Assembly (NCBI GenBank): GCA_905182655.1
Contig: CAJJCN010000075.1
Coordinates: forward strand, 1 to 48,041
DNA: 48,041 nucleotides
Direction of reading: 5' to 3'
From: Flammeovirgaceae bacterium UBA4465
Lineage (GTDB): Bacteria > Bacteroidota > Bacteroidia > Cytophagales > Cyclobacteriaceae
Position numbers and translations under genes: made by a program. The notes under the pieces are model-generated. The model was given only the letters and a program-made list of their open reading frames with translations. It was not told the origin of the DNA and did no database searches. Numbering within the stretch: position 1 is the first letter of the stretch; each line of letters starts with the position of its first letter. Shown in pieces: positions 1 to 48,041 of the stretch.

Positions 1-73
1 AGCGAAAAGGCAAGTGCTGGAAGTTTGTAGGGCGAAGCATAATCATGTTTTTTGATAAAATATATTCTGGAAG

Positions 74-1276
74 ATGTCTTTTGCCTTTAACCTATTTTTC
101 ACCTGTTATTTTTTAGTTCTTTCATTTTTCTACGTTCTTATACCCGAAAAAAGTCCACAAAGATTCCGATTTGAGGGAAAATATGGACTATACGTTTCGA
201 TTGAAGGAGATCATTATCAGGTACATTGGCTGACCTCCGCGCCTGAGGAAGGCTATTTAAATACCCATACTGAAGAGGTAGAGAATTTTTCATACAGCAC
301 GCCTAAGTCAATTATTCATAAGGTTCAAATACCTTTACACGACCAATCAATGGATATAGATTTTGGAAGTCCTTCGGGGGGCAATGGGCAAATTACGATT
401 GTTCCAAACCATGAGAGAGATGCTTATGAATTCAAAGGAGTTGATTCGGTATATGTTTTAGGGGATACCCATGGGAATTTTGATGAGGTGGTGCAAATAC
501 TTCAAAGCTCAAAATTGATAGATGAAAATCATCAATGGATTGGAGGAAGCGCACATTTGGTTTTTTTAGGGGATGTTTTAGATCGTGGTAAAGACGCTTT
601 ACGGCTCACCTGGTTTATCTACGAATTGGAGCAATCAGCGGCCCAGCATGGAGGTCAAATCCACCTTATTTTAGGGAATCATGAAATCATGGTTATGTCA
701 AATGATCTGCGCTATGTTTCGGCAAAAGAACAACAGGTGGCCAATATGTATCAAGTCAGCTATCAGCAGCTCTATCATCCTATTCGGTCAGTACTTGGAC
801 GCTGGCTTTCAACTAAGCCGGCAGTCCTTAAAATTGATGGGATTTTATTTGCGCATGGGGGCATCATTATGGGGGCATCATTGAAATCATTTAATGATCG
901 TGTTTATCAATATACTCAAGCCCCTCTTTTTTCTCATTTGATGGAACAACCCTTTGATTCGGTAAGTTTTTCCCAAGCTGAGCGTGAGGAGCAAAAAGAT
1001 TACCTTTATGATTCTTTTGGGCCATTTTGGTTTAGAGGTTATGTAAAGACAGATACCTTAGGGTCCTATTTGGATGCTATCTTGATTAAGAACAAGGCTA
1101 AATTACATGTGGTAGGCCATACCACAGTGCCCCATATACAATCCTTTTATAATGGTAAGTTAATAGCGACAAACGTACCTGAGGCGGGTACAGAAATGCT
1201 ATTACTAACCAAATCCAAACGTAGTAAATACCATCGGTTTAGAATCAATTTATTAGGGGATTTTGTAGTACTCTAA
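74..1276 (+). CDS. Calcineurin-like metallophosphoesterase, membrane-anchored or exported
   Basis: The protein (400 aa) carries the ordered metal-binding motifs of the calcineurin-like phosphoesterase superfamily: GDTHG at residues 130-134, GDVLDRG at 166-172, GNHE at 201-204, then HGGI and a late VVGHT. This set and order resemble the Shewanella-like bacterial PPP-type phosphatases, so a serine/threonine or phosphotyrosine phosphatase role is plausible but not proven. Residues 5-23 form a hydrophobic stretch near the N-terminus, which suggests a signal peptide or membrane anchor and a periplasmic catalytic domain. About 100 residues between the anchor and the first motif match no domain I know. 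The ATG at 74 puts the hydrophobic segment at the very start. The gene stands alone, with 185 bases before the next gene. Confidence 0.85.
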   Translation: MSFAFNLFFTCYFLVLSFFYVLIPEKSPQRFRFEGKYGLYVSIEGDHYQVHWLTSAPEEGYLNTHTEEVENFSYSTPKSIIHKVQIPLHDQSMDIDFGSPSGGNGQITIVPNHERDAYEFKGVDSVYVLGDTHGNFDEVVQILQSSKLIDENHQWIGGSAHLVFLGDVLDRGKDALRLTWFIYELEQSAAQHGGQIHLILGNHEIMVMSNDLRYVSAKEQQVANMYQVSYQQLYHPIRSVLGRWLSTKPAVLKIDGILFAHGGIIMGASLKSFNDRVYQYTQAPLFSHLMEQPFDSVSFSQAEREEQKDYLYDSFGPFWFRGYVKTDTLGSYLDAILIKNKAKLHVVGHTTVPHIQSFYNGKLIATNVPEAGTEMLLLTKSKRSKYHRFRINLLGDFVVL

Positions 1277-1461
1277 GATTACTTCGCCCATTATAAATTA
1301 AGTGACTGCCCAATTATTGGTTTGGGCTTGGGAGAAATTTTTCTCATTTGACTTTACTTTTCTTGATTTTTATCTTAATTAACGTCATATTTTTTGTTAT
1401 CTTCAGCGGAACTTACCTACTTAATCGTTTGTTCCTTATTATATCATATAGATTTTTATAA

Positions 1462-2568
1462 ATGCCAATGTACAAAAGTGCTCAATCAATCTTACGGTTT
1501 AAAAATTCGATCAATAAAGAATTTGCCACCACCTTAAATAAAAGGGTTAACGAACATTTCAAGTTATCTGGGAAAGGCAGGAATGCCAATTCAATGATGT
1601 TCATCAAGACCGCTTTCATGTTTTGTCTTCTTTTTACTCCCTATGCGTTCGTGTATAGTATGGACAATGTTTGGATGATGTTGGGTTGCTATTTCATTAC
1701 TGGTCTGGGTGTAGCGGGCATTGGCTTATCTGTCATGCATGATGCCAATCATGGGTCTTACTCAAAAAACCCGATGGTCAATAAAATAATAGGCTACAGT
1801 TTAAATGTTATTGGAGGAAACGCGACCAATTGGAAAATACAACACAACGTATTTCATCATTCCTATACCAATATAGATACGCATGATGAAGACATTCGAC
1901 CTAGATTTATCCTTAGATTTACGCCGCACGCAGAATTAAGATCTTTTCATAAATACCAACATATTTATGCTTGGCTTTTGTATGGTCTTATGTCTTTTTC
2001 ATGGATTGTTTTTAAAGATTTTGCCCAATTGGTTGGTTATCAAAAATCAGGGATCTTAGCAAAGCATGTTTCTGTAACCAAAGCCTGGGCTTGGTTGGTG
2101 ATCAGTAAGCTTTTATACTATGCTTACATAATGGTGCTGCCCTTAATTTTCACACCTTTTAGTTTTTTAGAAATATTCGCAGGATTTTTCGTCATGCATT
2201 ACGTAGCAGGATTAATTTTAGGATCCGTTTTCCAGCCGGCACACGTCATGGAGGTAAATGAGTACCCCATAGCTGAAGATGATTTGATCCCTGATAATTT
2301 CATGGCCCATCAGCTCAAAACAACCTGTAATTTCGCAGGGAACAATAGAATATTCTCATGGTTCGTAGGGGGCCTTAATTATCAAATAGAGCATCATTTG
2401 TATCCTAATATATGTCATGTGCATTATGCGAAATTGGCACCCATTGTTGAGCGAACAGCGAAAGAGTTTGGTATCCCTTATCATAATTATGGTTCATTTA
2501 GAAAAGCATTGATCAATCATAAAAAAATGCTCTTTGCCCTCGGTAGGCCAAAATTAGAAGTGGCCTAA
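1462..2568 (+). CDS. Front-end (acyl-lipid/acyl-CoA) fatty acid desaturase
   Basis: This 368-aa integral membrane di-iron enzyme shows the three histidine boxes of the desaturase family: HDANH at residues 93-97, HNVFHH at 128-133 and QIEHH at 308-312. The third box starts with Q, as in front-end (delta-5/delta-6, linoleoyl-CoA) desaturases. Long hydrophobic segments lie around residues 47-95 and 205-250, fitting four membrane passes with the histidines on the cytoplasmic side. It would insert a cis double bond into membrane acyl chains, using O2 and an external electron donor; no cytochrome b5 domain is fused. It is monocistronic. A cold-shock gene lies about 2.2 kb away, but nothing in the sequence links the two. 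Confidence 0.9.
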   Translation: MPMYKSAQSILRFKNSINKEFATTLNKRVNEHFKLSGKGRNANSMMFIKTAFMFCLLFTPYAFVYSMDNVWMMLGCYFITGLGVAGIGLSVMHDANHGSYSKNPMVNKIIGYSLNVIGGNATNWKIQHNVFHHSYTNIDTHDEDIRPRFILRFTPHAELRSFHKYQHIYAWLLYGLMSFSWIVFKDFAQLVGYQKSGILAKHVSVTKAWAWLVISKLLYYAYIMVLPLIFTPFSFLEIFAGFFVMHYVAGLILGSVFQPAHVMEVNEYPIAEDDLIPDNFMAHQLKTTCNFAGNNRIFSWFVGGLNYQIEHHLYPNICHVHYAKLAPIVERTAKEFGIPYHNYGSFRKALINHKKMLFALGRPKLEVA

Positions 2569-2571
2569 TAG

Positions 2572-2617
2572 CTAAAGAACCAATAAGAAAAAAGCGGTCG
2601 AGATTTCTTTAGTTTTT
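2572..2617 (+). terminator. Possible terminator after the desaturase gene
   Basis: The 8-base inverted repeat CTAAAGAA (2572-2579) and TTCTTTAG (2605-2612) is followed directly by TTTTTAT. It starts four bases after the desaturase stop codon. The 25-base loop is long for an intrinsic terminator, so the call is tentative. Confidence 0.4.
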
Positions 2618-2637
2618 ATAGCGATGGATTAGTTGGG

Positions 2638-3399
2638 CTACGTTTCTTTGGAACGCACTATTTGGTTAAAGATCAAGAGGATAATAAAGATCATTATGAT
2701 ACCCAACGAAAAATAAGCTAACATGGGTAATCTTTCCCAATGTCTTAGGGCAAGGGCAAAAAAAGCCCAAATACCCACGGTCATGAACGCCTGGTCATGG
2801 TACGACCGAAATAATTTAATAATAATCACAACGGTAATCGACAAAATAATGAGGGACCAATAAAGTTCAGGAATCCCCCATGCATCCCAGTCATAAAATT
2901 TGAGTGCAGCCGCAATATTGAGCACGGTAGCTAGGGTAACCCATCCAAAGTAAATACTGAACACGAAAGATTCTATCCAATAGTTAATTTCGACCCCTTC
3001 ATTTTTCATAGTACGAATTTGATGATCGATTTTAATGAGAGAAAACAGCATCATCAGAATGATAATGACCGTAATCCAAAGCCAATCATAAGAGGCACAA
3101 ACTAACCAAAGGCCATTTAAAACTACATTTAGACTATACCAAACACGCAGTGAGCACCATTTAGGATGCTCTTTTTTTTTGATGAACTGATAAATAGGGA
3201 AAGCGATGAGACCGGTGTATATGAGACCCCAAATGGAAAACGCAAATCCTTTAGGCACAATCAGAGGCCTTGTACTTGTACTGGTAGTTCCTATGGGATG
3301 GGGACCAAAAAAACCATTAAGTGTCATTATATAAAGTGTCAAAAGTAAAATGAGGCCAACAAATGAAATGAGATGGGTATTTTTATGAGTTAAGGTCAT
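2638..3399 (-). CDS. TspO/MBR-like membrane protein, long form
   Basis: This 253-aa, very hydrophobic protein has about seven predicted membrane segments. The stretch around residues 47-62 (PKGFAFSIWGLIYTGL) and the later SLNVVLNGLW resemble conserved TspO/MBR (tryptophan-rich sensory protein) motifs, in which the family binds porphyrins or other tetrapyrroles. Ordinary TspO proteins are about 160 residues with five helices; this one is about 90 residues longer and adds C-terminal helices, so it belongs to the longer TspO-related group whose ligand is unknown. It is the last gene of a minus-strand run of four small membrane proteins, 39 bases after the preceding stop. A sensory or transport role is inference from the family. 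Confidence 0.65.
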   Translation of the reverse strand: MTLTHKNTHLISFVGLILLLTLYIMTLNGFFGPHPIGTTSTSTRPLIVPKGFAFSIWGLIYTGLIAFPIYQFIKKKEHPKWCSLRVWYSLNVVLNGLWLVCASYDWLWITVIIILMMLFSLIKIDHQIRTMKNEGVEINYWIESFVFSIYFGWVTLATVLNIAAALKFYDWDAWGIPELYWSLIILSITVVIIIKLFRSYHDQAFMTVGIWAFFALALRHWERLPMLAYFSLGIIMIFIILLIFNQIVRSKET

Positions 3400-3438
3400 T
3401 TTCTTTAATAATTGGAGCGAGTTAAGGGCATTGAGATA

Positions 3439-3873
3439 TCAAGTTACCTTAACGGAATAATGGATAAGGTAATATAAGAGACTTGAAACAAACAATCCGC
3501 TCCACAACAGGGTTCTTATCCAATTTAAGCGGATCAACTGATATAAAACAGATGGATTAATTTCATCCATTGAGATCTTTCTGTGAAGCGGGATGAAAAT
3601 GAAAAAAGTCATCGCCCAAAGGGAAATAACCACTAAAAATGATACTAAGGTAAAAGTAGAAAAATTATTAAAGAGGTGTATGGTAATAATTATTAGTTGC
3701 CCCACCATCAAGGGGAGTACCACATAAGTGATTTGTTGCGTGTATTTTTCATGCCAGCGTTTAAGGTTCCTCCTCTCATAAAAGAGAAAACTTGGATAGA
3801 TGACCAGTTGGACCAACCAAATCAAAACCAATAAGCCTAGGTCAAAGAGTAGCTGGATCAAAGGAATATTCAT
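3439..3873 (-). CDS. Uncharacterised four-helix membrane protein
   Basis: I do not recognise a named family. Starting at the ATG at 3873 gives 144 aa with four hydrophobic segments and the notable stretches LVWLVQ-like/IYPSFLFYE near the first helix and WHEKYTQQITYVVLPLM before the second. The frame stays open to 4035, but the upstream extension is a polar out-of-frame reading of the previous gene. The start at 3873 makes an ATGA overlap with that gene's stop at 3870-3872, typical of translational coupling, so I prefer it. The location in an operon with a DoxX-like and a TspO-like protein suggests a shared inner-membrane function. Confidence 0.65.
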   Translation of the reverse strand: MNIPLIQLLFDLGLLVLIWLVQLVIYPSFLFYERRNLKRWHEKYTQQITYVVLPLMVGQLIIITIHLFNNFSTFTLVSFLVVISLWAMTFFIFIPLHRKISMDEINPSVLYQLIRLNWIRTLLWSGLFVSSLLYYLIHYSVKVT

Positions 3874-4265
3874 TGAGCGAAAGTCAAGTTTAATTTCCCC
3901 ACGCGCCAAGCCCAAAAAATCAATAATGGATGAACAATGATCAACCTCAACCAACCCATCCATGGAGCCACACAGAGTCCATCCGTTACGCAAGACCCGA
4001 TTTGAATGAAATAGATGTGTGAAGGGATGAAGCAAATTAATAATATGACAATACCCAAAGCTCCTATTTTTTGATATTTAGGGAAAAGGAGGAGTAAAGA
4101 GAGTAGGACTTCTAAAAGGCCACTCGCTATATTAATCCAATAGGGGTAGGGTAAATAATCAGGAATTAATCCATAATAAAAATCTGGATCTATAAAGTGG
4201 TTCACACCAGCCGAGAGGTAGAATAGGAAGCAACTGTATTTTAATAGTGAATGTATTTTTGTCAT
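3870..4265 (-). CDS. DoxX-like small membrane protein
   Basis: The protein (131 aa) has four hydrophobic segments and the early motif AGVNHFIDPDFY followed by IPDYLPYP and a glycine-glutamate pair (SGLLE) in the second helix. This is the pattern of DoxX/MauE-like membrane proteins. Family members are linked to quinone-dependent redox reactions (DoxD/DoxA of thiosulfate:quinone oxidoreductase) or to disulfide chemistry (MauE), but most are uncharacterised. Two cysteines lie in GSCVTDGLC between helices 3 and 4, which could be redox-active; that is inference. It overlaps the next gene by four bases (ATGA) and follows the previous one by 11 bases. Confidence 0.7.
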   Translation of the reverse strand: MTKIHSLLKYSCFLFYLSAGVNHFIDPDFYYGLIPDYLPYPYWINIASGLLEVLLSLLLLFPKYQKIGALGIVILLICFIPSHIYFIQIGSCVTDGLCVAPWMGWLRLIIVHPLLIFWAWRVGKLNLTFAQ

Positions 4266-4276
4266 TATAAACGTTT

Positions 4277-4648
4277 TTAATGAGACTCTTCATAAGCCAT
4301 TTTTAGGATATAGATGAAGGGAATCCACCAAATAAAATCATTGGTAATTAAGGTATACATAAACTCAAAAGGGACTTTGCCTTGGAAGTAATTTATAAAA
4401 AATCCGAGGGGGCCAAATACTTTTCCCAAAAAACCAACAAAAACGATGGGCCAATGTCTCATGGGATCATAAGAGGCTAACCAATAACCAATACCATAAA
4501 CGCCAATGACCATACCCATACCTTGCCACACCATAGGGTGATTCAGCGGTTCCATGCCTACCAGGTTGAAAAATTGGTTGGGACTTAATACCACCCATGC
4601 GCCCCAACAGAGATTGTAGAGGGCAGCTAGCTTAAGTGTGATTTTCAT
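4277..4648 (-). CDS. Uncharacterised small membrane protein
   Basis: With the ATG at 4648 the product is 123 aa with three or four hydrophobic segments. Conserved-looking pieces are LAALYNLCWGAWVVLSP at the start and GFLGKVFGPLGF in the middle. I do not know its function. The frame is open further upstream to a GTG at 4693 and an ATG at 4672, but those extensions are polar and would precede a first helix that starts properly at 4648; the choice is not certain. This is the first gene of the four-gene membrane-protein operon running leftward to 2638. Confidence 0.65.
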   Translation of the reverse strand: MKITLKLAALYNLCWGAWVVLSPNQFFNLVGMEPLNHPMVWQGMGMVIGVYGIGYWLASYDPMRHWPIVFVGFLGKVFGPLGFFINYFQGKVPFEFMYTLITNDFIWWIPFIYILKMAYEESH

Positions 4649-4753
4649 AGGGTTACTTTTTTGATGAACCATGGGCTGATTAAAAAGGTTCACAATAAGT
4701 TAGATACTTGTATGCGCGTCTAAATAATTAAGTAGCCAGTGGACAAAGGGCAT

Positions 4754-4784
4754 AAAAAAAGCCTGTCAAAAAATTGACAGGCTT
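4754..4784 (-). terminator. Intrinsic terminator of the cold-shock gene
   Basis: A perfect 9-bp stem, GCCTGTCAA (4761-4769) and TTGACAGGC (4774-4782), encloses a 4-base loop. A run of seven A at 4754-4760 becomes the U-tract on the minus strand. It lies 24 bases past the stop of the cold-shock gene. Confidence 0.9.
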
Positions 4785-4807
4785 GCAAAGTATTTTGAGA
4801 AAACTTC

Positions 4808-4999
4808 TTAGGAAACTTTGACGTTTACTGCGTTCAAACCTTTCTGGCCATCCTGCACATCGTAGCTTACTTTATCGCCTTCACGAATTTCTTCTGTTAA
4901 ACCTGTTTGATGAACAAACACATCTTTCCCACCTTCATCAGGTGTGATAAATCCAAAACCTTTGGTGTTATTAAAAAATTTTACTATACCGTTACTCAT
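4808..4999 (-). CDS. CspA-family cold-shock protein
   Basis: This 63-aa protein is a single cold-shock domain. It begins [18 protein letters not shown], which contains RNP-1 (KGFGFI), followed by DVFVHQ (RNP-2) and EGDKVSYDV. Such proteins bind single-stranded RNA or DNA and act as RNA chaperones. The frame is open to 5023, but the family nearly always starts a few residues before the VKFF strand, so the ATG at 4999 is chosen. A TAnnTTTG-type -7 box (TATTTTTG on the minus strand, 5021-5028) lies just upstream, and a strong terminator follows, so the gene is monocistronic. Confidence 0.95.
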
Positions 5000-5470
5000 A
5001 ATTATTTGTATTAATTTATACAAAAATAGTTATTTTAAAACAAATGCCATAATTTTTTTTAAAAATTATATAAAAAATCTTTTAGGAGTCTAAAAAAGAT
5101 GATTATTTGATTGATTGGCCTATAAAAAATCAATTTTTTTGTAAAAATTTCATTTTTAAACCTATCCTTATGTCCTCTTTTTTATATTTATTTTTAATTT
5201 TTTTTCGTAGATTGAATTTAATATACCATCCTTGGATTGGCGTGAGATTTGTTGGTATGCGTAAACTAAATTAATAGTGAGTTAAATCATGGTTTACGTT
5301 TTTTTATTTTTCACGAATTCCAGGAGTTTAATGAGCAAAGAGACCTTTCAATCTAATAGAGCGGTGGGAATCTTAAACGACTTCACATAGGCTATTTTCT
5401 ATCTGATTTAAGGCGGGGATACTTGCGAGTATTTTTGAATGATGAAGTTAAAAGTTAGAGGGTTACAATT
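5000..5470. other. AT-rich divergent intergenic region
   Basis: These 471 bases separate the cold-shock gene from the sulfatase gene, which diverge. I see no coding sequence. Two matches to the Bacteroidota -7 element TAnnTTTG are present: TATTTTTG on the minus strand at 5021-5028 (for the cold-shock gene) and TATTTTTG on the plus strand at 5430-5437 (34 bases before the sulfatase ATG). Neither has a well-spaced TTTG -33 element, so both promoter calls are weak. The rest is A/T runs. Confidence 0.5.
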
Positions 5471-7111
5471 ATGTACTGCAGAATTGAAAAAGGCATTTAT
5501 ACATCACTGATCATCATTCTGATGATGGGATGTAGTAGCTCGGAAGTTGCTTTAAAAAAATCCGAAAGACCTAATATTATTTTCATCATGTCTGATGATC
5601 ACGCGTATCAGGCCATAAGTGCATATCAGGATAACTTGATAGTGACCCCAAACATTGATCGCATCGCGCAAGAAGGTATGCAGTTTAACAATGCCTGTGT
5701 TACCAATTCAATATGTGCCCCTTCAAGGGCCACCATTCTTACAGGTAAGCATACGCATTTAAATGGGAAAATAGATAATCGGATGCCCTTTGATACAACC
5801 AACATTACGTTCCCATTGCTTTTTCAACAAGCAGGCTATCAAACGGCGATGTTTGGAAAATTACATTTTGGAAATAATCCTAAGGGCATTGATGATTTCC
5901 TTATTTTACCTGGACAGGGAAATTACATCAATCCTGATTTTATTACTCCAACAGGGGATACTACCATTATAGGTTATGTTACTGATATTATTACGAATCT
6001 TACCCTAAATTGGCTTGACCTAAAAAGAGATCCTGAAAAGCCTTTTATGTTGATGTACTTACATAAAGCACCTCATCGCCCCTGGTGGCCACGGGCAGAT
6101 AAATTTAAAGAGTTTAGCAAGAAACATTTTCCAGAACCCGCCACACTTTTTGATGATTATGAGGGTCGAGGCTCAGCTGCCAAGGAAGCTGAAATGAATC
6201 TTTTGTTTCACATGAAGTATGGTCATGATGCTAAAATTAGACCCGAAACCATAGCTGAAATGACTGGCGTACTGCCCAAGATACCTGCTATGGAATGGAA
6301 CCGTGTAGATGGATTTTCCGGACCTTACCAACGCGCAAATGAAGCACAAAAGGCATTATATGACCCTGTCATTGATTCAATTAATCGCGAGTTTAAGGAA
6401 CATTGGCCCAGTATGTCAGCGAAGGAGAAAATGCAATGGAAGTATCAGAGATATATGCAGGATTATTTGGGAACCATTGCATCAGTAGATGACAATGTTG
6501 GGAGGTTATTAGATTATCTTGAAGAGACCGGGCTAGATCAAAATACGATGATTATTTATACTTCAGACCAAGGGTTTTATTTAGGAGAACATGGTTGGTT
6601 TGATAAAAGATTCATTTATGATGAGTCTTTTAAAACCCCACTTTTAATCAAATGGCCTGGACATATAGCTCCGGGAAGCACAAATGATGAAATGGTTCAA
6701 AACTTAGATTTTGCACAGACTTTGTTGGAGGTAGCCGATATTAAAGCCCCTCAAGATATGCAAGGAGAAAGTCTCTTACCTTTGTTGAAAGGTGAAGATA
6801 CATGGACGCGTGAGGCCGTTTATTATCATTATTATGAGTACCCAGCCGTCCATATGGTAAAAAGGCATTACGGGATCGTTTCCAAAACTTTTAAGTTGAT
6901 ACATTTTTACTATGATGTAGATGAATGGGAACTCTACGATAGAATGAAGGACCCGTCAGAACTAAATAACGTATACAATGATCCAGCGTATGCAAGCATC
7001 GTGACCCAATTAAAATTGGAACTAAAAGATTTAAGAATAAAATATCAAGATTCTGAGGAATTGGATCAAAAATTTATTGATGTGTACCTTAATAACGGAT
7101 GGGTGGAATGA
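5471..7111 (+). CDS. S1-family sulfatase, lipoprotein
   Basis: This 546-aa type I sulfatase would hydrolyse sulfate esters of a glycan. The formylglycine signature CAPSRATILTG starts at Cys82, so it is a cysteine-type enzyme that needs an anaerobic or aerobic formylglycine-generating enzyme from elsewhere in the genome. Metal ligands are visible at SDDH (41-44) and SDQGFYLGEHGW (365-376), with the substrate-side motifs FGKLHFG (128-134) and HKAPHRPWWP (198-207). The N-terminus has a lipoprotein signal peptide (LMMGC, Cys21), so it is probably anchored and faces the periplasm or cell surface. The wording resembles N-acetylglucosamine-6- and iduronate-sulfatase-like subfamilies, but I cannot fix the substrate. 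It opens a plus-strand run with an aldose epimerase and a sugar dehydrogenase 58 bases apart each. Confidence 0.92.
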   Translation: MYCRIEKGIYTSLIIILMMGCSSSEVALKKSERPNIIFIMSDDHAYQAISAYQDNLIVTPNIDRIAQEGMQFNNACVTNSICAPSRATILTGKHTHLNGKIDNRMPFDTTNITFPLLFQQAGYQTAMFGKLHFGNNPKGIDDFLILPGQGNYINPDFITPTGDTTIIGYVTDIITNLTLNWLDLKRDPEKPFMLMYLHKAPHRPWWPRADKFKEFSKKHFPEPATLFDDYEGRGSAAKEAEMNLLFHMKYGHDAKIRPETIAEMTGVLPKIPAMEWNRVDGFSGPYQRANEAQKALYDPVIDSINREFKEHWPSMSAKEKMQWKYQRYMQDYLGTIASVDDNVGRLLDYLEETGLDQNTMIIYTSDQGFYLGEHGWFDKRFIYDESFKTPLLIKWPGHIAPGSTNDEMVQNLDFAQTLLEVADIKAPQDMQGESLLPLLKGEDTWTREAVYYHYYEYPAVHMVKRHYGIVSKTFKLIHFYYDVDEWELYDRMKDPSELNNVYNDPAYASIVTQLKLELKDLRIKYQDSEELDQKFIDVYLNNGWVE

Positions 7112-7169
7112 CTTCGCCTGTTCAGGTGATCTTATTTATGTGATGCTCAAATGATATTTACTATAAATT

Positions 7170-8306
7170 ATGAAACGAACTTTGCGAACCCTTTTGTCAA
7201 TCTTAATTTGCTTGTGCTTTACCACCTGTTTGTTTGAAAATAAAATGGCGATAAAATTGATTTCTTCTGAGGCTTTTGATACTATCATTGATCGTCAAGA
7301 AGTCAAACTATATACCCTCAAAAATAAACAGGGGATTACTGCTCAAATTACCAATTTTGGCGGGCGGGTGGTCTCTTTATGGTTGCCTGATAAAACAGGT
7401 CATTTTGATGATGTTGTTTTAGGGTTTAATCACATAGATGCCTATCAGACATCTAAAGAAAAATATTTTGGTGCGTTGATCGGTCGGTACGGAAACCGTA
7501 TTTCGAAGGGGCGTTTTGTATTAGAGGATAGTACGTATTTTTTGGTAAAAAATAATGGGCAAAATCACTTACATGGTGGAAATAAAGGTTTTGAATCCGT
7601 TGTTTGGAAAGTGGATTCATTTACAGACAATACACTTGTTTTGAGCTATTTTTCAACACATATGGAGGAGGGTTATCCTGGAAATTTAACTGTGAGGGTT
7701 GAGTATCAACTGACCGATGAAAATGAGTTAAGGATTCAGTATTTTGCACAATCCGATCAAACCACCATCATCAATCTTACTCATCATTCTTTTTTTAACC
7801 TAAAAGGAGCGGGCAACGGGAATATAAATAATCATTTGATGCAAATTAATGCAGATTATTTTACACCTATTGATGATCAGCTCATACCTACAGGGGGGAT
7901 TCAAAAGGTAGTAAATACCCCTTTTGACTTTTTATTACCTACGCAGATTGGGAGTCGAATAGATGTGGTAGATGAGCAGTTGAATTATGGGCAAGGGTAT
8001 GACCATAATTATGTATTGAATCCGTCGGATTCAATAGTGACTTTTGCCGCGCGAGTGGTTGAACCCCTTTCGAAAAGAACGCTGGAGGTATATACCAACG
8101 AGCCCGGCATTCAATTTTATGGGGGTAATTTTTTAGATGGTACGGTTAGAGGTAAAAATGATAAGAGTTATGAATATCGTGGGGCCTTTTGTTTGGAAAC
8201 TCAACACTTTCCTGATAGTCCTAATAAGACCCATTTCCCTACGACCTCACTACGGGCAGGGGAGTCTTATTATTCTATTTGTATTTATAAGTTTGGTCTC
8301 TCGTGA
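7170..8306 (+). CDS. galM: Aldose 1-epimerase (galactose mutarotase), lipoprotein
   Basis: The protein (378 aa) interconverts the alpha and beta anomers of galactose or glucose, feeding galactokinase or a sugar dehydrogenase. The GalM fold is shown by NHLHGGNKGFE, LTHHSFFNL (catalytic-region histidines 205-206), GYDHNYVL and PGIQFYGGNFLDG. The general base is Glu343 in CLETQHFPDSPN. The N-terminus is an export signal ending in FTTC, which fits a lipoprotein signal peptide, so this is an exported mutarotase, as is common in Bacteroidota. It sits 58 bases after the sulfatase and 58 bases before the dehydrogenase fusion, probably in one transcript. A galactokinase gene lies 18 kb downstream. Confidence 0.92.
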   Translation: MKRTLRTLLSILICLCFTTCLFENKMAIKLISSEAFDTIIDRQEVKLYTLKNKQGITAQITNFGGRVVSLWLPDKTGHFDDVVLGFNHIDAYQTSKEKYFGALIGRYGNRISKGRFVLEDSTYFLVKNNGQNHLHGGNKGFESVVWKVDSFTDNTLVLSYFSTHMEEGYPGNLTVRVEYQLTDENELRIQYFAQSDQTTIINLTHHSFFNLKGAGNGNINNHLMQINADYFTPIDDQLIPTGGIQKVVNTPFDFLLPTQIGSRIDVVDEQLNYGQGYDHNYVLNPSDSIVTFAARVVEPLSKRTLEVYTNEPGIQFYGGNFLDGTVRGKNDKSYEYRGAFCLETQHFPDSPNKTHFPTTSLRAGESYYSICIYKFGLS

Positions 8307-8364
8307 AGCACCTAAAAAAAACATCTTTGTTGAACGTTTTTTTTAAAATAAAGATTAAATAAAT

Positions 8365-11300
8365 ATGAAGATTATTTTATCCTTTTTTTCTATCTCTTTT
8401 TTCTTATCGATCATTATTTCTTGTAATGAATCAAGAGAAAATAAGCTCTTAGTTATATACCAGGAAGACGGACCGTATAGTAAGTTAAAAAATGAATGCA
8501 TACAGATTATTCAAGAAAGTTCTTTTGATTTTGAGATCATAGATTCAGAGAGTCAAAGGTTGGGAGATTCATTATGGAAAAATAGGGCTTTAATTATACT
8601 TTCAGATCCTCAAATGCTTAATCCACAATGGCAATCAGATATCGAACGGTATGTTCAAACAGGAGGAGCACTTTTGATGCCATCCGATACTATCAATTCA
8701 TATTATTGGCCCTGGTTGTATCAAGCACAGGTCAATAAAGAGAATGATTTTGATGGAGGAAAAATTAATTTTTTTCACGATTCAACCAACTTAAAAGCAT
8801 TATTAAATGCATCCGCAGGGAGCATGAGTATCCAAACTGATCAAGTTAAAACGAGGCAAGCGCCGAGTAATAGCAGATTCACAAAAATAATTTTAGATGC
8901 AGAGGTCAATGAGCCCATGGAGCTTGCCGTATTGCCAGGTGGCCGTGTGTTGTTCATCGAAAGAGAAGGCAATTTCAAAGTGTATGACCCTAAAATGCGG
9001 ACAACCAAGCTATTGCATACTTTTGATATAAGTACCGAAGGTAATTATGAGGATGGAATGCTTGGTTTAACTATCGATCCAAATTATCAAGACAACAACT
9101 GGATATATATTTATTATTCACCTAAAGGAGGACGTCCTAGACAAAACCTTTCAAGGTTTGTTTTGGCTTATCAAGACAGTCTTTTATTGCAAAGTGAGCG
9201 GGTCATACTTGAGGTGGCCGTACAACGTGAAACTTGTTGCCATTCAGGAGGATCGATTTCGTTTGGGCCTAATGGAAATTTATTCTTAAGTACCGGAGAC
9301 AATACGAGTTCTAAAGAATCAGATGGCTATTCGCCTTTGGATGAAAGAGCAGGAAGAGCTCCATTTGATGCGCAAAAAGGATCCTCTAATACACAAGATC
9401 TCAGAGGGAAAATATTAAGAATTACCCCAACAGCTGAGGGATCATATACGATTCCCACAGGTAATTTATTTTCTTCGGAGGGCACCGAAGGTAGGCCAGA
9501 AATTTATGCAATGGGTTGCCGGAATCCTTTCCGTTTTACGGTAGATCAAAGGACGGGATACATTTATTGGGGAGATGTAGGTCCAGATTCAGGAAAAGAT
9601 AGTGATCTGGGTCCGCAGAGTTATGATGAATGGAATCAAGCTAAAACACCAGGAAATTATGGATGGCCTTATTTTGAGGCGAATAATAAAGCCTATCCAA
9701 TGTTGGATTTTGCAACCAATGAAATTGGACCGCCGCAAAATCCCCTACATCCTCTCAATGAATCTCCTAATAATACTGGTGCCAACCTACTGCCACCCGC
9801 AAGAATTCCAATGATTTGGTATCCTTATGGGGTATCAGATAAATGGCCAATGTTGGATAAAGGATCGCGAAGTGCTATGGCGGGTCCAGTATATTATGAG
9901 CCTAATTCTCCCTCTAAGACTGCTTTTCCCAAGTATTATGAGGGTAAATTATTTATATATGAATGGGCGAGAAGTTGGATAAAAGTGGTGTCTTTTGATG
10001 AAGACTGGAACGTAACAAAAATTGAACCTTTTTTGCCTAATGAAAAATTCAACAAACCTATAGACATGGAATTTGATCAAGACGGAAATATGTATGTATT
10101 GGAATATGGAGCCAATTACTTTGCTAATAATATTGAAGCCAAGCTTGTGAAAATTGAATACAACAGAGGGAACAGATTGCCCCATGCGGTCATCCAAGCC
10201 ACAAAGATCAGGGGAGCAGCTCCCTTTAACGCTACCTTCACCGCAAGTCAATCCTATGATTATGATCTTAATGATTCTTTAGTTTTTGATTGGGAGATCA
10301 GTGATGGTCGCAAATTTAAAGGTGAGCATATTAGCATGACGTTTGATACCATTGGAATTTATGAAATTGGTTTGAAAGTAACTGATCGTAATGGAGGAAT
10401 TGCAACTGCTTTTTCTCAGGTCAGTGTTGGAAATGCACCACCAGAAATCTATTTAAAGTTAGAAGGGAATCAATCTTTCTACTTCGGTGAGAGCAAACGA
10501 AATTACCATGTTGAAGTAACTGATTTGGAAGACGGATCGTTATCTGCTGGTACAATAGATCAAGATGAGATAAAAGTCAATTTTTCTTATCTATCTGGAG
10601 CTCATGACTTGGCCCTCCTAGGTGATGTATTCTATGAAAATTCTGACATACCCATTGAAGGTAAATCATTGATTGAAGGCAGCGATTGCAGTTCATGTCA
10701 CGCGATGGAATCAGCTTCAATTGGACCAAGCTTCAATCAAATTGCTGACAGGTATGAAAGCAGCTCAGCCAACATTTCTATGTTGGCCATGAAAATTATT
10801 CAAGGAGGTAAAGGAAATTGGGGTCATAGCTTGATGGCAGCCCATCCAGATTTATCAATCAGTGATGCTGAAAGTATGGTTGAATATATTCTTTCTATGA
10901 AGGATGAAAATAATTCACCGAGCCTGCCTGTAGAAGGTACTTTTCTGTTGAGCAACTCTCAAAATAGGACTGATCTAGGAATATATGTTATATCAGTTGG
11001 CTATGAAGACCATGGAAATGAAGAGATTCCTGCTATTGAGGCTTCCAAAATACAATTTTTGAGAGCTCCTTACCTACAGGCTGAAGATTATGATGTTTTC
11101 AAAAACGTGGAACAGCAAAGACCAAATGGTGGATCTTTTGCTTATGTAAGTAGTTTAAGACATGGATCTTATGTTGGGTTCGACAATATAGATTTGAATG
11201 GGGTGGATGAAATTATGATTAAAGTAATGCCTATTTCTGGAGGGAGAATAGCTATTTTTCAAGGTGGATTTGATGGGGAACCTCTGGCCGAACTGTCTAT

Positions 11301-11469
11301 TCCTAGTGCTGAGAAACGTCCAAGTTGGGTTGAAGAAAGCTTTGTTGAATATAACTTCACCATTAATGAAGCCAGTAAAGGATCAAAAGCCCTTTTCATT
11401 TTGTTCAGTGATGCTAATAATACGAAGGTTGATATGAACTTGGATCAAATTACTTTCAAGCAGAAATAG
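8365..11469 (+). CDS. ThuA remnant - sugar dehydrogenase - PKD - cytochrome c - CBM6-like fusion lipoprotein
   Basis: This 1034-aa lipoprotein (signal to Cys20, IISC) has five regions. Residues 27-125 resemble the first half of a ThuA (glutamine-amidotransferase-like) domain, ending near YVQTGGALLMPSDT, but the second half is missing. Residues 170-600 are a glucose/sorbosone dehydrogenase beta-propeller of the PQQ-dependent type (MELAVLPGGRVLFIEREG, HSGGSISFGPNGNLFLSTGD, YAMGCRNPFRF). Residues 605-690 are a PKD domain. Residues 755-845 are a class I cytochrome c with CSSCH at 775-779 and a likely Met ligand in HSLMAAHP. Residues about 905-1034 are a CBM6-like module beginning LQAEDYD. Electrons from periplasmic sugar oxidation could pass straight to the fused haem. 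PQQ use is family inference, and many homologues have unknown substrates. Confidence 0.85.
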   Translation: MKIILSFFSISFFLSIIISCNESRENKLLVIYQEDGPYSKLKNECIQIIQESSFDFEIIDSESQRLGDSLWKNRALIILSDPQMLNPQWQSDIERYVQTGGALLMPSDTINSYYWPWLYQAQVNKENDFDGGKINFFHDSTNLKALLNASAGSMSIQTDQVKTRQAPSNSRFTKIILDAEVNEPMELAVLPGGRVLFIEREGNFKVYDPKMRTTKLLHTFDISTEGNYEDGMLGLTIDPNYQDNNWIYIYYSPKGGRPRQNLSRFVLAYQDSLLLQSERVILEVAVQRETCCHSGGSISFGPNGNLFLSTGDNTSSKESDGYSPLDERAGRAPFDAQKGSSNTQDLRGKILRITPTAEGSYTIPTGNLFSSEGTEGRPEIYAMGCRNPFRFTVDQRTGYIYWGDVGPDSGKDSDLGPQSYDEWNQAKTPGNYGWPYFEANNKAYPMLDFATNEIGPPQNPLHPLNESPNNTGANLLPPARIPMIWYPYGVSDKWPMLDKGSRSAMAGPVYYEPNSPSKTAFPKYYEGKLFIYEWARSWIKVVSFDEDWNVTKIEPFLPNEKFNKPIDMEFDQDGNMYVLEYGANYFANNIEAKLVKIEYNRGNRLPHAVIQATKIRGAAPFNATFTASQSYDYDLNDSLVFDWEISDGRKFKGEHISMTFDTIGIYEIGLKVTDRNGGIATAFSQVSVGNAPPEIYLKLEGNQSFYFGESKRNYHVEVTDLEDGSLSAGTIDQDEIKVNFSYLSGAHDLALLGDVFYENSDIPIEGKSLIEGSDCSSCHAMESASIGPSFNQIADRYESSSANISMLAMKIIQGGKGNWGHSLMAAHPDLSISDAESMVEYILSMKDENNSPSLPVEGTFLLSNSQNRTDLGIYVISVGYEDHGNEEIPAIEASKIQFLRAPYLQAEDYDVFKNVEQQRPNGGSFAYVSSLRHGSYVGFDNIDLNGVDEIMIKVMPISGGRIAIFQGGFDGEPLAELSIPSAEKRPSWVEESFVEYNFTINEASKGSKALFILFSDANNTKVDMNLDQITFKQK

Positions 11470-11550
11470 GTTTCACACCGTTCCAATAGGTTTTGTGTTC
11501 ATTGATATAAAATATGAGTTCGATACATTAATTTATATTAATTTGGCCGC

Positions 11551-13797
11551 GTGAAAAAAAGATATAGTGCATTATTTTTCGTTGCTTTAGGTAGTATTTT
11601 TTTTATTGAATTGTTTGCGCAAAACAATGTGAATTTGCAAGAAAGTTATCAGCTCAATATCAGTCGCACGACCGAAAGTATAATAATTGATGGGGCATTA
11701 GATGAGCAGGTTTGGAAAACATCAGGAGTGGCGACTGATTTTTGGGTGAGTTATCCTACAGATGGTATACGTGCTTCGCCGGAGGTAAAAACCATTGTAA
11801 GGGTGACTTATGATGATGAATTTATATATGTAGCGGCGGAGTGTATAGGTCCCGGACCGTATATCATTCAGTCTTTGAAAAGAGATAATCCTTTGTTTTG
11901 GAGAGGAGATGCCTTTGGTTTGGTATTTGACCCTGTCAATGAACGAACCAATGGCTTTGTTTTTGCGGTCAACCCCGAGGCGGTTCAGTCTGAATCACTC
12001 ATCACCGGCCAAACAGGGCGCCGGGGCAATAATCAATCAGCTGGTGGCTTTAATGGTGCTTGGGATAATAAATGGTATTCAGAAGTTCAAATTTTAGATG
12101 ATAAATGGACCGTTGAAATGGCCATCCCATTTAAATCATTAAGGTTTGGAGATAAGCGTGAATGGGGGGTTAATTTTTTAAGAGGAGACGCAAAGAATAA
12201 CAGTTATCACGCCTGGTCGCCAGTGCCTGTCCAATTCAGAGGGGTAGATTTGGGGTATACCGGTAAGATGATTTGGGATGAGGCTCCTGGCAAGACTAAG
12301 AAAAACATTTCAGTCATTCCTTATTTACTTGGGATTAGAGAGAAAAATTTCGAACAAAATACACCTCTCGAACAGGGTCAAAGGGTAGGATTAGATGCTA
12401 AAGTGGCGGTGACTTCTAGCTTGAATTTGGATTTAACAATAAACCCTGACTTTTCTCAGGTAGATGTGGATGAGCAGCAAACGAATCTTACGACCGTTAA
12501 TTTACGGTTTCCAGAACGAAGACTCTTTTTTTTAGAAAATAGTGATGTATTTAATGACTTTGGAATCCCACCGATGCGTCCATTTTTTAGTCGCAAGATT
12601 GGTTTAGATGAAGAGGGAAATACGATTCCTATTTTATATGGGGCAAGATTAAGTGGTAATTTGAATAAAAACTTGAGGATGAGTCTGATGAATACCCAGA
12701 CCAAATCTGAAGAATTACCAGGTAATAATTATACTTCATTCGCTGTCCGCCAAAGGATATTTCAGCGGTCTATCATCAAAGGATATTTTCATAATCGGCA
12801 GATGATGACCCAAACGCCTTTATTGCGAGATGATTACAACACGGTAGGGGGTTTGGAGTTTGGCTATCGTTCTCAGAATGGAAAATGGCAAGGATCTGGA
12901 GGATATGGAATGGCTTTTACCGAAGACCAGAATGATCAAAATCATTTTTATAGTGCCACTGCAGGATTTGATGGTAAAGCATTTAATTTCTATGCAAATG
13001 CCTCAGGTATGGGGGATGATTATCAAAATGATTTTGGTTTTATCCCACGTAAAAATCATTACGATGCACTAGAGGACACCACCTATGTCATAGGATTTGA
13101 TCATGTTTATTCAAGGGTGGGGTATACTTTTTACCCCGATAATACTTCTATCAATCAACATGGGATAAGATTCAGCTTTGTTGGTGATTGGACAGCTACT
13201 TCAAATGAATTGATAGCTAAAACTTTTGATTTGAATTATAATTTTTCATTTATCAATTCAAGTACGTTACAGTTGACCTTTAAGCATGAGGATGTTAATT
13301 TACTTTATCCTTTTGGTTTTACCGAAGATAACGACCCTCTTCCGAGTGGTTTGTATCATTTTGATTATGGGGAGATCAAGTATCAAAGTGATAACAGACG
13401 CGTGGTGAATATCCGTTCTGGATTTCGCTATGGAGGCTTTTATAATGGTACCCGATTAGAGACCTCTTTGGCTGCGAACTATCGAGCACAACCTTGGGGC
13501 AATTTTAGCGTCAATTTTATTTACAATGATTTAAGGTTTCCGGGTATCTATGGGCGTCAACCCCTTTTCTTATTAGGCCCCAAGGCCGAAGTTTCTTTTT
13601 CTAGAAATTTATTTTGGACGACTTTTTTTCAATATAATACGCAACGGGACAACTTTAATATCAATAGCCGAATTCAATGGAGGTACTTACCCATGTCTGA
13701 TTTATTTATAGTGTACTCAGATAATTATATGGTAGAAAATTTCGGCCCTAGAAATCGAACACTGGTTCTTAAGTTGAACTATTGGCTTAATTTATAG
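11551..13797 (+). CDS. DUF5916 outer-membrane protein with N-terminal CBM9-like domain (copy 1)
   Basis: Translation starts at a GTG followed by a short signal peptide (to about residue 23, ending LFAQ). Residues 35-220 form a CBM9-like carbohydrate-binding domain (IIIDGALDEQVW, then YDDEFIYVAAEC and SLRFGDKREWGVNF). The remaining 500 residues are a DUF5916 region rich in alternating aromatic beta-strands that ends in LVLKLNYWLNL. That ending resembles an outer-membrane beta-barrel closing strand. No enzymatic motif is seen. CBM9/DUF5916 proteins of Bacteroidota are uncharacterised and often lie near glycan or peptidase genes. The gene is 81 bases after the dehydrogenase fusion and is followed by a close paralogue, indicating tandem duplication. 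Confidence 0.85.
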   Translation: MKKRYSALFFVALGSIFFIELFAQNNVNLQESYQLNISRTTESIIIDGALDEQVWKTSGVATDFWVSYPTDGIRASPEVKTIVRVTYDDEFIYVAAECIGPGPYIIQSLKRDNPLFWRGDAFGLVFDPVNERTNGFVFAVNPEAVQSESLITGQTGRRGNNQSAGGFNGAWDNKWYSEVQILDDKWTVEMAIPFKSLRFGDKREWGVNFLRGDAKNNSYHAWSPVPVQFRGVDLGYTGKMIWDEAPGKTKKNISVIPYLLGIREKNFEQNTPLEQGQRVGLDAKVAVTSSLNLDLTINPDFSQVDVDEQQTNLTTVNLRFPERRLFFLENSDVFNDFGIPPMRPFFSRKIGLDEEGNTIPILYGARLSGNLNKNLRMSLMNTQTKSEELPGNNYTSFAVRQRIFQRSIIKGYFHNRQMMTQTPLLRDDYNTVGGLEFGYRSQNGKWQGSGGYGMAFTEDQNDQNHFYSATAGFDGKAFNFYANASGMGDDYQNDFGFIPRKNHYDALEDTTYVIGFDHVYSRVGYTFYPDNTSINQHGIRFSFVGDWTATSNELIAKTFDLNYNFSFINSSTLQLTFKHEDVNLLYPFGFTEDNDPLPSGLYHFDYGEIKYQSDNRRVVNIRSGFRYGGFYNGTRLETSLAANYRAQPWGNFSVNFIYNDLRFPGIYGRQPLFLLGPKAEVSFSRNLFWTTFFQYNTQRDNFNINSRIQWRYLPMSDLFIVYSDNYMVENFGPRNRTLVLKLNYWLNL

Positions 13798-13869
13798 TGG
13801 TCATAGATGAAATGTGAGTCAAATCCATAGCTATGAAAAACGATCAGTATTGTATATTAAAGAGGTGTC

Positions 13870-13896
13870 TTGTGAAAATATTTTATGCTATGTTTG
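13870..13896 (+). promoter_or_regulatory. Candidate Bacteroidota-type promoter for DUF5916 copy 2
   Basis: TATGTTTG at 13889-13896 matches the -7 consensus TAnnTTTG. A TTG at 13870-13872 lies 16 bases upstream, slightly closer than the usual -33 spacing. The ATG of the second DUF5916 gene starts 17 bases after the box, giving a very short leader. Confidence 0.35.
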
Positions 13897-13912
13897 AGTT
13901 TCTTTTTTGAGC

Positions 13913-16141
13913 ATGAGATTAAATTTTTTTCGTTTTTTTATTTTACTTTATTCTTGGGTCCTATCCCATGCCTTGCTGGCTCAAAACAATGCCGAAGCTT
14001 ATCGTTTGAACATTAAAAAAATGGATGAAAAAATCCGTTTGGATGGAATAATAGATGAACCTTTTTGGCAAAAAACTGAGGTAGCTACCCATTTTTGGAT
14101 GAATTTCCCTGTGGGGGGCACCCAGGTCAACGATGAGGTTCAAACCCTAGTCAGGGTTGCATATGATGATAATTTTATTTACATAGGTGTAGAATGCCGG
14201 GGTAAAGGGCCTTTTTTAGTGCAATCTCTTAAAAGGGACAGTGATTCATTTTGGAGTGGTGATGCTTTTGCTGTGATTTTTGATCCTGTAAATGAAAGAA
14301 CAAACGGTGCTATTTTTGGTGTGAATTCGGAGGGTGTCCAAACCGAAGCACTGATCACTGGTGAACCGGCCCGACGGGGAGGGCAGTTGTCTGGATACAA
14401 TAAAGCATGGGACAATAAATGGTATACTGAAGCTAGTGTATCCGAAAATGGGTGGACGGCTGAGATGATGATTCCGTTTAAATCATTACGGTTTGGTAAG
14501 AAAGATCATTGGGGCATTAATTTTATTCGTATAGATGCAAACAATAATGCGAATCACTCGTGGGCGCCCGTGCCGATTCAATTTTATGGGACTGATTTGG
14601 GTTATTTAGGACAATTGATATGGGATAAGCCACCTAAAAACACAAAAAAAAATATTTCGTTTGTGCCTTACCTATTAGGAGATGCGTACAAAGATTTTGA
14701 GAATCAAAGCAACCTCAATCAAAGTTTTGATATCGGAATGGATGCGAAAATAGCTATTAACTCCAATCTAAACCTTGATTTAACCGTCAATCCAGATTTT
14801 TCTCAAGTAGATGTAGATGAGCAACAAACGAACTTGACTACGGTAAATTTAAGATTTCCTGAGCGGCGACTTTTTTTTCTGGAAAACAGTGATATTTTTA
14901 GCAATTTTGGAACAAATGCTAAACCGTTCTTTAGTCGTAAAATAGGTTTAGATGATGATGGAAATACAATTCCTATCATCTATGGAGCCAGATTGAGTGG
15001 AAATTTAAATAAAAACTTAAGGATAGGTTTGATGAATACTCAGACCCAAGAACAAGAGCTACCCGGCAATAACTACAGTTCATTGGCACTCCATCAGCGG
15101 GTCTTGAAAAGGTCTGTTCTTAGAGGATATTTTCATAATAGGGTAGGGTTCTCCGAGGGTTCCATAAAGGGAGATGACTTTAATCGCATCGGAGGACTCG
15201 AATTCAATTACTCTTCTGTGGACAGTAAATGGCGGGCCATGGCGGGTTATGGTTTGGCTTTTTCCAACGAAAATCAGGATCAAAACCATATATTCAATCT
15301 CTTGGGGGGCTATGGGGGAAGAGCTTTTAATGTCATGGTAAATATTAGTGGGTTGGGGGATAATTACATCAATGATTTCAGCTTGATACCTAGGCAAAAG
15401 CATTACGATGCCGTACAGGACACCACTTATATCTTAGGGTTCAATCATTGGTGGGCGACCATGGGTTATAAGTTTTATCCTGAAAACACTTTTATCAATC
15501 AGCATGGCTTTAGTTTAACTACCAACGGAGACCGGACGACCACCTCCAACGAATTGATTCAAGACAAACATGCTTTGTCTTATAAAATTTTAATGAAAAA
15601 TACGAGTACTTTAGATCTTACCTATGCTCATGAAGGGGTAAATCTTTTATATCCTTTTAGATTTACAGATGATGATACACCCTTACCGGCGCAATTGTAC
15701 AGGTTTGATTATGGTCAAATCAAATATGTAACGGATACCCGCCGTGAAATTAAATTAACGACAGGATTTACTTACGGGAGTTTCTATAATGGTACCCGAA
15801 CAGAATTTTCTTTAGGTGTTGACTATCGTGTACAGCCATGGGGAAATTTTAGTCTCAATTTTGTTCAAAACAATTTAGACTTCCCAAGTGATTATGGAGC
15901 AGAGCGACTTTTGTTATTAGGCCCTAAGGCGGAAATTAATTTTTCTAAGAATTTCTTTTGGACCACCTTCATGCAATACAATACCCAAAGGGATAATTTT
16001 AACATAAATAGTAGACTTCAGTGGCGCTATATGCCCATGTCCGACTTATTTATTGTCTATTCTGATAATTATATGGTAGAATATTTTGGGCCACGTAATC
16101 GAGCGCTAGTTCTGAAGTTAAATTATTGGTTCAATTTGTAA
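13913..16141 (+). CDS. DUF5916 outer-membrane protein with N-terminal CBM9-like domain (copy 2)
   Basis: This 742-aa paralogue of the gene just upstream has the same signal peptide, CBM9-like (IRLDGIIDEPFW) and DUF5916 layout and the same C-terminal ending (LVLKLNYWFNL). Several long blocks match copy 1 almost exactly, such as NPDFSQVDVDEQQTNLTTV and NLRFPERRLFFLENSD. The ATG at 13913 is preferred over the in-frame TTG at 13907. The loops diverge most around residues 400-500, where the barrel would face outward, so the two copies may bind different ligands. A possible promoter lies in the 115-base gap, so it may be expressed separately. The function is unknown. Confidence 0.85.
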   Translation: MRLNFFRFFILLYSWVLSHALLAQNNAEAYRLNIKKMDEKIRLDGIIDEPFWQKTEVATHFWMNFPVGGTQVNDEVQTLVRVAYDDNFIYIGVECRGKGPFLVQSLKRDSDSFWSGDAFAVIFDPVNERTNGAIFGVNSEGVQTEALITGEPARRGGQLSGYNKAWDNKWYTEASVSENGWTAEMMIPFKSLRFGKKDHWGINFIRIDANNNANHSWAPVPIQFYGTDLGYLGQLIWDKPPKNTKKNISFVPYLLGDAYKDFENQSNLNQSFDIGMDAKIAINSNLNLDLTVNPDFSQVDVDEQQTNLTTVNLRFPERRLFFLENSDIFSNFGTNAKPFFSRKIGLDDDGNTIPIIYGARLSGNLNKNLRIGLMNTQTQEQELPGNNYSSLALHQRVLKRSVLRGYFHNRVGFSEGSIKGDDFNRIGGLEFNYSSVDSKWRAMAGYGLAFSNENQDQNHIFNLLGGYGGRAFNVMVNISGLGDNYINDFSLIPRQKHYDAVQDTTYILGFNHWWATMGYKFYPENTFINQHGFSLTTNGDRTTTSNELIQDKHALSYKILMKNTSTLDLTYAHEGVNLLYPFRFTDDDTPLPAQLYRFDYGQIKYVTDTRREIKLTTGFTYGSFYNGTRTEFSLGVDYRVQPWGNFSLNFVQNNLDFPSDYGAERLLLLGPKAEINFSKNFFWTTFMQYNTQRDNFNINSRLQWRYMPMSDLFIVYSDNYMVEYFGPRNRALVLKLNYWFNL

Positions 16142-16426
16142 ATAATTTTAGATGCACTAGACACAGGTCTTCTTGATCGAAAATTCTTTGGTTTGATGGA
16201 TTTCTTAAAGTTTTAGTAAAGATTAACGAGATAGGGCCGTATACTCTTCGGAGAGATTCAAACGCCCGTAGAGAAAAACTTATTGAGCCGGCACATTGAG
16301 CACCTCCTTAACTAATGACATTAATAGAAATACTCATAACGTTTAGTGCTACCTTCACCAACGCAGGCTGAGAAAATAATATTTTAGTTTTATTTTTGTG
16401 TTTATCTAGCAAGCAGATGAATAAAT

Positions 16427-18853
16427 ATGACCGCAAAAAAAAGAATATTAATCTTATATTTTATCTTATTGATCCATGGTGGATTTTGTCAAATTCTAGA
16501 TACTACCCTCGCCAATTTTCAATATTATCATCATCAAGTACCGGAGGAAAAAGTTTATTTATCGACAGATAAAGAGGTGTTTGTTCAAAATGAAAATCTA
16601 TGGTTCTCTGTTTATTTAGTCAATGCCAGTACGCATAAAACCAGCTTGATCAGTGAGCTTGTAAATATTGATTTACGAGGTCCGGAGGATCAAATCATTT
16701 CCTCTTTAGTGATTGATATGAGCTCGGATTTAGGCAAAGGCAGTTTTTTTTTGGCAGACAGCCTTATTGAGGGTAATTATACCCTCAACGCTTATACCCA
16801 TTATATGCGTAATAGCTCGCCAGAATTTATTTTTTCTAAGACCGTTAAATTTTTCAATTTAAAACGGAAGAAGTATGTCAAAGAAGCCATCAATGATGAA
16901 AGATCTCCCCATGTTGAATTTTTTCCAGAAGGAGGATATTTAGTAAGTGGAGTGCCCAATACTGTTGCATTTAAGATAAGCGATGGCGTCGGACAAGGAT
17001 TGACTCATAGCGGTCGATTACTTGATGATATGGGTAATGAAATCAGGGTGTTAAATCCTTTAAATTTTGGATTAGGAAGGTTTCAATTTACACCAGAGAA
17101 TGGGCAGAGATACCGTGGAGTTTTTCAGGTGAATGGTGAGGATTATATTTTTAAACTCCCCAAAGCTAAGGACAGAGGCTATCAACTAACCGTAAGAAAG
17201 GCTTTGACTAAAACCCATATTACCGTTAAGGGATCACCAGGTATGAGTTTCGAAAATACTTATCTAGTGATGCATATAAGGGGCAATATCATCAAAGTCG
17301 TAAAAGCGACTTTGGGGCAAGAATTTATTTATAACTCCTTGATTAATGATCAAATTCCATCAGGAATTATCCATGTTACTTTTTTTAAAGAGCGTGAGCC
17401 TTTACTTGAAAGATTAATTTATAATGAAAGTTCAAATGATAAAATAATCATAGAGGCTCATGTGACAGCGAATATTCAAAAGAGAAGTAAGGTTAATTTT
17501 GATTTAAGTGTTTTAAATCCGAATGGATCAAAATCATCAGGTTTGTTTTCGGTTTCAGTACAAAAAAAATCAACAGATAGAAATTATGTCAATATTGAAA
17601 ATTATTTATGGTTGACTTCTGATTTGATAGGAAACATTGAATCACCAAACTATTACACAAATACGGCCAATAAGGATCGATTTGAAATGTTGGATCTACT
17701 CATGTTAACCCATGGATGGAGAAGATTTGACTGGGATAACTTATTAAATAAGGCTTTACCTCCGATCCTTTATTTTCCAGAAAAGGGATTTACCTTGGAA
17801 GGTAAAGTGGTCCGCTGGGAAGATCGATCAAAGCCGATCAAAGCTGATGTATCACTGACATTTCTTGAAAATATCACTTTTCAAACAAATACTTCTAGTA
17901 ATGAAGCGGGTGACTTTTGGTTTGAAGGACTCTCAATTGAAGATACGGTAAATGCTGTGATTCAAACAGTCAATCGGAAGAAGGATAGAAAAGGAAAATC
18001 AGGTAAAATAATGAATTCATTTATTACATTGAAAAAGAAGACTTATCCTGAATTGAAGAAAAGAATACCAGCTAGAAAGGAGAAAGACAGAACGATACAT
18101 CGTGATTATTTAGATGATATGTTGGAAATTGCCCAAATTAAAGCCTCATTTGACGGAGATGTGATCTTCCTAGATGAAGTGGCAGTGGAATCAATGAAAG
18201 ATCGATCGGCAGACCCTTTTTATCGTGATTATATGCTTTATCGTGAGCCAGATACCCGTTTGGTCATAGATTCTATAAAGACGGGATATGCCAATATTTT
18301 TGATGTAATTAAAGGGAGGCTTACCGGTGTAGAATTAAGCAAAGATGAGAACGGAGATTATTCTGCCTTAATTAGAGGTGCAACGTCAATTTCTTTAGAT
18401 AATAGGGCTATATTTTTACTTGATGGGCAGGAGATTTCGGCTTCGGTTATTAGTACCATCAACCCCAATGATATTTCTCATGTGGATATATTAAAAGGTA
18501 CCCGTGCAATAATTTACGGAACGCCGAATGGGGTGATCGCCTTTTACAGAAAGACAGGAAGATCAGGCATTGCCCTGGGTAATACAATGGGTATTTTAAA
18601 TATAAAAATGTATGGATACCATCAGCCAGATGAGTTTTATGTACCCAACCATAAAAATCCAACTGAAAAAGAAAAGATAAGGCCAGATCATCGTGGTACA
18701 CAGTACTGGGCCCCAAGTATCCCATTGAAGCATAATAAAGCTAATTTTTCTTATTACACTTCAGATGATTCAGGGGATTTTGTTGCTTATATCGAAGGGT
18801 TGACTCAGGAGGGCAGATTGATCAGAGCGGAGGTCAATTTTGAAATACACTAA
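16427..18853 (+). CDS. MG2 / TonB-plug domain surface protein without a barrel
   Basis: The product (808 aa) starts with a signal peptide (residues 1-21). Residues about 40-140 are an MG2 (alpha-2-macroglobulin-type) domain, beginning KVYLSTDKEVFVQNENLWFS. The middle part holds further Ig-like strands and a carboxypeptidase-regulatory-like segment near 460-530. Residues about 610-710 form a TonB-receptor plug domain (YANIFDVIKGRLTGVEL, FLLDGQEISASVI, ILKGTRAIIYG). There is no 22-strand barrel, so it is not a transporter by itself. Proteins of this layout are common in Bacteroidota and their role is unknown; the plug may dock on an outer-membrane partner. It converges with the next gene, one base separating the stop codons. 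Confidence 0.75.
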   Translation: MTAKKRILILYFILLIHGGFCQILDTTLANFQYYHHQVPEEKVYLSTDKEVFVQNENLWFSVYLVNASTHKTSLISELVNIDLRGPEDQIISSLVIDMSSDLGKGSFFLADSLIEGNYTLNAYTHYMRNSSPEFIFSKTVKFFNLKRKKYVKEAINDERSPHVEFFPEGGYLVSGVPNTVAFKISDGVGQGLTHSGRLLDDMGNEIRVLNPLNFGLGRFQFTPENGQRYRGVFQVNGEDYIFKLPKAKDRGYQLTVRKALTKTHITVKGSPGMSFENTYLVMHIRGNIIKVVKATLGQEFIYNSLINDQIPSGIIHVTFFKEREPLLERLIYNESSNDKIIIEAHVTANIQKRSKVNFDLSVLNPNGSKSSGLFSVSVQKKSTDRNYVNIENYLWLTSDLIGNIESPNYYTNTANKDRFEMLDLLMLTHGWRRFDWDNLLNKALPPILYFPEKGFTLEGKVVRWEDRSKPIKADVSLTFLENITFQTNTSSNEAGDFWFEGLSIEDTVNAVIQTVNRKKDRKGKSGKIMNSFITLKKKTYPELKKRIPARKEKDRTIHRDYLDDMLEIAQIKASFDGDVIFLDEVAVESMKDRSADPFYRDYMLYREPDTRLVIDSIKTGYANIFDVIKGRLTGVELSKDENGDYSALIRGATSISLDNRAIFLLDGQEISASVISTINPNDISHVDILKGTRAIIYGTPNGVIAFYRKTGRSGIALGNTMGILNIKMYGYHQPDEFYVPNHKNPTEKEKIRPDHRGTQYWAPSIPLKHNKANFSYYTSDDSGDFVAYIEGLTQEGRLIRAEVNFEIH

Positions 18854-18854
18854 G

Positions 18855-19937
18855 TCAGGCTTGGTAGACCATTGCATTTATATTCATTCCGGCACCCACG
18901 GAGGCAAATATGATTTTATCTCCTTTTTGGATACTATGCCCATCCAATTCATTCTTTAAAATTAGATCGAGTAGGGTAGGGACAGTGGCTACTGATGAGT
19001 TGCCGAGCCAAGAAATAGTCATGGGCATAATATCGACAGGAATAGATAGATCACCCTCAAGTTTGTAGAGTCTTTCTAGAATGGCATCATCCATTTTCCC
19101 ATTGGCCTGATGGATGAGTACTTTTTTAATCTCACTGAGTGGAATACCGCTTTTATGTAGGCACGATTGAATCGCCCCGGGCACATGATTTAATGCATAT
19201 TGATAGAGTTTTCGGCCATACATCTTCAGATAAATACCTTCTTTGGTGCCATTTTCAGGTAAATAAGACTCTCCCATAAAGAGCATTTCAGAGTGATCTA
19301 AGGTGTCAGAGCGTGTTTTATGAGCCAAGATACCTGTTGGGGTATTACTTTTTTGAGAAGTCAATAAAGTGGCTCCCGCCCCATCAGCATAGATCATGCT
19401 GTCTCTATCATGAGGATCAGAAATTCTCGAAAGGATATCTGCTCCAATGACTAAAATATTATGAGCATCTCCCGACTTGATGTAATAATCTGCTTGTATC
19501 ATGGCTTGAAGCCAACCAGGACATCCAAAAGGAAGGTCATAGGCGACCGTATTTGGATTTGCAATATTTAATTTTTTCTTGACACGAGCGGCTAGACTAG
19601 GCAAAATATCTACGCCCGTATTCCCATGCTTTAATTCACCAAAATTATGCGCAAAAATAATGTAATCAAGCTCCTCTCGATTAACTCCAGATGAATTTAA
19701 GGCATCTTTAGCTGCGAGCCAACCAAGATCAGATGTGCCCAAATTATCATCTGCATAGCGTCTTTGGCTTATGGTTGTAATTTGCTCGAATTTTTCAATG
19801 ATCTCAATATTAGGTTGAGAGAATGCCTGCCCAGAAGCGTCGGTAAAATGATTACCTAAGAAGGCTTCATTGGGTATGACTTGGGTTGGAATATATTTAC
19901 CTGTTCCGCAAATAACACTGTATGTTTTTTCTGACAT
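18855..19937 (-). CDS. Beta-ketoacyl-ACP synthase III-like enzyme
   Basis: The protein (360 aa) has the thiolase fold and catalytic triad of KAS III: Cys139 in DLPFGCPGW, His276 in IHQANGKMDD and Asn313 in SWLGNSSVATVP. The C-terminus has the expected glycine-rich GDKIIFASVGAGMN. It would condense an acyl-CoA starter with malonyl-ACP or carry out a related acyl transfer. Unlike housekeeping FabH (about 320 aa), it is 360 residues with an N-terminal insert, and no fatty acid synthesis genes are nearby, so a specialised lipid or natural-product role is possible. The gene is monocistronic. Confidence 0.85.
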   Translation of the reverse strand: MSEKTYSVICGTGKYIPTQVIPNEAFLGNHFTDASGQAFSQPNIEIIEKFEQITTISQRRYADDNLGTSDLGWLAAKDALNSSGVNREELDYIIFAHNFGELKHGNTGVDILPSLAARVKKKLNIANPNTVAYDLPFGCPGWLQAMIQADYYIKSGDAHNILVIGADILSRISDPHDRDSMIYADGAGATLLTSQKSNTPTGILAHKTRSDTLDHSEMLFMGESYLPENGTKEGIYLKMYGRKLYQYALNHVPGAIQSCLHKSGIPLSEIKKVLIHQANGKMDDAILERLYKLEGDLSIPVDIMPMTISWLGNSSVATVPTLLDLILKNELDGHSIQKGDKIIFASVGAGMNINAMVYQA

Positions 19938-20088
19938 GCCTATGAAATATTATGTGTTTTAAAGGTTTCATTCCTTCTGAATACCGCAGAATACTAATTT
20001 AACCACTAAATTAGTATAAAAAACCTAATTATTTTCAAAAGAAGCCTTTGCTCTATTAAATAATATCTCTAAATGCTTTTAATTCTGC

Positions 20089-21045
20089 TTACAAGGGAAA
20101 TTCCTCTAGGTAATGGGCCACATGAAAGCCTAGATTCCTGATTTTTTTGGCCTGTTCAGAATGGTTATCTAAGCCGGGATTTGTATGATTTAGATGAATG
20201 AAGTAAATTTTATTTTTTTCTTTTAAGGGCATGGATGAAAACAAATCCATGGTTTCACTGATAAAGGGATGAGGTATTTCTGAAATATCTCTATGATTAA
20301 TTTCATCGCTATCTAAAAAGGTGCCATCAATAAAGGCATAATCTACCAGGGTTATTTTGTGAGTGATATCTTCTCCCCATTCATGCCATTTGTCGATATC
20401 AGGAATGAACAGTGCTGTTTTGTTCGGGCCTTCTATTTGATAACCTACCGTTTCCGAATATTCATCTCTGTGAGGGATTAAAAAGGGCTTAACCTTTATT
20501 AGAGAATTGATTTGATGATGAACTTGATTGGTTAGGGGTTGAATTTCAATGTTTTTTTCATTGATTAATTGATTCCAAGGGCCATTTTTTTCTAAAAAAA
20601 TCTGCATTTTGGGCATGACGAATACCTCTGTTTGATGGCTGTTGAAAGCCTCTTTGCCTAAGTACATTAACCCTGAATAGTGACCTATATGGGCATGGGT
20701 TAAAAAGATACCATTGGGTATATCGTCCTTTTGGAATGGAGTAAATCTATGTAATGCTTTGAGCTGCTCTGGAAAGTCTGGCGTGGCTTCAAAAATAAAG
20801 CTTTGCTCATTGACTGGATCAACCAAGCCCAAGCAAGTTACTTTTCGTTTAGGATCGGGATGTCCCCAGAGTACTGCGCAACAGGATTTAGTACATCCAA
20901 TATGAGGAGAACCTCCATCTTGGACATTGCCAAGAACAACGAGAAAAGGAGCTGGTTGTGGATGGGGTTGTGGATTGATGTCAGGCGTTATCAGGACGTC
21001 CATCAACGGCATACAGGTCAAAGATAAAAAAATAATTATTGACAT
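20089..21045 (-). CDS. PqqB-like metallo-beta-lactamase-fold hydrolase, exported
   Basis: This 318-aa protein has a metallo-beta-lactamase fold of the PqqB type. The N-terminal motif VQDGGSPHIGCTKSCC resembles the cysteine-rich start of PqqB and its relatives, and FLTHAHIGHYSGL is the metal motif, with Gly where HxHxDH has Asp. A later HRDEYSETVGY, IPDIDKW and IDGTF complete the active-site region. PqqB takes part in PQQ biosynthesis, but no pqqA, C, D or E is in the window, so the protein more likely belongs to the wider orphan PqqB-like group. A short hydrophobic N-terminus suggests export or a lipoprotein (LTC at residues 9-11). Confidence 0.75.
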   Translation of the reverse strand: MSIIIFLSLTCMPLMDVLITPDINPQPHPQPAPFLVVLGNVQDGGSPHIGCTKSCCAVLWGHPDPKRKVTCLGLVDPVNEQSFIFEATPDFPEQLKALHRFTPFQKDDIPNGIFLTHAHIGHYSGLMYLGKEAFNSHQTEVFVMPKMQIFLEKNGPWNQLINEKNIEIQPLTNQVHHQINSLIKVKPFLIPHRDEYSETVGYQIEGPNKTALFIPDIDKWHEWGEDITHKITLVDYAFIDGTFLDSDEINHRDISEIPHPFISETMDLFSSMPLKEKNKIYFIHLNHTNPGLDNHSEQAKKIRNLGFHVAHYLEEFPL

Positions 21046-21097
21046 ATTTCAGTGATTTAACTTTATAGAAGTATGAAACTAACCAAAATAAGGGCAT

Positions 21098-21126
21098 AAA
21101 AAAAGGGTAATTAAAAACTACCCTTT
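21098..21126 (-). terminator. Intrinsic terminator after the small exported protein gene
   Basis: The 8-bp stem AAAGGGTA (21102-21109) and TACCCTTT (21119-21126) encloses a 9-base loop. Seven A at 21098-21104 read as U on the minus strand. It lies 22 bases beyond the stop codon at 21149. Confidence 0.8.
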
Positions 21127-21148
21127 AAACTTAATAAAAAAGAAGAAT

Positions 21149-21742
21149 TTAGTTTAATGTGATGAGCTTATCATAGACTTGGCCATTTGTGTATAGTTGG
21201 ATGGTGTAGTTCCCTGAATTAAGTTGAGAAAGATCATAGGATTGGCCTAGATTCATACTCCCTGACAACTTTTTTTCTGAGATTATATTCTGATTTTCAT
21301 CAATAATCGAAATTGTTAATTTTTCATTGTTTAAGGCTAGTAAACTCACATTGAGTTGGGTATCCTTCAACACTATTTGAGGTTTGAAGGCAATAGTTTT
21401 AACTTGGTTTGCAGCGGCTACCTTACCATTATTTTTGATTAAGGTTATGGTCTCAATCTTGTAATCGTCTTCTATTTTGAGTTCGTATGTGCCGTCAGGT
21501 AATTCCATTAGGTTTAGGGAGCGTCTGTAGCTGTCAGCGCTAGCGATATCTTCTTTGTAAATAACGACTCCTTGTTGATTCAGTAGTAAGCACTGGGTGT
21601 CGTACTTAATATCTGATAACTGAATGATGAACACATAACTATTTGAAGAAATAATTCTTAAATCAATACGGTGATCAGCTTTTACAAAGTTGAGCGATAG
21701 CAATAAGCATAGAATGGATATTTGAATGTTTAATTTTTTCAT
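21149..21742 (-). CDS. Small exported protein with two beta-sandwich repeats
   Basis: I do not recognise a specific function. From the ATG at 21742 the product is 197 aa with a clear signal peptide (MKKLNIQISILCLLLS, cleavage near KA/D). The mature part looks like two beta-sandwich units, each ending in a PDGTYELKIED- or NSGNYTIQLYTN-like strand, as in the C-terminal Por-secretion-type folds of Bacteroidota. The open frame reaches 21811, but a -7 box (TAGTTTTG on the minus strand, 21775-21782) lies inside that extension, which supports the 21742 start. It is monocistronic with its own terminator and diverges from an AraC regulator. Confidence 0.75.
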   Translation of the reverse strand: MKKLNIQISILCLLLSLNFVKADHRIDLRIISSNSYVFIIQLSDIKYDTQCLLLNQQGVVIYKEDIASADSYRRSLNLMELPDGTYELKIEDDYKIETITLIKNNGKVAAANQVKTIAFKPQIVLKDTQLNVSLLALNNEKLTISIIDENQNIISEKKLSGSMNLGQSYDLSQLNSGNYTIQLYTNGQVYDKLITLN

Positions 21743-21774
21743 TATGAAAACGTTTTTTAGATAAATTGATAAAG

Positions 21775-21782
21775 CAAAACTA
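21775..21782 (-). promoter_or_regulatory. -7 promoter element of the small exported protein gene
   Basis: TAGTTTTG on the minus strand matches TAnnTTTG exactly. It is 32 bases before the chosen start codon. No well-spaced TTTG -33 element is visible. Confidence 0.4.
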
Positions 21783-21916
21783 GTTGGTTCATTTAGTATC
21801 AGGTACATCAAAATTTTCTTATATATGTTTTATTTTAACATTTATATGAGTTAATAAATAGATTAAGGGTAATTCAGCTTACTTTTAAGTTAATTTACCA
21901 TTGAAATAAATCCTTC

Positions 21917-22789
21917 ATGATTTTTACGAATCCTACTTTTGAGAAGATCAGTACCCCACACGGGGGTTCTATTTTAGTAAGGGAATTTTCTCATGTGCCC
22001 CGAGATACCCGACCTTATTGGCATTATCATCCTGAATTGGAGTTGGTGTATGTAAATGGCGGCAGTGGGAAGCGACATATTGGAAGTCATTTATCTTATT
22101 TTCAGGAAGGAGAACTTGTTTTGATTGGCCCCAATCTCCCACATCAGGGCTTTACCAATAGACTTAGCGGTCACAGTAGTGAAACCGTAGTCCATTGGCC
22201 AGCAGATTTTTTAGGACCTGACTTTTTTAATGTTCCAGAAATGGCACCCATCAAACGTATGTTTGAAATGTCTAGAAAGGGTTTGGCCTTCACGGGAAGA
22301 ACCAAACTTGTCGTGGGGGCCAAATTAGAAAAGCTCTATGATTTAAATCAGTTTAAGCAAGTAACAAGATTATTGGAAATACTTAATGATTTGGCTTTGT
22401 CTGATGAATATGTGATGCTGAATGCAGAAGGTTTTTCGCTAGAGGTAGAAGGGCAAGACAACGATCGTATTAATAAGGTCTTCAATCACGTGAGAGAGAA
22501 TTTTCAGGAGTTAATTACTTTGACAGAAATTGCGGATTTAGTGAGTATGACTGAACCTTCTTTTTGTCGCTATTTTAAGAAATTGACTAGTAAAACCTTT
22601 GTTCAATTTCTAAACGAATATAGATTGGTTCACGCTTCTAAGTTATTAGCAGAAAAAAAGATCAGTATCACTGAAGTTTGCTATGAAAGTGGATTTGGTA
22701 ATTTTTCTCATTTCAATAAGAAATTCAAGGTGTTTACGGGTAAGACGCCTTCACAATACAGATCGGACTTAAAAGAAATCATTCAATAG
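21917..22789 (+). CDS. AraC-family transcriptional regulator with cupin sensor
   Basis: The protein (290 aa) has an N-terminal AraC-type cupin (residues 15-150), shown by PYWHYHPELELVYV and GELVLIGPNLPHQG, where histidines would line the sugar-binding pocket. The C-terminal 100 residues hold two helix-turn-helix units: ITLTEIADLVSMTEPSFCRYF and ISITEVCYESGFGNFSHF, then GKTPSQYR. Members with this layout usually activate sugar-utilisation genes. The target is not evident; the adjacent divergent gene encodes the small exported protein, and carbohydrate genes lie further away. It has no partner in its own transcript. Confidence 0.9.
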   Translation: MIFTNPTFEKISTPHGGSILVREFSHVPRDTRPYWHYHPELELVYVNGGSGKRHIGSHLSYFQEGELVLIGPNLPHQGFTNRLSGHSSETVVHWPADFLGPDFFNVPEMAPIKRMFEMSRKGLAFTGRTKLVVGAKLEKLYDLNQFKQVTRLLEILNDLALSDEYVMLNAEGFSLEVEGQDNDRINKVFNHVRENFQELITLTEIADLVSMTEPSFCRYFKKLTSKTFVQFLNEYRLVHASKLLAEKKISITEVCYESGFGNFSHFNKKFKVFTGKTPSQYRSDLKEIIQ

Positions 22790-23250
22790 TATAGGGTGTT
22801 TTCTATTTCAAGATACTTTAAACTGAGTTTATGGCAACACGCGATTTAATAAATTAGCCATCTAAAACGCATTCCCATTCAAGGGGAAAAAGTTCGATGG
22901 TTCCTAAAAAACGTACGAGACAACTTCTCATACATTTAAGAATACGTTCCAGATATTTCGATTTTTTCATGAGGATGACTTCTCTTATGAGGAGAAAGGA
23001 TTTTCGATATGTCTGAATCATTTGTTGATCATTTTTTGTCAATTTTGTTGCCTACTACTAGGTAGCCTGATATAATTATTTTCTTTAATGATCCTTTGGG
23101 CGATCTAACTATTATACAATAATATTGGGGTGTCAGAATAAAAGTGGAGGTCAATAAAATATTGGCAATTACTAATATTAAACTTATGTTGACTTAATCT
23201 AATAAAATTAAACCAAAAGAATACCCAAGTATTTAAAAAACAATAAAACT
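22790..23250. other. Intergenic region, no gene seen
   Basis: These 461 bases lie between the AraC gene and the decayed sigma factor gene. A 62-codon open frame on the minus strand (22854-23042) is basic, has no recognisable motif and I do not accept it as a gene. There is no RNA structure or repeat I can support. Confidence 0.5.
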
Positions 23251-23726
23251 TTGAATTCAGAAGAAAAAGTAATCATTTCACAGATTAAAGGCAGAAATCG
23301 GCAGACATTTGATCAGCTGTTTCAGTATTGCTATGAACAACGTGTTAGATTTGCTGAAGGGATGTTGTACGAGATCGATGCTTCCAAGGATATTGCACAA
23401 AATTGTTTATCTATTGCTGGGACCATGTGGAATCTATTGAGATCAACACTTCCATTAAAGTTTACCCCTTCAAATCAATACGGAATAGATGTTTAATAAG
23501 ATCAAAATCTTGGGTATTCAGGACAGTTGAAACTTGCTGTTTTTGGAAAGGTTCGGAAATAATGAGCAGATTGATGAAAGCATGGATAAGACAGCATTCG
23601 ATCGCATCAGAGAAGTACTCAATTCCCTACCAGATAAAATGTGAGAGTTCATTTCAAATAAAATACCTTGATAATCAAAAGCGGAAGAAAATCATTGAAA
23701 TTCTAAGCATTGGGGAACTGAAATAA
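23251..23726 (+). pseudogene. Decayed ECF sigma-70 factor gene
   Basis: Pieces of an ECF RNA polymerase sigma factor occur in all three plus-strand frames. The first frame gives the region 2 start (RQTFDQLFQYCYEQRVRFAE, then ASKDIAQN). From about 23403 a second frame gives FIYCWDHVESIEINTSIKVY and FKSIRNRCL, the rest of region 2. From about 23560 a third frame gives NEQIDESMDKTAFDRIREVL and NSLPDKM, then an in-frame TGA at 23642-23644 where CGA (Arg) is expected. From 23664 the earlier frame resumes with YLDNQKRKKIIEILSIGELK and stops, lacking most of the region 4 helix-turn-helix. At least three frame changes plus a nonsense codon make a functional product very unlikely. No anti-sigma or SusC partner is beside it. 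Confidence 0.85.
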
Positions 23727-23925
23727 TCAGTTATGAAGTGCTGATTGATTGTTAATTTGCAGATAATATTTTCACCTGGGACTTTCTCAAATGATTTTTA
23801 TCAATCAGTTTGATTAATCGCTAATTATTATGTTGATTTATTTTTCTTAAGGATAAAGCGACATCCTAACGGCAGTTGCCATGGTCAGTTAACTAAAGAG
23901 AAAGAGTGAAGGAATAAAAAAATTG

Positions 23926-26145
23926 ATGAAGGAGTTAATAATGGGTAACATAAAATTTGTTTTTTTTCTATGGCTCATGGTAGTGGCAAGCCCTATTTTT
24001 TCTCAGCATTCGGTGGCCAGGCAATGGAACGAAGTATTACTCGAAGCCATTAGAAATGATTTTGCGAGACCTACAGTTCACGCTAGAAATTTATTTCATG
24101 TTTCTATGGCTATGTATGATGCCTGGGCAGTTTATGACGATTACGCAGAGACGTTTTTTCTAGGAAAGTCCCTTGCCGGGTATAATAATCAATTTGATAA
24201 AATATTGATACCAGCTAACAGAGAAATCGCAAGAGCTGAGGCGATCAGTTATGCGGCCTATCGGCTATTGAAACATAGATTTAGAATTTCACCAGGTGCG
24301 GATATAACGCTGCCGAGATTAGATAGTCTGATGCATTTGCTTGATTATGACATTGACTTCATTTCAACGGTCTACCAAGAGGGTTCTTCGGCAGCATTGG
24401 GTAATTACATTGCTACGCAAATCATTGAATTTGGAATGCAGGATGGATCAAATGAAGAGTTTTTTTATGCCAATCTGTTTTATGAATCTATCAATGACCC
24501 CTTGGTACCCACATTGTCGGGCAACCAAGATGAAATCGATCCAAATCGTTGGCAGCCCCTTGCTTTTGATTTTTTCATAGATCAGGCAGGTTTTGAGATA
24601 CCTGGAGGTATACCTGCGTTTCTTAGCCCCGAGTGGGGAAATGTAGTCCCTTTTTCCTTAAGCCAAGAGGATCGAACCATTAAAGAGCGAGACGGTCACG
24701 AATATTGGATTTACCATGATCCTGGAGAACCATGTTACCTAGAAATTGATGGCGGGGGGACTTCGGCGGAATACCAATGGGGAAATAGCCTTGTAGCGAT
24801 TTGGTCATCTCAGTTAGATCCCTCTGATGGCGTGATGATTGATATTTCACCTACATCCATCGGTAATATAGCTCCTGAAAGTTATCCGACTACACTCAAT
24901 GGATATCGAGATTTTTATAATTTATTTCAAGGCGGAGACCCCAGTCAAGGCCATATTATCAATCCGAGTACGCAAGAATCTTATGCATCGCAAATAGTCC
25001 CAAGAGGAGATTATACCCGTGTGCTCGCTGAATTTTGGGCAGATGGACCAGACTCCGAATCACCACCAGGGCATTGGTTTACCATCCTTAATTATGTCAA
25101 CGATCATGAACTTTTTGAAAAAAAATTTGAGGGTCAAGGAGAAATTTTAGATGATTTGGAATGGGATGTTAAAGCTTATTTTACGCTGGGAGGTGCCGTT
25201 CACGATGCGGCCATTGCCGCATGGAGTATCAAAGGGTGGTACGATTATATTCGACCGATTTCTGCCATTCGTTATATGGCAGATCAGGGGCAATCATCGA
25301 ACCCTGAGTTATTAAGTTATGCGGCAGACGGGATTCCATTGCAGGAAGGGTTTATTGAATTGGTGGAAGCGGGAGATCTCCTTGCTGGTAATGAAAGTGA
25401 GCATGTTGGAAAAATCAAACTATATACTTGGAGAGGTCCAGGGTTTATACAGGATCCTGAAATCAATGTGGCTGGGGTAGATTGGATTCTAGCGGAAAAT
25501 TGGTGGCCTTATCAAAGGCCATCCTTTGTGACCCCTCCATTTGCTGGATATGTTTCAGGTCATTCTACTTTTTCACGAACTGCGGCGGATGTGATGACGG
25601 CATTGACTGGAGATGCATTTTTCCCGGGAGGCATGGGAGAGTTCGTGGCAAAAAAGAATGATTTTTTGCGTTTTGAAGAAGGCCCAAGTGTTGATATCAC
25701 ATTGCAGTGGGCCACTTATCGGGATGCGTCGGATCAAACCAGTCTTTCACGAATTTTGGGAGGTATCCATCCACCCGTTGATGATTTACCGGGTCGGTTG
25801 ATTGGTGAGAAAATCGGCATTTCTGCATTTAATAAAGCGAAAACCTATTTTGAAGGATCTGTTTTGACAGAGGTTACTCAACAGCAAAAGTTAGACAACT
25901 TTAAAGTTTATCCAAACCCAGTTCGAGCAAGGGATCTGACCATTGCATTTGAACGATCGTTCACAGAGGAAAACATATCCTTTACCTTAATGGATATGAA
26001 TGGGAGAGTGGTTTTAAGAAAAGCTGAACAAGTTCTGAATCATAGAGTGAAAATTGGGTTGGACCGTATTTCCGAGGGTATTTATATCTTGAGCATAGAT
26101 GGAGAAAAAAGGGATAAAAATATAAGAATATTCATTCAAAACTAA
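23926..26145 (+). CDS. Vanadium-dependent haloperoxidase with type IX secretion signal
   Basis: This 739-aa secreted enzyme would oxidise halides with H2O2. The vanadate-binding motifs of the PAP2/haloperoxidase superfamily are in order: KGWYDYIRP (K436, R443), VSGHS (S544, H546) and SRILGGIH (R609, H615). The N-terminus is a signal peptide (to about SQ). The last 80 residues (FKVYPNPVRARDLTIAFE to the end) are a type A sorting domain of the type IX secretion system, so the protein is probably on the surface or released. An ATG at 23941, with AAGGAG seven bases before it, is an alternative start five codons shorter (subtract 5 from residue numbers). Halide specificity cannot be read from the sequence; an acid phosphatase activity is the alternative. 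Confidence 0.9.
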   Translation: MKELIMGNIKFVFFLWLMVVASPIFSQHSVARQWNEVLLEAIRNDFARPTVHARNLFHVSMAMYDAWAVYDDYAETFFLGKSLAGYNNQFDKILIPANREIARAEAISYAAYRLLKHRFRISPGADITLPRLDSLMHLLDYDIDFISTVYQEGSSAALGNYIATQIIEFGMQDGSNEEFFYANLFYESINDPLVPTLSGNQDEIDPNRWQPLAFDFFIDQAGFEIPGGIPAFLSPEWGNVVPFSLSQEDRTIKERDGHEYWIYHDPGEPCYLEIDGGGTSAEYQWGNSLVAIWSSQLDPSDGVMIDISPTSIGNIAPESYPTTLNGYRDFYNLFQGGDPSQGHIINPSTQESYASQIVPRGDYTRVLAEFWADGPDSESPPGHWFTILNYVNDHELFEKKFEGQGEILDDLEWDVKAYFTLGGAVHDAAIAAWSIKGWYDYIRPISAIRYMADQGQSSNPELLSYAADGIPLQEGFIELVEAGDLLAGNESEHVGKIKLYTWRGPGFIQDPEINVAGVDWILAENWWPYQRPSFVTPPFAGYVSGHSTFSRTAADVMTALTGDAFFPGGMGEFVAKKNDFLRFEEGPSVDITLQWATYRDASDQTSLSRILGGIHPPVDDLPGRLIGEKIGISAFNKAKTYFEGSVLTEVTQQQKLDNFKVYPNPVRARDLTIAFERSFTEENISFTLMDMNGRVVLRKAEQVLNHRVKIGLDRISEGIYILSIDGEKRDKNIRIFIQN

Positions 26146-26394
26146 AAGAATTTGAACAAAACATTGTCGCGACAGGGTCAATATATTTTAGTAAGGAGTT
26201 GTTTTATTGTAGATTTTCAGTTCCGAAGTGTTATCTTTTTATGAATTTTCCTTATCATCTCAATGTAGAACTTTTGATCAGGGAGCCATAATTAAAAAGA
26301 AATAATCTAGTAGTAAGGCTATGGACACCTACGTTATAGGTCACATATTCATGCAACCGTCTAAAATTTTGAAAGTTAAAAAAAGGAACAATTA

Positions 26395-27567
26395 ATGCGG
26401 TTTGAAAAAGAACTTAGTGGATGGGAAAATGGATCAAAGCATAAACCTATTTGGGTCAATGCTCCAGCCAGAATTAACCTCATTGGTGAACATACTGATT
26501 ATAACTATGGATTTGTCCTACCTGCAGCCATCGATAAAGCCGCCTATTTTTTAATTCAATTAAGGGAGGATAATCTTTGTCAGATGGAAGCCAAAGATAT
26601 TGGAGATCATTTGATTTTTGATTTTCAAGATGAACTAAAACCTTCGGCTAAAAATTGGCAAAACTATTTTTTGGGCGTAATGCATTATATGAAAAGTAGC
26701 GGTAAGGTAAAGCAAGGGTTCAATCTGGTGTTCGAGTCCGACATCCCCATAGGTGCTGGGATGTCTTCTTCTGCGGCGCTGGCTTGTGGTTTTGGTATGG
26801 CCTTAAATGAGGCCTATCAATTGGATTTGAGCAAGCAAGAAATTGCCGAAATCGCGCAACTTACCGAGCATCATTTTGTAGGTGTCAAATGTGGAATTAT
26901 GGATCAGTATGCCTGTATGTTTGGTATGGAGGGCCATGCGCTAAAACTTGATTGCAGGACGCTTCAGTATCAATATCAAAAAATCATATTAGGTGATTAT
27001 CAGCTTGTTTTAATCGATTCGAAAGTCAAACACGAGCTCACCTCAACGGAGTATAATAAAAGAAGGGAGGAGTGTGAAAGGGCGCTTTCAGTACTCAAAA
27101 AATATGATCCTGCCCTTGTCACTTTGAGGGATGTGACGCAAGATCATCTTACAAATTTCGGAAAAGACTTGGATCCAATTGCTTTTAAGAGATGCGACTA
27201 TGTAATCAAAGAAAATAGAAGAGTGAATGAGGCTTGCCAAGCATTGAATGCGAATGACCTCCAATTATTTGGAGCATTGATGTATCAATCTCATCAGGGC
27301 TTGGCCCAGGATTATGAGGTAAGCTGTGAAGAATTGAATTTTTTGGTAGACGCCACAAGAAAAAGCGACCACATTATTGGCGCCCGAATGATGGGAGGAG
27401 GTTTTGGTGGCTGCACCTTAAATATCGTAGCGGAATCAAATAGTGAGGAAGTAGTCAACTCCATACTTAGTAGTTATAAAAAAAAGATGGGTACTGATGC
27501 CGAATCATATTTTATTGAAATCAAAGAAGGTTGTAAAATATTGGATAACGGAGCCCTTAATTCTTGA
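26395..27567 (+). CDS. galK: Galactokinase
   Basis: The protein (390 aa) phosphorylates alpha-D-galactose at C1 in the Leloir pathway. It is a GHMP kinase with the galactokinase signature in INLIGEHTDYNYGFVLP (residues 28-43), the phosphate-binding loop PIGAGMSSSAAL (about 118-129), the catalytic Asp in CGIMDQYACMFG, and motif 3 in ARMMGGGFGGCTLN. The length is typical. It has its own 249-base upstream region and no galT or galE next to it. The exported mutarotase at 7.2 kb could feed it. Confidence 0.95.
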   Translation: MRFEKELSGWENGSKHKPIWVNAPARINLIGEHTDYNYGFVLPAAIDKAAYFLIQLREDNLCQMEAKDIGDHLIFDFQDELKPSAKNWQNYFLGVMHYMKSSGKVKQGFNLVFESDIPIGAGMSSSAALACGFGMALNEAYQLDLSKQEIAEIAQLTEHHFVGVKCGIMDQYACMFGMEGHALKLDCRTLQYQYQKIILGDYQLVLIDSKVKHELTSTEYNKRREECERALSVLKKYDPALVTLRDVTQDHLTNFGKDLDPIAFKRCDYVIKENRRVNEACQALNANDLQLFGALMYQSHQGLAQDYEVSCEELNFLVDATRKSDHIIGARMMGGGFGGCTLNIVAESNSEEVVNSILSSYKKKMGTDAESYFIEIKEGCKILDNGALNS

Positions 27568-27883
27568 GACTACAAATGATCATCATCGTTGTAAAGGAAA
27601 AGCTGGGTTTTTAGTTTAATTTCTAAGATTAATTAGTAAAAATTTATCGGGAAATATCAGAGTATATTTATTATTCATTTGGAATAGATAATCACTAATT
27701 AAATGTTAAAGGTGAGGGTTTGTTGGAAAGTAGATTAGCTGATGAACTCTGCAAAATTCGAAATGTAGTAAAAAAAAATTATTTTATGAATGGTAGAAAT
27801 TTGAGAAATAATATTTTTTTTAAAGATTAGTTTTGTACTATACTTTTAGCAGCTTTGCATGAAAAAAATAATTGGGTATTAAA
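27568..27883. other. Intergenic region between galK and the MarC-family gene
   Basis: These 316 AT-rich bases hold no gene. A TAGTTTTG (27828-27835) matches the -7 consensus TAnnTTTG and lies 48 bases before the MarC-family ATG. A TTTG at 27800-27803 is 24 bases upstream of it, slightly too far for an ideal -33 element. Confidence 0.4.
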
Positions 27884-28510
27884 ATGGATTTATTTTTAGT
27901 CATTTGTGGGGCGTTGATTTCAGTAATGAATCCTTTGGGAACGGTGCCTATTTTTGTGGGATTAACTCAAGAGCACACGACGCCCGAAAGAAATAAGATT
28001 GCCTTATGGGCGTCTTTCAATGTTCTTGTTATCTTGCTAATTTCATTTTTTGCAGGTAAATTTATTTTAATATTTTTTGGAATTACCTTAAATTCATTAA
28101 AAATTGCAGGGGGATTAATCATTACTTTTTCCGGTTTTTCGTTGTTGACAGGAGCCTTTGCCAAATCTAAAGGAATGAGTAAAGATTCAGTACAAGAAGA
28201 CATCAACACCCGTTCAGATATTTCATTAACGCCTTTGGCGCTTCCTATGATTGCGGGGCCCGGGACTATATCATTGCTGATAACCTTTAATCAAGAGCAT
28301 ACTGGATTAGTCAACGTCATGATCATCTTGGGGGCAATAGTTATTTCAACTTTTTTCGTTTTTATGATACTCAGAAGTTCTTTTGTCATTGTCAAGGCAA
28401 TGGGTGCCTCAGGTATCAATGCCTTGTCAAGAATTATAGGCTTTATCGTTATAGCCATAGGAGTTGAATTCATTACTGCTGCGGTAACCAGTATCTTTCA
28501 CATCAAATAG
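27884..28510 (+). CDS. MarC-family (UPF0056) integral membrane protein
   Basis: This 208-aa protein has six hydrophobic segments and typical MarC-family pieces: MNPLGTVPIFVGLT near the start, TPLALPMIAGPGTIS in the middle and RIIGFIVIAIGVEF near the end. MarC proteins are conserved inner-membrane proteins once linked to multiple antibiotic resistance, a link later withdrawn; their substrate is unknown. The ATG at 27884 is preferred over an upstream in-frame TTG at 27872. The gene is monocistronic. Confidence 0.88.
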   Translation: MDLFLVICGALISVMNPLGTVPIFVGLTQEHTTPERNKIALWASFNVLVILLISFFAGKFILIFFGITLNSLKIAGGLIITFSGFSLLTGAFAKSKGMSKDSVQEDINTRSDISLTPLALPMIAGPGTISLLITFNQEHTGLVNVMIILGAIVISTFFVFMILRSSFVIVKAMGASGINALSRIIGFIVIAIGVEFITAAVTSIFHIK

Positions 28511-28609
28511 CTCCACCGTTTGCTCATCCTAGTATCAATCAAGAGATAGATGCTCCATGTTGAATAGGCGAAAGGGTAATTGACAAAGTGAAGAAACCCA
28601 CCGAGACCT

Positions 28610-28969
28610 TCAATTATTTAATTCTGTATTTTCTTCCGGTGTCAATAGTCTTGAACGAATGATGAAGCGGACGCCCATGGGGATTTCAAGAGAAAAGCTA
28701 GCGCCTCTCCCTTCAGTCACATCAACGGTGAGATGGGTATGTTTCCAGTAGCTAAATTGATCTTGATTCATATAATAATTGATGCCATCTAGCTGACCCA
28801 ATAGGATGTCGCTTTCATCCAAATACATCTCTCCTTCTTCAAACACCATAGGTGATGAACCGTCACAACAGCCACCACTTTGATGAAAAATTAAGTCTCC
28901 GTGCTTGGCTTTGAGCTTATCTAAGATAGAAGTGGCTGCTTCTGTAATCGCTACGCGTGTATAACTCAT
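28610..28969 (-). CDS. DUF779 protein, aldehyde dehydrogenase partner
   Basis: The product (119 aa from the ATG at 28969) shows the DUF779 core: LIFHQSGGCCDGSSPMVF followed by DILLG and FSYWKHTHLTVDV, then a C-terminal FSLEIPMGVRFIIRSR. Adjacent cysteines and a nearby histidine might bind metal, which is inference. DUF779 genes are often found next to acetaldehyde dehydrogenases of the ExaC/AcoD type, as here: the ALDH gene ends 66 bases upstream. Its biochemical role is unknown. A longer open frame to 29011 is not supported by similarity. Confidence 0.85.
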   Translation of the reverse strand: MSYTRVAITEAATSILDKLKAKHGDLIFHQSGGCCDGSSPMVFEEGEMYLDESDILLGQLDGINYYMNQDQFSYWKHTHLTVDVTEGRGASFSLEIPMGVRFIIRSRLLTPEENTELNN

Positions 28970-29035
28970 GTTTTTAAGTTTAAAAAGCAAGGCAGTTTCC
29001 GAGAAGACCACCTTGCGTATTGTTGGATTAAACGA

Positions 29036-30535
29036 TTAAAAGAATCCTAATTTATTTTTGTCATAGGAGATCAGCATATTCTTGGTTTGACGATAATGAT
29101 TCATCATCATCAAGTGTGTTTCTCGACCAAATCCTGATTTTTTATAGCCACCAAATGGGGCATGTGCAGGATAGGCATGATAACAATTAACCCAAACACG
29201 ACCTGCTTTGATCGCTCGCGGGATTTGATACAGTTGATGCGCATCTCTGGACCAAACACCGGCACCTAAACCATAAAGGGTATCATTGGCAATTTCCAAG
29301 GCCTCTGCTTCGTCTTTGAATTTGGTTACCGCCACTACAGGGCCAAAAATTTCCTCTTGAAAAACGCGCATTTTATTGTGCCCTTCCAAAATGGTAGGCT
29401 GTATGTAGAAGCCATTGGCCAAATCCCCATCTAAATGACAAGCGGCACCACCGGTAAGGACTTTAGCGCCTTCCTCTTTGCCGATATGGAGATAGGAAAG
29501 TATTTTTTCATATTGATCATTGGAGGCTTGGGCACCGACCATGGTATTGACATCATAAGGATTGTCTTGGATGATGGCTTCCGTACGTTCGATAACTCTT
29601 GCCATAAAGGCATCATAAATATCCTCTTGTACCAACAATCTAGAGGGACACGTACATACTTCTCCTTGATTAAAGGCGAAGAGCACCGCTCCTTCGATGG
29701 CTTTGTCTAAAAAAGCATCATCGGCATCCATGACGGAATTAAAGAAGATATTAGGTGATTTTCCACCCAATTCCATAGTTACAGGATTTAGGTTTTTAGA
29801 AGCATATTGCATAATCAATTGACCTGTAGTAGTTTCTCCCGTGAAAGCGACTTTGTCAATACCCGAATGCGAAGCCAATGGTTTGCCTGCCTCAGGCCCA
29901 AAACCATGCAAGATATTAACTACACCTGGAGGGAAGACATCGGCTATTTTCTCCATGAGTAGCGTAGCTGTAGAGGGTGTTTGTTCTGCTGGTTTTAAGA
30001 TGACACAGTTGCCAGTCGCTAATGCTGGAGGCAGTTTCCAAGACAACATGAGCAATGGAAAATTCCAAGGGATGATTTGTCCGATAACACCAAGGGGTTC
30101 TTTGAGGTTTAAAGAAACGGTATGGATGTCAAGTTCGGACATGGTACTTTCTTCAGCTCTTATGGCTGATGCAAAATAGCGCCAATGATCAACACTCAAA
30201 GGAATGTCTGCATTTAAGGATTCTCTAATGGGCTTACCGTTGTCACAGGTTTCTACCAAAGCGAATTCTTCTAAGTTGGCTTCAATGATATCAGCCACTT
30301 TATTAAGTAAGCCCGCACGCTCGGCTGCTGAGGTATTGCCCCACGCTTCTTTGGCCTTATTGGCCGCAATCACTGCATTATCTATATCTTCTTTTTGAGA
30401 TCTTGGATATTTTGCAATCAGTGTATTGTCTATAGGTGAATTATTTTCAAAATATTCATTACCAACGGGAGGTACGAATTTCCCACCAATGAAATTTTCG
30501 TATTTTTCTTTAAATTTTGGTTTTTTATAGTCCAT
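29036..30535 (-). CDS. NAD-dependent aldehyde dehydrogenase, ExaC/AcoD type
   Basis: The protein (499 aa) oxidises aldehydes, probably acetaldehyde, to acids. The catalytic Cys294 is in [12 protein letters not shown] and the general base Glu255 is in [14 protein letters not shown]. The NAD-binding fold is shown by [17 protein letters not shown] and [17 protein letters not shown], rather than GQVCTAGSR, is characteristic of the ExaC/AcoD group that pairs with DUF779. It is the first gene of a two-gene operon. The 343-base upstream region contains two inverted repeats that could be operators. Confidence 0.93.
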
Positions 30536-30878
30536 TTTAAAACTTTTGATAAAAAATTAATCCTACTCTATTATAGATTTTCGGAGAGCTCTATAGTCAT
30601 TATTACTTTTCAGAGATGATTTATATATCATCACATGTCACCTCGTTATTTGGATAACCTTACCCTTATATGCGTAAGGCAAAGGATTAAATGTCACGTT
30701 TTGACAAGGCTTTTCTTTGGTTGGGATTATCGAATTAATTAACAATATAAGCAATTTTTAGGTTTCATTTTGGCGAAATTTTTTAAAATTTACTATAATT
30801 CATTATTATAATATAATTTTTTTATTTCTTGGCTGATTTTGAAGCAGGGGACTTATCATTTTTTTTCAATTCATTGAC
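30536..30878. promoter_or_regulatory. Upstream region of the aldehyde dehydrogenase operon with inverted repeats
   Basis: No gene is seen in these 343 bases. Three symmetric sites are visible: GATGAT-N6-ATCATC at 30615-30632, CCTTAC-N10-GTAAGG at about 30658-30679 and TGTCA-N5-TGACA at 30692-30706. They lie 80-170 bases upstream of the ALDH start codon. One or more could be a regulator site for aldehyde or alcohol induction; nothing in the sequence names the regulator. Confidence 0.4.
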
Positions 30879-31196
30879 TTAATACATCATCCAGAAACAA
30901 TCTAGCCAGTCTGTTATCATATGAAAAATTAAGCCCAGTCCTATGATCCTAGTTTTCCGCCAAAAAAGGGATGATAGATAGATCAAGAGGGCCCAGTAGC
31001 TATGTAGGAGATGAAATCCCACGCTGCAGCGATCGCTTACAAATACATCAGGATACATCAGTAAATGATCTAAATCAACGGCCATAGTCAGTAAAAGTAT
31101 GAACCAAACTTTGGGCCAACGTATCCCAAAAAAAAACCATGCAATCAGGCCTGGGGCTAAAATGTGCAATGCGTAATGGACGATGATTTGAAGCAA
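30879..31196 (-). CDS. DUF6122-like small membrane protein
   Basis: This 105-aa protein has about three or four hydrophobic segments and a distinctive pattern of conserved polar residues: HYALHILAPG near the start, TMAVDLDHLLMYPDVF, RCSVGFHLLHSYWAL, and FHMITDWLDCFWM at the end. The His/Asp pairs inside helices resemble metal-dependent membrane hydrolases of the YdjM type, and the overall wording matches the Bacteroidota DUF6122 family as I recall it. Function is unknown. It stands alone, divergent from the S9 peptidase gene 122 bases away. Confidence 0.65.
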   Translation of the reverse strand: MLQIIVHYALHILAPGLIAWFFFGIRWPKVWFILLLTMAVDLDHLLMYPDVFVSDRCSVGFHLLHSYWALLIYLSSLFWRKTRIIGLGLIFHMITDWLDCFWMMY

Positions 31197-31318
31197 GATG
31201 AATTAATGTTTAGGTAATGGCTTTATTTTCTTGGAATGTGATGAAGGCATATTTGTAATTTGATGGGCGAATTCTTATTTGATTTGATTAAATTTAAATA
31301 GAACCAAAGAAAGGCACT

Positions 31319-33340
31319 ATGAAAGCGCTACTAAATCTAATATTTATTTGCTTTAGTTTTTTAATTTGTGCCCAAAAGGGCTTAGATGATTTTTTATCTT
31401 ATTCATTCCCATCCCATCTTAAGGCGGCCGACCACATGGGCAAGATTGCATGGGTAGTCAATGAAAAAGGGATTCGAAATGTTTATACGGCCCAAGCTCC
31501 AAAATACCAACCGGTTAAAGAAACACAGTATAGCTTAGATGATGGGATGGAGATCAGTCAGCTTTTGTTTTATGGAACCGATCTTATTTATGTCAGGGGA
31601 AGTGCTCCTAACAGGGAAGGGGCATTTCCAAATCCTTCTTTAGCCGTTCAACGTACAGACCAAGCTATTTATTTATTTAGTGAAAAAAGGTCTATAAAAT
31701 TAGTTCAGGGTACCGCACCCCTTCTTAGTGGAGAGGTCATGTATTTCATCAATGAAGGTCAAGTGTATTCCTATGACCTAACGGATACATTGACTCATAA
31801 ACTCTTTACCACTAGAGGCCAAATTAGATCCCTACGACTTTCCCCTGACCAAGAAAAGTTGGCTTTTATAAGTCATAGAGGGAATCATGCCTTTCTGGGT
31901 ATTTATGATTTTAAAAAAAAGACCGTTAGCTATCCCGACCCAACGGTAGATGTAGATCATGATCCGGTTTGGTCTCCCGAAAGCCATCAAGTTGCCGTAT
32001 TGCGTACGCCCTATGATCCGCGTTTAATGTTCGTTTCTCGATTAGAGGCCCAGCCATTTTCGATCAGACTCATAGATATTGAAGGGGGCAAAAGTAGTAC
32101 ACTCTGGCAAGCACAGGACGGTCAAGGAAGTGCTTTTTATGGGTTTTCGAGCACTCAACAGTTATTTTGGATGGCAAATAATCAACTTATATTTCCATGG
32201 GAAAAAGAGGGTTGGCGACATTTATATGCCATCTCATCTACAGGAGGAAAGGCTAAGTTGTTAACACCTGGAAATTTTGAAATACAGTATGTGAGTCAAT
32301 CGCCGGATCGGTCCTCGCTTTTATTCTCCAGTAATCAAGGAGATATCAATCGGCAGCATATAGGACAGTGGAAGGAATCAAAAACAACACAAATCACCAA
32401 GGGTAAGGGGATTGAATGGTCACCTGTGATTGATGGGTTAGGAAATAGGTTTGCCCTGGGTTCTTCCGGCCTTGAACCAGCGTCTGTGAAGCGTTTAGAG
32501 AACGGGAAAGGGAGTGCTATATTCTCATCTGAAGACTATCCTAGCGCGTATCTGACGTTACCTGAGGCGGTGGTGTTTTCAGCGGCAGACGGAATGAAAA
32601 TTCATGGGCAGTTGTTCTTGCCAAAAGGATTAAAACCAGATCAAAGAAACCGAGCCTTGTTGTTTTTCCATGGAGGATCAAGACGCCAAATGCTATTGGG
32701 CTTTCATCACCGAGATTATTATCATTATGCCTATGCGATGAATCAATATCTGGCTTCGCAGGGATATATTGTGTTGTCGGTCAATTATCGAAGTGGTACG
32801 GGTTATGGCTTGAAATTTCGAGAAGCTCTGAACTATGGGGCAGGAGGAAATAGCGAATTTAATGATGTGCTTGGCGCGGGTCTTTTTTTACAAAACCATC
32901 CGAATGTAGCCGCAACTAAAATAGGCTTATGGGGAGGTTCTTATGGCGGATACCTTACGGCTATGGGATTAGCTAGAGCTTCCGATATGTTTGCTGCAGG
33001 AGTTGATATTCATGGTGTAATGGATTGGAATGTAATCATTAATAATTTCATGCCCAGTTATAATCCTCTTGAGCACTCCGATTTTGCGAAACTGGCTTAC
33101 GATTCAAGTCCAATTGCCTATATGGACACTTGGCGTTCTCCCGTATTACTCATTCATGGAGATGATGACCGAAACGTACCGTTCAGCGAATCAATTGATA
33201 AGATCAATGCCTTGCGTAAGGAGGGTGTCTACTATGAGCAATTGGTTTTCCCCGATGAAGTTCATGGATTTTTATTACATCGGAACTGGGTAAATGCCTA
33301 TAAAGCGACGGCCGATTTTTTTGACCGGATGCTTAAATAG
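31319..33340 (+). CDS. Exported S9-family (prolyl oligopeptidase-like) serine peptidase
   Basis: The protein (673 aa) starts with a signal peptide (to about residue 19). Residues 20-400 form a WD40-like/DPP IV-type beta-propeller (RLSPDQEKLAFIS, DHDPVWSPESHQVAV). Residues about 420-673 are an alpha/beta-hydrolase domain with Ser541 in WGGSYGGY, Asp617 in HGDDDRNVPF and His649 in DEVHGFL. Such periplasmic enzymes cut small peptides, often after proline or alanine. The exact specificity cannot be called. The gene has its own promoter region and no linked partner. Confidence 0.9.
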   Translation: MKALLNLIFICFSFLICAQKGLDDFLSYSFPSHLKAADHMGKIAWVVNEKGIRNVYTAQAPKYQPVKETQYSLDDGMEISQLLFYGTDLIYVRGSAPNREGAFPNPSLAVQRTDQAIYLFSEKRSIKLVQGTAPLLSGEVMYFINEGQVYSYDLTDTLTHKLFTTRGQIRSLRLSPDQEKLAFISHRGNHAFLGIYDFKKKTVSYPDPTVDVDHDPVWSPESHQVAVLRTPYDPRLMFVSRLEAQPFSIRLIDIEGGKSSTLWQAQDGQGSAFYGFSSTQQLFWMANNQLIFPWEKEGWRHLYAISSTGGKAKLLTPGNFEIQYVSQSPDRSSLLFSSNQGDINRQHIGQWKESKTTQITKGKGIEWSPVIDGLGNRFALGSSGLEPASVKRLENGKGSAIFSSEDYPSAYLTLPEAVVFSAADGMKIHGQLFLPKGLKPDQRNRALLFFHGGSRRQMLLGFHHRDYYHYAYAMNQYLASQGYIVLSVNYRSGTGYGLKFREALNYGAGGNSEFNDVLGAGLFLQNHPNVAATKIGLWGGSYGGYLTAMGLARASDMFAAGVDIHGVMDWNVIINNFMPSYNPLEHSDFAKLAYDSSPIAYMDTWRSPVLLIHGDDDRNVPFSESIDKINALRKEGVYYEQLVFPDEVHGFLLHRNWVNAYKATADFFDRMLK

Positions 33341-33370
33341 TTTTTGCTCGTTTTAGTGTGCCGGCTTATG

Positions 33371-34987
33371 TCAAACAATTTTTTCTTTATCCTCAAGTAA
33401 GGCTTCATCTAAATCATATCCTTTTACGGGTACGATTTCTTGCTTGGCTTGATCCCAATCTATTCTGCGACCGAGTTTGTAGGATAGACCGCCCATGTGC
33501 GAGGTCATGGCTTCCTCAAATCCTTCTTTAATGTTACAACTTGGAGTGCCTCCGTTTCGAATACAGCTGAGCCATTCTCGTACGTGTAGATGGGTTGAGT
33601 CTACGCGCTTACCATCTCTATAGGTCCAAAGCAGGCCTTTGTCAGCAAAATATTTAGCCGTAGCAGAAGTGACGCCATCCACACTTCCTGAGGCGGGATC
33701 ATATTGATATATAGGGACGTTGGGGTCCATTTCTTCTGATACCAGTTTTTCTTTAAATTTAGTGGAGTTACCATCAGCATAAATCGTCAAACTATTACCG
33801 ACTTCCATCGTGGCATCATGACCCATAAAGGCAGTCGTTCTACCATATTGATTACCTAAAGTGGCACTGTAGACCATGGTCATACCTTTTTCTTTCCCCT
33901 CTAATTGACTGGAACCGGTTGAGAAATCAGGAAATTCCATGTTTACTTGCATAACATCAGGAACGTTTCTGCCATCTTTATGAGTATAAATACCACCCGA
34001 AGCGACTACAGAGTTAGGAATGCCCATTTTCAAGATGCAGTTCACCCGGTCATAGTCATGTGACATGAGGTCTCCGGATAAGCCGGATCCATAAGCCCAC
34101 CATTTTCTCCAACGAAAAAAATGTTCTGAGTTGAAAGGAACCATGGGCGCATTTCCAATAAATTGTTTCCAATCGATCGTATTGGGATTGGCTTTTTCGT
34201 GAATGGGGTATTGCCATGCCCCGTTGTCATCATTTCGATTGGTATTAGCTTGAATCAGAGAAACATGGCCAAGGATATTTTTTTTGACTACGTCTTGGGC
34301 GGTTAAGAAACTCTGTGTTTGTCTGTGTTGATGTCCTACTTGAAAGACCACATTTGAAGCTTCAACGGCATCTTTTAACGCATAAGTCTCTTTAATGTTA
34401 TGTGTCATCGGCTTCTCTACATAGACATGCTTTCCTGCTTGAAGGGCCGCAATGGCAATGGGTGCATGCCAATGGTCTGGCGTGGCGATGACAACGGCGT
34501 CAACCACGTTGCTTTCGACCAACTCTTGATGCGTACGGAACCTTTGAACCTTTACGTCATCTGTACTGAAAGAGTCTATCGCGTCTTGTGCGCGAACATC
34601 GAAAAGATCACAGACAGCTGTGATATGAATGTTAAGATGTTCCTGAGCTAAAAAAGAAGATAATCGGGTATCCTTAGGGTTTTTTTTGGCGGCTTCTGCC
34701 ATGCTTTCTAGCCAACTTTTTTGACCAAAACCAAGTGCTCTGCACAATTGAGGACCCCTGATACCAAAACCAATGATTCCAATTCGAATGGGATCTCCGA
34801 CCATGGGTCCCGAGGGTGGTGGTGGGGAGGCATTGATGTTTAATGTTTTTAAAATAGAATCTCTGGCTTGTGTATTATTCACACCTTTACTAGCACCTGC
34901 CCACCAAACACTCCCTACGATAGGTACACTGGCTATTCCTTTCAGTAGGTCCCTTCTTGACCAACGACTCTTTTTATCTTCTGACAT
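33371..34987 (-). CDS. Tat-exported Gfo/Idh/MocA-family oxidoreductase
   Basis: The protein (538 aa) has a twin-arginine signal (SRRDLLKGIAS, residues 10-20), so it folds with its nicotinamide cofactor in the cytoplasm before export. The Rossmann motif IGIIGFGIRGPQL is near residue 70, followed by VVIATPDHWHAPIA and GKHVYVEKPMTHN, the cofactor and catalytic-lysine region of the family. The C-terminal half has the extended Gfo/Idh domain with SGDLMSHDYDRVN. The substrate is unknown; exported members in Bacteroidota and Planctomycetes are often tied to glycan or glycoside breakdown. It follows a DoxX-family gene by two bases and must be co-transcribed with it. Confidence 0.9.
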   Translation of the reverse strand: MSEDKKSRWSRRDLLKGIASVPIVGSVWWAGASKGVNNTQARDSILKTLNINASPPPPSGPMVGDPIRIGIIGFGIRGPQLCRALGFGQKSWLESMAEAAKKNPKDTRLSSFLAQEHLNIHITAVCDLFDVRAQDAIDSFSTDDVKVQRFRTHQELVESNVVDAVVIATPDHWHAPIAIAALQAGKHVYVEKPMTHNIKETYALKDAVEASNVVFQVGHQHRQTQSFLTAQDVVKKNILGHVSLIQANTNRNDDNGAWQYPIHEKANPNTIDWKQFIGNAPMVPFNSEHFFRWRKWWAYGSGLSGDLMSHDYDRVNCILKMGIPNSVVASGGIYTHKDGRNVPDVMQVNMEFPDFSTGSSQLEGKEKGMTMVYSATLGNQYGRTTAFMGHDATMEVGNSLTIYADGNSTKFKEKLVSEEMDPNVPIYQYDPASGSVDGVTSATAKYFADKGLLWTYRDGKRVDSTHLHVREWLSCIRNGGTPSCNIKEGFEEAMTSHMGGLSYKLGRRIDWDQAKQEIVPVKGYDLDEALLEDKEKIV

Positions 34988-34989
34988 GA

Positions 34990-35475
34990 CTATTTAGTTT
35001 GGGGAGTTAAAAGATTTTTTTTCAATGAATGAAGTCCAAAATAAGCACCCGTAGGTAATTGATAAAGGACATAAAGGGCCGCTGCTTCGATGAGATTTTT
35101 ATTGATGATCCAATAGGAACCTTCTGTACCGGCTTGAGAAGCACCCGGTAAAGCTGGATGTGCCAAATAGTACATGAGGAGTAAGCAAATACCGAAAATG
35201 GAACCCACCCTCTCAAAATAGCCCAGGAGTAAGGAAAGGCCCACCACCATCAGGCCAAAAATATTAAGATTATCTACTAAATGAATCATCCCGTCACTGG
35301 CGAGCCATTGAAAGAAGGGACTTAATAGTTCGGCACTGGACAGGTAAGCTTTGGAGGTCCATGCAGGATTATACAGTTTCAATACACCTTCATATAAAAA
35401 ATGCCATCCTATAAAGAGGCGTAAAAGAATAAGGCTATTGCGACCCGTCCTACTAAGATTGATGTCTGTTGTCAT
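34990..35475 (-). CDS. DoxX-family membrane protein paired with the Tat oxidoreductase
   Basis: This 161-aa protein has four hydrophobic helices and the DoxX/DoxD-type pieces LLRLFIGWHFLYEGVLKLYNP, LNIFGLMVVGLSLLLGYFERV and YWIINKNLIEAAAL. DoxD-like proteins form the membrane subunit of thiosulfate:quinone oxidoreductase and may donate electrons to quinone. Its stop codon is two bases from the start of the Gfo/Idh gene, so they form a tight operon. Electron transfer from the exported dehydrogenase to quinone through this protein is a hypothesis, not something the sequence shows. Confidence 0.85.
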   Translation of the reverse strand: MTTDINLSRTGRNSLILLRLFIGWHFLYEGVLKLYNPAWTSKAYLSSAELLSPFFQWLASDGMIHLVDNLNIFGLMVVGLSLLLGYFERVGSIFGICLLLMYYLAHPALPGASQAGTEGSYWIINKNLIEAAALYVLYQLPTGAYFGLHSLKKNLLTPQTK

Positions 35476-36037
35476 TTGTAGTTACTCAAGTAAATATTTA
35501 ATGCTTGCGATATTGAAAGAAAGATGCTTTCAAATCATAAATATAAGAAAATAAAGGCTAATTCAAACTCAATAATTGATTTGAAATCAATTATTTCGAA
35601 GTTAGAGATTCAAAAAACATAAAAGTCGGCAGTGACTTCATAACTGATTGAATGCACTCGAAACAGCCATTCATTTTTTGGGTATCCAGTCAGATCGTAA
35701 TTGAGTTTATTAGACCTAGCCGTATTCCTGTTAAAAATAATTTCAAAGGGTCATCAAAGGGGATATTTGAAAGGGTTTTAATGAATAGACTGAATCATTT
35801 TGAGTGACTTCATGAGAGAACGATTTTAAAAAGATCTCCCCTATGAGAAAATCCAACGTAAAGCAAAGAGGTAAATCATTACCCATTTTTCATAATTTTT
35901 AACGTTATTGTAAATAAGAACAAGTAATATTAGGGATATGAAATTTAGGAGACTTAATCTTCTGACAAGGTCACCGAACCATGACAAACTAATTTCATTG
36001 CTTTCCATACAACAATTACCTTAACCTCAAATATTAA
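35476..36037. other. Long divergent intergenic region, contains a 25-bp palindrome
   Basis: These 562 bases separate the DoxX/Gfo-Idh operon from the 36 kb operon. No gene, RNA or terminator is supported. The one clear structure is the palindrome at 35571-35595, listed separately. Confidence 0.5.
35571..35595. promoter_or_regulatory. 25-bp palindrome, candidate operator
   Basis: AATAATTGATTT, a single G, then AAATCAATTATT form a perfect inverted repeat with 12-bp arms. It lies 96 bases upstream of the DoxX start codon. A one-base centre cannot form a good hairpin loop and no U-tract follows, so a dimeric repressor or activator site is more likely than a terminator. Confidence 0.5.
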
Positions 36038-36724
36038 TTGAAAAGGACCCTTTTATTTTTATTAATTTTCCTAGTAGGTATGCTGTCATCTATTGGGTTA
36101 TTGATCGTTTTTTTTGATGAAAGACTGCCTGAACCACAAGGGGTTCAGGAGGGTCTTTGGTTGGCTGAGAAAATGTCAGAAGCGCTGCATAAATCAGCAT
36201 ATGACCGTATTAATTTTATTTCTTGGCAATACGGATCCCATCACTTTGATTGGAACAAAAAAGAGGATTCGGTAAAAGTCATTTGGGCTGATTTTGAAGT
36301 AAAGGTATCGACCCAAACCCTAGTGGGAATGGCTTATCAAGGGGGTATAATTTTGTTAGGTAATCAAAAGAAAAAAGCAGTCAGTCGGGCCATTCGGTAT
36401 TTTAATAATGATTCTTTTTGGCTGGTGGCTCCCTATAAATTAAATGATCCCGGTGTCTCGCTAAGTAGCGTCAAGGTGCCCAAGGGTCATGGGTTATTGG
36501 TTACCTATACGCAAGGAGGTTCAACGCCTGGAGATACTTATCTTTGGCTATTGGATGAGAACTATTTTCCAAGAGCTTGGAAAATGTGGGTGAAAATGCT
36601 TCCCTTGGGGGGTGTAAAAAGTGAATGGATGGGATGGCAAAAAAGAAAAGGTGCTTGGTTTCCTGGAAATTTCGAAACGCTTTTATGGTACAAAAAGGAG
36701 GTTAAAGATTTAGTAGTTTATTAA
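36038..36724 (+). CDS. Exported protein of unknown function, first gene of a coupled operon
   Basis: The protein (228 aa) starts at a TTG, since no earlier ATG precedes the hydrophobic N-terminal segment (KRTLLFLLIFLVGMLSSIG), which looks like a signal anchor. The mature part is rich in tryptophan and contains SFWLVAPYKLNDPGVSLS, GLLVTYTQGGSTPGDTYLWL and YFPRAWKMWV. I have seen similar uncharacterised Bacteroidota proteins, whose beta-rich fold may be LolA-like, but cannot name the family with confidence. Its TAA overlaps the next ATG by one base, so it is coupled to a thioesterase and an SDR. Confidence 0.7.
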   Translation: MKRTLLFLLIFLVGMLSSIGLLIVFFDERLPEPQGVQEGLWLAEKMSEALHKSAYDRINFISWQYGSHHFDWNKKEDSVKVIWADFEVKVSTQTLVGMAYQGGIILLGNQKKKAVSRAIRYFNNDSFWLVAPYKLNDPGVSLSSVKVPKGHGLLVTYTQGGSTPGDTYLWLLDENYFPRAWKMWVKMLPLGGVKSEWMGWQKRKGAWFPGNFETLLWYKKEVKDLVVY

Positions 36725-37131
36725 TGGATAAAGTATCGACACATCAAAAAACTATTTTTGTTAAAGCGGCAGATATAGATGAACTGGATCATGTAAACAA
36801 TATAGTCTACCTAAGTTGGGTACAAGACATTGCCAAAGAACATTGGCAGATTCGTGCCTCTCAGGCAATTATAGATCAATACAAGTGGGTGGTGGTAAAT
36901 CACAATATAACTTATAAAAAGCCATTAAAAATCCATCAAAAAGTATGGATAAAAACACAGGTTTTTGATAATGCCCAAGGCGCATTGTGGGGGCGGATGG
37001 TTTGGATATATGACGATAGTGAACTCCTCATGGCGGAAGCCAATAGCCAGTGGTGTCTGGTAGATGCGCAGTCTTTCAAGCCCAGACGAATTAACGATGA
37101 AATTAGATCTGTTTTTTTAACTTATGAATAA
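36724..37131 (+). CDS. Acyl-CoA thioesterase (4HBT hotdog family)
   Basis: This 135-aa hotdog-fold protein carries the 4-hydroxybenzoyl-CoA thioesterase pattern: the catalytic-site Asp in AADIDELDHVNNIVYLSW, then NHNITYKKPLKIHQ and EANSQWCLVD. It would hydrolyse a short- or medium-chain acyl- or aryl-CoA. The ATG overlaps the previous stop by one base and the gene's 3' end overlaps the next gene by eight bases, so the three genes are translated together. Confidence 0.85.
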   Translation: MDKVSTHQKTIFVKAADIDELDHVNNIVYLSWVQDIAKEHWQIRASQAIIDQYKWVVVNHNITYKKPLKIHQKVWIKTQVFDNAQGALWGRMVWIYDDSELLMAEANSQWCLVDAQSFKPRRINDEIRSVFLTYE

Positions 37132-37978
37132 AAGTGTAGTAATTACGGGAGTATCGACTGGGATCGGATATCAGCTTTGTGCCGATTTGATTTCCAAAGG
37201 CTATTTAGTGTTTGGAAGTGTCAGGAAGTCCGAAGATGGTCAACGACTTTCTGATAAATTTGGGGCTACTTTCATACCGCTATATTTTGATATTACAGAT
37301 CATGCGGCCATTGAAAAGGCGGCTTTAGTGGTAGAAAAGAGATTGAAGGGGGCCACCTTGACGGGACTTTTCAATAATGCTGGATTGGCCGTGGCAGGTC
37401 CGCTATTACATCTTTCTGTGAATGATTTAAGATATCAATTCGAAGTAAATGTCATTGGTCTGATAAAGGTATCTCAGGTGTTTTCAGGTCTTCTAGGAAC
37501 AAACAATCAGAGGCAAGGCACGCCTGGTAGAATAGTAATGATCAGTTCTATTAATGGTAAAATTGCCATGCCTTTTATTGGTGCTTATTGCGGATCTAAA
37601 TTTGCTTTGGAGGGATTGTCTCAAAGTCTTAGAACCGAATTGAATATTTATGGAATCAAGCTTATTGTAGTGGGTCCTGGTCCTATAAAGACCCCTATTT
37701 TTGATAAGACGATATTGAAAGCCACCGAGGAGTTTAGTGATACGCCCTATGAAAAGGCAATGAATGCATTTCTAAATAAGTTTGTACTGAAGACCATTAA
37801 TAAAGCAATGACCCCTGAAGTCTTGTCTGAGCGGATCATAAAAATATTCGAAAGTGCGACACCAAAGAGCAATTACATCATCACAAAATATCACTTCTTC
37901 AATTATACTTTGCCTAACTTGTTATCTGTGGGGTTTCTTAACGCCTTTTTTATCAGAACCTTGGGGCTGAAAAGATAG
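37124..37978 (+). CDS. Short-chain dehydrogenase/reductase
   Basis: The protein (284 aa) is a classical SDR: the cofactor motif TGVSTGIG at residues 8-15, NNAGLAVAG, the active-site Ser in MISSINGKI, and Tyr155/Lys159 in YCGSKFALEG. The C-terminal extension of about 40 residues is typical of 11-beta-HSD/retinol-dehydrogenase-like members, which act on lipids or steroids with NADPH. It overlaps the thioesterase gene by eight bases. With the thioesterase it may modify an acyl or lipid substrate, which is inference. Confidence 0.9.
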   Translation: MNKSVVITGVSTGIGYQLCADLISKGYLVFGSVRKSEDGQRLSDKFGATFIPLYFDITDHAAIEKAALVVEKRLKGATLTGLFNNAGLAVAGPLLHLSVNDLRYQFEVNVIGLIKVSQVFSGLLGTNNQRQGTPGRIVMISSINGKIAMPFIGAYCGSKFALEGLSQSLRTELNIYGIKLIVVGPGPIKTPIFDKTILKATEEFSDTPYEKAMNAFLNKFVLKTINKAMTPEVLSERIIKIFESATPKSNYIITKYHFFNYTLPNLLSVGFLNAFFIRTLGLKR

Positions 37979-38011
37979 AAAAAAAAATCATTGATTTAAA
38001 CTCAGATCACT

Positions 38012-38773
38012 TCAAACATACTTTTCAAAATCATTTAAGGAAACACGGAATGAAAAATCTAATTTCTTTTTAAGCCACTGATTGTCAATGATCTTAATAG
38101 AAGTTTTCTGTGCATTTATTTGAGGTGGAGGACTGCCTAGCGCTCTTGAGGCGCGCGTATAAAAATCTTTTCGTGAGGGGTGCTCATTGGCGCAGGCATT
38201 AAAAATTTGGTTCCATACTTGATAGGTGATGATTTTATCTATAATACCCAGGCAGTCATCAAGGTGAATGAGGTTCACGGGACCGTCTGGATGGATGAGG
38301 ACTTTATTCGCAAACCAACGTCCTGGGTGCCTGCGCTGGTCAAACAGACCCGCAAGTCTGATGATAGTACTTGGATTTTCAGAATTCTGAATGACTTGTT
38401 CAATGGCTAAAAGAGGATGCTGTGTATCTAAGGCATCTTTTTCATTGATAGGCGCCGTGCTAGGTAAGTATACGGCCGTAGAACTGGTATAAATTACTTT
38501 AACTGTGGATGGAAGGTTTTTGATCAAATATTCGAAAGGCTTTATTTCTTTTAAAGGAATCGTAATCACCAGCACATCCGTTTTTAAAAAGTCAACCCAT
38601 TGAGGCTCCTCTTCAGTCAGTTTGATGAGGTAGGGAATGACCCCTATGCTCTTCATAACTCTCATTTTCTCTTGGGAAGTGGTCGACCCTTTGATCTGAT
38701 GCCCCTGTTGGACCAATTGTCTGGCCAAGGGTAAACCTAACCAACCGCAACCTAGGATGCTGATGCAATACAT
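38012..38773 (-). CDS. YeeZ-like NAD(P)-dependent epimerase/dehydratase-family protein
   Basis: From the ATG at 38773 the product is 253 aa and begins MYCISILGCGWLGLPLARQL, a Rossmann nucleotide-binding start with the GCGWLG loop typical of YeeZ-type proteins. Later pieces are VIYTSSTAVYLPSTAPINEK and RLAGLFDQRRHPGRWFA. The SDR active-site YxxxK is absent or altered, as in YeeZ, so catalytic activity is uncertain. The frame is open to 38833, overlapping the asparaginase-like gene, but the family starts at the Rossmann strand. It is the last gene of a three-gene operon. Confidence 0.8.
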   Translation of the reverse strand: MYCISILGCGWLGLPLARQLVQQGHQIKGSTTSQEKMRVMKSIGVIPYLIKLTEEEPQWVDFLKTDVLVITIPLKEIKPFEYLIKNLPSTVKVIYTSSTAVYLPSTAPINEKDALDTQHPLLAIEQVIQNSENPSTIIRLAGLFDQRRHPGRWFANKVLIHPDGPVNLIHLDDCLGIIDKIITYQVWNQIFNACANEHPSRKDFYTRASRALGSPPPQINAQKTSIKIIDNQWLKKKLDFSFRVSLNDFEKYV

Positions 38774-38807
38774 GGGATCATTTCTTTTACTTAAAATCAA
38801 TTTTTTT

Positions 38808-39302
38808 TTAATAAAAGCGATCTGTTTTCTCATCTCTCTTGGCTAAATCAGCCGCCTGGATCGTTCCGTTCATGGCGATATAGATTCCTTTTTTAAGGGT
38901 ACATGCCGCTCCGATGGCCGTCCCAATATTTAAAGAAGCATCACTATTGGTGAATCTTTCGGGCCGAAGGGCACCGGTAAGGATGACCAATTTTTCGTTT
39001 ACTTTTTTTTCTAGAAATTGGCCGGTTTCAATTAAAGTATCAGTGCCATGTGTGATGATGAAAATGGAGGATGCATGATTTTGGATCAATGCGGCTAACT
39101 GATTTCTATCTGCTAGATTAATTTCTAAACTGTCTTTTCTGAAAGCCGTAATGATTTCATATTCAAAGGAAGGATTCAGTTTTTCCAAAAGGCGTAGGAT
39201 GGCAGGCTCACCTATTTCAAAGGCCCAACCGTTTCTTGTCTTGGGATAATCTTTATCAATGGTCCCGCCGGTTTGAATGAAAGTTATTTTCAATGTGCTC
39301 AA
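38808..39302 (-). CDS. Single-domain asparaginase-like protein
   Basis: The protein (164 aa) is only the N-terminal domain of the L-asparaginase family. TGGTID (residues 11-16) supplies the first catalytic Thr and ITHGTDT (83-89) the second Thr and Asp, followed by LTGALRPERF. Ordinary asparaginases are about 330 residues with a C-terminal domain that completes the dimeric active site. Stand-alone N-domain proteins of this size are a known family, so this need not be a truncated gene: it ends cleanly at a stop and is followed closely by the next gene. It lies nine bases after the VOC gene. Activity on asparagine is uncertain. Confidence 0.8.
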   Translation of the reverse strand: MSTLKITFIQTGGTIDKDYPKTRNGWAFEIGEPAILRLLEKLNPSFEYEIITAFRKDSLEINLADRNQLAALIQNHASSIFIITHGTDTLIETGQFLEKKVNEKLVILTGALRPERFTNSDASLNIGTAIGAACTLKKGIYIAMNGTIQAADLAKRDEKTDRFY

Positions 39303-39311
39303 TAGGTTTGA

Positions 39312-40391
39312 TTAATCTTTGACACGATTGAAAGCAAAGGCTTTAAGCATCCATTTAGGTAAGGGTTTGCTAGCCGTCCTCGCTTTTAAATTCAAGTTCC
39401 ATCCTAGTTTTTTGACAATGGGTACTTTATGGGTTTCGACAAATTCGATGAGGGCCCCATCTGGATCTTCAATGTAGGAAAAGAAACCGGCGGCCTCACC
39501 CATATCAAAAGAGGCGCCATCTTGAGCGGCGCTGCTGTCAACCGTAAAAGCACATCCTTTGTCTTCGCACTGCTTTCTTAAAGCATCCATGCCTGTGACA
39601 TCAAAACACAAGTGGATGAATCCTAAATCACCCCAAAATCTATCTTGGAAAATTCTGATTTTTTCCTCATTTTGGGACTCAAACAATTCTATTTCACTGG
39701 GTCCGAACATTTCTGAAAAGGCACCTGCTCTTACACGAGAATGTGTGAGAATGGCCCGTTTGTATTTCCCTTCTTTTAGGGGCAGTCCTTGAAGATCCGC
39801 ATACACATCTTCACCTTCATAAAGCACCTGATCGTAGCCTAAAATATCTTGGTAAAAAGAGATAGACTTTTTTAAGTTTGAACAGCCAATGGTCACGCCA
39901 TAAGTTGCTCCGGTAAGTTTAAGTTCGTCTTTGAACCATGGCGCCTCTTGCTCTATGATATCAAAAATATTCCCATTTGGATCGCGCAGATAAAAATGCC
40001 AAACCCCTCTAGGATCAATCATTAACTCACCGATTAAATCCAAACCTTCTGATTTAAAATATTGGTAAGTTTTTTGGATATTTCGAGTACGGATTTTGGC
40101 ACAAAAAATACCAAGATCTCCTAATTGTATTCGTTGCTTGGGTGGTTGAGGAATCCGTTGGGTATATTGCCATATCTCAAAGCCACCACCGCCTTGAAGG
40201 TTTAGTGCCAATGCGGCGTACCTCTCGCGAGGTTCACCCCCAGTGTAGGGCAGCATATAATGTGCGACAGCCGCATCTTCAAACACACGAATATCCATAC
40301 CAAAATATTTACGGTACCATTTCCATGATTTCTTCACATCGGTTACTCCGATGCCTATTTGCTGAATACCACTGATGACCACTGAGCTCAT
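39312..40391 (-). CDS. VOC (glyoxalase/dioxygenase superfamily) protein with two modules
   Basis: This 359-aa protein has two tandem pairs of VOC modules. The first begins IQQIGIGVTDVKKSWKWYRK and includes GVWHFYLRDPNGNIFDIIEQ; the second begins GATYGVTIGCSNLKKSISFY and ends SYIEDPDGALIEFVETH. The conserved His/Glu metal-ligand positions of the superfamily are partly visible (FIHLCFDV, IEFVE). The reaction could be a glyoxalase, an extradiol-type dioxygenase or an isomerase; the sequence does not decide. It is the first gene of the operon running left to 38012. Confidence 0.8.
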   Translation of the reverse strand: MSSVVISGIQQIGIGVTDVKKSWKWYRKYFGMDIRVFEDAAVAHYMLPYTGGEPRERYAALALNLQGGGGFEIWQYTQRIPQPPKQRIQLGDLGIFCAKIRTRNIQKTYQYFKSEGLDLIGELMIDPRGVWHFYLRDPNGNIFDIIEQEAPWFKDELKLTGATYGVTIGCSNLKKSISFYQDILGYDQVLYEGEDVYADLQGLPLKEGKYKRAILTHSRVRAGAFSEMFGPSEIELFESQNEEKIRIFQDRFWGDLGFIHLCFDVTGMDALRKQCEDKGCAFTVDSSAAQDGASFDMGEAAGFFSYIEDPDGALIEFVETHKVPIVKKLGWNLNLKARTASKPLPKWMLKAFAFNRVKD

Positions 40392-40508
40392 TTTTTTTAA
40401 GATTTCGTTGCTACAAAAAAAGGGCTTTAAAATATCTAATACAAATTCGTAAATTATTATCTAATTCGCCTTTGAATACGACCAATATTCCATAATATAG
40501 CACGATAG

Positions 40509-41621
40509 ATGGAGAGTTTTGTTGTATCGGCAAGGAAATACAGGCCTTTAGGGTTTGGAGAAGTAGTAGGTCAAGGTCATATTACCACGACTTTAAAAAA
40601 CGCAATTGATCAAAATCAATTGGCACAAGCCCTATTGTTTTGTGGACCTCGAGGGGTTGGAAAAACTACTTGTGCCCGTATTTTATCCCGAATGATCAAT
40701 GGGTTTGAAGCTAAAAATGGAGATGCAAACACGGCCAATTTAAATATTTATGAATTAGATGCCGCATCCAATAATTCAGTTGAGGATATTCGAAATCTTA
40801 TTGATCAAGTTCGATATCCACCTCAGGAAGGTAAATACAAAGTTTACATCATTGATGAGGTCCACATGTTGTCCAATCAGGCGTTTAATGCCTTTTTAAA
40901 AACACTCGAAGAACCTCCCTCATACGCGATCTTCATTTTGGCGACTACAGAAAAGCACAAAGTCATTCCCACCATACTGTCAAGATGCCAGATTTATGAT
41001 TTCAATCGAATTGAAATCGAAGAGATCGTAGGTCAATTGAAAAAAATAGCAAAGGAAGAAGGTATCAGTTATGATGATGATGCCTTGCACTTAATTGCTC
41101 AGAAGTCAGATGGGGCTTTACGAGATGCCTTGTCTATGTTTGATTTGATTGTAACCTTTTCTTCAGACAAAAAAATCACTTATGAAAATACGATCACCCA
41201 TCTGCATATCCTTGATCACGATTATTATTTTAAGTTGCTGGATTTTTTTATGGAACAAGATCTATCTGCAACGTTGGTGCTGTTTGATGAAATACTGAAA
41301 AAAGGATTTGATGCGCATAATTTTCTGATCGGCTTGGCCCAACATTTTAGAAATGTATTGGTGTGCCAAAATCCAGCAACCTTAGCCTTGTTAGAAGTTT
41401 CGGAGAATGTCAAGAATAAGTTTATGGATCAAGCTGAGCGGTCCTCTACTTCATTTTTGCTTTCAGGCTTAAATATGATTAACCAATGTGACCTCAGTTA
41501 TAAGCAGAGTAAGAATCAAAGGCTTCATATAGAACTTTGCCTGATGAAGCTGTCTCAGCTTGATCGAGCCTTTAAACTTTCAGCGCCTGAAGAGGTAGTA
41601 AAAAAAAAAGCATTGACCTAG
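40509..41621 (+). CDS. dnaX: DNA polymerase III clamp loader, gamma form (zero-frame product of dnaX)
   Basis: The zero-frame protein has 370 aa and matches domains I-III of DnaX, the clamp-loader ATPase that opens the sliding clamp. Walker A is GPRGVGKT (46-53), Walker B is IIDEVH (114-119), and the sensor/arginine-finger motif SRC is at 158-160. Residues about 210-360 are the collar domain. The usual four-cysteine zinc module after Walker A is missing: the segment CARILSRMINGFEAKNGDAN leads directly to NIYELDAASNNSVEDIR. The frame ends VVKKKALT-stop just after a run of ten A at 41600-41609. The product therefore lacks the DnaB- and polymerase-binding domains and equals an E. coli gamma-like protein. 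See the linked C-terminal part and the frameshift site. Confidence 0.92.
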   Translation: MESFVVSARKYRPLGFGEVVGQGHITTTLKNAIDQNQLAQALLFCGPRGVGKTTCARILSRMINGFEAKNGDANTANLNIYELDAASNNSVEDIRNLIDQVRYPPQEGKYKVYIIDEVHMLSNQAFNAFLKTLEEPPSYAIFILATTEKHKVIPTILSRCQIYDFNRIEIEEIVGQLKKIAKEEGISYDDDALHLIAQKSDGALRDALSMFDLIVTFSSDKKITYENTITHLHILDHDYYFKLLDFFMEQDLSATLVLFDEILKKGFDAHNFLIGLAQHFRNVLVCQNPATLALLEVSENVKNKFMDQAERSSTSFLLSGLNMINQCDLSYKQSKNQRLHIELCLMKLSQLDRAFKLSAPEEVVKKKALT

Positions 41622-41666
41622 ATGAACTGCCTACTTCTCGCGAGAAAATCGACGCGAAAGAGGTAG
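41591..41666 (+). promoter_or_regulatory. Candidate dnaX recoding site: A10 slippery run with stimulators
   Basis: The run of ten A at 41600-41609 is read as GTA AAA AAA AAA GCA in the zero frame, then stops at TAG 41619-41621. A -1 shift on the run enters the tau frame. An SD-like AGAGG at 41591-41595 lies just upstream. A hairpin follows: CTACTTCTCGCG (41631-41642) pairs with CGCGAAAGAGGTAG (41653-41666) around a 10-base loop, with a two-base AA bulge and one G-U pair. The stem starts 21 bases after the run, farther than the usual five to nine. Transcriptional slippage on A10, as in Thermus dnaX, or ribosomal frameshifting, as in E. coli, could both work. Confidence 0.6.
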
Positions 41667-42358
41667 AAGATGAAAAGGCAGAAAAGAATGCTGACCAAGC
41701 AACGGAAAACGAAGCGCCTGCGCGTTCCTCGGATTTAAAGCCTGAGCTCTCATCTCCAAGTCAAAAAGAAACCCTATCAATTTCCAGTGAAAAGAAACCC
41801 GAGCCGCTGAAAGAGGTAAATAAGATAAATGAGGAGAAGGATACTGAGCTAGTAATCTCAAAGCAAGTGCCTGCCCGCCCCTCGGATTTAAAGCCTGAGA
41901 TCTTATCTCCAAGTCAAAAAGAAACGCCTTCAATTTTTAAGAAAAAGAAAGACCAACCGCTCAAAGAGGTCAAGGAAAAAATATTGAAAAATGAAGCATT
42001 TACAGAAACGCAACTTCAAGCGGCCTGGAAGGATTTCATTGAATTACGTAAGAAAAAAGTGGTAAGTGAAATGGAGCAGCTCATCTTGACACGTCAAATA
42101 ACTAAAAAAGACATGAATGCCCTTATTGTACTCAATAGCTCTTTAGAGATTGCTATATTGGATCGGATTGAAATAGAATTGGTTAATTTTTTAAGGGAAG
42201 CCTTGTCCAATGACCAGTTGACGCTTCAAAAAGAAGTTAAAGAGGACCCTAAAAAAGACAAACTTTATACCAGCAAGGACAAATACGAATTTATGGTAAA
42301 AGAGCAGCCCTTACTTCAAAAATTAAAAGATAAATTAGGATTGGATTTTGAGTATTAG
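41609..42358 (+). CDS. dnaX: Tau-specific C-terminal part of dnaX, reached by a -1 frameshift
   Basis: The -1 frame is open from the A10 run to 42358 and has 249 codons. It begins SIDLDELPTSREK, continues as a charged Lys/Glu/Pro-rich linker with an internal duplication, and ends in a compact helical domain (TETQLQAAWKDFIELRKKK and a C-terminal PLLQKLKDKLGLDFEY) of the kind seen at the C-terminus of Bacteroidota tau. Joined to the 367 codons before the shift it gives a 616-aa tau, close to E. coli tau (643). An internal ATG at 41867 lies mid-linker and is unlikely to be a start. The stop overlaps the convergent transglycosylase gene's stop by four bases. If the A-run length is a sequencing error, tau would be encoded in one frame. 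Confidence 0.8.
   Translation, partial: SIDLDELPTSREKIDAKEVEDEKAEKNADQATENEAPARSSDLKPELSSPSQKETLSISSEKKPEPLKEVNKINEEKDTELVISKQVPARPSDLKPEILSPSQKETPSIFKKKKDQPLKEVKEKILKNEAFTETQLQAAWKDFIELRKKKVVSEMEQLILTRQITKKDMNALIVLNSSLEIAILDRIEIELVNFLREALSNDQLTLQKEVKEDPKKDKLYTSKDKYEFMVKEQPLLQKLKDKLGLDFEY
41717..41971 (+). repeat. Two-copy direct repeat inside the DnaX tau linker
   Basis: Copies at 41717-41818 and 41870-41971 (102 bases each, period 153) encode PARSSDLKPELSSPSQKE and PARPSDLKPEILSPSQKE followed by PLKEV-type ends. The period is a multiple of three, so the linker stays in frame. Confidence 0.85.
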
Positions 42359-44103
42359 TTGCTGGGAACCTTGAGTTTGTCTCCAATCAATACCACGTCA
42401 TTGGTGCGTCTGTTGAGTCGCATTAACTCCTTGACTTTCATGTTATGTTTAGTGGCAATACTATAAAAAGAGTCACCTGCCTTTACTATGTAGATTTTGG
42501 ATTTGCTTGATTTAGGAAGCCCTTTATGGGTCGAAAATATATATAATTCTTGGTTTACGTTCAAGGCATCATTTTCATTAATTTCATTAAAGGTTCGTAA
42601 GTCTTTGACTGACACATTATATTTTTGGGCGATAGACCAGAGCGATTCTCCTTCTACCACGATATGAATATTTTTAGCTGTTGATATTTTTTTCTTCGCG
42701 TTTGTACGGGTTTGAGCGAGTTCTTCTGACTTTTCTGGTTGCACTGCGATGTCAGTAGTCCCTACATTTATTTCTTTTTTATCATCTATTCTATCTTTTT
42801 GTGCTGTTTTATGGTATTGGATAGGTGTACTCTTAGGTCTTTTTGCATTGAGCCATAAAATCCTATCAATTTTGATTTTTTCGTTTACTGTCATACGATT
42901 CATGGTCATTAATTTGTTGAGTCGGAGGGCATATTTCTGTGAAATGGACCAAAGCGTTTCGGATTTTTGTACTACATGAAAACCAATTTTAGATTTCGAT
43001 TTTTTGGATTCGAGATAGTAAATGGTATTGACTTTTATCTTATCCTGAGGCTTGAGATCATTGTATTTGACTAATAGTTTGATTGAAATCCCTGCTTCAG
43101 CGGCAAGGGAGTTAATGTTATTAGATTTACCTGATAAAATGGCGGCCAAGTCATTAAATTTTAATTTCTTTGAATTTACATCTAAGAGTCCAGGTACCAT
43201 TTCAGAAGGAAATATTTTTTCTTTAATCTGTGCCCTTTCTACACGGGGTTTGGGTTCAATTTCCGCTACGACTTCGGACAATGATTTATTTTTGACTTTT
43301 TGATGAGTAGGAATCAATACGACATAAGTTTTGTCTTCAGGAATTTCTCCAGAGCGGATCCATTTATTGTATGTTTTGACCAAATTCACATCAAGTTTAA
43401 ATTCCTTGGCGATACGACTCAAATTTTTGTTCGCTCCCTTATTGAATTCAATCAGAGATAAGTTTTGAGAATGCTTGTCATTGACTCGATCTTGAAAGGC
43501 GATTTTATGAGCGATGAATTTCTTGACATACCAATGGGTAGAAGCATTAATTTCTAATTTTCTAGCACCATATTTTGATTTATTCATATATTTCCTAGCG
43601 CCACCCATCCCAGCTTGATAGGCAGACATGGCATAAATCCAATTGTTCACTAAGAAATTGTTTCTTTTTAGATACGTTGCGGCTCCACGAGATGAAGCAA
43701 CGATATTTTTTCTTTCGTCTATCTGTTTGTCCACGCGCAAGCCCACTTCACGGGCAGTGAAATCTTTGAATTGCCAAAAACCAACGGCATCAGCCGAGGA
43801 GACGGCATCGGAGACCAATCCACTTTCCTGAATGGCAAGGTATTTGAAATCATCGGGAACCCCTTCTTCCTTGAAAACACGTTCTATAATAGGGAAATAG
43901 AGGAGCATGCGGTCTACCTTCATTTGATAATACTTGGGACTGCTAGTGAGCGAATTGACTTGCTTCTGAATTTCAGCCATGACACTTCTAGACAAAACAA
44001 GTTTCATGTTACCAAATTCAACTTCTTTGGGAACCACAGGTGTACCATTGGCCAGAAGGATGAACGTATGCAGGATGCATATTATGAAGAAATTAATTCT
44101 CAT
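42355..44103 (-). CDS. Exported MltD-like lytic transglycosylase with LysM repeats
   Basis: This 582-aa protein starts with a signal peptide (to about residue 20). Residues about 80-200 are an SLT/MltD catalytic domain with the general acid Glu93 in YLAIQESGLVS, then GFWQFKDFTAREVGLRVD and YAMSAYQAGMGGARKY. Three clear LysM domains follow at about 375-418, 480-523 and 537-580 (for example GESLWSIAQKYNVSVKDL), with two degenerate ones near 220-265 and 315-365. It would cleave peptidoglycan glycan strands while bound to them. Its start overlaps the stop of the O-methyltransferase gene by four bases (ATGA), so they are coupled. Confidence 0.92.
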   Translation of the reverse strand: MRINFFIICILHTFILLANGTPVVPKEVEFGNMKLVLSRSVMAEIQKQVNSLTSSPKYYQMKVDRMLLYFPIIERVFKEEGVPDDFKYLAIQESGLVSDAVSSADAVGFWQFKDFTAREVGLRVDKQIDERKNIVASSRGAATYLKRNNFLVNNWIYAMSAYQAGMGGARKYMNKSKYGARKLEINASTHWYVKKFIAHKIAFQDRVNDKHSQNLSLIEFNKGANKNLSRIAKEFKLDVNLVKTYNKWIRSGEIPEDKTYVVLIPTHQKVKNKSLSEVVAEIEPKPRVERAQIKEKIFPSEMVPGLLDVNSKKLKFNDLAAILSGKSNNINSLAAEAGISIKLLVKYNDLKPQDKIKVNTIYYLESKKSKSKIGFHVVQKSETLWSISQKYALRLNKLMTMNRMTVNEKIKIDRILWLNAKRPKSTPIQYHKTAQKDRIDDKKEINVGTTDIAVQPEKSEELAQTRTNAKKKISTAKNIHIVVEGESLWSIAQKYNVSVKDLRTFNEINENDALNVNQELYIFSTHKGLPKSSKSKIYIVKAGDSFYSIATKHNMKVKELMRLNRRTNDVVLIGDKLKVPSN

Positions 44104-44738
44104 TTTTTTCTTAGGATCATTAAACCATCTCGAATGGGAAGCAGTAGGTTATCAACCCTAGCATCTTGATGAACAAAATTGTTAAATAATTTTAAGGACT
44201 TTGTTTTTTTATCCGTTTCATTTTCATCAATAACCTTTCCGTCCCACAAAACATTATCTACAATGATAAAACCTCCGAATTTTAATTGAGGTAGGACCAT
44301 TTCGTAGTAGGTTAAATAATTCTCTTTATCGGCATCAATAAACACCAGCTCCCAGTGGGTTTTAAGCTTTGGAATAATCTTGAGTGCATCACCCGTTTTG
44401 ACGGTGATTTGATGGTTGAAACGCGACTTTGAGAAATGAGCTTTCGTTCTCTCAGCGATTTCCTCATTGATATCAATGGTAGTGAGGGTTCCATCTGAGG
44501 CCAATCCTTCGGCCAAACAAAGGGTTGCATAGCCTGTGAAGGTCCCTATTTCAAGAATTTGCTGAGGTTGAACCATATGGCTTAAAAAGGAGAGGAGTCT
44601 TCCTTGAAAATGGCCACTGAGCATCCTTGGATTTAAGACGTGAAGATGCGTATCTCTGGTTATTTCTTGCAGCAAGGGATCTTCAGCTGAACTATTGGCT
44701 TCAACATATTGCCTAATTTTTACGGGAAGAAAATCCAT
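44100..44738 (-). CDS. SAM-dependent O-methyltransferase (COMT-like, class I)
   Basis: The protein (212 aa) is a typical Mg-dependent O-methyltransferase family 3 member. The SAM motif is ILEIGTFTGYATLCLAEGL, followed by TIDINEE and ELVFIDADKENYLTYYE (metal-binding Asp), then GGFIIVDNVLWDGKV. Substrates in this family are catechols or other phenols; the bacterial one is unknown. It lies between the M16 peptidase (22 bases upstream) and the transglycosylase (4-base overlap), a common order in Bacteroidota. Confidence 0.9.
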   Translation of the reverse strand: MDFLPVKIRQYVEANSSAEDPLLQEITRDTHLHVLNPRMLSGHFQGRLLSFLSHMVQPQQILEIGTFTGYATLCLAEGLASDGTLTTIDINEEIAERTKAHFSKSRFNHQITVKTGDALKIIPKLKTHWELVFIDADKENYLTYYEMVLPQLKFGGFIIVDNVLWDGKVIDENETDKKTKSLKLFNNFVHQDARVDNLLLPIRDGLMILRKK

Positions 44739-44760
44739 GATTCAAATCTAGTGAGATTAA

Positions 44761-45993
44761 TTAATGAGGCATAAAAGTCAATGAACTCATTTGGTCAACT
44801 TGTAATACCTCCTTAGCGATTTCTCTAAGTTCGACGGCAGTAATGAGGTCAATTTTTTTAAAAACTTCATCCAAAGCCGGAATTTTATCCAGATCCAAAA
44901 GACTTTTAGCCATCATCAACATCATGGCATTGTTATTTTCTTCAGACATAGCCATCTGCCCTTTGAGTTGCCCTTTGGCAGCACGAAGTTGTCCCTCACT
45001 GAGTGTATGGTTTTGAAGTTTTTTAATTTCTTGTAGGACCAGGGATTTACTTCGTTTGAAATTGGCTGGGTCCGTAGCAAACCCAATACTGAAAAGCCCA
45101 ACATCCGTATAGGATAAAAACTGGGCTTCCACTCCGTAAACAAATCCGTGTTTTTCCCGTAGGCTCAAGTTTAATCTTGAGTTCATAGCAGGCCCACCTA
45201 GAATATTCGTCAATAAATAAAAAGGAATACGTTTGGGATCATGTAGGCTGTAGGCAGGCAACCCCATAAGATGGTGTACTTGAGATATTTCTCTATTTTT
45301 TGATTGATGATGGGGTTGATAACCATCGAAGATAGACCTTTGATGAGTACTCAGTTGTGCTTCCAGAGGTGCCAAATGCTTATTGATCAGTCGATCTATT
45401 TTTTTTGAGGAAATATTACCTAGACTTGAAAATACGATTTTTTTAAAATTAACATGGGCTTTAATAAAATGGATGAAATCAGTTTTTGAGATAGATTTGA
45501 CCGATTGCTCCGTTCCTAAAATATTGCATCCCAAAGGGTGTTCATCGAAGATAATTTCATCAAATTCATCCATAATTGCATCTTCTGGAGTGTCTTGATA
45601 CATGGACATTTCTTCAAGAATAACTTGGCGTTCTTTTTCAATTTGTTTCTCTGGAAAAGCTGAATTGAATACAATATCAATCAGCAGTTCAACGGCTTTC
45701 TCTATGTGAATATCTAAAATAGAGGCATAAAAGCAAATTTTTTCTTTTGTAGTGTACGCATTGAGTTCACCCCCAAGTGATTCTAATCTATTGATAATAT
45801 GAAATGATTTTCTTTTGTGCGTTCCTTTGAAAGCCATGTGTTCCCAAAAATGGGCAATACCTTTCTGGGTACTGTCTTCATCTCTACTTCCAATATCTAG
45901 CATGATGCCTACATGTGCAATTTTGGTATAATTGATTTCTTTGTGAATGGTTCTCACCCCATTAGGTAACTCGCTGTAATGATATTCTTGCAT
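44761..45993 (-). CDS. M16-family zinc peptidase, single subunit
   Basis: The protein (410 aa) has the inverted zinc motif HFWEH (residues 48-52) with the third ligand in QVILEEMSMY (Glu127 or Glu128) and the conserved NRLESLGGELNAYTTKE. The C-terminal inactive-type M16 half has GPAMNSRLNLSLREKHGFVY. It resembles mitochondrial processing peptidase beta and bacterial PqqL/YmxG proteins, which cleave unfolded peptides in a closed chamber. No signal peptide is evident. It is the first gene of the three-gene operon running left to 42355. Confidence 0.92.
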   Translation of the reverse strand: MQEYHYSELPNGVRTIHKEINYTKIAHVGIMLDIGSRDEDSTQKGIAHFWEHMAFKGTHKRKSFHIINRLESLGGELNAYTTKEKICFYASILDIHIEKAVELLIDIVFNSAFPEKQIEKERQVILEEMSMYQDTPEDAIMDEFDEIIFDEHPLGCNILGTEQSVKSISKTDFIHFIKAHVNFKKIVFSSLGNISSKKIDRLINKHLAPLEAQLSTHQRSIFDGYQPHHQSKNREISQVHHLMGLPAYSLHDPKRIPFYLLTNILGGPAMNSRLNLSLREKHGFVYGVEAQFLSYTDVGLFSIGFATDPANFKRSKSLVLQEIKKLQNHTLSEGQLRAAKGQLKGQMAMSEENNNAMMLMMAKSLLDLDKIPALDEVFKKIDLITAVELREIAKEVLQVDQMSSLTFMPH

Positions 45994-46096
45994 CTGTTGA
46001 TTAAGCCTAACTATTTTGGCTAAAATACTTTATTCCATTATTTAGTTCCGTAGAATAATTGTTTTTGGATCAATGAATTGACTAATTTTACTAATT

Positions 46097-46804
46097 ATGA
46101 GACCCAATCGCATACTCATCATTCAAACTGCTTTTATTGGGGATGTGGTTCTTGCCATGCTTTTAATTAGGCAAATGTGCTCATTTTCCCCAAAAGTAGC
46201 CATAGATTTTTTGGTTAGGAAAGCAAATGAATGCTTACTTGCCAAAGATGCAAGAATACAAAACATTTTGATCTTGGACAAAAAAGAGAAAATCAAGAAT
46301 TTATTTAAACGAATCAGAGAAGTAAGAAAAGTATACTTGGATGTAATTATTGATGTTCAAAGGGTCTGTTCTATGAGTTTGCTGACGCTATTGGCCCATG
46401 CTAAAGTGAAAATTAGATTTGATAAAAATTCTTCATCCTGGAGTTTTGATCCTACTATTGCCCATTCATTGGCTGATCAAGTTCATGAGGTGGATAGCAA
46501 TTTGAAGTTATTAACGTCCTTAACTACTGTCGCTAACTTGAAACTAGAATCACAGGTGAGTAAGGCTACGTTTGACTCTAATGAAAAACATAAAGAAACA
46601 CCCTATCTCACTGCTGCAGCGGCTTCTGAATGGAAAAACAAGCAGTTACCTGCGCATAAGTGGATTGCTTTTATGGAGGCTATTGAATCTCAGATTACGG
46701 TTTATATGACTGTGGGATCTGACAATAAAAAACGAGGAGATGAGATCCTACAGCAAATTTCGGTTAAATCTCTTGTCACTCGTATGCCTGAGCGTTTTTA
46801 TTAA
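46097..46804 (+). pseudogene. Truncated GT9 glycosyltransferase (ADP-heptose:LPS heptosyltransferase-like)
   Basis: The N-terminal half is normal for GT9: ILIIQTAFIGDVVLAMLLI at residues 6-24, ILILDKKEKIKN and YLDVIIDVQRVCSMSLL. The second domain begins correctly with WKNKQLPAHKWIAFMEAIE and VYMTVGSDNKKRGDEIL, then the frame stops after SLVTRMPERFY at residue 235. Full family members run to about 330-350 residues and use the missing part, normally containing a D-S/G-P-x-H-A type motif, to bind the sugar nucleotide. Only 26 bases separate the stop from the next gene, so the lost segment is not present in another frame. A catalytically dead product or pseudogene is likely; a deletion or assembly gap is the alternative. 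Confidence 0.75.
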
Positions 46805-46830
46805 GACTTAATAAATTTTATCCAAGTACC

Positions 46831-48041
46831 ATGAGATATCATAAAATAGATTCCCACCTTTTTATTGAAAACAGACAGCGATTAAGTGCGAGCCTACCTC
46901 CTCGTTCAGTGGTAGTTCTCTTATCTAATGATCGAATGCCGACAAATGCCGACGGTTCCCTACCATTCAAGCAAAATAGCAACCTATTTTATTTGACGGG
47001 CATTGATCAAGAAGATTCAATGTTAATACTTGCCCCTGACCATCCCAATGAGAAGTTGAGAGCACAGCTTTTTCTGAAAGAGACCAATGCGCATATTGCG
47101 ATATGGGAAGGGCACAAATTATCAAAAGAAGAAGGGACTGCCTTGTCGGGTATCGAAGAGATTCAATGGACTTCCAACTTTGGAACCTCGCTAAAAGAAA
47201 CCCTTACGGAATGCGATCAAGTGTATTTATATCAAAATGAGCACTTAAGAGCTGAAACCAAAGTTCAGACGGCCAATGAGCGGTTTACTAAAAAAATCAA
47301 GGAAGACTATCCTTTACATCAATTTAATCGTTTGGCGCCCTTTTTATATGAGCTTAGAATGATTAAATCTGATGTTGAGATCGCCTTGATTAAAGAGGCG
47401 TGTCGAATTACAGCGTTGGGCTTCAGAGCAATTTTGCCCGTTGTGAAGCCAGATGTTTGGGAATTTGAAGTGGAGGCAGAGTATTTACGCCATTTTTTAA
47501 GAAATCGAGCTGCGGGATTTGCTTACGAGCCTATCATCGCAGGGGGTGCAAATGCCTGTATTTTACATTATACGATGAATGACCAAAAATTAAAGGCAGG
47601 GGACTTAGTACTTATGGATGTGGGTGCCACCTACGGTAATTACAATGCAGATATGACGCGAACCATTCCGGTCAATGGTAGATTTTCTCCCCGGCAAAAG
47701 CTGATATACAATGCCGTTCTCAGGGTCAAAAATGAAGCCACTCATCTATTGCACCCAGGGTGTTTAATTTCTGAATATCATCTAAAAGTAGGTGCCTTGA
47801 TGACGGAGGAACTCTTGACTTTGGGCTTGCTGACTTCAAATGAAGTAAAAAGTCAGGATTCAAAATGGCCAGCCTATAAAAAATATTTTATGCATGGGAC
47901 CTCACATCATTTAGGTTTAGATGTTCATGATGTTGGTATTGCAAACAAAAAAGTGGCAGCGGGGATGGTTTTCACGGTGGAACCAGGTATTTATTTGCCA
48001 GAAGAGGGATTTGGCGTCCGGTTGGAAGACGATATTTTGAT
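46831..48041 (+). CDS. Xaa-Pro aminopeptidase (M24B), 3' end outside the window
   Basis: The frame is open from the ATG at 46831 to the end of the window (403 codons). The N-terminal domain (residues 1-165) is the aminopeptidase P type, with MPTNADGSLPFKQNSNLFYL and TGIDQEDSML. The pita-bread catalytic domain follows, with metal ligands Asp263 and Asp274 in MDVGATYGNYNADMTRT, His355 in HGTSHHLGLDVHD and the first Glu ligand in VEPGIYLPEEG. The second Glu ligand lies beyond the end. It removes N-terminal residues before proline from peptides and is probably cytoplasmic, as no signal peptide is seen. Confidence 0.93.
   Translation, partial: MRYHKIDSHLFIENRQRLSASLPPRSVVVLLSNDRMPTNADGSLPFKQNSNLFYLTGIDQEDSMLILAPDHPNEKLRAQLFLKETNAHIAIWEGHKLSKEEGTALSGIEEIQWTSNFGTSLKETLTECDQVYLYQNEHLRAETKVQTANERFTKKIKEDYPLHQFNRLAPFLYELRMIKSDVEIALIKEACRITALGFRAILPVVKPDVWEFEVEAEYLRHFLRNRAAGFAYEPIIAGGANACILHYTMNDQKLKAGDLVLMDVGATYGNYNADMTRTIPVNGRFSPRQKLIYNAVLRVKNEATHLLHPGCLISEYHLKVGALMTEELLTLGLLTSNEVKSQDSKWPAYKKYFMHGTSHHLGLDVHDVGIANKKVAAGMVFTVEPGIYLPEEGFGVRLEDDIL

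Follow-up and report, generated by a model that had tools for sequence, protein, structure and literature searches.

The dnaX gene of Flammeovirgaceae bacterium UBA4465 is very likely recoded at a run of ten A residues, so that both the gamma and the tau subunit would be obtained from one gene, and comparison of the locus with its relatives indicates that transcriptional slippage on this run is the probable route. The gene lies within a 48,041-nt stretch of genomic DNA that was analysed as a whole (hereafter the window). Slippage is favoured because the frame in which tau is encoded drifts between relatives, because both non-tau frames are closed shortly after the run, because, group-wide, a hairpin tends to lie directly 5′ of the run whereas none is conserved 3′ of it, and because the ribosomes of Bacteroidia are reported to be blind to SD sequences. 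We also lean, with less assurance, towards a wider reading, in which hairpin-assisted slippage on A10 would be the ancestral gamma/tau route of Bacteroidia and of some outgroups within the phylum. Such a route would be ‘frame-free’, in that selection would keep the run, the hairpin and both stops while the frame spelled by the DNA would drift between gamma, tau and neither, and the inability of these ribosomes to use SD stimulators may be why it has taken the place of ribosomal frameshifting.

The features of the locus are collected in Table 1. As the initial annotation had it, the zero frame ends three codons past the run and the 370-aa product stops where the collar domain ends. Within this product, Pfam DNA_pol3_gamma3 spans residues 235-365, the NCBIfam model PRK14971 (model positions 1-366) matches residues 1-355, and the E. 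coli gamma structure 1jr3_A (PDB) aligns over residues 3-347. The same annotation had described the −1 frame as open past the run and as encoding a linker followed by a tau-type C-terminal domain, and this too is borne out, with the tail matching PRK14971 model positions 379-613 (E 7e-22). By simple arithmetic, the zero and −1 frames joined at the run would give a protein of 616 aa. The run is read in the zero frame as A_AAA_AAA_AAA and is followed by GCA.

Table 1. Features of the recoded dnaX locus, in window coordinates.
Feature	Position	Strand	Basis
dnaX (whole recoded gene)	40509-42358	+	
dnaX zero frame, ATG to TAG, gamma-type product, 370 aa (AAA+ ATPase and collar domain)	40509..41621	+	Pfam/NCBIfam matches, 1jr3_A alignment
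Predicted hairpin, weak, immediately 5′ of the A10 run (core UUCAG CGC CUGAA)	41568..41596	+	folding
SD-like AGAGG	41591..41595	+	sequence; doubtful stimulator in Bacteroidia
A10 run, putative slippage site	41600..41609	+	sequence; at least nine A at the same place in 155/183 and 69/78 loci
−1 frame: linker with repeats and conserved tau C-terminal domain	41609..42358	+	PRK14971 match, third-position substitutions
TGA closing the third frame, 4 nt past the A10 run	41614..41616	+	
TAG closing the zero (gamma) frame, 9 nt past the A10 run	41619..41621	+	
Downstream hairpin	41627..41666	+	folding; stable in the window, not kept in congeners
TAG, stop codon of the −1 frame	42356-42358	+	

Nine other members of the genus were searched, and seven have a full-strength dnaX; G008 gave a weak, paralogue-like match only, and G009 gave no dnaX match. 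When the last 106 codons were compared with those of six congeners, changes fell mainly in the third codon position of the tau frame (e.g. 8/1/20 and 9/4/33), and the tail is kept to its final residues (LDFEY) within the genus. The substitution pattern shows that the tau frame is under selection at the protein level. The source genome is a MAG of 1.77 Mb in 95 contigs, 81.5% complete. It holds 27 other A10 tracts, and when these were viewed with up to about 1 kb on each side, 19 of the 27 had no sense frame of at least 90 codons running across them.

The run is widespread among relatives of the window. Two sets were used, one of 183 related loci and one of named strains, the latter consisting of the best 80 matches, of which 78 were kept after removal of the Flavobacteriales records L228 and L288 (equal to L138 and L163 of the larger set, which had been placed in the class of the window). 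A paralogue (L002) and the second copies L061 and L089 (of L047 and L044) were dropped before counting. In each locus, A runs of six residues or more were considered if they lay between about 30 nt before and 225 nt beyond the point where the collar match ends; the longest was counted, and a run lying elsewhere is missed by this definition. At least nine A residues stand at the gamma/tau boundary in 155/183 loci, 126 of them with exactly A10. For the named strains, as drawn from the best 80 matches, the figures are 69/78 and 57. One locus (L071) reaches only as far as the run before its contig ends, and it is counted in the 155 but not in the 154 loci used for the analyses of frame and folding; L172 also lies at a contig end, which makes its lack of a run uncertain. 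An order-level sample, window included, gave a run of at least nine A in 50 of 56 dnaX loci, with exactly ten in 45.

Genera with the run among the named strains include Flavobacterium, Pedobacter, Hymenobacter, Chitinophaga and Aureispira, and the orders represented are Flavobacteriales, Sphingobacteriales, Cytophagales, Chitinophagales, Saprospirales, Marinilabiliales and part of Bacteroidales. The run is absent from the sole Bacteroidaceae locus and the sole Prevotellaceae locus of that set. Among loci from outside the class it is found in 9/20, seven of these being A9. No A run of at least six was seen at the site in 18/183 loci (10 of the 18 from outside the class) or in 7/78 named-strain loci, so some lineages manage without it. 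Away from the site, the 605,448 bases of the 183 loci contain just 17 A runs of at least nine, which argues that the run at the boundary is not there by chance.

What varies between relatives is the frame in which tau is encoded; the terms zero, −1 and third frame are used here for the position of tau relative to the DNA's own frame at the run. Tau is in the zero, −1 and third frame in 80, 71 and 3 of the 154 loci, and in 48, 19 and 2 of the 69 named-strain loci (among the best 80 matches), although these ratios are not frequencies, as one batch of loci was chosen for short frames and two for long. On a quick maximum-likelihood tree of the N part of DnaX, the frame labels need at least 28 changes and the presence of the run needs 20, both counts being ones that weakly resolved branches could inflate. 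Within the Flavobacteriaceae, closely similar upstream sequences and runs are combined with each of the three offsets, as in F. denitrificans (A10, −1), Flavobacterium sp. YO12 (A9, third) and Flaviramulus (A10, zero). The YO12 case is possibly a sequencing slip. Frame drift of this kind fits slippage, because a −1 ribosomal shift works only if run and frame stand in a constant relation, whereas slippage yields transcripts in all frames. In the three third-frame loci of the larger set and the two of the named strains, tau is, as sequenced, out of reach of a ribosomal −1 shift.

If mRNAs with many run lengths are made, both unwanted frames would be expected to stop soon after the run. We see that both non-tau frames are closed within 30 nt in 149 of the 154 loci, against 31% under a same-gene null, and in 63 of the 69 named-strain loci (again among the best 80 matches). 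The farther of the two stops lies at a median of 10 nt at the site, compared to 46 nt when other codons from these tau regions are taken as the starting point. As to the frame into which no −1 shift would lead, a stop comes within 30 nt in 99% of the loci that have tau in the −1 frame and in 95% of those that have it in the zero frame, the expectation being 52-60%. All 11 failures of closure (five, and six among the named strains) concern this frame; eight of them close at 31-44 nt and the other three at 74, 182 and 258 nt.

The remaining group-wide signal is a hairpin directly 5′ of the run. For the 154 loci, segments of 32 nt were folded at 37 offsets covering −160 to +120 relative to the run. 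A single sharp signal was obtained, from the segment immediately 5′ of the run (mean MFE −6.4, z −0.9); the remaining 36 offsets gave mean MFE values of −2.5 to −4.4 (z +0.1 to −0.4), and the signal was lost within six bases of displacement. Folding of the 26 nt abutting the run gave a mean MFE of −5.3 (z −1.07), or −5.6 (z −1.35) in the named-strain set, and −1.1 to −2.7 (z +0.1 to −0.3) at other offsets. Across 163 non-redundant loci, the hairpin departs from both a dinucleotide null (p 7e-15) and a synonymous-codon null (p 2e-12), from the second of which an upstream control window at −52 also departs (z −0.30, p 0.006). When the two arms were swapped between loci, the locus's own pair proved far better in the segment directly 5′ of the run (Z −14), with Z values of −0.8 to −1.5 for the segments at −26, −52 and +0 and a small pairing excess downstream, at +6, +12 and +20 (to +46; Z −3.0 to −4.2). 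A perfect stem of at least five pairs abuts the run in 50/163 non-redundant loci, compared to 157/978 control windows. Individually, 33-36% of loci reach p≤0.05, which makes the hairpin a tendency and not a rule. The window's own 5′ hairpin (−6.4 kcal/mol by folding, z −0.28) is not significant, and its genus has a mean z of −0.38 with none of eight members at p≤0.05; given these z values, the 5′ hairpin is a minor or absent helper in this genus.

From these patterns we infer that RNA polymerase slips on the run, that the hairpin has a part in this, and that the two products are made in some ratio. The polymerase would stutter on A10 and so release mRNAs with varying numbers of A. Those with ten A, or with a number leading into the third frame, would stop 4-9 nt past the run and give gamma of about 370 aa, and those with one added A (or two fewer) would enter the −1 frame and give tau of 616 aa with its conserved tail. 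The 5′ hairpin, a tendency of the group that is weak in the window, would fold in the wake of the polymerase and promote slippage, in the manner suggested for the Roseiflexus IS element discussed below. Since transcripts in all three frames would be made, the frame spelled by the DNA would be of little matter. A ribosomal share at the run is possible, since ribosomes can also slip at A_AAA_AAA.

Programmed −1 ribosomal frameshifting on A10 is the alternative that survives best, and we regard it as unlikely. Here gamma would be the standard product and tau would result from the shift, helped by the SD-like element and the downstream hairpin. The run does contain A_AAA_AAA heptamers in frame, and the AGAGG that the initial annotation placed upstream of it is present. 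SD-like 5-mers are also enriched upstream of the run among relatives (35/223 loci, compared to 41/1115 control windows, or 3.7%), an excess to which Glu-rich coding and the 3′ arm of the 5′ hairpin may contribute. The small pairing excess downstream would suit such a mechanism, as would the reversed-type candidates, e.g. a Chlorobium, that are mentioned by Atkins 2016 (PMC5009743). However, recognition of SD sequences is reported to be lacking in Bacteroidia ribosomes (PMC9976891), and F. johnsoniae, which does retain the SD-bearing prfB motif, is described as frameshifting at prfB with low efficiency (PMC12421855). SD-stimulated frameshifting is for these reasons a less likely route, and it is doubtful that AGAGG acts as a stimulator in Bacteroidia.

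The downstream hairpin, put at 12 pairs in the initial annotation, is real in the window, where folding predicts 16 pairs (−16.7 kcal/mol, z −3.66). However, it begins 17 nt past the run and is not kept in the genus, as the same region folds to between −1.9 and −7.3 kcal/mol in the seven congeners. Folding scans of the 154 loci and of the named-strain set likewise show no strong structure downstream of the run. The hairpin was accordingly rejected as a conserved stimulator. The placement of tau in three different frames, in five loci beyond a −1 shift, and the closure of a third frame that a −1 shift never enters also count against a ribosomal route.

DNA-level phase variation, whereby replication slippage would alter the length of the run and cells would make either gamma or tau, could draw on the run lengths of 9-12 and the frame changes seen between species. 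Within the genus, however, length and frame are stable (A10 in 6/8 members and tau in the −1 frame in 8/8, window included), and both the closure of two frames and the hairpin would be left unexplained. Tau is moreover expected to be needed in every cell, and we consider this reading highly improbable.

A homopolymer error or recent assembly indel, with 11 A and one unbroken tau-only frame in truth, had been raised as a caveat in the initial annotation, together with an alignment of dnaX from relatives as a check. The window does come from a MAG, and one base would unite its frames. However, comparison with relatives shows that all seven congeners, from separate assemblies, carry a run of A9-A11 with a zero-frame stop 9-17 nt past it and tau in the −1 frame, so that the split is found in 8/8 genus members. 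The same arrangement recurs in the order, in the class and in named strains, Flavobacterium denitrificans DSM 15936 among them. Together with the prevalence of runs of at least nine A in both locus sets, this makes an assembly error very unlikely indeed. One congener locus (L005) has a second frame break farther down the linker. Equally hard to credit is a gene that makes gamma only and whose −1 frame is a decaying remnant: the zero frame does stop where the collar domain ends, but the tail that follows is kept to its last residues within the genus, changes mainly at third positions of the tau frame, and matches the tau part of PRK14971.

Transcriptional slippage, the reading we prefer, has been predicted before for genes of this kind. 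Antonov 2013 (PMC3711429) describes a set of two-ORF dnaX genes (17, drawn from 12 genera), of which nine have ten A, predicts slippage for the set and names Chlorobi species. The window belongs to the type of this GeneTack cluster, having two adjacent ORFs, a −1 shift in the DNA and a poly-A of ten, and some of the nine A10 genes may come from Bacteroidota. The section of that paper dealing with these genes makes no mention of one-ORF A10 relatives, frame drift, third-frame closure or a 5′ hairpin. In the open-access literature, among the matches listed, titles and the starts of abstracts gave nothing on a phylum-wide pattern, frame drift or a dnaX 5′ hairpin. The remark in the initial annotation, that dnaX recoding is not known to be well described in Bacteroidota, calls for amendment, as the two-ORF type with ten A had been described by Antonov 2013. 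What is new here is the breadth of the pattern, the frame drift and the hairpin.

If slippage is indeed the route, much of a major phylum relies on deliberate transcriptional infidelity for a core replication gene, and the genomic frame is a poor guide to the product, since a gamma-length dnaX would otherwise pass for a truncated gene. It would also join two oddities of Bacteroidota, namely SD-blind ribosomes and slippage in place of frameshifting. More than 220 natural sites would become available for asking how hairpins tune polymerase slippage, and the role of gamma would be testable in Flavobacterium.

The nearest characterised system is dnaX of Thermus thermophilus, in which transcriptional slippage occurs on A9 (PMC1088944, PMC5009743). 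Both genes carry an A run on the sense strand close to where the gamma part ends, both have two products (predicted for the window), and in both the off frames stop soon. In Thermus, however, the run has nine A as opposed to ten, and the DNA's own frame there is that of tau, whereas the frame of the window is that of gamma; relatives of the window show both (tau in 80/154). The window thus has nine or more A at the boundary and early off-frame stops, but not tau in its own frame. We take its dnaX to work probably like the Thermus gene and do not assign it to that sub-type.

In E. coli, dnaX is recoded by a −1 ribosomal frameshift on A_AAA_AAG (PMC3711429, PMC5009743). The pair of products from one gene is the same, and recoding is again at an A run, but in E. 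coli an SD-like element and a downstream stem-loop act as stimulators and the shift yields gamma, while in the window it is tau that needs a change of frame. The A_AAA_AAG heptamer is not found at the run of the window, given its zero-frame reading, nor is the close downstream stem-loop, as the hairpin of the window is neither close nor kept in congeners.

For the 5′ hairpin, the closest parallel is the Roseiflexus IS element, for which slippage has been proposed to be driven by a hairpin of the nascent RNA lying immediately 5′ of the slip site (PMC5009743, citing Penno et al. 2015). The dnaX hairpin lies in the same position, as a signal of the group more than of the window itself. The Roseiflexus site differs in being T5C5, where a base is lost, whereas the dnaX site is a run of ten A at which the hairpin would have a comparable role.

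An A run of at least six at the site was not found in 18 of the 183 related dnaX loci, nor in seven loci of the second set of 78 from named taxa (L243, L263, L264, L271, L274, L287 and L291). The run-less loci include one from Prevotellaceae and one from Bacteroidaceae, the latter carrying a G7 at the site with a -1 stop 3 nt further on. L274, from Bacteroidales, has a zero frame of 383 aa, and no slippery heptamer was found there either. Such loci may have lost the A run, or they may use a different slippery sequence.

Four relatives retain an A run of six or seven only: L026 (genome G023), L045 (G042), L160 (G160) and L081 (G115). Inside this short run lies an in-frame heptamer, which is A_AAA_AAG in L026, L045 and L160 and A_AAA_AAC in L081. 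In L045, L160 and L081 the -1 frame closes no more than 15 nt past the run; L026 has an immediate zero-frame stop and encodes tau in the -1 frame. We also see GGAGG 5′ of the run in L026 and L160. These four loci may have changed to ribosomal frameshifting of the E. coli kind.

Across 223 loci, SD-like 5-mers occur directly upstream of the A run at about four times their frequency in control windows. The excess is seen although the ribosomes of Bacteroidia are reported to be SD-blind (PMC9976891).

The tau linker contains a repeated segment, PAR.SDLKPE..SPSQKET, the copy number of which appears to differ among congeners. In the congener locus L005 there is a second frame break in the linker, about 310 nt past the run, after which the conserved tau tail resumes in a different frame; this may reflect either an assembly error or a change in the repeat. 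In the window, the end of the neighbouring gene overlaps the tau frame by four bases at the tau stop.

Features of the tau linker and the dnaX neighbour in the window
Feature	Position	Strand
PAR.SDLKPE..SPSQKET segment, one copy	~41714-41772	
PAR.SDLKPE..SPSQKET segment, other copy	~41867-41927	
LysM/SLT transglycosylase gene, convergent to dnaX	42355-44103	minus

Elsewhere in the genome of the window, two further A tracts fall in long sense frames: an A13 lies within an open frame of 463 codons (L203), and an A10 at 1412-1421 of L211 lies within a frame bearing an AP_endonuc_2 domain. Both tracts are possible further slippage sites.
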